Below are positions 1-64,000 of a DNA stretch of 64,000 nucleotides, piece after piece. How positions within the stretch are numbered: the first letter of the stretch is position 1; the number at the start of each line of letters is the position of its first letter. The position numbers were made by a program, and so were the translations under genes. The DNA is from Sipunculus nudus (Eukaryota > Annelida > Sipuncula > Golfingiida > Sipunculidae). The notes under the pieces are model-generated. The model had not been told where the DNA came from, searched no databases, and worked only from the letters and a program-made list of their open reading frames with translations. The stretch spans positions 21,407,508 through 21,471,507 of the forward strand of contig CM049313.1 of NCBI GenBank assembly GCA_026874595.1, read 5' to 3'.

Positions 1-1008
1 ATGTTATCATTTTACAAAAAATGTCTGTATGAGTGGTCTGATTATGTAACAGTGATTCCAGAGTCAGCAGAAGAAGTTAGAATACAGTCACTCTGGAACA
101 TTTCTTTCTTAAAGATAAATAGTAAGTCATTTCATTACCCTTCTCTTGATTTTCATAATATTAAAACAGTTGGAGACCTGATGACTGTAACAGGTAACCT
201 TTATACCTGGAATGAGTTACAGAGGGCTTATATCCAGCTATATCAGTAAGAGAATTTATGCCATGGAGGTCAATTGTTGATGCAGTACCAAAGGATTGGA
301 TTGAAAGAGTAAAATCAAAGGCTCCTGGGCAGTTAGAAACTGTAATGAAAGATGGATGTGATTTTATTCAAAAAATTGGTGGAATATGCAACCCTTTAAA
401 ATAAGACTCAAGGGCAGTGTACAAAGTATTGATTAAACAAATATTAGTACCACCTGCAAAAGAAAACAACTGGGTTAAAACCACAAATATATGTCCAGAA
501 GACTTGAAACAATTTTATATTTTAATACATCAAACTTTCTTGGATATGTACGGCAGAGAGTTTCAGTTCAAAGTGATACATAATTATTTACCAGTTAACT
601 ATTGGTTACATAAATGGAAATTGTCTGATACTCCACGCTGTTCGTATTGTCATATTGAATATGAGACTATTACACATCTCTTTTTTGAATGTTTTGTCTC
701 AAAGAAACCTATATTTTATAATACAATCGTGGTTGGAATCAGAAGGTATTATACTGCCGTGTATTTGTAGGAAAACTGTTTTATTAGGAGTATTACCAGG
801 GACAGAAAATTGTTTAATCAATCAAATTATATTGACGTATAAATTTACTCTATATTTTAATAGAAAAGAACATGGAGTCGACCTTTTTGCAGATTTCGTT
901 CGTAGAATAATATCTGTACAAAACACTGAGTATACTATTGCACAAAGTAAAGATAAAATGTCTTTACATGTGAAGAAATGGAACAAGATGTTACCTCATT
1001 TGCACTGA
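1..1008 (+). pseudogene. LINE ORF2 C-terminal fragment, frameshifted
   Basis: Three overlapping reading frames together give the usual C-terminus of a LINE ORF2 protein, downstream of the reverse transcriptase domain. Frame 1 (to 249) holds the W-N-I-S...K-I-N-S-K segment followed by a V-G-D-L block. Frame 3 (246-770) carries a P-K-D-W block, an in-frame TAA at 402-404, and then the zinc-binding-like motif P-R-C-S-Y-C-H...E...I-T-H-L-F-F-E-C near 630-700. Frame 1 resumes at about 735 (S-W-L-E-S-E-G) and continues through L-L-G-V-L-P-G and a Y-K-F-T-L-Y-F block to the stop near 1008. Two frameshifts and one stop make it non-functional. Such a protein would have nicked and reverse-transcribed target DNA. 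The match to the family is by motif order, not by a search. Confidence 0.75.
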
Positions 1009-1830
1009 TTAGTCATCAATTTGAAACTAATGTAATGAATGTTTATGTATGTATATATGTATGTAAATATATATGTATATATATATGTATGTGTATTTAT
1101 ATATGTTTGTGTGCATATATATACGTGTGTATATGGGAGCATGATTTAATATGCATATGTAGATGTTTGAAGGTGCTCATACACTAATTTAGATTTGAAG
1201 CACCTTGATGGATATACTATTTTTTTTTACATAGATGAACGCAGGTCCCTACGGTTCCATATCAAATTTGTATTAATTATTGTTGAGTAATGCACTGTAA
1301 ATAAGAATACGTGCATAATTCATTGATTTTGTATTCCACAGACCACTTTCAATATTATTCAGCATGTGTTTCTCTGTACCTGTAACTTGTGTGTAATATG
1401 TACTGTGACGCTTAATTGTTTTGTTCGAAGTTCAGTTATGTATTGTTCGTGTATCTCATTGTTTAGGTGATGTTTCTGTTGTGTAAATACATATCAAGAG
1501 TGGATTTGAGGAAAATATAGTTTATTTTAAGTATATATATGTTATGGCTCTTGTGAGCTATTCCACTCAGTCATTTTGGGACAGACTCGGCACTGCTGTT
1601 AACGAGGGTGGCTTGCTCTCTCACTGCATCTAGCAGTGCTGTCGGGCAGCTTTGCCGATGCTCGTCCTGATGGGACTAGGTGGACAGACTGACCCCAGTA
1701 TATGTTAAAATTACACTATTATATGTAAACAACACGTTCTGTGTATGTGTGCTGTGCCTTTGTAAATGTCATGTGAATTGTATTATTATCCTTGTTGTAT
1801 TACTTTCTTGTGAGAATAAAAAAAATAATT
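1..1830 (+). mobile_element. 3' end of a non-LTR (LINE) retrotransposon
   Basis: The left edge cuts into a LINE. The first kilobase is a decayed ORF2 C-terminus (separate entry). After it comes an untranslated tail of about 800 bases with a TA/TG-rich tract at about 1040-1140. An AATAAA signal at 1815-1820 runs into an A-rich stretch, which I take as the element's 3' end. The tail was chosen because no other repeat boundary lies between the last stop at about 1008 and the A-rich run. The 5' part lies outside the window. The copy is a dead, frameshifted insertion. Clade assignment (L1/Tx1-like) is inference from the layout of the C-terminal domain. Confidence 0.72.
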
Positions 1831-1983
1831 ATATGAACCGTCTTGCATATTTTGTTCATCCCTTTCAGTCAAATAGTATAGTGCCTCGATAATTGTCATA
1901 AGAGATTTTATATAAAGTATATCCCTTTCTTCACTGTGGCAGAAAATGTAGAGTCACCTCTTGGTTAATGGACAGTTAGCCCC

Positions 1984-2106
1984 TTTTCCATGATCGCGTT
2001 TCTGCGTGCGTTTTTTTTCCGCGCGCGGAAAAGTCGCGCGATTGATTTTCCGCGCGGGTATGGTCCGGAAACTCGATCATGGAAAATGTGCCTTAGTCGC
2101 GACTAA
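1984..2106. repeat. CpG-rich nested palindrome
   Basis: Three inverted repeats are packed together. The outer arms 1984-1996 (TTTTCCATGATCG) and 2074-2086 are exact reverse complements, and the match extends inward with mismatches. Inside is a perfect 18-bp palindrome at 2015-2032 (TTTTCCGCGCGCGGAAAA). Just outside is a perfect 14-bp palindrome at 2093-2106 (TTAGTCGCGACTAA). The block is GC-rich and CpG-dense in AT-rich surroundings. It could be a small fold-back MITE or a cruciform-forming site; no target-site duplication is clear. Confidence 0.6.
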
Positions 2107-2756
2107 CATCTTTTTCACTTCGATGAGTTATGTTACAGTTTCCATTACAAGATGTAATTGGTAACTTTTAATTATTTATTTATTTTTTACTCTCATTTGG
2201 GCCGCCAAACCCAATTTTTTCGTACCTAGAACTCGGCCTAATATGCCATTATGCCATTATTTAGGATATGGGCACCTGAACACATGGCCGTATTATATTA
2301 GCTTGAGACATTTGATGTTCTTATTTAAGGGGATGCTGAGTGGAGTAATCATGAGGGTTAAAGTTTTGTCTCACACTTATGCCCCCCGTATAGCAAAATC
2401 CTTGATCCGCCACCGACATAGTCAGAACAACCGTTCCAAGACATTAAACAAACAAATGTGCTGCTTCGACTGCAAAAGAAAGTTCTACAGACTCGAGGGC
2501 AATATGAGAAGTAAACAAATATAATTGATGACAAAATACTCAGATCGCTGCTACATGCCAGGTGGGATACGAAAAAGGGACCACAGTTCTTGAATCGATG
2601 CATATGAACAGTGCGAAGATTAGTCCTATTAAATAATACTATGTACGAGTCCTTTGTAAGGACTTTGCAAAATCACCGATTAATGTTAAAGGCAAAGGTA
2701 CGGGGTTTATAGTCTTCTATTACCGCTGTAGTCGCAGTCTAAGCCGACTTTTAACA
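2107..2756. other. Gene-less stretch with a hAT-like MITE fragment
   Basis: No convincing exon. At 2381-2412 the minus strand reads GGCGGATCAAGGATTTT followed by a run of G. This matches half of the intact MITE at 10985-11078 and is probably a remnant of the same family. The rest looks like unique AT-rich sequence. Confidence 0.4.
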
Positions 2757-3041
2757 CTTTGTCTTCCTGGTCTGTCGGGCCTGTTCATTCTTGTTTGTTT
2801 TTTTTTCGGCTCCCTGGGGAGCATACAACCCAAGCAGCCATTACAGACGCTAGAAGGTTATTCGTTCTACATTTCCCTGCCACCCATGGCCACTACTCAT
2901 ATACTCCTGGGTCGAGTGAGCGCACCCTTGTGGTTAAGACTTTGGCCAGGAGTCTGAGCGAAAACGGCGATCTGAACGGGACGCGAACCCACAACCTCCG
3001 GTCAGAGGTCCCGCGCCCCTACCATTACGCCACCACGCTCC
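2757..3041 (-). mobile_element. tRNA-derived SINE
   Basis: On the minus strand the sequence starts GGAGCGTGGTGGCG and carries an A box TGGCGTAATGG (3022-3032) and a B box GGTTCGCGTCC (2979-2989), spaced as in a tRNA. About 220 bases of non-tRNA body follow, with an A-rich run near 2797-2806. The spacing between boxes and the extra body indicate a SINE rather than a working tRNA gene. Transcription would have been by RNA polymerase III. The anticodon arm does not fold cleanly. The body contains a GGCCATGGGTGGCAGGGAAA-like segment that may be a shared SINE core, which I could not confirm. Confidence 0.65.
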
Positions 3042-3439
3042 ACAAAATATCTGGGGACTTGTCCCTAACGAAAAAAAAATACTGAGCACACGAAAAACGG
3101 GACGACTCCATAGAATATTGTGGGTGTGGCCTAAAAAGGCGTCTGATATATTATTCTTTCTTAGCGTTAAGTGAGTAACGTTAGATCAGATGAGAGTGCC
3201 TCAATATCTTAACCGATGCTCATCAAGGCTTGACAAACAGGCTAACCCATCACCTATATAAACTCAATAACAGACGCTTAGCTGTCATATATTTTTTAAT
3301 ATAACTTCAGTATTCAGACATACTTGTTTTGGGAGCTTTTTTTAACATTTTATAACGAAAAGCCTATGGCGTGTTGTTGGGACTTTCTAATAAGTGTGGG
3401 TGAAAGATAACCATAGTAAAAATGCTATGTTACTATTTA

Positions 3440-4030
3440 GGCTTAAGGGTTTCAGGTTTCACGCGTACGGGCTGGGAATAATTGAGGTTTTACAACCTGT
3501 CGTAAAACAGGGTGAATATCCGAGGTTCTCTTGAGGATTCACAGTTTCGTTTCGCTCAGTTTGCTCAGAATCGGACCCACAAGAATACGACTTGGTTATA
3601 GGGTTTGTGGACTTCATAATCGGACACCCAGAATGCACCGGGGCTTCTAAATACACCAGCGGTGTAGGTATAAATGAATTTCAGAGGGTACAGGGTAGTT
3701 CGTTCAGATATGTTTGACGAGGAATGTTTCAAGGTAAATTACATAAACATGTATGTTTTTGTGGTAAGTCTCATTAAGTAATATTTTGTAAGCGTATTCG
3801 CAAGTGAAATGTATACAGAAGGTGTTTTCTTGAAAATTAACATATTTTGATTTAAAGTTTGACAGTTGAGACAAGAAGTCCTGGCCGGCCCACACTGACT
3901 GGCTAGAAGAGATTCGGTTTGAGTAGAGATGACCACTGGCGGAAAGGCGCGTTTTGCCTAATTGACTCTATCGGGGTTCAAACCATTGACCTTCCGCTTT
4001 GAGGTCAGACGCCTTAACCGTTTGAGTTTA
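3440..4030 (-). mobile_element. tRNA-headed interspersed element, copy 1
   Basis: The minus strand begins with a degenerate tRNA head: an A-box region TCAAACGGTTAAGG at 4012-4025 and a B box GGTTTGAACCC at 3974-3984. The body matches the segment at 25040-26010 (for example AGGGTTTGTGG and ACCAGCGG near 3600-3660, and AATGTA.ACAGAAGGTGTTT near 3810-3825). The end near 3450-3510 matches 47880-47945 (TTTCAGGTTT...GGGAATAAT...ACCTGTCGT). A reverse-oriented partial copy lies at 53760-53925. These shared blocks define one family. Boundaries are approximate. Confidence 0.55.
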
Positions 4031-5874
4031 TCCTAACCCTTGCCAGCTTCTTTTACTATGCATAGATAATATACAGTATTCGTCTGATAATAAATCAAGT
4101 TTTCGATGTTTCCTTAAAAAGTTGACAGGATAAGTATTCCGCCTAAAGTGCGCAGAAGTTGGGAAATCAATTAACAAAATCAACTTAATTTGGAATGAAT
4201 GCCATAAAGTAAATCCAGAAACATATATCAAACCGAAAAAGGAATACCTTCTGTCAAATTTACATGAAAGATAGTAAAAGGAAAAAAATACATAAGAACA
4301 AGCTTTATTGAAAGATATATTGTGGCGCAAGTGTAAATCAATTTGAACTTCTGACGTTTTCCTAATTGGTGTTGGTATGGAAATAAGTGTCTACTAAGCG
4401 TGGCACATTATTGTGGCTTCTTTCCTTTTGTCAGTGACGAGTAACCGACCTACCCTAGAAGCAGAGAAAAACAATTCAAAGCCATGAAATAGTTAGAGCG
4501 TGAGAGAATGACTTCATGCGAGTTGGAGTAGAGAAAGAATTGGCCGACACGCACAAGGGAAATATATAGAACACCATCTGGTCTCAGTGGAAAAACCAAG
4601 TAATTTTTTTCGGCAGCAATGGTCCTGATTGCATATTTACGAGTGGCACAGAGGCAACTGAAGAACGCCTGCTTCCTGTACGCGGAAGATTGACTCTCAG
4701 AATAGGGAACCCGTACTTCAACTTTCAGTATGTCTTACTGAGGTGTCTGTTAAACTAGTTTTTTTTTGGTTTCCACGTGATGCACGCTTTCCCCTTTTTT
4801 TCTGAATCGAAGTCCTTTTTTGTTAAGACGTGCCCTGCTTGGATTGTATGACATGGAACGTCTTTGTAAATTATCAAAAAACAAAACAGCTTAGGCAAAA
4901 CCGTTTTAACAATAATTAATGTTAATCAGATTTTCATAGGGATAAAGCACCAATGCGCAAATTAATTTATTTCGTAGGGATAGTGTATTCTATAATTGTA
5001 TAACTGTTGCAAAACAAGGTACACTTTCCGTTAACATTCTCATACCTGAAAGCTGCATCCGACTAGTTGCGTTGTGCCAATATTCCCACTTTTTTTTAAC
5101 GAAATTTGAGTTAGAAAAGAAAATTCACTAGTCCCCGATTCATGCGGGAAAGACATGTAGATAAAATTGTAACCATGGTCATTATTGTATCACAAGAAAC
5201 ATTCTCTTTATAGAATTATAATTAGTATGTAGATGGTATAAAATCCTACTCGGCATCGGTTGTAAAATCAAACTTGATGATTGAAAGTTAAAAAACGACA
5301 GATGATCGGGTATTTATCGATTATTTTATACACATCAATATTACCGTGAAATATGCTGTATAGAATTATATATCTAATATATTGACCGAGCAAATTAAAT
5401 CTAACGTGTAAATCCCGCTGAAAGGGCAAGGTGAAAGGTTAAGTCTTAATGGTGTTCGCCGGCCTGGGCCCCATCTTTCTTATACATCTGACAAAGTATT
5501 GGTATTTTACCGGGATAACATGACCAATCATTGAAAAAATCGATTAATTTGCTCACTACTGGTAGATATTCTTATTGCAAAAACCGTTTAGTGCGGACTA
5601 GACTTATCTCAATGTTAACAAAAAAGCACACTTCTACCTAGCAGTGTGTTATAGTCATTGTACTATAGGCTGTTTAAGTGTGAGGGCAAAAGGAATCAAG
5701 TGTAGCATCATTGACCATGAAAAGTGCACAATATGATTATAATAGCTAGTACGTTTTCCAATATCAAAATATTGCTTAAAAATACTGTTCTGTTTCTGTG
5801 TGTTTCTTTAACAAAACCGTATTTTTTTTCTGCGCACATATATTTTTTTCTGTTCTAATGCGTATTTTACCTGA
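4031..5874. other. Gene-less AT-rich stretch
   Basis: No feature is assigned. An open stretch at about 4577-4756 on the plus strand has a protein-like composition and a possible acceptor near 4590, but at this length it can arise by chance. The remainder is AT-rich with no repeat that I could match inside the window. Confidence 0.4.
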
Positions 5875-6147
5875 AATATTACCGTCCGGCTTATATATTG
5901 CCAAATCGATCGTGCCTCTGACGGAATCAAGTTTCTCTACAAGTATTGTTTCGGAATCCGTACGAACTTCCACGAAGAAATACAAAAAACTTATAACGTT
6001 ATTACAGTTTTTCCAAAGAAGGACTATGTGAAAGCATTTGCAGATTATATCCAGGCCCGTGACACTTCAATGGCGAGCGTGCCCTTCCCGCAGATCAACC
6101 AAGGCTTAGAATCGTTGAAGCACTTCATTTCCGCGCCGGAAGCCTGA
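5875..6147 (+). CDS. Candidate terminal coding exon, unknown protein
   Basis: A frame on the plus strand is open for 90 codons from 5875 to a TGA at 6145-6147. Its composition changes from the AT-rich flanks to a mix with frequent C or G in third positions. The product reads as a soluble, mixed-charge protein with aromatic clusters (for example KFLYKYCFG, then FPKKDYVKAFADYIQARD, then a P-F-P-Q-I-N-Q-G block) and has no membrane segment. I do not recognise the family. No AG acceptor exists between 5765 and the AAG at about 5929, so the true exon may begin there (TTTCTCTAC...) with the upstream part open by chance. After the TGA the frame stays open to 6280, so a decayed longer gene is possible. 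Length alone is not significant. Confidence 0.32.
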   Translation, partial: NITVRLIYCQIDRASDGIKFLYKYCFGIRTNFHEEIQKTYNVITVFPKKDYVKAFADYIQARDTSMASVPFPQINQGLESLKHFISAPEA

Positions 6148-7137
6148 AGCAATGTCTTAAGCTGTACAAATGGAGACCGCGCCCTGCTACGAACGGGGTA
6201 CTCTGACATTAAACATTTCTACAGATCACGGCAGATTTTCCGTACAGAACGGGACAAATTCCGTCTGATCTCAAGCAGATGAAAACATCAGATCAAGTAA
6301 AGGTCTTTCTTGTATAAACACAAGTCCTTTATTTTACTTGATTATTGGACAAACAGAGGAAAGTTAGGAGATTAATTTGGAGCATTACCTTTATTCAATA
6401 TACCATTTGATAATATCTAGGTCACTCGGAGAAATATCTCGGTTCACTCCATCCTCCATTGAAGATACATTTATATTTTATCACTAATCTGTAAATTTCC
6501 TTCACGTTACTAAACGGAAACATGATATGCAGATATAATTTTAGTCATTACGACTAATAGTTAATGTAACGTACATGGTTACAGACGTTGATCAGCGGCG
6601 CACTCAGAGGTGAGATAATCTGACCCGTCTGACGGACCACCTGATATCAGTCTAGCCGGGACTTGATATCATATTAATGGTTACGTTGACTTTATTCTGA
6701 ACCACTCAGGGCTGTAGGAAGGCGACAATAGACGCTGGGTATGGTTTTATATTTACCACATAAATAATTCTGAAGACATTGCCCGAACAATACAGAAACG
6801 AATAGACATGCAAGTAAATTGCTGCTTTTTCGCGCCACTCAGCTGGGCGCGAGAGAGAAAAATGGAATCAAGGCAATGTCTGGTGATCTGTCTTGAAACA
6901 GCGGCACCTGATAAGTCTTGTCACAGTTTTCTATGAACTGCACAGAGTTACATGGACAGGATCAAAGCCAATGCCAAACGCAATACTGGCATATCTTTAT
7001 TCAAAGCAAATTCGGCATGTGCAAATCCTAAAAGTAACTTTTGATAAAACGTTTCGATGGATTAGGTCTGGAACATCAAGGAAAAAATCTGCAATAAATC
7101 AGTTTTCCCTTGAATTTGTTCTGTACTACCTGAAACA
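6148..7137. other. Gene-less stretch
   Basis: The first 130 bases continue the open frame of the preceding candidate exon and contain an ATTAAA at about 6211, a possible poly(A) signal. After that I see only AT-rich sequence with short chance ORFs. Confidence 0.4.
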
Positions 7138-7250
7138 AATTGTTACACTTTAGCACCCTTGCCATTTTAATATTTTTTTTTCAATTATGTTAACATTAAA
7201 CATGTATTCAGGTAATTCAGTAATTATATATAATAACAGACTATATCTAA
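7138..7250 (+). repeat. Dispersed repeat, partner of 11283-11385
   Basis: About 100 bases are shared with 11283-11385: ATTGTTACACTTTAGCACCC / ATTGTCACACTTATGCACCC, then a nearly identical TTAACATTAAACATGTATTC block and GTAATTATATATAATAACAG. It is probably a short interspersed element. It sits outside the duplication at 10345-12181, whereas its partner sits at the junction of that duplication. Confidence 0.6.
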
Positions 7251-8097
7251 ATAATTAATACGGAGTTGTTTTTTTTCTAGATAGAGCGTCCGTCTCTGTT
7301 ATACAGAGGCGGAGAGCACTGCATGCATTCGTGTGGTACCCTGTCTGATATTACTAAATGTCCGTCCTTTGGCCAAATTACCAAACATAATCTAGCTAAC
7401 ATACCCTTAACAACGAGTCCTTACTTGTTTTCTTGCTCAAATAAGAAAATAAAACATATAATCCAGGTGCAAAGTTCAGAAGCGATGCTCGCAGGTTTCT
7501 AACCAAACATGACATGTTGCTTTAGGGTCAAGGACACAGGGAGAAGCCAGTTCATAGTCCTTCCTCTGATTGGCTGTTAGGTTTCAGGCTCATACATCAT
7601 GGACATCGAACTTAATTCCAAGCATAAGATTTACTGCCTGGTCCCTAAAATAGTGCCATCTAGTGAATAAAACAGAAAGTGCAAGCAAAACAATGGTTCC
7701 AAGCGGGGCCAGTAGCATCCTGCAAAATTTCTCGTTTTCACTTATTAGAAATGGTTCACACACCCAGTAAAGACCCACGTTTGTTTATTTTAAGCTTATT
7801 ATCTGATTTATCTAAATTTCTGTGTCCTCGCTCGCACACCAATATTTTCAATAGAGTGCTCGTAAGCCTCACTGGGAGGCTTACTAAGTAAGCTAGGTTT
7901 TTTTCTAAACCGCCCTGACCACGGTTTACCTGCTTCCGTTCTGATTTGACTCCAAATTCGGCAGACATATCGGTGGTGTGCTATTCTAGGACAAGTTTGT
8001 TTTATTTCCGGGACTATGCCATATTAAGCTGAATTATTAATAATTGTAATATTTTCACATTAGGTGCCCCTATTTCTTTTGTGCTGTATGGTCCTCC
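7251..8097. other. Gene-less stretch with a short hairpin
   Basis: There is a perfect hairpin at 7862-7884 (GTAAGCCTC, loop of 5, GAGGCTTAC). On the minus strand an ATG at 7718 opens a 42-codon frame ending at 7590, starting M-L-L-A-P-L-G-T-I-V-L-L-A-L, just after a TTTTGCAG. It is too short to call. Confidence 0.35.
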
Positions 8098-9620
8098 ACG
8101 CCTGTGACGCTTTTTCAGGAGGCGCCTCAGGGATTTTCACTGGCCTGTTAAGACCGTGGCCAGAGCGCATGTCCTGCCCAAAAGACATTTCCGTGCAATA
8201 AGCGGTCAGGCGGGTCCACTATAATCCCCATTGATCCCACATATCCATTGTAACGCCTCTAAAGGAATTTTCTCTCTCAAAAGGAAGTAAGGGTTTTTAA
8301 TCAAAAGACCACATGACTCCGTTTTCAATGCGAGGCCTTTTCAGTTTGGTCAACACTGGGCACTTAGTCAAGTGATGTTACTACCGTTTGACAAATTTTT
8401 TATGGGTTACAGGTATGTTGATTTTTATACATTCAAAAATATAAGTAATGTGTTTTGTGAAGTTTTTTTTTTTTCATGAAGAAGCCCCACAACCTAATTA
8501 TCATTCGGGTTGGGGTGGAGTGGGGGAGGGGGGAGGGGTTCACATATATTTGTTTAGATCCGTTGTCTGTAGGGATGGTGAAACATAAAAAAATATCACC
8601 TGTATATCATTAAATTGATAACAAACTAGGATCTGAAGTCAGGGCGTACAGACCTCCATCAGAATTTCCTTCAATATATTTCATGTCTTCACGTGTGTGC
8701 GTTTCATGTGTGAACACTGTCATGCTTCAGTTACACGAGATCATTTTGCGAGTAGCAGAATAAATAAATACAAATGGGTGGCTTCCACACGTGGCAAAGA
8801 ATGGTCATTTGTTATAATGGTTTATAAGAAAATATATATTGTGGTGATTCTTATTACCCCCTAAATAAAAATGGACTATTGATATGTCATTACCCTAACC
8901 CTCTACAAATGTTCAGCAAAACATTTTCACCTGGCACGTTTTTTCAGGAGGCGACCTGTAATCCCCGCTGAACCCTGTTTCCATTATATCGCCTGTTAAG
9001 GAATTTTACTCTGTCAAAAGGAAGTAAAGATTTTAAAATTCAAGCGCGAAACACATGTCCACATGAATCTTTTAAAAGGGAGCATTTTTCCCTTGAGTGG
9101 ACACAAGAGCTGAGACCCTTTACACGATCACCGCTTTTTAGGTTTACAGGCGTGTTGATTTTTATACATTCAGAAGTATCTTTCCATGATAACCATGGTT
9201 TTAATAGTTCGGTCGATTTATTGGTTAGTTGAACATTTTTTTTTTCAAAAGGAAGCCCTGGGGGGGGGGGGGGGGGGGGGATAGCACACACTTCTAAGGG
9301 TCCCCAATCACTTGGGGGCTTTGAAACCCCCGCCAGAATCTAATAATCAGTCGTTCGTTCATACGTGCACGTTTCATGTAAAACATTGTCATGGTTCAGA
9401 AACACGGATTCACCAGGCGAGTGGCAGAACAACTGCATACGAATGGTCGGCATCTACTCGGGGACAAAGGAATAACCACATATTTGTTCCTTTTTGGAAT
9501 TGTGATAATGGCACTTAGGAAAAAAATATATTAGGGTGATTTCGATTACCTCAAAAAATGTAATGGATTACGGATGCAGTTTAACTCTACCCCTCTACAA
9601 ATTTTCAGCAAAATCTGTAT
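8098..9620 (+). repeat. Old local tandem duplication, units about 830 and 690 bp
   Basis: Unit 1 (8098-8926) and unit 2 (about 8930-9620) align along their length in the same order: TTTTTCAGGAGGCG (8111 / 8942), AATTTT.CTCT.TCAAAAGGAAGTAA, GTTGATTTTTATACATTCA (about 8417 / 9155), CGTTTCATGT and TGTCATG.TTCAG (about 8700 / 9370), and CTCTACAAAT.TTCAGCAAAA (about 8901 / 9592). Many substitutions and indels show that the event is old. Unit 2 carries a 21-G run at 9260-9280 where unit 1 has G-rich sequence at 8509-8538. No gene is seen inside. Confidence 0.7.
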
Positions 9621-10344
9621 ATAACATTTTGCGTTAATTTGCTGAATGACAATGCAACGAACCAAGGCTGAAGTGGTTTCTTTGCTAAATGCTTTCATCA
9701 AAATATATCATACTGCTTTCTTTTTATCTGGGAGAGTTGTCAATTTTGCATCAGGCCTGCTTATTCCATGACAATTTACAGTTCTTAAACCAAAAATTTA
9801 ATACTGTTGGAATATATTTTTCTAGGCCTATCTTTTTCACATTGGCAGCTATAGTTTTGCGTACAAGAGACTTCAACGGCATATGCATGTGTATACAAAT
9901 AACGCATGTGTCTGTAAACATGCCTTAGACTATACCCTCAACTGACTACATTTAATAAAAATCGTGTTTAACGATGTCGCCTGAGCTTCAAATAATACAA
10001 AGCATCTTTGATATAATTTCACTGTAGGATGCTTCTTTATACAATCATTATATCTACGATATTTCCCAAGCAATGAAGCTTTCGGACCTATGTTGTTTAT
10101 CAGGAAAAAAAATTATTTTTTGGTGTGATTTCTGGAATAGAATAATTCTTCCTTCTAATATTTTGGGGGAGGGTATTCCTCGAACATTCTAGCAGAAGTA
10201 ATCTTTATATCATTTAAGTGAAACACATGACAAAAGTTCCTGCAGAAACCTTAGGATTAAAATATGCGTCGTTTAGTTCCTGTCAGCTCATTACAAAAAT
10301 ATGCATCAGACAGAGCCGTGTATTTTCCACGGGAGCAGCTTGTA
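9621..10344. other. Gene-less AT-rich stretch
   Basis: No exon, repeat or RNA gene is recognised. Only short chance ORFs are present. Confidence 0.4.
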
Positions 10345-10984
10345 TGTTAATTAAAAGTTCAGTTGACATAGAATTTTTAAAATGGTTACATGGGTAATTT
10401 CATAATATTTGGGGACAACGACGATGAAGTTAAACAATGGAGTTTTGGATAGAATGTATACATTTGATTTTTTTTGCATTGGTCATGCCAAGGTGCACAC
10501 TGTCTTTAAAATTGCAATTAATGTGCAAAAATACAACCCTTTCTAAAACAAAAAAAAATAACACGTAAAGTAACCATAAAACAATTTATCACAATTGTTT
10601 GTTTTAAATGACTAATGCCATTTTGCCTTGCTGTATATCCGGATGCGGCAGATGAATCTTTAGGCAGATGCTTAAATGTTATACATGAGATCTGATTCTC
10701 CCATATCTCTTGTACTTAGGAATAACCTTTGAAATAATTGTGAACTACGTCATAAACAGAAGGGGAATTCAAACCATTGTCTTTAAGGTTAACAGCATAG
10801 GCTTCATATGATGTTTCCTTTATTGTCAGTGCAAGACGTCTCTCTCAACAGCAGATGCAGACGGCTCATTTGAGTGATATGTAAAACCACAGTTAAATCG
10901 TAACGTTTATCCTTTAAATCCTACTACCGCAGAGTTTCCTCTCTAACATGGGGTGACATTGACCAAACAGGTGAATCACTCACC

Positions 10985-11078
10985 AGGGGCGGATCCAGGA
11001 TTTAGGAAAAGGGGGGTCCAACCCAGGAGGACTTATGAAAATCCGGACCCCCTGGACCCCCCCCCTGGATCCGCTTCT
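10985..11078. mobile_element. Short hAT-like MITE
   Basis: A 94-bp element with inverted ends AGGGGCGGATCCAGG (10985-10999) and CCTGGATCCGCTTCT (11064-11078), matching at 13 of 15 positions. The flanks CACTCACC and GCTCACCG/TGCTCACC suggest an imperfect 8-bp target duplication, as expected for hAT elements. The matching point of the sister unit (near 12010) lacks it, which gives an internal empty-site control. Half copies lie at 2381-2412 and 40667-40703. Confidence 0.65.
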
Positions 11079-11282
11079 GCTCACCGGGCACGATTCCTCA
11101 TATAATAACTCAAATAATGGAATATCAGTGGGAGTTCAACCCCCACCTAGCCGTCAATACACGACTCAGTAAGCTAGGAAGAATGTACTTGTGTCATGGC
11201 ACAAGTCATACGCGGGAACGCACTGTGACGGCCATACATCCTATAAGATAGATGAGATAAGATAAGATAAGCCTTTATAAAA

Positions 11283-11385
11283 AATTGTCACACTTATGCA
11301 CCCCTGCCATTTTGGGTTTTTTCAATAATGTTAACATTAAACATGTATTCAAGTAATTCAGTAATTATATATAATAACAGACTAT
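11283..11385 (+). repeat. Dispersed repeat, partner of 7138-7250
   Basis: Nearly identical to 7138-7250 over TTAACATTAAACATGTATTC and the TATATAATAACAG block. It lies exactly between the two units of the tandem duplication, so it may have taken part in forming or spreading them. Confidence 0.6.
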
Positions 11386-12187
11386 ATATGTTAATAAAAA
11401 GTTTCGTTGACATAGAAATTTTTAAATGGTTACAAAGGTAATTTCATAATGTTTAGTGACAACGATGGTGAAGTTAAACAACGGCGTTTTGGATAGAATG
11501 TATACATTTTTTTTGCATTGGTCATGCCAAGCTGTACACTGTCTTTTAAATTGCATTTAATGTGCAAGAATACAACCCTTTCTAATGCATGCCAAAACAA
11601 CACGTAAAGTAGCCATTAAACAGTTTCATCACAGGGTTTTTTTTTTAAATGACTAATACCATATTGCCTTGCTGTTTATCCGGATGCGGCAGATGAATCT
11701 TTAGGCAGATGCTTAAATGTTACATGAGAGCTGATGCTCCAATATCTCTTGTACTTAGGAATAACCTTTGAAATAATTGTAAACTACTTCATTAGCAGAT
11801 GGGGCATTCAAACAATAGTCTTTTAGGTTAATAGCATAGGCTTCATATGATGTTTCCTTTATTGTCAGTGCAAGACGTCTCTCTCAACAGCAGGTGCAGA
11901 CGGCTCATTTGGACGATATGTAAAACCACAGTTAAATCGTTTATCCTCTAAATCCTACTTCTTCAAATTGAGCTTCCTCTCTAACATTGGGTGACATAGA
12001 CCAAACAGTTTAAACACCGGGCATGATTCCTCATATGATAACTCAAATAATGGAGTACCAGTGGGAGTTCAACTCCTACCTAGCCGTCAATACACGACTC
12101 AGTACGCTAGTAAGAATGTAATTGTGTCGTGGCACAATGCTTACGCGGGAACGCACTGCGACGGCCATCCATCCTATTGCTTAAACA

Positions 12188-12610
12188 CCGTGGTAAACAG
12201 TCGGTAATCTTAGCACTAGGCTACGAGTGGTGAATTAACATTAAAGAATACATGTGAACTCACACACCAAAGTGTAAATCCATGTCCCTGGTAACAACCT
12301 AGCGGATCATCTTCCAGTAACCCGCTTGAATATGGGGTCAGAAATTCCATCGACAAGCATATGGCGATATACCAATATGCTGAGTTGAAACGGAATTTGA
12401 AATTACACAAATGTATCTAACGATTGGTCTGGTTTATTTTAAGTGACAGCGTACCTGTAGGCATTGAGGCGTTTTCAGAAAGGACTAAAATATTTGCATT
12501 TTCATCTGGCATTATCGTGCGTCTATCTTTGAACTCAGGAACTCGGACGTTAGCAGGTGACTGTCTATTGTCAAAGGGCCGCAGTGGCGTTACGTTCGAC
12601 TCCACCTTTA
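12188..12610 (+). repeat. Dispersed repeat, partner of 44554-45000
   Basis: The strongest block is TAACGATTGGTCTGG (12418 / 44820), followed by GACAG.GTACCTG.AGGC and AAAAT.TTTGCAT.TTCAT. Weaker matches extend upstream (GTGGTAAAC; ACCAAT.TGCTG.GTT.AAACGG). Homology over about 420 bp at two loci 32 kb apart indicates an unclassified interspersed element. Its ORFs on both strands look like chance. Confidence 0.55.
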
Positions 12611-13332
12611 CAAATCCTGAAAAATCTGTCCTCACTAACCTTTCTGATCACAGTCAAGACTTCATTAAATGACATCAGTTTGGTTAGAAATTTTTTTTAT
12701 TTAATTAAAGCTGAAAGCCGAAAGGTAAATATGTACAGGTTATAAGTGGAATGTATTGAGAAAAATATATCTTTTTCTGGGTCTGCGTTATCGATTTAAG
12801 TGAGATTTTCTCGAAAGTGATGTATAAGGATTGGAATGGATATATAAACATCCAGGGTGTGTACGCCCTCACAGAGGAATGCGCCCCTTTTAATGTTTTC
12901 TGGCTTCACCAGTATCAGTCATCTAATCATTCTATCAAACGGAATATCAATATGTCGTAATACTATAATGATTCTGATGTTACGTCTAAGCGTTTCCTCC
13001 TGATTTCATCATGTTTATGTTGCACATATAAATCTTTTTACCAATTAGTAATGTGACATTAGTGATGTAGTGTAATCCTAATTGTCACGGAATTAATTCT
13101 TTTCAACTTCATGAATTTGCTTTATAAACTTTAATTTTATCTGAACATTTCTAACAATCAAATCTAATAGGAGTTAATCATTGTATAATGAAATTTAATT
13201 TGTACTATTTTTAACAGAATACTTAATAAAACGGTATGCCCGTTCTTAAGAACTTTTGTGCCGGTCGGTGGTTTGCAAATATTAGCTTTATGCAGAAGCT
13301 CGTTCCGGCTACCCCCGAACGGGGTGGCTGTA

Positions 13333-13336
<4 letters not shown>

Positions 13337-13409
<73 letters not shown>
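13337..13409. repeat. (TA)n microsatellite
   Basis: A 73-base uninterrupted TA run followed by a GTGTGTGTATG tail. Both strands give long Tyr-Ile open frames that are not genes. The 600 bases before it (12611-13336) hold nothing I can assign. Confidence 0.95.
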
Positions 13410-13412
<3 letters not shown>

Positions 13413-15025
13413 CGTGTGTGTGTATGCACGCGTGTGGACCCTTTTCTCAGCATGCATTCCTGCAGCTACCCCAACCCCATCTCCGGCAACATCCCCTCTT
13501 GCTAAGTCTTATTCGTCACTGCATTCAGCACAGGGCTTGCAAAGTAAACAAAGCTGTACACGAAGTACTTCCAGTTATATTCGGATCGGGTTATGTTTGA
13601 TACAGAATCTAATACTTATAAAAGGAATTCGGTTCATTTCTGTTCGCAATGTTCTCTAAAACCGCGTTGTGTACAATAGTGTGCCTTACATCATTTTAAA
13701 GGTTATTATGCCCGCAGTGACAAAGGCGATATGAGAATTAATAATTTTTAATGTACATATAATTTTGAGTAATTTTTCCGTTTTTACTGACTTGCACAGA
13801 GGTAAGACCGAGCACAGCCGAACTGCTTTCGGCAATGACCGGAACGCATGCGTCGTGGTTTTTCAACCACAAACACTACTATTGTTCATATGAATAACGC
13901 TTGCTTTCAGTGAGTGATTTGAGCCTGTCGGGCCTTTCAGTTGAACGAGGTTCTCACCCACGTGCTTGGTCAGTAAAAGAGAAAAACACATGTTTCTCGC
14001 TTTATGAAATGGAGAGTTCAACCTAGGAGGAATAATGACAAAACCTAATTCAAGGTCCAATTTCACGAACAGGTGTGGGATGGGGTGGGGTGGGGTGGAG
14101 TGGTGTCTGGGGTTTCAGGCCTCAAAATTTGTCTGATACGATGAAAAAAAGTTGCGGCGGTTGAAAATGAACACGGACCCTCTGCATGGAGTCCCGTTGG
14201 GTCCGCTTCTGCTGCTTACGAGGTATGCATATTTCTGTTTCTTTCTTCAGGAACAGTTTCCTTGCAACATACATTTAATAAATGTGTTCTCACATCAACC
14301 TTATCTTTATACGTCCAACGATAAAATCCAGTCAAATATCATCGAAAACCTGAATGCCCCCGCGTCTTATTCCGGTTCGCAATGTAAACATCATCACTGA
14401 CCAGGTCTTAAAGGTAAAAATACCAGGGTATAAATTTCTTGCTACGATTACAGCCCCACAAAATAAATGTTAAAAATATTGGAGCGACTGCAGGATCACT
14501 CTACACTGTCGCCACCAGGTGTTTATACGGACAGACGGTATGATGTTTAGGATTTAGGTAATTTAAAAGTAAGTGGCAAAATTGAGATACAAGCAGCTGG
14601 ATATAGAAACGTTTTCTGCATGACATGTTCACAGAAGTGTTGTGCCTCAGAGAGGTGCGTGATTTATTCTGCAGTCGTGCCAAAATGTTTATACATATCT
14701 TATGGAGACAGTTTCCCACTGTAAACCTATATTTTCTGTTAACTTTTAGAATAAAAAAATGAGCCAACATTTCACATCTCGGTAAATAAATCTCCTCAAC
14801 CCCAGTAATAAGCCCTGTATACCGGGTCTATCAGCTAGTATTTTATAAAGTAACGTGTAAGGATTCACACGTGCACTGACACATCGCGATATAAAGTCAT
14901 ATATGACGAGATAAAACCATCCAGCAGAAAGTGCAGCATCAAACACCGGCCCTGCGCGAATAAGGCCGACCACCATTAGCTAGTCAAGTAATTAGCGCCT
15001 ATTTGTCTAAGTGCCGCACGATAAC
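13410..15025. other. Gene-less stretch
   Basis: No exon is supported. A GGTGGGGTGGGG-type tandem lies near 14078-14105. Near 14180-14215 a GGACCC...TGGGTCCGCTTCTGCT segment weakly resembles the hAT-like MITE end at 11064-11080. Everything else appears unique. Confidence 0.35.
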
Positions 15026-18000
15026 CTAATTGAAGGGACTGTTTAATCATTCTTTATTTCTTGAGGGTGGCAGCAAAGGCATGAAGAACTTGAAAAGTGA
15101 TTTAACTCCAGAGACAGCTATGAGCAGTAATGATATTATCCAATGCGACGGACTTCTTACTTTTCTAAGTGAAAACTCCGTTGTTCAAAGCTTAATATTC
15201 CTTCCCAGATGCCATGGCCAGTGACTGGCTTTCGGTGCGGGTTTGGTTTTTATTTCATTTTATCCTTTTAAACATTTGCGGTGCCCCATGGCTTGGCAAA
15301 TGCGATTTAAGCAGGCAGGTGGTTTCATTTCTTCGCCCAAAATAAGTCGCTACCCTATAATAAAATATTTAAATGTAACAATGTTACAACAAAACACCTT
15401 CATCATCAAGCGGACATGGGGCTACTCTAAGAAACGCAAAATACCTGCTTTGGAACAGGGTAAACCCGAAAGCCTCGAGATAATGGAATGGAGAGATTTA
15501 CTACTGGATGACATTTACAAAACCCTTGCTTATATTTCATATCTATGTGTGTTAAAAGGAAAATAGTCACTGCCCGAGTGTGCATATAAGCCCAACATAA
15601 GTGCTTATACTGGATCCATTGTTTCTAACAAAAGATTACGCAAAAACTTCCTACTATATAAAGTTGGAGGGAGTTGGCACCTTAACGTAAAACAGTTCAG
15701 TACTGATTATGTCATTTCTCCGAGGTGTATTTGTACATATCTGCTTGTGACCGTGTACAACGTTTCTGTCTCAGCATCAGTGCACCTAAGAATATATAAA
15801 CGATTTCTTACTGGACGCACAATACCAGTCTAGCATTTATTATATTACTGCTTAGCGTATTGTGCAGCATTGAGGAATCGTCCTAAAACCCGTGAGAAGA
15901 TTGTATGATCCCAACGGATTCGTAATAGCACCAGGCTGTTAAGTTCAGCCTGGCCGTGACCACTTAGGACTTGAGCTTTGTCGTGTATGTGATAAGTGAA
16001 TGGACGCCCTCCTTTGGACGGTCTGATCAAATCGTTCACTTTGCAGATCGGCTATTGACGTCAGCCAAACAACGGTGCATGCCCTTTACAGCAAATGGCC
16101 TCATAGATTATACATAAAGACTCAACATGAATACATATAATTTATTACTTCCATATTCTTTGATCGTGTACAGGACGATAAATGTGAAATGCTATTGAAG
16201 TTTCGCGTGGGGAGGAAATTGATTGTCCAAAATGAGGAAATATTGGTGTTTCGTATAGAAAGGCTGTCATTATATATATTATTTAATCATTTCTTTTCTT
16301 TATTGAGCCATTAGTCGATCAAATGATGCCATTGTAATTTTTTAAGTATCTGCACTCTGACTCCGGTTTCTTGGTTTTATATTTAATTGGCATAGATGTT
16401 TTATTATTAAGAACTTTCTCTTGTCATAGAAGTCAGTGTTTTATATATACATTTATCTTCTTACTTATCACATATCATTAGTTCTAATTTAGTCATCTGA
16501 TCTGTTTTTTTTTACCCTTGAAACGCCATTACTATCTATCTCTATAATCAATTTTTCACAATCTACAATTTTATACCCAGACATTACCTGAGCTTGGAAA
16601 AAAATGTAGCCAACCTGAACTTATATCTAATTCACATGCACGGGCTATTAACTGTACAAGGATTGATGTCTTCATGTTTTACCAATACAAACCAGGCAAT
16701 TCATCAAATATAAAATGCAAAAATTGAGTTAGCAGTAATACAATGTGACAGCCAAAACGATACCCGAACAATCTGGAGTATTCAGATGCTCTATAGACCA
16801 CAGAGTTGGGCTGTGTGCTGTACAATTCATGTGACGTTATATCGCTAGATTCAGATATAAATAATTTAAATACTGGCCAAGGAAATATTTGCATGATCCT
16901 TGTATGCTGCATGGTCCAACATGATTCAAGGTTCCGCTTATAAATCGGCTGACTGTCTCCATAGCACGGGTCAAATGCCCGCATTTCGATAACATATTAT
17001 CATTCGTGCATTAAGTGAAAACACCAGGTCAAAATCAATCCATTTTATATTTTCCTGTATATATGCATATGATGCCAGTCAATCAATTTTTTAGCGATCC
17101 TACTCCCATATTTAAGTACAATTTTAATTAAATCTATCTGCATTTTGAGAGTAAACGTGGTTCGCCTTGAGCACAATGATGTCAATTATAAATGGACATG
17201 CAATGTTTATAAAACAATCTGAAATGTCTTTCATGATTTTACTCCCGAAGTGTCCATCATAAATTCATGGTTACCCCTAGCCAAAGCCATAATTCTAGTA
17301 TTAACTGGCTATGTCGTCTGGCATGTTATGTTTACCTTACCTATATGTAACTTTTCAAAAATGAAAAGATAAAAGAACTTCAGAGGGTATTACTATATGT
17401 GTATTGTGAATCAGCTGGAGATTTTGAAGATCAAGGGGCAGGCCATACCTCAGGGCAGCCATTCCTGATATATCCATTATTTTGTACAGAACGCACCAAA
17501 ATCTTATTACTTAATTCACATATGAATTTATAATAAGTACCCATAATCTTATATATCCAGAGGACTGCAGTCTGGTAGTGACTACAATTATAAATGCTGC
17601 ACTTTACAGCTGTGTCATTAGAAAGTCACAATATCTCTTTAAGCCCGAGAATTCCATCTGATATTTTTCATAATGCGAAACTGTATGAACAAATTATGTT
17701 CACAAAAGGGTGATTGTTTAATAGGAACAATGTAGCAACAGTAGTTACAAAATGTACCTAGCCAACGAACGGACAGTAGATCGCTGTAGGTCGACAATTT
17801 TCTTTAAAATTACTCCTGTACTTGAATATAGATCAGGGCTTATTTATATTTGGATTCATGGCCTTTTATAGGGACCATAGCTTCATATTTTGCTGTTTAA
17901 GTAAGATCCGCACCAGAGATCGACGCTGGACCTTTGTTTAAAGATTCTAGCCTTAGGAAGGACTGTGAAGTTCCAAAACACAATCCATAAAATAAGCAGA

Positions 18001-20470
18001 CTGTATAGTAAGGGAGGCATTGACTGCTACATTACTGTTCACACTGTATGACAAGAACGTGTCAGCTTTCTCACAAACAAGTGTAATAAGATTCATTATC
18101 ACTGTCATGCGGTGACGAAAACATTTAGGTCGGTTATTTACTACAAAAGTAACTTTGTTTATCCACAGCGTAGTTTGTCCCACTTGGTGACGGGTTGGGT
18201 TTGGCTATTTGGTGACGTTGCTTCCTAACATATAAAAACAAAAGAATAGATTTTACCTTTTCCATTTTGTGTTCGGCTAAAAGTTGGTATGCCGTGTTTT
18301 ATGGAAATGAAAGATATGCGGAAATAGGGATTTGTGTGTCTAGACAATAAAATGGTTGGTACACTGCACTGTACCTATTTCACAGCATTCAAATGAAGTT
18401 TTATGGCGCCGACTCCTTATGAATTTTGGAACGAATTATGTATTTAAGTTTTAAAATACTCATAGGCAGAAAAATTAGAAAACTTTTTGTTCGTTTAGAA
18501 AATATCCATAGACATATCAGATTTATAACCCTTTCCCTGTCCATTAACTGGTCCATCTCATAACTTGCATAAATTGCATTGAAATATACTCCTTTTTGCC
18601 TTTTCCATCTCACACAGTGGACATAACCCATATTGATTATAATAAACCATGTAATTTCAGCAAATAATGAACAACCAAGAAATACTTGTCTTTTCTATGG
18701 ATTGGAAAAGAAGGTTGAAAATAATGTCTTTGGCACATTTGCTTCAACCAAAACAGCAATCGTTTCAACTTAGTTATTTTAACGGTTTAAATTATTCCAG
18801 TATTTTACCCTTTATGTGACCACATTCAGCTGATTACACCTTTGGTGGGGATGTAATTAGTTTACCGGGATAAGCCCCTGCCCTAATCTGTTAATGCATA
18901 TAAGCAGCTGTTGAAGCCCTTGGTGCATCATTGTCTTATATTCACCAGATTCCGCCACCTGATTTAGAGACACAGGAGTAGACTGCCGTTCGGTATAATT
19001 TACCAGACGACTTTATCGAGAGAACATTTTGTATACAGACGAATGAGTACCTTCAAGTCCAAATTTAATGATAATTACCACTTTGTACAGCTGTACTGCT
19101 CCATAATCATTCTAATTACGATGTTATACTGATTCATACAGCTGAGGCGGAATAAATAACGGGGCTTCAAACGAGATTAATGTCCCAGGTCAGGGCCGGG
19201 CCAATAAATCTAGACTTAAGGCTACGCTTAGAGGTAATATCCGGACTACTATAGACACCTAGAAGCAGAATAGTGCTCTTCACAAAGAACTAGTTGCTCC
19301 CTTGGCGGATCTGCAATTTCAAACGCCAGCATGGTTCTTCACGTATTATATTTTAGGTCAGAAAACGATTATTTTATATTGTTGGAAAGGGGTAGTGCCT
19401 AGTGACTCTGTATTATTACACACGGGGTACAAATAACGCTTTGGAGTCGGAAACAACGCCTAATATAACTATATTTTTTCTCAAGGCAGCCGGTTTTTCT
19501 TTTGTCACATAGCGATTGCAATGCAGAAATAATCTAACCGTATAATAACCGTCATATCAAGACTCTAAGGAGGCATTTGACCTTGATAAAGTGTATTATA
19601 ACTAAGGTTTACACTTTTCTTCAGCCTCGCTGGTACCAGCTGTATTCCTTTATTGTGTCATCCGTTTGTTACAAACAAGCACTACACAAATGTATTTATT
19701 ACAATGAAATGCCCCCTTATTCGCTTTCTGACATAGACTGAATTCACTGACTTTCTCGTTTTTATACATATCTACATCTTCACTTACTAAAACACAAATT
19801 AAGAAATTCTAGAAAACATGTTCGACTTGCTGGTGTTGCTAAAATCTAGAAAACAAACCAAGCTGCTAGTGTCACTGGGAAATGAAGAAAAAGCCATAAC
19901 TGATGCAGGCATTCCAATGGTTATTCGATGCCAGTAGCAAGTGTGCATTAGTAATGGGGAAAAAACTGTAGCCTTTCCATAGCCCTTTTTGGTACATTTA
20001 TTGCAGTGCTTCCCGTGTATCAGTACACTAGCTGTTTTTTTTTTAATTCAGATCATTCGAAGTAAGGTCGGGTTGCGCCACGATGTGTGCATAACGACAG
20101 TCATCCGACACGCGTTACCAATTTTTAACTGAATTACCTGCGTCACACGCGTACGGTTTTGATGCATTAAATTTCGATTTTGATGTGCTTTTTGTACATT
20201 TCTGATAAATTATTGCGTCGAATCGTAGGTTTAAGGGGTGTCCATATTCCCCATCATCTTCTTCCTCACTGGATTTATTACAAGAACACCCAGATAAACC
20301 AGAACAGAATTATCGTGTGGTGATCAGAAGCGACAGGGACGGATCACAGTCTGTCTCATATTGGACCAAGTGTGATCAAATCATAAAGGCCGCACACACA
20401 GATTGGGTCCTGTCTGGTCCAGTCCACTGGTTGTGTGAAACTTAATGGAAAGTCATATGATAAATTGATA
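15026..20470. other. Long gene-poor stretch
   Basis: About 5.4 kb without a supported gene. Open frames at 15030-15224 and 15243-15566 (plus; the latter has an ATG at 15288 and encodes a basic 92-residue peptide) and at 16679-16984 (minus, with a hydrophobic block near its end) are within the chance range for this composition. An 8-bp inverted repeat (CCAGGCTG / CAGCCTGG) lies near 15930-15953. No repeat is shared with the rest of the window by eye. It could be intronic or intergenic. Confidence 0.35.
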
Positions 20471-20850
20471 TTTCAGGAGCGATCATGTGTAATCTAGCCT
20501 GGGTCAACCAGGGTCCATTCTGTTTGCAGGACGGACCATGTGCACTCCGGCCCGGCCACTAGAATCCAGTCTATTTGCAGGATGGACCATTTGCAGTCCG
20601 GCCCCGCAACTTGAATCCAGTGTTTGCAGAACGGCCAAATTGGTAGCCAGGCCCGGTCCACTTAAATCCAGTGTTTGCAGGACCGACCATGGGTAGTCCG
20701 GTCCGGTCCACTTGAGGCCAGCCTGTTTGCAGGACCGACAATGGGTAGCCAGGCCCGGTCTACTTGAATACAGTCTGTTTGCAGGAGCGACCATGGGTAG
20801 TCCGCCCCGGCCCTCTCGAATCCGGCCTGTTTGCATTACCGATCTCAGGA
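20471..20850 (+). repeat. 52-bp minisatellite, about seven units
   Basis: Units of 49-52 bp start TGTTTGCAGGA.CGACCATGG and end with CACTTGAATCCAG. Clear units begin at 20521 and recur at roughly 51-bp steps to 20828; a degenerate unit precedes them (20471-20520) and a broken one follows. The array is GC-rich in AT-rich flanks. Because the frame cycles through all units without stops, the minus strand shows a 110-codon open frame (20504-20836) with repeating Pro-Ala-Asn-Arg peptides. I regard that as a by-product, not a gene. Confidence 0.8.
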
Positions 20851-21189
20851 TCTAGACTTTTTCATTGGCAAATGAGAGCATCTTTAAATAATATGGCATG
20901 CCCGTAAATTTAGGATGTTAAATAGAGAGAAGGAAAGTACGTATGCGACTTATGAACAGTTGTGTCGTATTAAGTTTTATATTTAGATGATGGATGAAGA
21001 AAGTTGAATGTGTCACGAACCATCAGAAAAAAAATGCAGCTTTCTCCACCTCCAATTTAAAGCCAACTATACAAATACCTTTTCTGTAAAATATATATGA
21101 TTGTAGGCTTACTCTGTGTACATATTAATGAGCTCTAGGTATTTGTTGTTCAGAAAGATTCTAAAAAAAAACTCTCCTGTGACGGGTGC

Positions 21190-21480
21190 ATGAGCTTGTT
21201 TATCTATACAAGTTGTTAGTAAACACGGCACATGCGCCATTTTTAACAAACAGCAAAACTGTGCAACTTAGGGTGGTTGGTTGTATATTTGCGAAAGTTG
21301 GAGGTCATTAATTGCAAAACGCCATTTGAATGTGTTTGGATTATTTTTGCAGGACCCCTCAATTTCGATAAACTCGTGGATATAAACAAAACTAACAGCT
21401 TGTATGTGGTGTGATCATCGTTTTCTGGCCCATTTTTTATGAAAGGTTCAAGGGATAATCTTGAGACGTCTGATAACGGA
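21190..21480 (+). mobile_element. Fragment of the TTAA-flanked element family
   Basis: Matches the interior of the complete copy at 46790-47258 in the same orientation: TTGCAAAACGCCATTTG, the GATTATTTTTG.NNGG block, ATATAAACAAAAC and GTTTTCTGGCCCATTTTTTATG followed by GATAATCTTNAG. Both ends are missing or too diverged to see. Confidence 0.6.
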
Positions 21481-24278
21481 ATAAATACAGCATAAAAGAT
21501 ACACAACGTGTTTTGCTAGCAGGATATCAATATCTACCGATAGTCTGGTCCTGATAAATACGATCTGCAGCCTGCATTCTGGTTTACAACGAGACGAATG
21601 ATAATACGAAATTTACATCTCTGTAGATTCACATAACATCTGCTCTCTCTCTCAGTCAAATCGCTTGTCTTTTCAACAATACATAACATAATCGGATTAA
21701 ATTCCACTTTTTCCCTTTGGTATTTCAACCTTCTCTTTTGGAAGCTGCCTTAGAGATATTGGCTGCATTATAAACTCCGCCAACCAAATATTATATTTTC
21801 ACACACTTCCGTTTGTACTGCAGAAATTTCGTTTTTGTCTCAATAGCTTTAAGTTAGCTTTATGAGGGAGATGGACCGGCAATAGTGTGTTCAGTTTTGA
21901 AGTCCATACTGGCGTTGATTGCAGAATAATGAAACGAGACCATATTTTTTGTCTGAGAGAGAGACAGACAGAGAGACAAACAGCTAGAAAGAGAACAAGA
22001 CTTTGCTTGATTTGGATCTCATCTATAAATATTACGACAATACGAAATATTACGACATGCAAAATACCAAAAATTAGCGCCTCATATAACAAAAAAATGG
22101 TCTCTTTCTGACCTCAAGTTTTCTGCTGTTAATTATTTTGAAATACTTAATAGGGGCCTATTAAATTATCAATAGTTGTACTATGTGAAATTTGGTCTCA
22201 TCTGTTATTAGGTTTCTTAGTTGTTCAAAAACTCTGTCCAGGGTATCTGAGAGAGAGAGAGAGAGAGAAAGAGGGGAGAGGGATGTCTGACGTTCGCCTG
22301 ACTGGAATGAGCAAAACTGTATGATTGGTACTAATGTCCCAGCGGTGTCCGGAGTTTTCTTAAAGAAAAAAATCTCAGTGGTTTAATCATACGTCCCTTG
22401 CTTCAAGAATCATTTGTCGTAATAGTACATAGGCTGGAGGTGTTGGTACATACAAAAAGCAATTGTCATCATCTCAAAAAAAATTTAATAAAAACATTCC
22501 TATCTGAAGGCGTGGTCTATAAAATCGTTATAATTACTGGACATGCTTCCGGTTTGGAGAACTGTAATGGTGTCAATATTTTATAGGAATTTATTATAAT
22601 AATGATTAGAATTTAAAATAGTTGGAATTAAATTGAATTTTATTTTCTTAAATTTACATGAGCCTCAGCTGTCCGTGAAATGGTACATGATGATTTATTA
22701 TCCAGAAATTCGCTTGAATTGCATGCAGACCGTCCAATTGATCAAAGAGAAGTAAGACTAGCTGTTTTGTTAATTCAAAGATATATAGATCAATAATTTA
22801 TTTTCCTTCTTTAAAAAGAGAGAATTGTGATTGTATAAACCAAGCAAGATGGGAATAAACCGACGTCTTTAGAGAACAGCATACGAAACTGTCGTCATAT
22901 TAAATTGCGGAAACATTCCGATGAATAATTACTATTGTATTTTGTAACGTCCTAACTTCTACGCTCTCAGCAATGATCGTGACTATTTAAAATTGTGAAA
23001 CCGTACAAATTGTAGATGCATGGCAGCTACATAATTTATCTTGTTGCAATGTTTTTATAGAATGCGTTTTACAATACAGGTGGTCTATAAAAACGCAGTT
23101 GTAATTCATTACCACCTGCCCTAATCACAGTATTTATGTTACCGAAATAGGACACGCAGTAAGAGAGCATTAGGAAAGTGTTTACGTCGGCATAAGGGAT
23201 CGTTCTACATTCTATCAACTGTTCTTTCAGCAGAAACGCTAGTACTTTAAAATTTACTTGAGGATAAAAAAAATTGTGTCCATGTCATTAGGTTCTTTTC
23301 ACAGTTTTATCTGCGTCACGTCCTTCTAAAATGCTGTTTATTAAAGTCATATTTTATGCCACGAGAGGGCGGGCTGCATGGACACAATTTGTTGGTGGTG
23401 GTGGGGGAGGGGGGGGGGGTATCACTTTTTCAACTAGAGGGGACATACCATATTATAATCCCCCATTTGGAAATTAAAAATGCCATTTTTCCATAAACAT
23501 ATATGATTTATCCAGATAAATATGTAATAGTGTTGCAATGTTCTTCAAATATCATTAACTGCAGTTTTTCAGAAATGAATAAAATAATAGCCCCCCCCCC
23601 CCACACACACACCGAATTGGATTCTAATAACACCACTGATAATATTATTTTATTGATGAAATATAAGGGATGTTAAATATTGCAAACTTTGTTGCAATAA
23701 CCTGTGAGAGTGGGTCGGGGTTGGCGGGTGAGAAGTCCCCCAACCCCCACATTGCAATAAGAAATGCCGCCCTTGGCGGGCTGGGCGAAATCTTGGGCTA
23801 ATCAGATTGGATACGATTAGATGAGTTGTCTTTTCGATACATGTTGTCTGATGGACTAAACTGATCACTTGACAGAGATATATGGCTGCACTTAGGAGGT
23901 TGACGATGTCATAAACTAACTTTGGAGCTACCTTGGCTTGCCGTTTTGCAATAGCGAGTGTGCCGATCGAGGTAGACCTCAATTTTCGTTTTCTACGGTA
24001 AGCTCCCAAAGCATGTGGTAAACCATTTTGCATTTCAAAATAATGACTGATGGTGTGTAATGTAAAGGGTGGATTCACTTAGCTGCAGGATACATAGTAC
24101 TCACGGTACATTTGCACACAAATCCATTGAAACTCGATCATAAGACTGAATATTTCCTAAAAAAAAGGACAAAGAGACAAAGTGCTGTAAAACCTTGGCA
24201 AACAGGTATGTTATGCTTGTAAACTAATCTCGCTCCACTCTTATATAGCTATAGGGTTGGGTTTTGCATACAAATTTC
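21481..24278. other. Gene-poor stretch with simple repeats
   Basis: Contains GAGACAGACA at 21957-21980, (GA)n at 22251-22270, a G run at 23403-23419 and a C run at 23591-23602. A short open segment at about 22670-22756 followed by AA|GTAAGA could be an exon, and the minus strand is open for 142 codons at 23650-24078 with a basic RRKRKLRS segment. Neither is recognised or supported enough to call. Confidence 0.35.
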
Positions 24279-24404
24279 ATATCGCAATATATTGCGATAT
24301 TTGGGAGCGTATTGCGATAGGTATTGCGATATTTTTATCGTATTAAATTGATAGGAATTAAACATGTTTATATATATTTATATATATGTATATATATATA
24401 TATT
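24279..24404. repeat. TATTGCGATAT repeats with a perfect palindrome and a TA tract
   Basis: A perfect 22-bp palindrome at 24279-24300 is followed by further GTATTGCGATA copies to about 24345 and a TA/TTTA tract at about 24366-24404. Similar TATTGCGATA-rich sequences end some DNA transposons, but no partner end is seen. Confidence 0.55.
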
Positions 24405-25039
24405 AATTTTATTATAAATTGATAATTCTTTATCGTAAAAAATATAATGACAAAATGTTTATGCAGATCCATTTATTTCAAACATGAAATATGGTAACAT
24501 TACTTACTAGTATACTGTTGATAAATCAAAGTATGCATGTCCAAATAACTTAGCAATTAGAGAAATCTGGACTGTGGTTCAGCACAAATAGGGATAGATG
24601 GTGCGCACAATTACAGTCATGTATATACCTCATCGCATAACTGGGGTTCTTAAACAATTAAGTTGACAACAGTTAAGTTGACACTTGGTCTTCCTGCAGT
24701 TATGATATGCCCTAAAACACGGAACGCGGAACAGGGGCTAAAATAAAAAATTAACGAATCGCATTTGTTGAAATACGTTTATTACTATAAATTATGTCAT
24801 AAAACATTCACCCATATAAATGTTATGACACTTTTTATGTCTTGGTTTCGTTCCGTTCCGTAAATTAGGCCCCTGTACCGCGTTCCATGTTCCGGTCCGT
24901 TCCGTGTTTTGGGGCAGCCCCGGAAGACCCCCCAGGAGGTGTGAGTGAGGCCTTTTGTTTTGACTTTGCTGAACTGATTTCAAAAGGCCGAAGCGTAGTG
25001 AATCCATGGCGCGGATGGTTTTCAACACACCTAGCAGAA

Positions 25040-26010
25040 TCGGCTTACAAAAGTATGACTCTGCTGGTTAGGGTTTGTGGGCGTAAAAATCTGCCACCCA
25101 CAATGCACCAGTACTTCTTAATATACCAGCGGCTTAGGAATATATGCAGTGAAAAAGGTAATGCAGTCTCTCTCAAATATGTTGGACAATAATTGTTTTA
25201 GGTCAGGTTAAATAAACATAGGTGTTTTGATGTAATTACTTCATGGAATATGTAATACTGTGGTTGGCTTTAATTCGCGAGGCTGAAATTTCGCGATTTT
25301 CTATATTTTACCATTTCACGAGGGTTTCATTTTCACGATTGCACCAGATCCTATAAAATCTAAGTAAAGTAGTATCTGTACAGATTTTAAATTTAGAATA
25401 AATCCTACATTACCTCACTCATTTCTAGTTCAGTCATTCACTTATGACTTGTGTCACAGGCGATATAGCTCGTGTGATACCGCGTGTTTTACAATGAGTA
25501 ATGTTTGGATGCATGGGCGATTTTGGATAACATGCATGCACAGATTAGGTTGTGACTATAGGTGTTTCCAGAGGTATGTGCATTAATCTGTTTTTACAGA
25601 TTAATCATCCCCTTTTGTTCATCTTAGTTGACAGGGCATCCTATTCCCGAGGGTTTCATAACGCGGTTGTTTTATTCGCGAAAATAAAGCCCTCGTGAAT
25701 AAAAAGGCAATCAGACTTATATTGCAAGCAGACGCATGTGAAATGTAAACAGAAAGGTGTTTCCTTGAAATGTAACAAATTTTTATTTTTTTTTCTTAAT
25801 TTGGCAATTGAGACAATTAGTCCCGGCCGTCCTGGACAGCTTAACTGGGAGAGATTCCTTTAAGGTAGAAGCGACCTCTGGTGGAAGGGTGGCTCCCCAA
25901 TTCTTCGAAACCCGAAAAAAAGGCAAATTTGCAAATTCGATAGAACCTCAGAGGTTCGTTCTAATGGTTAACGACAGGTTTATTCCTATCTCTACTGGAG
26001 AAAAATGCTA
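25040..26010 (-). mobile_element. tRNA-headed interspersed element, copy 2, interrupted
   Basis: The left part (25040-25272) matches 3585-3745 (AGGGTTTGTGG, CACCCA.AATGCACC, ATA.ACCAGCGG). The right part (25701-26010) matches 3800-3960 (GTGAAATGTA.ACAGAA.GGTGTTT, ATTTGGCAATTGAGACAA.TAGTCC, AGAGATTC). The 428-bp interruption is a MITE. The tRNA-like head has been lost or is too diverged to see. Confidence 0.6.
25273..25700. mobile_element. MITE with ATTCGCGAGG ends inside copy 2
   Basis: Inverted ends ATTCGCGAGG...TTTCGCGA (from 25273) and TTCGCGAAAATAAAGCCCTC...AAT (to 25700). It separates two halves that are contiguous in the copy at 3440-4030, so the boundaries are fixed by the empty-site comparison. 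The interior is short and non-coding. Confidence 0.6.
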
Positions 26011-27025
26011 AAAACTTCAGACAGGGTGTGAACTATATGATCCAGTAATTCATGCGTGCTTAATCACCGCCGCCGAGAGGTTAGGCGCCCTACAGTCTGG
26101 TATCAGTGACTGAGTATTAAGCATCAGACGCTAAGGTGTCCCCGGTCGATTCTTCCTGCACTCTTGACTCTGTGTATTCTAGTATACTCCGCTGGATCTA
26201 TACGGCGTGACGAACCTTCAAGGCCGCCTTGCCGAAAGTCAATATTGTTTCGTTGACAAAAAAGCCCGGGCCCGTTGCCGATTGTGTATATTAATATAAT
26301 AATGGTACCGGGTGAGTCAAGTTTTGATATATTTTATACGAGAGTTGAGGGTATAGATTTCTGTTATTTTTATCTTTAAAGTCAATATAGTGTTGTAAGA
26401 AATGGCTTAGGTTACAAATTTCCTGAACTGACAGTATTTTACCACCCCTTGGCAAAAGTCTTGTCAAAAGTACCTTCATAAGAACGACACCAAGTTGACA
26501 TCAATGATTTTAGTTCAGCACTGGCTTCCCTGTTTGATGTCTAAGATACGATTTGATTTACACAGTACCTGGACACTAAATTGTAACGGAGTTACAATTT
26601 TCTAAACAAATTTCGTCTAACCTTTTCCTAGTTGTCACATAGTCCGGCTCCAATATAGATTGTCTCTGTTAGACACGTATTATAAAGGATACCAGGGACT
26701 TGCATACAGATTATTACCCATCGAGAAAAAACTTTATCATTATGGTATGTTATTAAAGGATTATCCTGAATTCATTTAATTATACTGCATTGAGGCATAA
26801 TGTTTAATAGATGAGCGATGAAACGATCGCAAGTCTGAAGTTACAGAGATAATCCTTGGTATAGCTACAAAAGTCACAATAATGAGGGCATCACGGTTAC
26901 CAGAAGTATCTTGGCGGAAAGGACGTCACTTCAGAGAGGAAGTCGGGTTATTGCTATAGACCGGTTAATCACAGAGAAAAAAAAACACTCAAAACCATTG
27001 TACATTTGAGAAAACGTTCAGTATC
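26011..27025. other. Gene-less stretch
   Basis: No gene is supported. A 46-codon open stretch near 26634-26779 on the plus strand is within chance. No repeat is recognised. Confidence 0.35.
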
Positions 27026-27258
27026 AATGAGAGAGAGAGGGAGAGAGAGAGAGACGGACAAACAGACAGACAGACAGACAGAGAGCACCTAGCAAAGTCC
27101 CAGAAAGAGTCTGATAAAAAATACGACATACTTTGACAAAGAGACGAACATACACACACAGACAGACAAACTAACAGACACAAGAAGGGAATTGCTGGAT
27201 ACAGAGAGTCAGACGTGAGAAAGCCAGAGACAGACAGACAAACAGACAGATAGAGACT
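27026..27258. repeat. (GA)n and (GACA)n-rich tract
   Basis: GA repeats at about 27029-27054 pass into GACAGACA runs at about 27055-27085, 27155-27180 and 27228-27253. The long minus-strand open frame across it (27288-26989) is a product of the simple repeats and not a gene. Bases 27259-27590 hold nothing assignable. Confidence 0.8.
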
Positions 27259-27593
27259 TGGCTGGCAACAACCTTGCCACCTAAGCACTACATGAATTCT
27301 ATTTTAGGAGTTTCAATATCAGCCAAGCCTGGTAATTGGTGACATGCCGCATAAAAAGTCATCTTCGATCAAACATTCTGCCGATAGAGTTTCTACTCCG
27401 AGACAGGCTTTCTCACGGTCGACTGCCGGCTGCTTTAGCTTCATTTGACAGAGTGCAAATGTGTTTATACTGAAGTCTTATCTGTGGTTTGCCAGCTACT
27501 GAAAATTAATAAACCTTCAGAGCTGATATTATATTATATAACAACTATGTTACCATGATATTTTCGTATTACTCAGTACATGTTACGAATATA

Positions 27594-27594
27594 T

Positions 27595-27662
<68 letters not shown>
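27594..27662. repeat. (AC)n(AT)n microsatellite
   Basis: AC repeats pass directly into AT repeats. If the exon at 28208-28275 is real, this tract lies in its first intron. Confidence 0.95.
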
Positions 27663-27667
<5 letters not shown>

Positions 27668-28207
27668 AGATTAAGGAATGGGATGTTAATATGTTCGGAT
27701 TGAAAAGTATATCTGAATAATATCATCCCACAAATACAGAACAGTAAGATATTTACCCCTTTTAAGGCAAGAACAATTTTATCCGGTTATCCCATGTTGA
27801 TTACATTAGCCCTTTGTGAATGCCTATTTTGAAATATCAAACACCATAGAATGTGAGTTATGATAAACTGTTAAAAATCAGAATAAGGAAACATTAGCTC
27901 TACAACCAACTATAAACATAGCCACAGAAGTAACATAAGAGTGAGGGCCTTATAAGTAATACATTTACTAAGGGTAAGGGTGAGCACAAATAATTTAATT
28001 CTAGAATAAACGTCTTCTAGGGCGTAGTGTGTTCTAACATTTTAAATCCGACACTTAAAAGCAATTTTATCCATTATTTCCAGAAAACAGTAGGAGAACT
28101 CAAAACCGACAAGATGACGTTATATGTAGTATGGAATTAAACATACCAGTCTTAACGTTAAACACTTAAATTCAGCAAGAAATATGCGGAAACGTGTTTG
28201 GACTTAC
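27663..28207. other. Putative first-intron sequence
   Basis: AT-rich, with no exon seen. It lies immediately downstream (minus strand) of the GTAAGT donor at 28207-28202. Confidence 0.3.
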
Positions 28208-28275
28208 CTGGGCTCTGCGAAAATGTGGACAACGCTGAAAGCCGCCAGTAGCAGACAACCCGGACACTGGCGCAT
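28208..28275 (-). CDS. Candidate first coding exon with signal peptide
   Basis: On the minus strand an ATG at 28275-28273 opens 22 codons plus 2 bases and ends exactly at CAG|GTAAGT (intron starts 28207), a near-perfect donor. The peptide has a short positive start (M-R-Q), a hydrophobic core (CLLLAAFSVV) and a polar end, so it looks like a secretory signal or signal anchor. The leader upstream (28276-28507) has no ATG, is CpG-rich and follows a TATTTAAG at 28541-28534, so this would be the first ATG of a transcript starting near 28505. The rest of the protein would lie further left on the minus strand, where I found no certain exon. The product is unknown. It could still be a chance arrangement. 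Confidence 0.45.
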
Positions 28276-28507
28276 AGTATCGGAAATAGCTGTTCTTTTC
28301 AAGGTATCCAACTTTAATTGTTGACTGATATCTGCGCGCGTGAGCGCACGCGGGTTCTCCTCGACGCCGACGTGCCTGGCAAATAGAATAGCCAGCCGGC
28401 ACGCTCCGTGATACACTGGCAGTACTCGCTGGCAGCTATACGGGGGATCTCTCCTAGTTGAGGACTGGATCTTGGATTGGTAGGCGCGCGGCCCGTTGCT
28501 CCCCAAC

Positions 28508-28640
28508 TCAGGCGAATAATATCTTGTCGTGGCCTTAAATACCGCCGGTTTGAAATGGTAAACATGCTATTTGGTGGTACTTGGAAGTGATGCCCCATAT
28601 CTGACTTTTTGCATGTCGATGTTGGTCATGTGACGTCCAT
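28508..28640 (-). promoter_or_regulatory. Candidate promoter of the minus-strand gene
   Basis: TATTTAAG at 28541-28534 is a TATA-box variant placed to start transcription near 28505-28510. About 95 bp further upstream is GACGTCACATGAC (28637-28625), combining a CRE-like half site and a CACATG E-box. The region from about 28320 to 28530 is the most CpG-dense unique sequence in this part of the window. Confidence 0.4.
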
Positions 28641-28948
28641 ACTGAACCCCTCCCCCTCGGGTCTTGTCTGGATAGCTCTCTACTTGCCGTGATAAATTTC
28701 TGTCGTGCACAGGTATTTATCTTGTCTTCTACATTTAGATCAATTAAGTGTCCTCACCGTCCTGCATAAAGTGTGAATATCATTACGCCCTCATATTATT
28801 CAGGCTACCAATATATTTACCCATAAATGGCTAATATTGCATTTTATTCTTAATTTATAATCACTCGGGGATCTGATTTATTTCGATCCAGAGAGAGAGA
28901 GACAGAGAGACAGAGATGCATGTAATTAAGCTTTTATACGTGAATGTC

Positions 28949-28957
28949 ATACACACT

Positions 28958-29007
<50 letters not shown>
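28949..29007. repeat. (AC)n(AT)n microsatellite
   Basis: AC repeats pass into AT repeats. An AG-rich tract lies just upstream (28889-28916). Confidence 0.95.
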
Positions 29008-29009
<2 letters not shown>

Positions 29010-30701
29010 CAATATGTTCTTATATATGATAATTCTAATTTAGTTGTTTAATCGACATATTATAGGTATACTTGCTTTATTCACGAGAATAACTTAGCTT
29101 CATTCCATTGTTTCCTTGTTAAAAGACAAAAAGTGAATGGTTTTAGGGTAATTACACCCCACGCGTCCCAAACTCACCCTCCCGGGATGGACCAGTATTC
29201 ATATATGTTGCGGACACCTGCTTCATATTATGGACCGCTCATGGTTTGTGGCATTTAATGATCTTTTATATAAATGTCACCTGGTATTCTGCCAACGTTT
29301 TACAATCATATAAAAATGTAATAAAGAGTCCAAGCCAACTTTATTGTGTTTAAATGAATAACCAGAACACGTCGAGAATACAAAATATGTAATTTTTGTG
29401 TGATATATAAATATTTATACACACGTACATATTATAAACATTAATTTATATACAGGGCTCAAATTAAGGGCCGAGATATAGGCAGTTCTCGGGGAGGGCC
29501 GGTAATATCTGCCCAGTTCGGCCCACCTCGTCCTTTCAAAGATCAGGGGCATGGAAATCTCAAATACCGAGACCTTTAAAAAATTAAAAAGTTTTAAAAC
29601 ATTGAATTTCCAATTCACTTCTACATAATTTGTCACTGCATGTAAATTCATATTTGATATACAAAGGGCAAATAGATTGTTTTTGTAACAAAATAAACAC
29701 ATTCTTTGACCAGTAAGAGAGGTCAAATAACCTAAGGAAATGGGTGTTTTTCCCCCTGGGTGTAACCCTCCAAAAGATTTCATATATATCCATGAATAAC
29801 GTTTGAGTTTATTTGCTAACAGACAAACCAACCACGACAGCAAACATATTATGCGGAGGTATAATGGAGAAATCTGAGTTTCTCTGAAATAATGATAAGC
29901 ATCTAATTTGCCAGCGCTCGCAGGTCGATAATCTATGAAGATTCAAAGTTATTTTCTTTGTTACTATTTCAGCTTGTAGGAAACTGCATGCTTAAAGTTC
30001 TCTGTGAAAATTTATACTAAATAAGAATGTTGAGTATTTTAGAAAAAAAAATATGCAGATTAAATCCCTTATTCAAGAAAATCGTGTATCAAATCCAGAT
30101 TCTCAATTATAAAATTCAAACAACTGTAAAATACCCCCAATACATAGTGTATTCATTAACCGGTATGTTTTAATTTATGTTTTGAAAGAAATATCGACAA
30201 CGTGACTAGCATCAGCATAAAAGGCTTGCATTGTAAACGGAATATTATTTCATGTATACATCTTTTCGAACCCTCTTTACAAAGCGTCCGTAATTTATCA
30301 TTGACTCGATTCGACATGGCTTCCATTTTGTGAGCGGATTATAACGTTCGGTATACCACTGGCACCACGTTCTGGTCGTGTCTCCCTGATGCAGTTAATT
30401 ATTTACAACATGCATCTTAGGCCTGTACACTTCTCAGATTCCCAAATCTGATTAAGATCTCCTGGGAACAACGATAAATCAACAGTGACGGATTAGAATA
30501 ACGTGAATAGCGTGTGGAACTTGGAGAGTTTCAGGCAATTTACTTGCAGTTTTATCTGCTCGCTGATTAAATCTAAACACTGACAATCATACCTGGATTT
30601 AATTAACTATACAATTTCTTCATGTTTATATATAGTATAAATTACAGTTTATACAAACTCCACATATTCTTATATATCAAATTAATTTATTAAGTCCGAC
30701 A

Positions 30702-30705
<4 letters not shown>
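29008..30705. other. Gene-less stretch
   Basis: No exon is recognised. A GC-rich patch at 29460-29530 (GGGCCGAGATATAGG...GGGAGGGCCGGTAATATC) has an internal repeated feel and lies in a 142-codon minus-strand open frame (29843-29415) that lacks protein-family motifs. Confidence 0.35.

Positions 30706-30735
<30 letters not shown>
30706..30735. repeat. (TA)n microsatellite
   Basis: A 30-base AT run. Confidence 0.9.
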
Positions 30736-30736
<1 letters not shown>

Positions 30737-31300
30737 GTTGCATATATCATTAATTGCATATATTGTAAATAAAATATGAATGCCAGGTTTATGTGTGGCC
30801 TGATGTTTTGCTAGGCGGCCCACTTTTATTGTTATGATCTGTTTATTAAAAGGCTCATAACGCCATTTGACATATGGCATGCCCGGGTGCCATTGCAGTA
30901 ATATATACTGAAATATATGTCAAAAGCAGAGATCTAACAAAACTTTATGACATATGGATAGGTCGAGCTCTGCTGAATTACGGACACCGAAGTCGGGTAT
31001 CTAAGTTCAATTCCCGGGAGGATGAATATACGTGATAGAACGCCGCGGAACCAGGGGAACACTCGCATATCTCTAAGACCTACACAACTTAAAATTTTGC
31101 TTAGACCTACATTTACAGGATAAAGCAGCAAGGAAGCCAATTCATCAGTGATCATATGATTCCATTCATTCTTGGGTTAATAGAAAGTGCCACCTGCCGG
31201 TCACGGTCATAACCTTCGCAAATAAACTTGTAACGGGACTAATTTGGATCCGGGGTGGGACAGACGAACGTGACAGTCGCCTCAAGGTCTTGTCACGTAC

Positions 31301-31407
31301 CAGCATGGCTCTGTAACAGGCACACCACCCGGTGCTCGTCCAGGCGGAGCAGCGAGCAGTGCTGGTCGATAGGCTGACTGCTTTCGAGGCGACAGCACGC
31401 TATGGAG
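31301..31407 (-). CDS. Candidate internal exon, unknown protein
   Basis: The minus strand has an acceptor with a pyrimidine-rich run ending CTACTCAG (AG at 31409-31408) and a donor CTG|GTACGT (intron begins 31300). Between them 107 bases are open in the frame that gives 35 full codons (phase 1 start). Base composition jumps to GC-rich against AT-rich flanks. The peptide has five cysteines and a H-C-S-L-L-R-L-D-E-H-R-V-V-C-L-L-Q block, which looks like an alternating beta-strand segment. I do not recognise the family. A second frame is also open across it, so the phase is uncertain. It lies 3 kb upstream of the candidate first exon at 28208-28275, so the two need not belong to one gene. Confidence 0.3.
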
Positions 31408-32106
31408 CTGAGTAGAAAACCAGAGGACTACCAGGAATCAGTTTATATTTTTAACCCAATGTTGCATGAATAGATAAATTTATATAGTTTCCAGATAATA
31501 TATTTCAAATATACACGATGTTGGTCTGCACTATCGTGTTCTGTGTTAACTTAATTATAATCTCAATTTATATTCATCAATGTATACGGCTTGAAGGAAT
31601 TTATTACAATTTGAAATAAATACACGCATGACTCAGGCGGAAGCAGCTTTCGTTCAATTAATTGGTAATTTGAACTGATGACTACCTGAGAATGTCTCCC
31701 GCACAGAGCCGTGCTCAATTTACATCAGGGAGCGTCGGTGGCCTTACATATAGATGCGTACTTATGGTAGCAGACCTGCCGGGATTCTGACTCCGGATCC
31801 CGTAAGTGATGGGGATGATAATATTGCATTCCGGCTGCAGCATATGGGGAATGACATTGATAAGAAGACGAGAACCACGCAGGGATATATGATTTTTAAG
31901 AGTTATAAGTCCGGTAATAATCATTCGCTGAACACATGACCGGATTGGAAAACTGACCATAATTGACTCCCGTGACAGCAAGTTCGTTTGTATTTGACCC
32001 GGCACTACCACAGAACATGAAACACGGCACGGCCTGAAGTCGGAAAGACCACCGCCATTTTACCTTTATAGCTGGTAATAAAGCTCACTCCTCTAACCAA
32101 TTAATC
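31408..32106. other. Gene-less stretch with a possible SINE relic
   Basis: Around 31726-31802 the plus strand resembles a decayed tRNA head (GGGAGCGTCGGTGGCC ... GATTCTGACTCCGG). The match is too weak for a separate call. A similar weak relic at 30957-31020 has AGTTCAATTCC at 31004-31014. Confidence 0.3.
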
Positions 32107-32400
32107 TTAAAGGTGCCCAATCACCTATCTGACCTTTATAAAGTTAAGGTAATCCCTGGAGCTTTTATAAAAAATAGGCCAGAAAACGAAGATTTTTTCG
32201 AAGACCGCACACAGGCTTATGTACTTAGGTAAAATGTTTTTCCCCTTTGTCAACATGTATTTGTTTACAAACATGTTGTTGATAAACAAGTTCAAACATC
32301 CTACACGAAGTTTTTAAAAGAACTTTGTACAACCTAGCTTACCCTTAGATCATTTACATATACACAGAGGAAGCCAGAAATTGCAAAAATTCTTTTTTTT
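32107..32400 (-). mobile_element. Reverse-oriented fragment of the TTAA-flanked family
   Basis: Starts TCTTAAAGGTGCCCAATCAC, the reverse complement of the right end of the copy at 46790-47258, and continues with ATAGGCCAGAAAACG and ACATGTTGTTGATAAACAAG. It ends near AGGAAGCCAGAAATTG, which mirrors the left-end TTTCTGGCTTCCT. Confidence 0.65.
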
Positions 32401-32629
32401 TCAAAAGGTAGGAGAATGAGCAGCTTTAATTTAGATTCAGGCATGGCTTACAGTTATATTTTTTCATCACAAAACTACCAACAGATATCTCAGTCTTTAT
32501 GAACAACTCAATACACAGAAAGCGTATAATTGTGGACTTCTTCTATGCTCAATATTTTTAATAAAATATTGTTTTATGAAATTACTATATAACAAAAGTT
32601 CGTGTCTTCGTGATACGAATAATTTGTGA

Positions 32630-32720
32630 GGAGTGGCCAAGTAGATAAAGCAGTGCATTTCGCAGCCAAGAGGTCCCGTTTCAATTCCTGGCAGGAACCC
32701 CATGACAAATATGGTCATAT
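32630..32720 (+). mobile_element. tRNA-like head of a SINE
   Basis: A box TGGCCAAGTAGA from 32634 and B box GTTTCAATTCC at 32678-32688, 44 bases apart as in tRNA promoters. The acceptor ends do not pair, so it is a pseudo-tRNA or SINE head rather than a tRNA gene. The 3' limit is arbitrary. Confidence 0.5.
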
Positions 32721-32924
32721 ATTGACAAAGCGCCAGTAACTTGTATAGATATAGTGTCATCTTAATTTTCTATGTAGCAGAGAATGTCATCTACATTCCA
32801 TGGACCTTTTTTCAATTTTTATAATCAGATATGATTATATAATAAGGGCCTTTAGTCAAGGCATTACTGTATTTGCTGGAAATATAAAATAAAGCATTTA
32901 TTTCGTATCCACTTTAGAAATTTT

Positions 32925-34440
32925 TAGCTCAGCTGACTGTGTCAGCTGAGGTATGGGAATGGCGCTTTGTCCGTCGGCCGTCCGGTCATCCGTTAGTAGG
33001 ACACAAATCATAACTTGAAACTTTTAAGTGAACATCCAGGGAAGTCAATAAAGAATATCCTTGGTAACCTGAAATCACTGCGACCTATATCCTCCGAGCT
33101 ATGGGGCTTGAAAGTACCCCCAAGCATTATAAAAAAAAATGACACAAAACCTCCAATATCTTGACAAATAATACATGGATTGTCATGAATCTTTCCTTGA
33201 ATATTGACTAGTTTGACTAGTTTTGTCAGTTCCCGAAAAGTGGTGGCGCCACCTGTATTTTTTCTTATCTTAACGAATATTTTTCTATTTTCTACTTGTT
33301 TCTCAGCTGTTATTACACCTAGTGTCCCAAAACCTGGTGTGTTTTATTGATTGCAAGTGGATACCCTGTTGCAATCAACCTGTTTGTCTTTTCGTCTGTC
33401 TGTCTGTCCATCTGGCCATCCACAGGAATCTTTTCAGATGATAACTCAAGGTTGGATTGACAGATGGGTTTAAAAATGGACCTACATATGGCCCACCACT
33501 AAAGCAAGAACCTGTATGATTTTTGGGTCATGAGGTCAAATGTCAAGGTCACAGGACTCACTTATTTTAAAAGATTATGGCTGCATTTTAAGCAAAGCTT
33601 TTCATCCCAAAATTTCCATCTTGCGCATATAGCTAACTAGCCAGTATTGGGAGAGTATAAATGAATTTAGGGTCACAAGGTCAAAGGTCATTGTCACACG
33701 GGCCATCTTTTCACAAATTAGTTTTCAAATGATAACTCCAGTTTGATATTTTGGTTCCAAACTTAAATTATATATGGCTCACCACTAACGTAAGAAACCT
33801 GTCGATTTTGGGGTCCAACGGTCAAGGTCAAGGTTACAGGACCCATTTCTTTAAAATGAATGTGTATGCATTTCAAGCCAAACTTTTTATCACAAACTTT
33901 CCATCATCAAGATATTGCTCACCTGCCAACAGGGAAAGATTCTATTCGATTTTAGGGTCATAGGGTCAAAGGTTAAGGTCACAGGGCCCATCCATTCACA
34001 AATTAGTTTATGGATGATAATTCTGCTTTGGATAGACAGATTGGCTTCAAAATTGATTTAGGTAAGAATCGTTTTGATTTTCAAGGTCCAGAGATCAAAG
34101 GTGAAGGTCACAGGAGCCAAATCTTTAAAAAGATTGTGGAGGCACTGTAAACCAAACTTTTCATCTCAAACTTTCCATCTTTCACACATGGCTGACTTGT
34201 CCAAAGTGAGGAAATCTGTAGATTTTGACGTTACTTGGTCAGAGGTCAAGGTCACTGGAACCACTTTTTTTTAAAGATTGTTACAATTATCTAAATGCTG
34301 CAAGTTCAAGGATAATAAGTTCTCAGATTTTTTGGTCACAAGGTCATTGGTTAAGGTCACAGGACTGTCATTCTGAAAAAAATTGTAAAAATATACTTAT
34401 AGACAAATTCAGCTGAGCGTCGAGATCCATGGGTCCCTAG
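32925..34440 (+). mobile_element. Bivalve-type interspersed element with internal tandem blocks
   Basis: The left end near 32925 contains a perfect stem CAGCTGAC / GTCAGCTG (32930-32948) followed by GGCGCTTTGTCCGTC. The right end is CAGCTGAGC...CCATGGGTCCCTAG (to 34440). The first third (33000-33320) is homologous to the tandem units at 54240-55450 (GAGCTATGGGGCTTGAAAGTACCCCC; GTGGCGCCACCTGTATTTTTTC). The remainder is the AGGTCA-rich tandem array (separate entry). End motifs similar to the right end recur at 55525-55556 and, reversed, near 62306-62336. No ORF supports autonomy. The class is unknown. Confidence 0.55.
33530..34370 (+). repeat. AGGTCA-rich tandem array, about 140-bp half units
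   Basis: AGGTCAAGGTCACAGG-like blocks recur near 33540, 33680, 33825, 33970, 34100, 34245 and 34345. Two alternating spacer types (one with TTTCACAAATTAG...GATGATAA, one with AAAGATT.TG...CCAAACTTT.CATC) give a 280-bp higher unit. A perfect direct repeat with one-base spacer, AGGTCA A AGGTCA, lies at 33678-33690. Confidence 0.75.
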
Positions 34441-34570
34441 TTTTAAATATTTTTTATGTTGGCGGTAACTATTTCCCTGTGTAATGCTTTATTAAGTAAC
34501 TATGTACATCTGTAGAATTAAAATCTGGTTGCGCACAACGTGACATTTCAATAGCACACACTTCCTCTCC

Positions 34571-34970
34571 TTATATATCCTGGCATTAACCAGACCAGAT
34601 AACTACTACACCTGCAAGCCCTTGGTGTGTAATCGGCTTATCGCTGGGCCATACCGCTGAGCAACCCCCGAAAGGCGCACTTGTTTGCAAGTGAAACATG
34701 GCCGTGGGGCACGGTCTCCCTATTAAGCCTACAGGAGCTCAATTTCGATTTGGTACTACGTGAAAGGGGGGTATTACTTGCTCCCTATCATGTTGTTTTA
34801 TATCCTGGTGTTACCTAGGTCCGGAGTCTACCGCACCCGCGGTCCTGGGTCTTAACACCAAGGAATCCCGCTAAAACGCACTCATTTGAGAGTGAAACAA
34901 GGCCGTGGGGCACGGCCTATTCATTAAGCCCGCAGAGCGCTCACCCTAGGGAGGTGGCCGACCGTGAAAA
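34571..34970. repeat. Duplicated SINE-like unit
   Basis: Two units about 226 bp apart share TATATCCTGG, the GCAAGTGAAACATGGCCGTG / GAGAGTGAAACAAGGCCGTG block, GGGGCACGG.CT and ATTAAGCC..CAG. In unit 1 the minus strand shows a tRNA A-box-like GGGTTGCTCAGCGGTATGG (34649-34667), suggesting a tRNA-derived SINE, but its B box is degenerate. Confidence 0.5.
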
Positions 34971-35554
34971 ATCTTAAGGTATTGTCTTTAAATCCTACGC
35001 TCTACTCTTAGAAAATATAGGCCGGTCCGCTCGAGGCAAGTTTATAATAATCTGCAGTAGGACCTCATTGTGAACACCATGACGTTCTTTATTTCTTGTT
35101 CGTCAATGCAGAACCGGTCTTCAGATTTTCAATTACGTCTTTGATAGGTTTTCAGACTTTTCGTATTTACTTGTTAATAATTCATAGAGCCTATAAAAGC
35201 CAGTATTAGGTGGATGAATACAATCACAAATATCAATTTTAGCATTCTAACTAGATTGGTTCTGACAGTTTACATTATATTCCTAACGGCCAAGTCCCCT
35301 ACTGGGATATATACAATTCTTAGGGGTCAGCTTTTATTGTTTTTAGTATACTAAGGTTTCTAGATTTATTTTTGTTGAGGAACGTAAGGGTTCATAATCC
35401 TCTTGAACCATAAAATTCAGACATGCTCATTTCGTTAGTTTATTAAATGGAGGGCTGTTGGGTTCTACAGACTACGCTGGGTAGTCGTTAGTCACCTTAT
35501 CCTAAAAGGAACATGTGAGCTGACTCCATTTAATCATTTGCCATTAAGGATGGT
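34971..35554. other. Gene-less stretch
   Basis: AT-rich, nothing recognised. Confidence 0.4.
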
Positions 35555-35669
35555 TTCGTATTAAAGTTGGCATTCTTATACGTATTTAAATTGAAGGCCG
35601 TTTGCACAATAAATCCATCCTAATCTATCTATTCATCTGCCTCTATCTCTGTCTGTCTCAGTCTCTACC

Positions 35670-35726
<57 letters not shown>

Positions 35727-36195
35727 TCTCTCTTTTTCTCCCTTTTCTCTGCCTCACTCTCCCTTTCTCACTCACTCCCTCCCTCTCTCTGTCTCTGTCT
35801 GTGTCTGTCTCGCTCTCTCTCTCCCCCTCTCTTTCTCTCCCCCTCTCTCTGCCTCTCTCTGCCTCCCCTTTCTCTCTCACTCACTCAAACTTTCGTATTA
35901 ACGTTGCATTCTTATCCGTATTGGAATAGAAGGCCGTTTGCTCAATAAATCCATCCTAATCTATCTATTGATCTGCCTCTATCTCTGTCCCGTTCTTTCT
36001 CTCTCTCCCTCTCCCCCTCTCTCTCCCTTTATTACTCCCTCTTTCTCTCATTCCTCTCTCTCTTTGTCTCTCTCTCCTTCCTTCCCCTCTCTTGTCCCCT
36101 CTCTCTGCGTTTCTCTCTCCCTCCCCCTCTATCCCCACTCATACCTGCCTCTCTTCCCCTTCTCTCCCCCTCTCCCTTTCTTTCTCTCTCTCGGT
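35555..36195 (+). repeat. Tandem duplication with long polypyrimidine (CT)n tracts
   Basis: A 100-base lead (CGTATTAA.GTTG.CATTCTTA...GAAGGCCGTTTGC.CAATAAATCC) occurs at about 35558 and again at about 35896, each followed by a CT-rich tract (35658-35885 and 35990-36192). The unit is about 340 bp. Long Ser/Leu or Arg/Glu open frames on the two strands are products of the simple repeat. Confidence 0.85.
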
Positions 36196-36495
36196 AGCAG
36201 GTCAAGTTTGGACCCACTAGGGTTTCTCAGACACCCATCAGCTGATCACCCAAAGCACTCTGGTATTAAAGACAGATGGCACGGCAGGCCCCGCACAGCA
36301 GAAATAACATATGTATTTCTCGATTCTAATAGCATGAAGTTTGGACATATTGCAATTTTTTATTGCAAACAAGGGCATAGAGGCACAAATACTCCACCGC
36401 CTTATGTTTAACTAGGAAAATGTGGCTTCAGTGATGGGGCGGAAAGGACGGGCGGACGGACGCGGACCATTTTAGTAGTCCTCCCTACTACTAAA

Positions 36496-36521
36496 GGGGG
36501 TGGGGGGGGGGGGGGGGGGGG
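36496..36521 (+). repeat. Poly(G) tract
   Basis: Five G, one T, then a run of 20 G. It is preceded by a hairpin TTTAGTAG...CTACTAAA. Confidence 0.9.
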
Positions 36522-37644
36522 CTAAAAATGGCGAATTACTCAGGTCAGTATAAGAAAGGAGGCACTTACTATAGGATCATAGTAATATTAATCTTAGAAA
36601 TATTGAAATGTTAATTATTACAACAATATTGCAAAATGGCAAATATACAACAACATTAGTACACATTAGTAAAAATCCGCCCTGTCCTCCTGTTTAAACT
36701 GCAAAAAAATCATACAGCTTATCATACAGCTAAGACAAATATTAGAAATGTAAAACTGATGTTACATTTTTGAGAATTTATTATTTCAGTACCAAACCAA
36801 TATTATCTATATAGATGCAATGCATAATTTAAACAATTTTCTGTATATTAAATCATTTGCTAAAATTAACTATTATGTTAAAAAGAAAACGGTGAATTAA
36901 GAAATGTTAAAATCGTGACATCCCTGAATAATTAAATATTAACCTACAAACCAGCAGAAACCTTGCAAGCCTTCATTTGAATTTATCACGTATTTAGGTA
37001 TGGTGACCCTATATATATTCTAAATGAAAGTATATATTTTGAGATAATACAAATATAAGGGATGAGCACCAGATAAAAAATCAAATACATACATATATAT
37101 ATATTTATTAGGAAGCAAGGTCTAAAGAATATTCGATCCGGCACACAGTATAAGACATTTCTCCTATTGTTGGTGGTTAAAAATACGGGTTCATCGCACG
37201 ATATCACGCTGAGTGACGTATTATTTTTTTGTCCAGCGTGACGAAACGATGTCGCCAGGAGTCTGGGGTTTTTATTGACATTCCTTGAAGTCGTATATAT
37301 TGTGATCCCATCGGCGACAGCACCGTGTCCTTTTTTTATAATTTTATCAAATCAGGACAAGTACGGAATAGCGTAAAACAGCCTCGTTCCCGAGCAGAGC
37401 CTGTTGGGTACACTTGTCACAGAAATTGATGTAGACAGACACTAAATGGAAGATAAATAAGTATTGGGAGGCAACGAGTCGGTTGATTATGGCACAGAAT
37501 GGGCGATATAGGCCGGGTTCACTGACCGAGGAAAGGTTGACAGATTACAAGACCACGGTACATCGTATGCTCGGCTTTGGAACCAGCTCGGAACAGTACG
37601 GCCGTTTACTCCGAATATATATGTTAAACCTGTATAATAAGACC
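36522..37644. other. Gene-less stretch with an open segment
   Basis: AT-rich with no supported gene. The plus strand is open for about 68 codons to a TAG near 37640 in a locally GC-richer part (S-L-T-E-E-R-L-T-D-Y-K; G-F-G-T-S-S-E-Q-Y-G). That length is within chance for this composition. Confidence 0.35.
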
Positions 37645-37757
37645 AGGTGGTCTAATTAGACAGGTCAGTTTTAACTTATTTTTATGCATTCGGTTCACTT
37701 AAGGGTGGTCTTATAGACAGGTGGTCTTAATAGATAGGTGGTTTTTAAGACAGGTTC

Positions 37758-37813
<56 letters not shown>
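37645..37813. repeat. GGTGGTCT short repeats followed by (TA)n
   Basis: CAGGTGGTCTNATTAGACAGGT-type units recur irregularly from 37645 to 37758 and end at a (TA)n run (37762-37813). Confidence 0.65.
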
Positions 37814-37817
<4 letters not shown>

Positions 37818-38482
37818 AAATCATTCATTATCAATAATCATTATCATTTCTTTAATAAAGAAATTCCCACATTGTAAGGTTTCAAACAATATATTTATTT
37901 ATATAACAACCCCACAATATTATTATAGCTATGCAAGTTTTTTAGGATTTCTAAATAATGTATTTATTACATAAATGTAACATAATGTTTCCAGACTCAC
38001 ACCAGAACCAATTATATGATGCATAGCCTTGGAATGACCGAGCAATTAAATTCTATTATTTAGTTATGGACATAAATTGGTTTTCACTTTGTGACAGGAA
38101 GAAAACTTTAACTACACAAATCGAGAATCGCCCCTGCGCATTTTCAATTTTTAATTATGTATTTAAATTGGAGATAATATTTTCCGTAAGTACAAAAGTA
38201 ATTTATAAAAACTATAACAATACCAGCCAATACTCACTCACCAGAGCAGCCGAATACCACACATATATCTTCACATGCTCTTAATTTTTTGGTTTTGGTT
38301 ACGGTATTCGGGCGAAGTTGTAGGGACATTGTGTTTGATTCCTCATCGCCCTCAATTCATCTTCCTCATCAGAGAATAAAAAAATGCTGTCTTGGGGCGA
38401 GGCCCACATCTCACACCAACAAGCTCAGTCTGCAACAAGTCGCCGACTGGTCACAGACTCAGTCACCAGACCAAAACTCTCG
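37814..38482. other. Gene-less stretch
   Basis: No exon is recognised. GC content rises from about 38280 towards the flank of the next transposon. Confidence 0.35.
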
Positions 38483-39228
38483 TAAAGCCACGGTCACACT
38501 AGAGATATGACGAGGTTACGACCTGTCCACGACTGAAAATTTGAGGAATCGCCGGACAATCGTGACAAGAACGTGCGACCGATCGCGGAGGTCGTGGCTG
38601 ATCACTGGGTGAAAAATCGGTCGCAGGTGGTTTTTAAACATGTTCAAAATCCAGTTGCGACTGATTTGCAAATTTTGAGGTTGTAGGAGCTCGCAAGAAG
38701 GTTGTACCATCAGTCATTGGACATCGGACGACTAGTCGTGCATCATCGTGCGACAACTTGTTGATCGATTGGTCGTGCCACTGCTCGTGCCACCTCGCGA
38801 TTGGTGGCACCACTGGTTGTACGACCTTGTGATTCAAATTGCGACTCGCCAAGATCTCTCCCGACTTGTGGCACGACCATACGACTGGTCGTGCTATCAG
38901 CTCGGCAAACGTTGTAAAAAATGTTGGGATCTAGGGCTAAGCTCAGTCAGTCGTATTTACCTCCAATTGACAGTATATATCAGCTGATGCCACCCTGTAG
39001 ACTAGAGTTTATGCTGGTTCGGCTACAACTGGATCAACAACAACAGCTTGGCGCTATTGCCGCAGCTGCCATTCTGCAAATCACTGTTCTGTACGGGATC
39101 TAGCGGACGAAAGACTAGGGTTGATATCGGGCCCAAGAATATATACCCATACGATCGGTGGTACGACCAGTTGAACGACTAGTCGCAGGTCATTACGAAA
39201 CGTCGTACGATTGGTCGCTGGTCGCTAA

Positions 39229-41096
39229 AGCCGACGGCTCACTTACCGATTTTACCGGCCGATTCATAGGATCGGCCGACAATGTACCGACGGGGGTACA
39301 TTTTCGTGTAGTGTGAAACCCCAAGCGACGCGATTTTGTCGGCGTCGGCGTGAAAAATCGCCGTCGCCAAGAGTCTGGCACTGTCAAAGAAAATCGGCCG
39401 ATTTATTCGGGCGATTAGCGAAATCGTGTAATGAGCCAATGTTGGCGACAAAGTCGGCCGATTTTTTTTATTTATGTATGGTCAGAGTTCACGTTCTGTA
39501 CATTAGCACAATTAGTCATTATAAGTATATATTGTATAATGACATATTTCTGTATTTTAAAAAGAATTAAAGACAGATTTTGGTAAAGATTCAAACTTCA
39601 TGTATTCCTATAAGACGACCTGCAATTTATTAATCATTATAAAGGAGTATCAATTCATATAATTACAATATGCGAACGTTTTTGTAAACATAAGACTGAA
39701 CGAACAGGTCTATGTTTGCAAACGCCTATTTATTGCTGGGCTGTTGAGCAATCCTTCCAATTGTTTGACGAGCTACTCTGAACAATTAACTCAAGCGTAT
39801 AAGAAACAATAACACAATTCAATACTTACAACTCATGGATTGCATTAATCAACTGTATATCTGCTTGTAATTTCTGACTATCATTATAAAGTTCTTTCCT
39901 TAAGATAGTTTTTTGTCCTATCACAGTTTTTTGTCCTGTCACAGGTTCCCCTTAAAGTCAGCAAAAACAAAGGTGCCAAAGAAGAAAGTGTATAAATAAA
40001 AATATAAGCCCCAAGTAATTGTAAATGAGAGAAGACATGAATGAATAGCCGAAAACTTTTGAGTGATGCAATATCCAGTCCAGTGCACGCAGCAATACCT
40101 GATGTTTACAGGTAACCCAATAGGCAAAAGGGTCCATGTGAACGGATCTCTGGTACACTTTTTTTTCATGGAGTCAGCGGCATTGCTGGCGATGCTGTAC
40201 TTTAATACGTTTTAATATATTTAATCTGACAGAGAACAGAGAGTCGTCAGATATATAACTGATCATCACTTGCTACGGGAATTAATAATTAAAATTAAAA
40301 CCTAATCACGAAACATATCTGCTGCTGTTGGCGTTTGTTGTGTGTAGCAGTCAAATGAAAAAGGATGATAAAGTGTTTGCTGGTTTATACAGGACAGAAG
40401 AATACATATAACTTCTTTAAATTTCTAGAAACAGGAAATCCTAGAAATCACACAAACATGCAATAGAATGTCATTTTCTAAATTAGAGTTCGTGTCCGGT
40501 GAAATAGCCCTTCTGAATGTAGTATCCTGATGCTGGATGTTTGGTTTTACCAAATCCTGCAGATCAGCCGCCGCAGTCGTTTTTTGAAGGGTTTGAGACC
40601 AATCCTTTCGGACATTTTCCGGACCTGGGGACCTTTCTTTAGGTTTTGTTATAAGTGCTCCTGGTTTGGACCCCTCTTTTCTTAAATCCTGGACCCGCCC
40701 GTGAGATATGCGGAGAAAACCATTAAGTTGAGGAAGGATGATTCAACCCTCCTGTCTCAGTTCGCATACAAGTGTATTGTTCATATGCCACTAGTTCCTT
40801 TCCTCTCTCAAGCCGAGGTTTAACCGACAGGTCACTCTTCCGACACAGTATATCTCTCTGGATAATACACAAAGCGAACACATATTTCCTTTCTCCTAGA
40901 AACCCAGTATCAGATCGCTATAATGAGACAGACTCCTATCACCGATAATCGACAGGTGGGAACACGCGCGTCGGTAAATGTGACGCCGAAAATCGGCCAA
41001 CTAAATAGAGCCGATTTTAAGTCGATTTTGAGAAAATCTACCAAAAAAATAGACCGACAATGTCGCTTGATAAAATCGGGTTGTGAGCACCCGGCT
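39229..41096. mobile_element. PIF/Harbinger-like element (inner, nested)
   Basis: Inverted ends are AGCCGACGGCTCAC...CCGATTTTA from 39229 and, read on the minus strand, AGCCGGGTGCTCACAACCC from 41096, matching at about three quarters of positions over 25 bases. TAA flanks both ends (39226-39228, 41097-41099). CGGCCGATTTT-like repeats fill both subterminal regions (39250-39470 and 40960-41080). The interior is AT-rich without a recognisable transposase and carries a hAT-like MITE half copy (40667-40703). The end sequence differs from that of the outer element, so this is a second family that jumped into the first. Confidence 0.68.
40667..40703 (-). mobile_element. hAT-like MITE half copy
   Basis: The minus strand reads GGGCGGGTCCAGGATTTAAG then AAAAGAGGGGTCC, close to the left half of 10985-11078. 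It makes a third nesting level inside the two Harbinger-like elements. Confidence 0.5.
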
Positions 41097-41700
41097 TAAG
41101 ACTTGTCGTACGATCAATTTTAATCGCAACGACTAGTCGCACGACAGATTTCGCGACCGATCGTCACTAGTTCTGGTTAATCGTGCAACCGAGCGTGCCA
41201 CCAGTCGTGCGATTACCTATTACCAGTACCAAGTACTCGCGACCATTTCAGAATCAGGACAAATTTGTGGAGACTGGTCGTGCGACTACCAGATCGTGGT
41301 AAATCGCACGATTAAACTGTCGTACGGTTAAGTGTGACCGTAGCTTAACCAATTGGATGATTCTCAGTCGCAAGTTGCAAATCGCATCGCAAGTGTTTTG
41401 ATATGTCAGAAACCTTGCGATCGTCAGCGACCGCAAGTCGCGTCGGAAGGCCATGCGATTATAATTGGCGACCAGTCTCAGATTTCTACCGATTTTAGTT
41501 GCATCGCAGCATTATCGTCAGTGGGCGGCGGGCTTTAGATATAAATAGTAAAAGGATTCCGGGAAACTAACAATATTTATATCAGTCAATAATAAATATT
41601 AACGCACACGGTCAGTTATACTGAAACACATTGACTTTCCTTGAAAAGGGGTCGAGAAAAATTGGAATGACGCTTAATTTTGGACTCTCAGATTTAAGAT

Positions 41701-42041
41701 GCGTTTCCCCTTATGTGGAACGGACACAGATGGGGTACAGATACGGATCCGGATCCGGATACGATCAGTTTATATCCACTTATACATTCATTAAACGTAC
41801 GGATACGGCTCGTGTTTAACGTATGAATATATACGTGTAATTTTATATTATTCCTAAATGTAATATAAGTTAAGCTCAGTATAAATTTAATATAATATAT
41901 AAAATACAAAAGAAACTATGTATAAACATGAGTACATATAGATACAAATGATAGACCTTCTATTTATTTAATTTATTTTGGTTCCAATCGTAACCGTGTC
42001 CGTATCCTTTTCCGTATCCCCGACCCCACAAATGGAAACAC
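41701..42041. mobile_element. MITE with GYGTTTCC ends
   Basis: The left end GCGTTTCCCCTTATGTGG (41701) pairs with the right end CCACAAATGGAAACAC (to 42041). The subterminal parts both hold CGGATACGG / CCGTATCC repeats, including a GGATCCGGATCCGGATA run at 41746-41762. The interior is AT-rich and non-coding. No target duplication is obvious. Confidence 0.6.
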
Positions 42042-43683
42042 AGCTTATGGCATTAAGCAAACAAGTAAACTTCTCTTGCCAGTACATAAGCACGTCGCGT
42101 TGAAATGTTGTGAAGATGATCGATGTCGTGACGTGCAGGAATTGTATAGAAATTATTATTATTCTGTGACAAAGGTGGGCGTTGGAGGTCGGTCACACCG
42201 TGCAAAAACTGTCAATCAATGGAGAAACTGTATTACGGCGGTGACACCAGCGAGTAGGAGTACGGGTGTGGATGACTGATATTGACAACTTGTGCCTCAG
42301 GCTCAAAATGATGAAAAGCACACATTGTGTCATTTTTAGTACAGAAATTCAATTATTAATCTTTAGACTGCTACCCGTTCCTGTGTAGTTCATATAGTTC
42401 CAGATATATGGCCATGCAATAGGCCCTTCGCGAATGTAAACCTTCTCAGGATTTATGGAAAAATATGAGAAATGACCCCTTAGGACACACCTGGCATCGT
42501 TTTCGACAGGTCAAGACTGAAAACGGACATATTTTAGGCCTGACCATGCACGGAGAATTGCGTGACAGAAGTCGAGTGGTATTACCGTCAGTTATAATAT
42601 GGACACCGTATTGCATTTTGCAGTAAAAATACGAAATAAAATTAGAAGATAAACAGTACTTGGTACCTCTCATGATAAGATTGGTAAGTGTTTTTACCTG
42701 AACCAGGGGTAAAATGATATATTAACCATGTGCGGCAATGGCCAGTGTTCCTTATATTTTTAATCTGATTAAGGTGAGTGATCTAGTGGTCTACCGGGAA
42801 AGAAAGCGTCATTTATACTTGGTCTCCGTTGATGTCAAACGGCTTTTTCCGGTGACAGAAATCACTGTTGGCCCTTGACTTGGACAAAGACACGTCGTAT
42901 ATTCCTATCAGCTTTGGTTTTGCTGAGTAGGCTGTATCGGAGCTATAGCCCCATTGCTTATCAACCATGAAATCTTATTCATCCTCGATATATTACAGAA
43001 AATACTTGCTGCTTAAACTTACGAAATGGTAAGCTACAGCTGTGAGTACGACCTTTACCGTGCATTACAACCCATATATTTAAGGATCCTATCTTTGCAA
43101 CGCGCGGGAGAATATTCGTAGCGATGAAATATTACCCTTCGCACAAGATTGCGAAAGGAAAGCATATAAATAAGTCACAATAAATCTGTATCGGACCTGG
43201 GCTAAATATATATCATGAATCCCTATTAAATTAACTAGTGATACATTTTAGTTTGTAAAACTTAGAATGTTCCGACAGATAGCATATGGTCATAAATCTT
43301 AAAGCCTGCATGACAGGTACAGTATATAAGTATATCCGTGAAACCTTTGGTACAATCTTTCAGAGCAACATAAATCCCAGTATATCTATTAATGAGGCGT
43401 CAGAGGAAAGCTGGAATATATAATTTATTTTTTTTTTGCTGTTCGATAGATTCGGATTGACTGGGCAACAGTTTCAACGCATTGTAGGGATTATTTTAAT
43501 AATTCCATGAATGTAGGCGGCAGAGGTTAATTCATCAGATTTGTCTTGTCTTTCTTGGGTGGGGAGATTTTTTTCCCAGCAGAGGTAAGCGGTCTCAAGT
43601 GCATGGTTTCAAGTTAGGATTATGCTAATAAAACATAAAACGTCCAATATAGCTCACATAGTTTTGCAACCATGGCGTTGGGT
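42042..43683. other. Gene-less stretch with one weak exon candidate
   Basis: At 42083-42174 an acceptor-like CTTCTCTTGCCAG is followed by an open stretch (K-C-C-E-D-D-R-C-R-D-V) ending AAAG|GTGGGC. I judge it below the threshold. The rest shows nothing. Confidence 0.3.
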
Positions 43684-43725
43684 GGGGGGGGGGGGGGGAG
43701 AGAGAGGGGGGGGGGGGGGGGGGGG
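43684..43725 (+). repeat. Poly(G) tract with GAGAGAGAG interruption
   Basis: Two long G runs around a short GA repeat. Confidence 0.9.
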
Positions 43726-44553
43726 TATGCGGTCTGTGAGTGCTTTCAAATAAAAATCATATTACTTCAAATTCTACATCATTTAAATAAAACGGGGGTC
43801 AACCAGTTTCCCATACCTAACTTTACAGGAAGAGTTCGAAATGAATTTTAATTATATATTGAATATTGCGTTCTGAGATTGCTTGCAGATAAGGATTATA
43901 TTATATAAATTTATATATTTATTTCTACATGTACATCACGCTTGGTGGTGATACAGGGGTTAAATTGTTCGGCATGGTCGTGTTTTGTGGGTGAACCTTG
44001 ATCGGTACCGATCAGCGCAATACCTTAAATTTCACATTGAAAAATCTTGTTTCCTTTCTCTTGTCATTTTGTTTGCCTCAGATCTCCAATATGGCTCAAT
44101 TTCAAAAGGTGAAATTTAGGTGCAGAATTAGTCGTAGGTCACAGATTTACACTTATATTTATATTTAATCCATTATCGTCCACTTTTGTCCTTTTCTGCG
44201 CCGAATCTGCAATATTGCTTATTTTTCAATACTGACCTTTCGACAAAATATTAGTTAAATTTAAAGACAGATTTGCACCTGACTTTTTACCTAGCCCTAT
44301 TATTTGCAAGCCATCCAAGCATTGGCCTTATAGTCATATGTCATATAGATATACCTAATGTTCAATTACATATCCTGTGTCATCTCTATTTCTGCTCATT
44401 TGAAGGCAACCTGGGAGGGAGGGCTCTAGCCTTGACTATTCGACTCAGTAGGTAACGGGCTAATTGGGCTGGTAAGCCTACTCGAGTCGTGATACAAGTA
44501 ATATCGAGGAATGTATCGCAGTGGTCTTGCATTAGATTGCATTCATATTGTGG
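43726..44553. other. Gene-less stretch with a 16-bp palindrome
   Basis: TGATCGGTACCGATCA at 43999-44014 is a perfect palindrome. No gene is recognised. Confidence 0.4.
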
Positions 44554-45000
44554 TAAACGGCCCATAATCTCAATATTATGCTAAGAATGATGAGTAAACA
44601 CAATATTTTTCATGTGAGCTCACAACCCGAACTGAAACACCGTCTCCATTTACACGAGTCATTTCCTGTATCGCATGTGTGCTGTAACCCGTTGAGCCAT
44701 GCTTGTGTTCATGCGGTCATACACGCAACAAACATGCCTAGGGGTTTACCAATGTGCTGGGTTAAACGGATTTTTTTCTCGCTCATGTTTGGTATAATTA
44801 GAAAGTACGCACAAAAAATGCTAACGATTGGTCTGGATTACGTTGTTTGACAGTGTACCTGGAGGCCATGAAGCGTTGTCAGAAATGACGAAAATGTTTG
44901 CATCTTCATAGGGCCTTATATTGCGTTCCTCAGACTTAGATGTAATGACACTCTGGCGCCAGTGATCTGGTCGTAATGCCAGAAGGTCGATATGACGCTA
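44554..45000 (+). repeat. Dispersed repeat, partner of 12188-12610
   Basis: Same order of blocks as at 12188-12610, with the clearest match at TAACGATTGGTCTGG (44820). It is more diverged upstream. Confidence 0.55.
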
Positions 45001-45045
45001 AGAGGGCATAAGACCGGGGTTCGGTTTTTACAGGCGGACGTGGGT

Positions 45046-45439
45046 GGGGGGGGGGGGGGGGGGTTAAAGGGGGCGGGAAGGCCATTGCATGTAAATAAGA
45101 CCCCTGCTAAAACTGGCCATCTATCCGATTACATCGAGCGGACACACAAACGTCCAGCTGTTTATGTTTATAAATTTTTTTGTTTTACTTTAGACATTTC
45201 AACTGTATCGTGATATCTAGGACCAGAGTTTTCTTAAACAAGGGGGGTAACAGCCTGTGACGCCCAAAAAGTGATTCTCAGGGGGTGCAGGGGGGGGGGG
45301 GGGTGATGGGGGGGGGGGGGGGTTTGGTTGTGGCGGTTGGGGGAGGGGGGGGGGGTGTTGGACATTATCCCTAACTTTTTAGGGGTGGACGACAAAGAAG
45401 TTTTTGCATCCTTCACTCTTTTTAGGGGGGGGGGGGGGG
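45046..45439 (+). repeat. Cluster of poly(G) tracts
   Basis: G runs at 45046-45063, 45290-45303, 45308-45322, 45339-45355 and 45426-45439, all on the plus strand. This can form G-quadruplexes. Proline-rich open frames on the minus strand are artefacts of the runs. Confidence 0.9.
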
Positions 45440-46789
45440 TAAACACACAATTTTAGTATTTTAAACTGAGATTAGTTGTACTTAATAGAACCTAGATTTG
45501 TAACATTTTCATCAGTAATCCTTAATTTGTGCATATCATATTGAGATAAAATCGTAAATGACTTGTGTTAATTGTCTCACAGAATTATCATAAATGTAAG
45601 CCATTCCCAGATGTTGAATGTTTATTAAAATGTAAATTAAGAATAATATTGTCGTGAAAACAGAGCAAAAATAATTTTTGTATCATGAATTTTAGGGAGC
45701 ATCGCTGGCAAACACCACCAAATTTATTATGAATCCAACAGCTGTTTCAAATGCATATAAGACCCCATAGAGTTTATATTTTATAAGCCTGATACCAAGC
45801 TCTTTCTAATGGCATTTGTATATATGAAATTAACATAAATTTATCATATGAAATTTTAACATTTAACAAAAATTCTAAATAGCACACAATTTAATATTTA
45901 ATATGTTTATGTCAAACGACATGACAATATCTCAAAGCTTTGTTTTGGTTTTTCTTTACCATGTTTCTTTCATGCTTAAAAATATTTTTTTTTTCAAAAT
46001 TTTAAAACTAAAATGTGTTAGAAAGAAAAACACAAGAAGGGCATAAATAATGTCTAGTTGTTTGATATTAGTTCATGAAACTTGGTTTGCTTAAAATTGT
46101 GTACCATTTAAAGAAAATAGGAACACCACATCAGGTTTAAAATGATGTACACTTCATGGACTTAATATTAATTTTAAAAGACTTTTTTGGTTGTTTCTGC
46201 CAGGGATGATGGGAAGTTGGCAACTCCTGTCGTATGATCCCTTCACATTTGAACAGCAAACAAGGCTCATGCTTGCTAATTTTTATATCATAGGTGTCAG
46301 AAGAACGATTGACAAAGCAGGTACAATCGAAAACCTTACGGGACGGGGTGGGTTGTGTTCGTCCGCTGTGTTTACATTTAACCGAAGCATTCGTCTAATT
46401 TCCCCCGAGAAAGGGTCTAGACTAATCTATCACCTCAAGATAGCGAGAAAAGGGTTAGCTTTTCCAGCTCCAGCTGCGACATTTCTTTTAGGAGTTATTC
46501 GGATATTGGAGAAAGTGCTGAAAGATCCCGTTGACTTGGTTTGAGGGTCGGGGAATCCCCCGAGCGTCTCTGATACCGTTATTAAACTGAAATTGACATT
46601 ATAGCGGGGCGGGCTCGTCCGCCATGTTACGACGTGACATCACAACTGACGTTATCCTCGATATAAACACAACTGTCTAAAAGCGTGACATTACTTCCGG
46701 AAAGGAGGCTGTGTTTTCACCCGTGTCTGTGAAGTATCCTTACGGTCATAACGTGGTCCTGATGGAGGGAGCCTGTTTTTTTAGTATTC
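45440..46789. other. Gene-less stretch, promoter-like patch at the end
   Basis: AT-rich to about 46170. The 117-codon plus-strand frame at 46191-46544 lacks recognisable motifs. At 46600-46740 there is a GC-box-like GGGGCGGG, CCGCCATGTT, TGACGTTA and CTTCCGGAA in close order, which resembles a TATA-less promoter, but a similar CGGGGTGGG...CGTCCGC patch at 46345-46375 suggests a repeat. Not called. Confidence 0.3.
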
Positions 46790-47258
46790 TTAAAGGGACC
46801 CACTCATCTAACTTTTGAAAATGAATTTATATGATTTCTGGCTTCCTTTTTGTATATTTTAATGATCTAAGGGTATTCTCGTTATGAAAAGTTCTTATAA
46901 CCCCCCTGTGAAGGATATATGAATTTGTTTATCAACAACATGTTTGTAAACACAGCAGTGTCGACAAACGGGAAAAACATGTAACCTAAGGTGACAGGTT
47001 GCAAATATGCGGGGGTAGAACGGACACTTGTTGCAAAACGCCATTTGCAAAGCTCTGGCTTATCTGACTTGCCTCCAGATGCCATTGTGGAATTTGTTTT
47101 GATTATTTTGGTGGGCCCCACATATTATATAAAGTTTATATAAACAAAACCAGTAGCCTGTGTGCAGTGATATCCACGTTTTCTGGCCTATTTTTATGAA
47201 AGTTCCAAGGGATTACCTTTAGTCTGTAAAGGTCAGATATGTGATTGGGCCCCTTTAA
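46790..47258. mobile_element. TTAA-flanked non-autonomous element, 469 bp
   Basis: Bounded by TTAA at 46790-46793 and 47255-47258. The ends are inverted: AGGGACCCACTCATCTAAC at the left, and on the minus strand AGGGGCCCAATCACATATC followed by TGACCTTTA at the right. TTAA flanks are typical of piggyBac-like insertion, so this is probably a piggyBac-type MITE. It has no ORF. Fragments lie at 21190-21480, 32107-32400 and 50228-50395. Confidence 0.65.
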
Positions 47259-47314
47259 GAAAGGTGAATTTGAGACAAGTGCACGCTGCATAATTTACTT
47301 GTTATTTAGTATTG

Positions 47315-47459
47315 GTTATAGCCCAATGAAACGTTATGCAAGCCGTGAGGTTTGCGAGGCTTGTGTCACATAGCAGGCGAGCCGTTTAGGCGAGCCTGCC
47401 ATGATTGACACAAGCCGAGCAAATCTCATGGCTTGCTTTACATTTCATTGGGCTATAAC
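47315..47459. mobile_element. Fold-back MITE, 145 bp
   Basis: Two arms of about 68 bases (GTTATAGCCCAATGAAACG... and ...CATTTCATTGGGCTATAAC) pair over nearly their whole length, including GGCTTGTGTCA and GCAGGC.GAGCC near the centre. The whole element could fold into one long hairpin. Confidence 0.75.
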
Positions 47460-47874
47460 TGATTTGTCCCACATGCCCCGCCTCCTTGGTCGAATTTCAC
47501 GCGTGTCTTTTTTTTGGCTACGCACCAGTTCTTTGCCATATTTTGAAAGTCGCCATGCAACATCACTTGCATGGTCACTTTTCAAGACCCTGTAATGCAA
47601 GCAGATTTGAACGTACAGTTAGAACAAAGGAAAATACGCCGCATGCGGGACAAATACTGGTAATACATCCAGATTACCTAGCGCGCACACTCACGCACTG
47701 CCTTCTGTTTTTGCATATTAATTTTCTTTTGTCACGTGATATCTTAGACCAGGGTTTTCAGGAACGCTGGGGGAAGATTTTTTTTAAGGATAGGACCATG
47801 GCCTGTTGGTGGCACTGTTCAATGAATGAGGATGAAGGAATTCATACGATAGGGGTGATATGTTATTATTAAGT

Positions 47875-48062
47875 CTTCTGGATTTCAGGTTTTATATGCA
47901 CGGGGTTAGGAATAATCCAGAAGTCATCACCTGTCGTTAAGACATTAAAACGGATGTCTGAGGTTCAAGCGAGATTTCACCAATGTGCCATTGAGACACT
48001 GGTGGGGTTCGAACCGGGAACCTTCAGCCCCGAAGTCAAACGCCTTAACCACTTGGTTACGT
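47875..48062 (-). mobile_element. tRNA-headed interspersed element, copy 3 (short)
   Basis: The minus strand has an A box CCAAGTGGTTAAGGC (48056-48042) and a perfect B box GGTTCGAACCC (48015-48005), the best preserved tRNA promoter in the window. The T and acceptor stems do not pair, so it is not a tRNA gene. The far end matches 3450-3510; the middle of the element is deleted. Bases 48063-48645 hold only AT-rich sequence. Confidence 0.65.
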
Positions 48063-48645
48063 CTGTGGAAGTGCCTGGACGCTAAAAATCTCATTCGGAC
48101 GCTCGTTTCTGGGAGTTCAATCGGCTGATGGGATGCGCGAATTTCTGGTTGTATGGGGTAGTAACTTAAAGCTGGCTCATGCGGCAGTCACTGACCATTG
48201 CCAACTACCTCAAATTAACCTGCAAGTTATGTAAATACTGTGCTGAAAGTGACCCTTTATTTAAAAAAGCAGATAATCGTACAATATTTGACAATATGTA
48301 ATGATAATGATTATGATAATGAAAATGATCATTATAATGATATGCTTATGATGAAGTATAAAAAAGATTCAATTTTACACAATCCAGAGATAATCCGGCC
48401 ATGTCAAGGACTACCATATCCAGGAAAAAATTTGGTATCGTACAATTCATACACGTGACAAATTTATCATATAGTTCATATGTGTCACCAAAGAGCTGTA
48501 ACTTTTTTATTTTTAATTGTGGTGTTGCATGCATCACATTTCGTGAGTGCATTATCGTGGTGTTGCACTTTTAAGTAAATATGGCAAAACTAGATAATTG
48601 TTTTCTCTAAATTGATGTATATTAATATACCACATCATGTTTCGC

Positions 48646-49757
48646 TGTTAGCGTGGGAGCATAGGTTCAGGGATCCCAGGTGTTTTATTTGAAGTCAGTT
48701 TCAGTTCAGTAGTGACTCTGTAAGAGTTGGTTCTAGGCAGACTTATCAAAGCTAGTCTAGACAGTTTCCTGTAAAAGGATTGTTCAATGTAGATTTCAGA
48801 GACAACGCACGTGCAAACATGATTTTCGCATACTCATGTCTTAGGAGGTGGTGCCAATTTAAGATTCATGCCTTGAGCGGCAGATCTCCATCATATTGTA
48901 AGAGGATAGGCCAATGGCATAGTCAGGATGTATGACGTAGGCATGGGTATATATGCTGAGGGGCACCGTAGAAAAACCACAATCTACCAGTTCAGGAATC
49001 TACGTAGTGGTGTCTAGCAGTTTGACGGTCAAGTGAAATGTCGGTGACTGTCAATGAGTCGTTCAGTAGATAGACACTTTGCCGGTATATCGAGGGCGGC
49101 CAGTGTAGCTCACAATCAGACCTGTGAGTTATGTTTAGAGAAGGAATTGTAAATAGCTGATAATCATCAGCCGTTGTAAAGCCCAGGCACAACTAAAGAA
49201 CATTTGCTGATCTTTACGTGGTACCGTACATTAATTTGGGTTGTGTCATGCTCGTGTAAGAATAGTGGAATTACAAGAGAGCTCGACGGTGGCGGCTGCG
49301 TGCCTTATGGACTTTGACATCGTGATACGACAGTGGAGGCTATTAGCCTATCACTCTGTGGTTTGGTGAGATGATATTCTGAAAGACAGAGTTTGTTGTT
49401 GCTGAGTACAGAGACACAGGGCTTCATTTCTAGACAGTCACGTGTGCGACGGTCATATGATCAGTGGACCAGGCTTCGGTGTTTAATAGAACATTCTGTG
49501 TTATGAGGAAATAACAAAATAACGAACTAGAATTAAACAGGACTCTGTGTTGTGTACATTAATAAGACTCAGTGAATACTGTCACTATGTATGGAACATC
49601 GTCTCTAGCGAATTGTAAACCACTTTATTTAGATTTTTCAGATTTTAGTGTTCACGTTACACATGCCTTATTCATTTCTTGAGTGTATGTGTGAGCTTCA
49701 GCCATATCAATTCCCCGTTAAAAAAACCTAGAAGTCCATTTCGTCGGGAATGTGACA
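48646..49757 (+). mobile_element. Possible solo LTR
   Basis: A 1.1-kb block that starts TGTTAGCGTGGGAGCA and ends TCGTCGGGAATGTGACA has TG...CA ends, an internal TATATAT at about 48948 followed by a GC-richer 250 bases, and no ORF or internal repeats. That is the layout of a solo LTR. No 5-bp target duplication is visible (TTCGC at the left, ACATA at the right), and no second copy is in the window. Confidence 0.3.
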
Positions 49758-50227
49758 ACATAAAATAAAGTAATAGCAATTACCAATGCACATTTAATCA
49801 ATCATTTAAAACAATATGCACATCCAGCAATAATATATACGAAGAATAGCCTTTAACATTTTACAATTTTACAATTTTTACCGTTTGTGAAATTGAATTG
49901 ATATTACAACCTGAGTTTCCTTACTTTCAATATGTTAAACACAACTACAGAAAAGAGAAGACGTGGTCTCGTCTTTGTTCTGCAAAGTAAACTTAAATAA
50001 AAACTAGAATAACACTTTTGCGTTATGAGCAATAAAGTTTCGGATATTACATTTGTGTTATTCAATCAAATCAATACCTAAGAAATGGCCTCACGACTAA
50101 CGAATACTTTTGTCACGTCGCCCCTGTCACAATTCGAAGGTTCACACGGGGCTGTTTGTTTGTCTTTCATGAGCTGTAGGAAAAAAAACTCAACCGAATC
50201 GATTCCCATGCCTTGTAGAGGGGATGA
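49758..50227. other. Gene-less stretch
   Basis: Nothing recognised. Confidence 0.4.
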
Positions 50228-50395
50228 CCTTGCAAGGCCACGTTGATTATATTTAAAGATAATCTCCTGATCCTTTTATGAAAATAGGCCAGAAAACGCC
50301 GATCCCATTGTATACAGGCTGTCCGTTTGGTTTATATCCACGTTTTTATAACATGATGGGGCGGACGAACCAAAGTGTTGCTAGTTTTATAACTA
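50228..50395 (-). mobile_element. Fragment of the TTAA-flanked family
   Basis: GATAATCTCCTGATCCTTTT, ATGAAAATAGGCCAGAAAACG, TACAGGCTG.CCGTTTGGTTT and ATATCCACG are the reverse complement of the region around 47090-47220. Confidence 0.6.
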
Positions 50396-50433
50396 GAGAT
50401 CTTTCAGCTTCCACACATATGCAGCGAACAAGG

Positions 50434-50487
<54 letters not shown>

Positions 50488-50637
50488 AGTGGTATAGCCA
50501 TGTTAGTCCGTAGTTGAAGCGAATGTTAAGATAAACAGTGACGCCTTTTAGATAGACTAACTAGTTTATTAACTAGTTGTGTGTTGATAAATTAGTTAGT
50601 CTATCTTAAAGGCGTCACTGTTTACCTTAACTTTCGC

Positions 50638-50694
<57 letters not shown>
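50434..50694. repeat. Inverted-repeat hairpin between two (TA)n tracts
   Basis: (TA)n at 50434-50484 and 50636-50694 enclose a hairpin: arms 50519-50567 and 50589-50637 pair at 45 of 49 positions around a 21-base loop. The arms contain GACTAAC and AAACAGTGACGCCTTT. The lead GGTATAGCCATGTTAGTCC at 50491-50509 is reminiscent of Penelope-like element termini, which is inference from memory only. Confidence 0.7.
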
Positions 50695-50696
<2 letters not shown>

Positions 50697-51642
50697 TTTT
50701 GTCATGATTGGCGCAAGTATCTTGTTCAGTTTAAACATATTTTATTGTAAACATGCGATTGACAAACAGCATTACTGCTATATAAATGCTTCTAGCATCA
50801 ACAGTGAACAATACAGTAGAACACACAATATACATTTGTTACGGGTTGACATAAAAGCGCTCCTGGTACGCCGGACTTGTGCGCCACCAACATGGATTCG
50901 AATCCCGGATCTCTGAGTGGTTACATTATATTCATGTACAAAGATTAAAACATTACTGTTGCCTGAATATGATAATTCGTCCGAACCAAAAAGCAGCAAT
51001 GATGGATTCGAGATTGACATATTCCTAAAGCTAGGGATAACCTTCAGGGAGTTCAAAAGGTTTTATCGCTGTCGAATATACAAGGGACATAACTTGTTTA
51101 CTAATAGCTTGTAGATAACCATGCTCGTATATAAGTCATATATTATAAGAAGTTCTCCTAACAGAAATTAGCTACAATTAATATCAACACAGACTAAGTC
51201 AAAACTCACATAAATTCTACAGAATGGTAAGGGAATAGCTGGCTTAAAACTGTTGGTGGGGATCTGCAATAAAGGGGTAACCTAGTGAATCGCATTGCCT
51301 TGGTGGAGGTATGCGCTTTTCTGATATATCGTTCAACTCAGTTCGAGTATTTTGTTATGCTCTAGTATTTTCCGGGCTATATGATAGGTATCTGAAACTA
51401 CCATTTGAAGAAAAAGATATATCAAATAAATTGAAAGGTAAATAGCTTAAAAGGTATGTAACCTAAGAAATTGAAGCTCCTAGGTCTGCCCGGTGGAGAC
51501 ATTATCGTGAAACACGAAAAAAATCAATCAAAATGTAACCTTTGGGTGCTCGGAAAAAGAATTTTCTCGGCTTGAATGGGCGAAAAATTATACAGAAGTC
51601 GAAGGATGGAATCGTACACCTATTTTTCTCACCAACAAAAAT

Positions 51643-51646
<4 letters not shown>
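50695..51646. other. Gene-less stretch with a tRNA B-box relic
   Basis: GGATTCGAATCCC at 50894-50906 is a B-box-like motif but no A box is evident upstream. No gene is recognised. Confidence 0.3.
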
Positions 51647-51712
<66 letters not shown>

Positions 51713-51720
51713 TTATATAA
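51647..51720. repeat. (TA)n microsatellite
   Basis: AT run with a TTTATATATTTATATAA end. Confidence 0.95.
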
Positions 51721-53759
51721 ATACAGGGGTGTAACCAGGGGTGACTTAAAGGGCGTGTGATGCTACCCTCTCTCCCGATCTGATTTAGGTTATATTTAGG
51801 AAAACACTAAATATCTACTAAGAAAAACTGTAGTATGGACGAAACTTAAAAATCTTGAAAATATCAATCATGTTTGCATCAAGCTTTATTACTATACACA
51901 GGAACAATTTATACGTCAAATAGGATCTTCGTCTTGGACACGTTATTTCTCAAATTGTCATAGGATAACAAAGACACTGAAGGTTATTATTCATGCGCCC
52001 TAAAGATTGGGGTCTGGAAAGTCGAGGTGAAAGCGCTTCTCAGTCTCCGCTGGCGACCAGAGAGAGAGAGGTAGAGAGAGAGATATATGTGTTAATACAG
52101 ATGCTGGTTGACTGTATTGAGACAGAAAATGATTTTTTCTCTCTCTGTCTCTATTTATATATAAATGCTATATATACATATATATTCATATATCAAGATT
52201 GTTGCAAAACCATGCGGTTTTTAAGTGCTCAACTAATACTTGGAGTGTTCCTGACGAGTGAGGGCCCGTAGGGGCCCTTACGAAACAGAGCTGTCGAACA
52301 AAAGTAAATGTGTTTACGTCCTGATATATGTGTATATATTCATATATATATAACACATATATATGTATGTTAATACATACCTAAATATAATAACAATTTA
52401 ACAATTGGAGCACACACACTCAAGAATACATGGAAATCCCTGATTTGTGTAAGCTGATCGTCGCTGGTTTTAGTGACAATGTAATTATCAAATCGGCGTG
52501 TGGGATGAACAGCGCCTACAGCAGTTCCTCTCCCAACAAGTGCCCTGGTGTCTTTGGTGTCAGTCATTTAAAATGTAATATCCGATTTCATTTTCAGAAG
52601 GAAATAAATGGAGATTAATCCCACTAGGATTCTGTTTTTTCGTGTTGACTTTGTTCCCGTTTTCCTTCAAGGCTTTATCCTGTTTTGTAGACCTCTGGCG
52701 GCCTGCTTGTCACGGCCGCCATATTTGTCGGTGAGTTTAATCGTGTTTGAGCTGACGATAGCCGGGCACTTTGAATTAGGTTTCATGTGTTTCTCTATTG
52801 ATTTTTGCCTTGTTCATCATGGGTTGTTTAATTCACCGTGAGCAAACAAGAGTAGCATCGATCTTTCGCAGACAAGTTTGCTTTGAAATCCTTCAAGATG
52901 ATGACAATCGATGAAAAAATGAAGGAACGATTAAATAAGATAACTGGCCGGAAGGAGAATTACTGCAATGACCGATGGATAAAGAGATACTGGAAGTTAT
53001 TTTTTTCGGATTTATTCAAGATATAATTTCCAGTTGCCCAAGGATATTTGAAATGAATGCATTAAGTCGTGTATTACGAAATTATGCTTTAGCAATATTG
53101 TATATTTTTTTTCTTTAATTATTGTGAATTTGTTAATTTTATGGCGACATGTAACAGTTTGGAGTAAATGTAACAGTTTGAAGACAGCTTACCCGAGAAG
53201 TAGCCCAGTACTGTAATTGTAGTCGTATAAACAGCCGACTGTAAATAATTCATTAAAGGAAATGCACATCTCAATACCAATTATCTGTAAAACAATATAC
53301 TGGAATTTACAGAAAGCCCCTCGACCCCCGAATGGCTCATTAACAAGATCTTATCCTCAGGTTTGGCCGATAATCCCATTTGCACAGCCTACTGTACTGT
53401 TATGAGTCCATATACATAGACACTGGAAGCTTGAATATCTGAAAGTGAATGCCAATCCAGTCCCAATACGCCTCTAACATTATGGCTTACTGCTTTAATA
53501 ACATTTAATGCTTCCATAAGGTCAGTGCATGCATCTATATCATCTAAATCACCAGAGACATGATATATGCATTATAGAATGCATCATAAAGTATATTATA
53601 GACGGGCAACCGCCATCAATTTTCTTTATCCGTCAGTATTATAGCCTATTGCTTCATGGGAACCCATGCGGAAGAACTTACACCGGCCCAGATCAGGGCT
53701 TGTGTCGCCTCATCCTTCCGTCGGAGATTATTTCTTACCAATACCAACCTCTTCTTGCT
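51721..53759. other. Gene-poor stretch with weak exon candidates
   Basis: Holds GA and TA simple repeats (52060-52080, 52320-52380), a short leader-like ATG frame at 52212, and a segment at 52598-52730 between good splice-like sites (see findings). None is strong enough to call. The last 800 bases show nothing. Confidence 0.3.
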
Positions 53760-53925
53760 GGGCACTGTGGGACGGCTGTGATTACTAGTCTATTCTGTCA
53801 AACTTTAAAATCAAAATTTGTTACATTTCAAGGAAACGCTTTCTGTTTACATTTTGCATGCGCTTGCTTACAAAATATTACTTATTCCGTCATTAATACA
53901 AAATCCCCAATGTTTATGTAATTCA
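53760..53925 (+). mobile_element. tRNA-headed interspersed element, partial copy 4
   Basis: CTGTCAAACTTTAAAATCAA, then TTTCAAGGAAACGCTTTCTG and TTTACATTTTGC, is the reverse complement of 3800-3880. The tRNA head is missing. Confidence 0.6.
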
Positions 53926-54120
53926 TAGTGTCTATTTTGTCGTTACAGGAAAAATAGCCCAGTAGCCTATGTAACCGGTACCGATAAAATAGCCTCTTAA
54001 CTACAAAAAAAGCAGGTGGTACAAATTATATTTGTTTTTGTCATACATTTGAACATGTACATGGGGCTACTCATTAAACTAGAAATCTGCATACCAAGCA
54101 AAACAAGGCTCCGCCATGTT

Positions 54121-54140
54121 GGGGGGGGGGGGGGGGGGGG
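54121..54140 (+). repeat. Poly(G) tract
   Basis: A 20-base G run. Confidence 0.9.
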
Positions 54141-54239
54141 TGCTTACGGTCACTCACCTCGGAACAGAAAACACACATTTCAAAAAAGCTCTGCTAACAT
54201 TGAATTCCCGTTGCTGAATTTCATACTTTGGAATTGCCG

Positions 54240-55450
54240 GTGTACACTGTATGATCATGGAGTGTTTCATCAGTTTCTGCAGACTGGTGGTGCCACCTGT
54301 ATTTTTTCGATTTTTAAAGATATTTTTTTTCTATTTTTGAGACCTCAAAAGATGCCGTAGTCTGTTAACAAGGCACAAATCGTAACCGCTCGAAATGGAA
54401 TCTTCTCCCTTAAGATCCAGAGAGGTCCATGGAAATTCTTCTTGGAAACCTGGAATTTGGTCTCTGTTACCCATATTCTTCAAGCTATGGGGCTCCGAAG
54501 TACCCCCCAGAATAATGAAAAATTTGATACAAAAGCACAAGTATCTGAACAACTAATGCATTGATCACCATGATTCTTCTCATGGATATTAATCATGGAG
54601 TGTTTCTTAAGTTTCTGCAGACTGGTGGCGCCACCTGTATTTTTTCGATTTTTTTAAACAATTTTTTTCTCTATTTTGAAACCTTAAAAGATGCCGTAGT
54701 ATGTTAACAGGGCACAAATCGTTACCGCTGGACCTGGAATTTTCTAACTTTAAATCCAGATAGGTCCATGAAAAGTCTCCTTGAAAACCTAGAATTAGGT
54801 CTCTGTTGCCCATATTCTTTAAGCTATGGGGCTTCGAAGTACCCCCCCCCCCAGGATAATGAAATATTTGATACAAAAGCTCAAGTATCTGAACAACTAA
54901 TGCATTGATCACCATGATTCTTTGCATGGACATTGATCATTGAGTGTTACATCAGTTTTTGCAGACTGGTGGCGCCACCTGTATTCTTTATTTTTTGACA
55001 ATTTTTTCTCTCTATTTTTGAGACCTCAAAAGATGCCATCATCTGTTAATAAGGCACAAATCGTAACGACTAGACCTAGAATCTTCTTTCTTGACATGCT
55101 GGGAGGCCCATGAAAAGTCTTCTTGGAAACCTGAAATTCGGTCTCTGTCACCCATATTGTCCGAGCCTTGGGGCTCAGAAGTACCCCCCAGAATAATTGA
55201 AAATTTGATACCAAAGTAAGGCACAAATCATAGCCATGGGGCCCAGAATCTTCTAACTTGACATCCTGAGAGTTCCTCAAAGGTTTTCCCCAGAAACCTG
55301 AAATAGGGTCATAGTGATCTATATTCTCAAAGTTTTTGGATATGTTTGAGCACCCAAGAAATAATGCAAGATACACACAAATTGCCGGTTTCCTCATAAA
55401 AAGGCTGGTTGGATTGTCATCAAATTTGTTGTGCTTATGGGTCTTGATGA
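54240..55450 (+). repeat. Tandem array, about 340-bp units, 3.5 copies
   Basis: Unit starts near 54257, 54595 and 54940 read GAGTGTT.CATCAGTTTCTGC, AGACTGGTGGCGCCACCTGT, then GAGACCTCAAAAGATGCCGT and GGCACAAATCGTAACCG. A fourth, truncated unit starts near 55209. Each unit carries the GGTGGCGCCACC palindrome (GGTGGTGCCACC in unit 1). The unit is homologous to 33000-33320 inside the interspersed element, so the array probably grew from such a copy. The end near 55525 has GGCTGAGCGTCATGACCCAT, as at 34410. Confidence 0.8.
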
Positions 55451-55978
55451 ACTTAAGCTAATATGCATGAACAATGATGCCACGTACCTATCTTAATTGG
55501 TTCTCTGTGCAAGGACATATTATCAACATGTTAGTCGGCTGAGCGTCATGACCCATGGGTCACTTGTACCGGTTTCCTTCAACCATAACGGACTACGGAA
55601 CGCCACCATCTGAGCCATGGAGAGTGCAGCGATTAGTTATTACTATAATTACCATTTGTACAATCCATGTAAAAAAAGTTATATATTATATATTATATGT
55701 ACCAAAATGTAGGTATCAAACAACATCTGCAGCTGTTACAAAACAAACAAAGAAAGATTACTTTGAGTGCTGTCCTTTTTTAAAAGCAGGTAGGATGCTG
55801 CCAATCAAGGCAGGCGTCACAAACAATGGAACCTGTTGCTCCCGTCGGTGTTTCACTATAAAGTGGAAACATCTGCGTCGTTCCTGGAAGGCCCGATACC
55901 GTAAAAGCGAAACCATCATCATCAAAGTATTTGTTAAACAGGTTTCCTCATCGAGTCCAGTGTAAACTGTGTAGTTGT
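55451..55978. other. Spacer between tandem arrays
   Basis: The plus strand is open at 55555-55965. A segment 55713-55789 (K-K-D-Y-F-E-C-C-P-F-L) between AG and CAG|GTAGGA could be an exon, but it is weak. Nothing else. Confidence 0.3.
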
Positions 55979-58535
55979 GCACCAAACAAACGTGTGGCTG
56001 AATGTGTGACCACTATCACACAAAAAACGTGTGGCGGAAGGTGTGACCAGGATCACACATAGAAGCGTGTGGCTGAAGGTGTGACCACGATCACACATAG
56101 AAGCGTGTTGCTGAAGATGTGACCACTATCACACAAACAAACGTGTGGCTGAAGGTGTGACCGCTACCACACAAACAAACGTGTGGCTGAAGGTGTGACC
56201 ACTACCATACAAACATACGTGCGATTGAGGGTGTGTCCACCTCCACACAAACAAAAATTGTAGCTAGAGGTGGGACAACTATCACACAAACAAAATTGTG
56301 GCTGGAGGTGTGACCACTATCACACATAGAAGCGTGTGGCTGAAGATGTGACTACTATCATAAAAACAAACGTGTGGCTGAAGGTTATGACCACTACCAG
56401 ACAAAGAAAAGTGCAATTGAGGGTGTGACCATTATCACGCAAACAAACATGTGGCTTAAGGTTATGACCATTACCACAAAAAAAACGGGCGATTGAAGGT
56501 ATGATCACCTCCACACAAACAAAAATTGTAGCTATAGGTGGGACCACTATCACATATAGGAGGGTGTGGCTGAAGGTGTGACCAATACCACACAAACACA
56601 CGTATGGGTGAGGGTGTGACCACTATCACACAAAAAAATGTGGCGGAAGGTGTGACCACGATCACACAAAGAAGCGTGTGGCTGAAGATGTGACTACTAT
56701 TACACAAACAAACGTGTGGCTGAAGGTGTGACCACTACCACACAAACACAGGTGTGACTGAAGGTGTGACCACTACCACACAAACACAGGTGTGACTGAA
56801 GGTGTGACCACTACCACACAAACAAACCTATGGGTGAGGGTGTGACCACGTTCACACAAACAAACGTGTGGCTTAAGGTTATGACCACTACCACACAGCC
56901 AAACGTGCGATTGAGGGTGTGTCCACCTCCACACAAACAAAAATTGTAGCTAGAGGTGGGACCACTATTACACAAACAAACGTGTGGCTGAAGGTTATGA
57001 CCACTACCACACAGACAAACGTGCGATTGAGGGTGTGTCCACCTCCACACAAACAAAAATTGTAGCTAGAGGTGGGACCACTAATACGCAAACAAACGTG
57101 TGGCTAAAGGTGTAACTGCTTTCACACAAACAAACGTGTTTTTGAAGGTGTGACCACTAGCACACAAACAAACGTGTTTTTGAAGGTGTGACCACTAGCA
57201 CACAAACAAACGTTTGGCTGAAGGTGTGACCACTATCACACTAACAAACGTGTGGCTGAAATGTGACTACTTCCACACAAACAGGAAATGTGGTTGAAGT
57301 GTGATCGCTTTCACACAAACAAACGTGTGGCTGAAGGTTATGACTACTACCACACAAACAAACGTGTTATTGAAGGTGTGACCACTAGCACACAAACACA
57401 CGTGTGGCTGAAGGTGTGACCACTAGCACACAAACAAAATGTTGCTGAAGGTGTGACCATTATCACGCAACCAAACATGTGACTTAAGGTTATGACCATT
57501 ACCACACAAACAAACGTGCGATTGAAGGTAAGACAACCTCTACACAAAAAAAATTGTAGCTAGAGGTGGGACAAACACACACATAGAATCGCATGGCTGA
57601 AGGTGTGACCACGATCACATATAGAAGCGTGTGGCTGAAGATGTGACTACTATCACACAGACAAACGAGTGGCTGAAGGTGTGACCACTACCACACAAAC
57701 ACAGGTGTGACTGAAGGTGTGACCACTACCACACAATCAAACGTATGGGTGAGGGTGTGACCACTAGCACACAAACAAAGGTGTGGCTTAAGGTAATGAC
57801 CACTACCACACAAACAAACGTGCGATTGAGAGTGTGACCACCTCCACACAAACAAAAATTGTAGCTAGAGGTAGGACCACTATCACACCAGCAAACGTGT
57901 GGCTGAAGGTGTAACTGCTTTCACACAAACAAACGTGTTTTTGAATGTGTGACCACACACACAAACAAATGTGTGGCTGAAGGTGTGACCACTAACACCG
58001 AAACAAACATGTTTTTGAAGGTGTGACCACTATCCAACAAACACACGTGTGGCTGAAGGTGTGACCACTACCACACAAACACAGGTGTGACTGAAGGTGT
58101 GACCACTATCACACAATCAAACGTATGGGTGAGGGTGGGACCACTATTACACAAACAAAGGTGTGGCTTAAGGTAATGACCACTACCACACAAACAAACG
58201 TGCGATTGAGGGTGTGACCACCTACACACAAACAAAAATTGTAGCTAGAGGTGGGACCACTATCACACCAACAAACGTGTGGCTGAAGGTGTAACTGCTT
58301 TCACACAAACAAACGTGTTTTTGAATGTGTGACTACTCACACAAACAAACGTGTGGCTGAAGGTGTGACCACTAACACCCAAACAAACATGTTTTTGAAG
58401 GTGTGACCACTATCCAACAAACACACGTGTGGTTGAAGGTGTGACCACTGTCACACAAACAAACGTGTGGCTGATGTAGTAACCACTATCACACAAACAA
58501 ACGTGTTGCTGAAGGTGTGACCACTACCGCACAAA
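55979..58535 (+). repeat. 38-bp minisatellite, more than 60 units
   Basis: Consensus ACACAAACAAACGTGTGGCT then GAAGGTGTGACCACTACC. About 66 units fill 2.56 kb. Variant units (for example AAAATTGTAGCTAGAGGTGG and GTGCGATTGAGGGTGTG) recur in fixed order: a block from 57701 is repeated from 58081, giving a 380-bp (10-unit) higher-order repeat at the right end. The unit is not a multiple of three bases and contains few stops on the minus strand, so long Val/Cys-rich frames appear there; I regard them as artefacts. Confidence 0.92.
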
Positions 58536-60000
58536 CTAGACGACCATAGGTCGAACGCTTGCCGGAAATCGGAAGTGAAACATAGACGGACAGACAGAAC
58601 ATATTGTCGGTTTTCTATTAATGGAATGACTCTCAGGGACATTGCTGAGAATATGTGGCCCGTAGAATGACATATGAGACAAAAGAACAGGCAAGCAGAC
58701 AAAGCTGACAACAAAAGACGAACAGACAGACATACTGACTCTGTGAGACAAGATTGACACCAGATGACATAACCTGGTGATTGAGAAGATTCAAAGGAAG
58801 AAAATGAGTTATAATTTATGTAATTTAGATTTATAATTTTGGAGGTTTGGCGAATTAATGATATACTAGGGAGGCTCGACTGTAGCGCCCTCTAGCAGAC
58901 ATATTCCGAAGACGACAAATGCGTTTTGTATTATTAGTGTATACCATGAGATGTCCCAGTTTCAAAAGGATTCCGTCAAAGCTGTGGCCTGTAGAATGCT
59001 ATATGTAAGGCGTAAGAACCAGCAAGCAGGCGACTTTGAGGATAACGGACAAACAGATGGACACACTGACAAAGTGACAGAAGATTGAAACCAGATGCCT
59101 TAATCAGGTTATGGAGAAGACTCAAAGGAAGAAAATAAGCCAAAGTTTATGTAACTGAGGCTTTGGGTGTAGATATATGGCCAATACAATGGTATGTGTG
59201 TGAGGGTCGTGTGCAGCGCCCACTAGTGGCCATATCCGGAAAATGAAAAAATTATTTCTAGATATTAGTGTAAGACATAAGATGTAATAGTTTCAAAAGG
59301 ATTCCGTCAAAACTGTGGCCTAAAGAATGCTATATGTGAGACGCAAGAGCCAACAAGCAGGTGTATTTGTGGACAACTGACAAACAGACGAAAACACTGA
59401 CAAAGTGACTCAAAATTGAGTCCAGATGACTACTCCAGGTTATGGAGAAGACTCAAAGGAAGAAAAAAGCAACAGTTTATGTAACTGAGGTTTATAGTTT
59501 TGGAGATATTGCCAAAGCATGATATGTTGGGAGAGGTTCGAGATCAGCGCCCCCTAGCGGCCATATCCGGAAAATGAAAAATTGGTTTCGAGATTTTAGT
59601 GTAAGACTTAAGATGTAATAGTTTCAAAAGGATTCTTTCAAAACTGTGCCCTTTAGAATGCTATATGTGGAGACGCAAGAGCAAGCAGGCGAATTTGAGG
59701 ACAACTGACAAAGAGACAGACACACTGACAAAGTGTCACAAAATTGTGACCAGATGACTACACTAGGTTATGGAGAAAACTCAGAGGAAGAAAATAAGCT
59801 ATAGTTTATGTAATTGAGGCTTATAATTTTGGAAATATGGCCAAAATATGATATGTTCGGGAGGTTCGCATCCAGCGCCCCCTAGCGGCCCTATTCAAAA
59901 AATGAAAAAACGATTTCGAGATACTAGTGTAGGACTTATAATATGTCAGTTTCAGAAAGATTCCTGCAATAATGTGGCCTTTGGCGCAAGATGAATAAAA
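58536..60000 (+). repeat. Tandem array, 330-bp units, about 4.4 copies
   Basis: TCAAAGGAAGAAAA recurs at about 58788, 59121, 59452 and (as CTCAGAGGAAG) 59781, steps of about 330 bases. Each unit has AGCGCC...CTAG...GGCCATATCCGG, GATTCCGTCAAAACTGTGGC, GACAAACAGACGNACACAC and CAGGTTATGGAGAAGACTC. The sequence CTAGACGACC..AGGTCGAACG at 58536 recurs at 60481, suggesting that a larger unit frames this array. Confidence 0.85.
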
Positions 60001-61189
60001 TCTCGAAATATCTCTATTCACGAGATATTTTACGAGATACTGCAATACTTTTATAAAATCTTGTAGTACTAGTTGAATGCTACCTGATGCAAAAAACTAG
60101 ATCACACTAGCTTTAAAACTGACAAAGTTAGAAAAATAAGACCCCTTATATTCGAATATCATGACTATTCCCCCAAAATTTGTAACCATGGTTACGGCAA
60201 ATTTGAGTCTGCTACACACCAGATGACAGGCCTTGGAATGACGATTAAAATGAGCTATTATTGAAGTAGATACGACTAATAGTCACAAAGATATGAAGAA
60301 AAAACCGTTTTGAGAATTTTTGACGACCTTGACCTTGACCTTTGACCTATTTTAACCAAAAACAATAGGGCACCTAGAAATTTAATTCTCCATCATCTCT
60401 GAAAGTTTTAAGGTGATTGTGGCAAAATTGTGGCCAGGAGAGTGCAGACAAACAAACAGACAGACAGACAAACAGACAGACTAGACGACCAGAGGTCGAA
60501 CGCTTGCCGGAAGCGGAAATAAGAAAGTCAAACTAGTAGACAACATACAGCAGACAGTCAGGTTACATTTGGAACTGGTCAAATGAATTACCCCAATTAT
60601 GGCGGAAACAGAAGCACAATTTTGTGTGGTTATGCTGATTTTCAAAAGTCGCAGATGAGTAGACAGACAAACAGACAGGCAGACGGGAAAAAAAAACTCC
60701 ATGTGAAGGCCATGTACTCCTGTCATGGAGAATAGAAAACAGTCTATTAGAATAAAACTCCATATTTTGAATTTCAAGAAAAAGAAGAATATAATTGTAA
60801 CGTATATTAAGTCACCATTGTAATTGAAGAATATGACAGTGTCCCCACGAGGATAAACGCATTAATCTAGTTTCAGATGCTGCAATGAATGTTGTGACAC
60901 TGTTTATGGTTTTAAAGATAACACATTATGGCACAATAATGATTGCTTCAGCCTCATCTAGCGGCTATTTTCTAAAAGGAAAAAAATAAGTTCCCAGATA
61001 TTTTTTTTATTATATGTATTTGATGTATAATTATATTTAACCCCTGCAGAATATGACTCTTTATGTTAGCTTTCCAAGTGCTAGCAAATTTTTCCGGTCA
61101 ATGGTTACCATGGTAACGTATTTTTGGGGGGAAATCAGAAAATTCGAAAAATTCCCTCCAAATTTCTCATTTTTTAAGTTAGAGAGGTT
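60001..61189. repeat. Diverged relatives of the 330-bp unit and spacer
   Basis: 60430-60521 repeats the GACAGACA...CTAGACGACC junction. Near 60950, AGCCTCATCTAGCGGCTATT looks like a decayed copy of the AGCGCCCCCTAGCGG block, followed by AAAAGGAAAAAAATA. Palindromes GTAACCATGGTTAC (60182-60195) and GTTACCATGGTAAC (61104-61117) and a TGACCTTTGACCT (60336-60348) lie here. No gene is seen. Confidence 0.5.
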
Positions 61190-61980
61190 TAGTTTTTTGC
61201 ATTGTGTAGCATTTGATATGCTCTATGGAAAATTAATAGAAGTCTCGCAAAATCTCGTGCCATTTGTCGTCAAATGAGACTTTTCGAGATTTCATTAAAT
61301 ACGATTTAGAGGTGGCACTTTTACAGCTAAGGTTCTGAAAGTGACATATTTTCTGTTTTTCTGTATTATCTCGAACTTGTTTTTTTCATTTTTCGAAAAA
61401 AGCCACCAGGGGGCGTGGTACAGGAAACACTACAACTTTTCATTTTTCCGCAATATCTAAAAAAATATTAAGCATATAACATTTTTTTTTGTCGCATCCT
61501 AAACTAGGATCATTGGCTTATTCCTTTGTACATATAGGCTTGTGCCGCTTGTTACCAAATCTTAGGGTTAAATTTGACAATCTGAAAACATGATGTTTTT
61601 GGCTTTTATCTCTGTTAATATTTATGCTACAAGGGTGAAGTTTTTTGTATAAGGCAGCATTCTCTTGGTTCCGTTTATCGTCAAACGAGAAATTACGAGA
61701 TTTTAAACAAATATCTGTATCTCAGCTATTTTAATGCTACAAGGGTCTAGTTTTTATTGTTCTAGGATTTTTTAGTAGATCAAAGTGACACAAGTGAATA
61801 TCTCGTCAAATCTCGCACCATTTGTCGTCAAACGAGAACAGAGGATCATTTAAACAAATGCCTATAATGCTGTCATTTTTTACACTACAGACATATAGTT
61901 TTCAGCATGTGACAGCGTCTGACACTCTCAGTCATATAATGTGATTATATAGCAATTCCCGTCAAATCTCGCCTGTATAA
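61190..61980 (+). repeat. Irregular tandem array with TCGTCAAACGAGA motifs
   Basis: Blocks CTCG..CCATTTGTCGTCAAA.GAGA recur near 61250, 61675, 61815 and (partial) 61955, with ATGCTACAAGGGT...AGTTTTT between them near 61625 and 61736. Spacing is about 140 bases for the later units. Confidence 0.6.
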
Positions 61981-62127
61981 TTAAAATTTAACCCCTGCCC
62001 CCAAACTGCTAAACCATGGATCCGCCCATATTTTGACACACCCAACTTCAAAATCGGGGATCCGTCCCTGGTTTGAAAGATTTGCCAGTGGTAACTGGTA
62101 ACACAAGTAGCCGCACAAGGGGACACA

Positions 62128-62310
62128 ATGAAAATAACAGGTGTGTTCAATTCAAATGTAGCGGCTTTTGTCCTCTATTCAATGCTGCTTTGTGAAATTC
62201 ATGGACGACCGCCCACGCCAACTTGCAACTGTAATGGCCTTGCCGGCACTTACCGGTCAACCCTGAAGCCACTTCTGCTCACGGCAATTGGATGTATCTT
62301 CATCATTTGA
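62128..62310 (+). CDS. Candidate 60-residue secreted or GPI-anchored peptide
   Basis: The ATG at 62128 has A at -3. The frame encodes 60 residues and stops at TGA 62308-62310. The first 26 residues form a leader (F-V-L-Y-S-M-L-L core). Then comes a short polar middle with Pro-rich R-P-P-T-P-T and C-N-C. A hydrophobic C-terminus (P-L-L-L-T-A-I-G-C-I-F-I-I) follows. Hydrophobic ends around a polar middle are what a GPI-anchored precursor shows. Third positions become C/G-rich in the second half. I do not know a family. It stands directly before an interspersed-element end (62306-62336), so it could instead be part of that repeat. No introns or promoter are visible. Confidence 0.3.
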   Translation: MKITGVFNSNVAAFVLYSMLLCEIHGRPPTPTCNCNGLAGTYRSTLKPLLLTAIGCIFII

Positions 62311-64000
62311 TAAACAAGGGACCTATGGGTCACTGTGCTCAGCTGACGTTAACCTTGAAGGTGAAAATCTAAAATAATATCTAATGGAGATAAAGTGTAA
62401 GAGGTAATAAAGGCCATGGTTGGTTTATATGATTGGTTTGTATTGATGAGCAAGAAATTGTTGCAAAAAATATTTTGTGACCTGACCATGTGTTTCCTAA
62501 TGTTGAAACTAAAGCATGTGAGCAGTTTGTGAACAAATGACCTGTACTATTACCATGATCATTAGTTGGTTTTTCAATTAACTGTTGACATTTCAGTAGT
62601 TTACACATTTGTTCAATTGAATCTATTTTTTTGTATAATATATATTATTGAATATATATGTATTTTATTTATGAAATGTATACAGTTGAAATATAGCTAA
62701 TTAACAACATAAAACAGGGCAAACAAAGCCTGATCTCAAATTCTGCTGAGGCAGGAAAATAATGAAGAAATGTTTGTATTAAATCCTAATTTTTTTATCA
62801 CATCAATTATTTTCTAATTTAAGTTTATATTTCTATACATTTCCAATTTAACATATATATCTGAATATAAAAGTTGATTCATAATTCTCAATTGCATCAT
62901 CATAAATCTCAATCTTGTCAGATAACACCACATCATGCATACAAATGTTTATTTATTTTTTACCACAAAAATATATCTTTTAAATCTGCAAAACAATAAA
63001 TATCTAAAAATAATACTTGATTTAGATTTCACAATTTTTAATTGTGTCTTTATTTATCCATAATGTACTTCATATTTTATAATAATTAAAGCATACTGAT
63101 GGGTTCCTTTATATTTGTTAAAATCATTTAAAAGAAAATTGATTTCTTTAAAAATGCTACATTACACAACATTGCATCTTCTGGATTACACCTTGAATTA
63201 TTTTTTCAAGGAAAGTTTTTGCATATCGGAGTGGAAACAGCATTACAATTAAGGAGATACAGTGAAAACAATAACAATTACTGCATAACACTTGGTGGGT
63301 TGGGTTTTCTGGGGGGGGGGGGGTGATTGGGGTGTCGATATGAGAATAACTGTACACCTGTAACAGCACAGCAGGGGATCTCCCCCAGTGACTGTAACAA
63401 ATCAGAAACCCTGGCATAGCTGACTTCCAGTGACCTGGAGTGGGACCCTGCATCTGTAATCAAAGCAAGTGACTACAGAAAAAAAATCAATAACTATCTT
63501 AATTTTCAAGCTTTTATTTCCAAATTTCAGATTTAGACAAACTAAATATTTATGTTAACATGCTGTGAAAATTAAATCAATGGTGCTTACAGGAAAAAAA
63601 CGTGCCATGGTCAAAGTTGGGCAAAATTTAAGGTACTGATTTTTTTTTATGCTAATAACTTAAAAAATTTACAAAATTCAGATCTAATTTTGGGTAAACA
63701 ATTGAATCTTAATTAAACATAGTTATATACTTGAAAAAGTAGACTCTAGTTTCAAAATTTTTTATGTTAAGTGAGTTATTATTTTTCCTGATTTTTTACA
63801 AAGTCCAATATGTTTGGGCCCACAACTTAAAGAATTTATACTTTAGAGACTTAATTTCTGGCATGTACATAGGAACTATATAGAGGAATATTTATGGTAA
63901 ATATGAGGAAAAACAGATGAGTGGTTTTGATATGAGGCAGTCCTGAAGTGTGAAAATAGGATTTTAATAAAAAATTGAGGTTTTTCCTTAATTTCTCAAA
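62311..64000. other. Gene-poor AT-rich right edge
   Basis: The reversed element end GGGACCTATGGGTCAC lies at 62309-62324. A poly(G) run lies at 63311-63323. One exon candidate on the minus strand (63358-63453) is described in the findings. Otherwise nothing. Confidence 0.35.

Follow-up and report, generated by a model that had tools for sequence, protein, structure and literature searches.

Why should several unrelated tandem arrays follow one another within a few kilobases of the Sipunculus nudus genome? The question is raised by 7.7 kb of the window, by which we mean the whole stretch of 64,000 nucleotides analysed (C8:21407508-21471507). A preliminary description had seen there four unrelated tandem arrays with units of about 340, 38, 330 and 150 bases, placed end to end with short spacers, the first of them seeded from a transposon at 32.9 kb. 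Searches of the 1.43-Gb assembly (153 contigs) lead us to a different answer: these 7.7 kb are very probably a landing zone of HINEs, that is, non-autonomous Helentrons, in and beside a minisatellite.

Periods and features of the locus

Three of the four periods are supported. TRF reports array 1 at 54252-55189 (period 339 bp, 2.8 copies, 84% matches), array 2 at 55983-58536 (38 bp, 67.1 copies, 75% matches) and array 3 at 58717-59980 (331 bp, 3.8 copies, 78% matches), and the autocorrelation at 339, 38 and 331 (0.448, 0.638 and 0.583) exceeds the maximum from 100 first-order Markov resamples in each case (0.340, 0.304 and 0.327, respectively). These arrays fall within 5.7 kb, and the array density at 54-60 kb is above that of the rest of the window, where positions 1-54000 hold one TRF array with a period of at least 20. 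The end-to-end arrangement needs amending for arrays 1 and 2, which lie ∼0.8 kb apart. The ∼150-bp array did not survive: TRF reports none at 60.5-61.98 kb, and across 60500-61980 the autocorrelation peaks at 0.327 (lag 125), inside the resample range (maxima with a mean of 0.313 and a largest value of 0.337). This fourth stretch holds degenerate same-strand pieces that are 65-69% alike over 85-125 columns, one pair of which is 147 bp apart. No Rfam family matched within the window at gathering scores, and the three window ORFs queried against Pfam gave no match. The features to which we refer below are as follows.

32925-34441, plus strand: related HINE with both ends, containing a ∼145-bp array and, at 33031-33291, a divergent segment of the array-1 unit
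54252-55567, plus strand: HINE-A copy without its 5′ end, containing array 1 (TRF; one-block alignment to L011, L012 and L023)
55536-55567, plus strand: HINE-A 3′ terminus with subterminal repeat CGGCTGAGC, palindrome GACCCATGGGTC (55550-55561), then ACTTGT; also in 16 of 18 other loci
55983-58536, plus strand: array 2, left block of the 38-bp minisatellite (TRF; genome search; phase across the insert)
58537-60486, minus strand: HINE-B body with array 3 and a GTCT/GTTT microsatellite (60445-60486)
58537-58567, minus strand: HINE-B 3′ terminus with subterminal inverted repeat and palindrome CGACC-TAT-GGTCG
60487-60520, minus strand: second HINE-B-type 3′ terminus, abutting the microsatellite directly with no 5′ module between, a kind of junction also found in L030
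60521-64000, minus strand: remainder, within the window, of a ∼10.26-kb insert that runs on to about C8:21476303 and ends in a HINE-B 5′ module
61057-61974: left arm of an inverted repeat (the supposed fourth array); right arm at 64211-65320 in extended window coordinates, 91.5% identical over 623 columns and 91.8% over 294
62305-64000, minus strand: nested A′-type HINE between the arms, with its 3′ end near 62305-62343 and its 5′ end past the window near L010:6313
C8:21476301-21485227, outside the window: array 2, right block (TRF of L035 and L036)

Two element families that carry arrays 1 and 3

A genome search with the array-1 unit gave 3411 first-look candidates, of which 40 were scored, and we analyzed 10 kb of surrounding sequence for 18 of these (L011-L028) together with the window's own (L009). 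A 5′ terminus of the TAGCTCAGCTGACT type (at most 2 mismatches) is present in all 18 loci, 18-93 bp ahead of the first unit match, and in most of them, L012 and L017 excepted, it continues with GTCATCTGAGCT and a GTCC/GTCY stretch. A 3′ terminus of the GCTGAGCGTCATGACCCATGGGTC type (at most 4 mismatches) is found in 16 of the 18, 315-347 bp past the last unit match; it is missing from L013 and from L018, where the array is interrupted by another element. The subterminal inverted repeats of this family, HINE-A, are AGCTCAGCTGAC with its complementary GTCATCTGAGCT on the left (no clear inverted repeat in L012 and L017) and CGGCTGAGC on the right. The palindrome GACCCATGGGTC occurs in the same number of loci as the 3′ terminus and in the window (at most 4 mismatches over the terminus), and the family also has the GTCC/GTCY microsatellite past the 5′ end in most copies and central tandem repeats. 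These elements, which have fixed ends, are dispersed over many chromosomes and contain one to seven full units (at least 300 bp) each; the copies in L014 and L015 are nearly identical, and L011 has a tandem pair. The window's copy has the 3′ end, at 55567, and the right-side subterminal repeat only; a 5′ end was looked for in this copy and not found. Units are no closer within a locus than between loci (86.1% vs 86.9% identity), and of 59 units, 24 have their nearest neighbor in their own locus, a number to which the L011 duplication contributes 12.

The resemblance of array 1 to the element at 32.9 kb, on which the idea of a seeded satellite was built, is borne out: 33031-33291 aligns to 54412-54677 at 71.5% over 270 columns. 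The 32.9-kb element has AGCTCAGCTGACT at 32926, the complementary TCAGCTGAGG and a GTCC/GTCG stretch on its 5′ side, and its 3′ end, TCAGCTGAGCGTCGAGATCCATGGGTCCCTAGT, terminates at 34441. The two are truly related, and both are transposons. Because array 1 forms the core of a HINE that is dispersed and here 5′-truncated, and the 32.9-kb element is its relative, array 1 is borne by a transposon rather than being a satellite seeded by one. The tie to a transposon thus stands and the proposed direction does not; nothing shows a free satellite arising from an element.

Nesting is observed within this family as well. A′-type elements lie inside array-1 units of L018 and L019, and their flanks, when joined, align unbroken to intact array-1 units, as at L028 5241-5479 (91%, 240 columns) and L012 6288-6525 (93%, 239 columns). 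An element in L012 lies inside another tandem array, with weaker joined-flank matches (72-81%). In this search for empty sites, 23 end pairs were tried against the loci analyzed here and three matched across the junction.

Array 3 is the core of a second, minus-strand family, HINE-B. A genome search with its unit gave 1594 first-look candidates, of which 40 were scored at 97-100% identity to the queried unit, and six loci (L029-L034) were picked among those closest to unit 3. Two of them, L031 and L034, are complete copies of ∼2 kb on the minus strand, in which the order is TTTGTTGCTTGCCGGAA, the complement TTTCGGCAAGC, the GTCT/GTTT microsatellite, the array, and TTCCGGCAAGCGTTCGACCTATGGTCGTCTAG before TTT. 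The subterminal inverted repeats are GCTTGCCGGAA on the left with the complementary TTTCGGCAAGC, plus TTCCGGCAAGC; like HINE-A, the family carries a microsatellite and central tandem repeats. The 3′ terminus is present in all six loci, the palindrome in all six and in the window, and the 5′ module in four (L031-L034). In L030, as in the window, the 3′ terminus abuts the microsatellite, and the alignment of L029 departs earlier. Window positions 58531-60486 are 97-98% identical over ∼1.95 kb to five of the six loci and 97% identical over 1.4 kb to L029. When units that occupy one position are compared across loci, identity is 98.1% (84 pairs, minimum 96.1%), a value biased upward for unit 3, to which these loci are closest, and unbiased for the other three units; between different units within one locus it is 77.6% (42 pairs). 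Identity of 98% between loci against 78% within an array indicates that array 3 was built once and has spread whole with its element, and, like array 1, it is found on many chromosomes within elements whose ends are fixed.

A minisatellite split by a nested insert

The 38-mer of array 2 behaves differently from the units of arrays 1 and 3. Its genome search returned only two candidate regions, both scored and both on C8 (79 matches); as the search skips very common words, single-locus status is strong but not absolute. The second region, the right block, begins ∼10.3 kb to the right of the left block, and the two blocks (right, 8.9 kb; left, 2.6 kb) total ∼302 copies and ∼11.5 kb at one locus, a modest length for which minisatellite is a better term than satellite. 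Units of the two blocks mix (79.1% between blocks vs 77.3% and 79.6% for neighbors within, with the right block represented by its first 3.1 kb). By TRF, the interior of the right block is the most regular part (89% matches vs 77% for its left part and 75% for the window block). The left block has a weak 10-unit (380-bp) period; the match list of the right block contains 266-bp spacings, with no peak beyond the 38-bp ladder. The array probably grew by unequal exchange. A conserved hairpin in the 38-mer (TGTGA...TCACA) was considered and rejected: the 148 units show no compensatory change, and 69 of the 143 scored have a broken innermost pair, so there is no evidence of a folded strand in the 38-mer.

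The last bases of the left block, ...CGCACAAAC, reach to 58536, and position 58537 (C8:21466044) is the first of the HINE-B 3′ terminus; the right block begins with AAACGTGCG directly past the HINE-B 5′ terminus ...TTTCCGGCAAGCAAC. When the flanks are joined, 64 of 90 positions match the 38-mer in phase, compared with 41-52 at ten other offsets. The insertion point reads CGTTT/GTTTG, a T-rich (TT) target, with the phase restored and no target-site duplication, and, bar a few ambiguous letters, none of the array was lost or duplicated. The two blocks are therefore one ∼11.5-kb minisatellite split by a ∼10.26-kb insert. The empty site is unusually clean, because ∼300 undisturbed 38-bp units show the original target.

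The outer ends of the insert equal the HINE-B 3′ and 5′ modules. Inside it, a third HINE is nested, with its 3′ end at 62331 and a body that resembles the A′ elements of L018 and L019; it is enclosed by a ∼0.9-kb inverted repeat (∼91.5%), one arm of which is the supposed array 4. To the right of the nested HINE and the right arm lie tandem 5′ modules and further body pieces. In L010, the HINE-B 5′ module stands in tandem at 7677-7924 and at 9181-9379, with a 59-67-bp period and 3-4 copies, a pattern that looks like repeated copying of the left end. Transfer of the whole insert as a single mobile block was considered and not upheld: none of four other loci probed carries both ends, where the C7 copy was read fully and the others over 350-451 bp around the expected ends, so that a shifted end would escape. 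The C7 copy has 60087-65703 in common with the window at 96.6% (5.6 kb), nested HINE included, and then diverges, and the locus at C1:66.67 Mb has the 58537 terminus only, near the collinear place. A stack of HINE-B-type modules describes the insert best; these would have either arrived in one piece or been built up in place by later insertions.

One part of the insert has many close copies. A probe of 60525-60960 gave 871 candidates, and among the 40 scored, nine, one of them the window's, show full identity over 436 bp; six of the nine are on C1, four of these within 65.29-65.44 Mb, a distribution that likely reflects recent spread or local duplication. Within C1:65290149-65440079, five copies of this stretch at 100% (four with full score, one slightly lower) occupy 150 kb and form a recent local duplication cluster.

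The series of events that we favor is as follows. A 5′-truncated HINE-A with its 339-bp core adjoins a 38-bp minisatellite that the genome search placed at this locus only. A HINE-B, or a stack of HINE-B-type elements, landed on the minus strand within a single 38-bp unit, between two of its TTTG motifs, dividing array 2 into its 2.6- and 8.9-kb blocks and carrying in array 3 as its own central repeats, the inverted repeat and the nested HINE. By this account, arrays 1 and 3 arrived by transposition of whole elements, and array 2 grew locally. The termini, the dispersal, the in-phase junction and the nesting are direct observations. From membership of the family, transposition would have been of the rolling-circle type and driven by an autonomous Helentron.

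The strongest competitor, which we nonetheless judge improbable, makes array 2 the core of a very low-copy HINE and the 10-kb stretch an element nested in an element. The cores of HINEs are diverse in sequence, according to the available part of one account (PMC7492417), and the 38-mer contains CAAACAAAC, which resembles the HINE-B microsatellite. Against it, the search found the 38-mer at one locus only, and neither an A- nor a B-type terminus is present in the left flank (55568-55982) or, by eye, in the first 1.2 kb of the right flank, a comparison that termini of an unfamiliar family could escape. Less probable still is a compound heterochromatic domain in which four unrelated satellites were amplified side by side. 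The crowding of three arrays into 5.7 kb would suit it, as would array 2, which resembles locally grown satellite DNA in that its interior (89% matches) is more regular than its edges (75-77%). Against it, arrays 1 and 3 occur on many chromosomes within elements that have fixed ends, same-position units of array 3 are far closer between loci than units within an array, and the fourth stretch is no array; most of the supposed satellites are parts of dispersed HINEs with internal tandem repeats, and array 2 alone behaves as an independent array. An assembly misjoin or collapse has slighter odds again, for although such repeats are error-prone, an insert bounded exactly by HINE-B termini, past which the 38-mer resumes in phase, is hardly expected from a misjoin, and the contig spans 80.9 Mb.

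HINEs in and beside a minisatellite thus remain our preferred reading, and the locus shows that a string of unrelated tandem arrays can form without a transposon seeding a satellite, by a route in which Helentrons that carry repeats insert next to and within a pre-existing array. The case suggests looking for HINE termini wherever a satellite is called in such genomes. We further entertain, as a tentative joint proposal, that the GTTT/GTCT microsatellite of complete HINE-B copies and look-alike TTTG repeats, the 38-mer among them, might serve as landing sites for further HINEs. Elements would then supply the target for later arrivals, giving head-to-tail stacks and nests, and composites, such as the one with an A′-type HINE (96.6% over 5.6 kb here vs C7), might move on as larger mobile units. 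If this were true, the way in which HINEs choose their targets would predictably give rise to compound tandem arrays as a by-product.

Published relatives and neighboring loci

The portions of the literature available to us describe HINEs as having a left subterminal inverted repeat, a complementary inverted repeat and a microsatellite, then central tandem repeats, and a right subterminal inverted repeat with a palindrome (PMC7492417, PMC4067079). As judged from sequence, the elements here match the published features (subterminal inverted repeats, palindrome, microsatellite, central repeats and TT target). The likeness to Cg_HINE of Crassostrea gigas, drawn from anatomy rather than element sequence, extends in the available text to a left module with subterminal inverted repeat, complementary inverted repeat and 4-base microsatellite (GTCY and similar), satellite-like central repeats in constant orientation, a right module with subterminal inverted repeat and palindrome, and a T-rich target with no target-site duplication; two arrays within one element are described (PMC7492417). 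Units there are mostly 140-180 bp, whereas those here are 331-339 bp, and in-phase insertion into a single-locus minisatellite is not described in that portion of the paper (PMC7492417). The DINE-1/HINEs of Drosophila, mites and mosquitoes, in the part of the source available, likewise have subterminal inverted repeats close to the 5′ end and tens of bases inside the 3′ end, a 3′ palindrome, a TT target with a variable number of T, and central repeats or a microsatellite; an autonomous partner was identified there and would be only presumed here (PMC4067079). Pearl elements of bivalves, later recategorized as non-autonomous Helentrons, also hold a short central-repeat array, a likeness of structure drawn from the available text (PMC7492417). 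Our explanation is ordinary in kind, being that of the repeat-carrying HINEs published in oysters (PMC7492417; also PMC11136912, each as far as available). The HINE members themselves would be new, as would an insertion that keeps the phase of a minisatellite apparently confined to one locus, although our literature search was too broad to call such a split unpublished.

Another TRF array (period at least 20, score above 100, tallied by eye) lies outside the element but within the 10 kb analyzed in 14 of the 18 array-1 loci, which indicates that neighboring arrays are common near HINE-A copies, as far as few controls allow: among four arbitrary 5-kb loci, a TRF array (period at least 20) occurs in one and an A-type terminus in two. 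In L012 (C3:97702000-97711999), positions 1-8409 contain successive unrelated tandem arrays with periods of 49, 71/176, 337, 54, 44 and 41 within 8.4 kb, ∼0.24 Mb from the C3 end, a compound domain stronger than that of the window. L014 (C2:3437000-3446999) and L015 (C2:247000-256999), near-identical, in opposite orientation and 3.2 Mb apart, have in common a HINE-A copy and an array of ∼58 units of 47 bp; they are an inverted segmental duplication or an assembly duplicate.

At window positions 1-767, open frames of 82 and 121 aa give the impression of a retroelement polyprotein end; a single 66-aa query from there had no Pfam match. Lastly, AGGTCA/TGACCT-type motifs (GACCTTGACCTTTGACC, GGTCAAAGGTCAAGGTCA), which we take to resemble nuclear-receptor half-sites, recur across otherwise different HINE bodies at the following places.

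33431-34384 and 60318-60352 of the window: AGGTCA/TGACCT-type motifs
L010:7500-7560 and 8980-9010: motifs of the same type
L035:700-730: motifs of the same type
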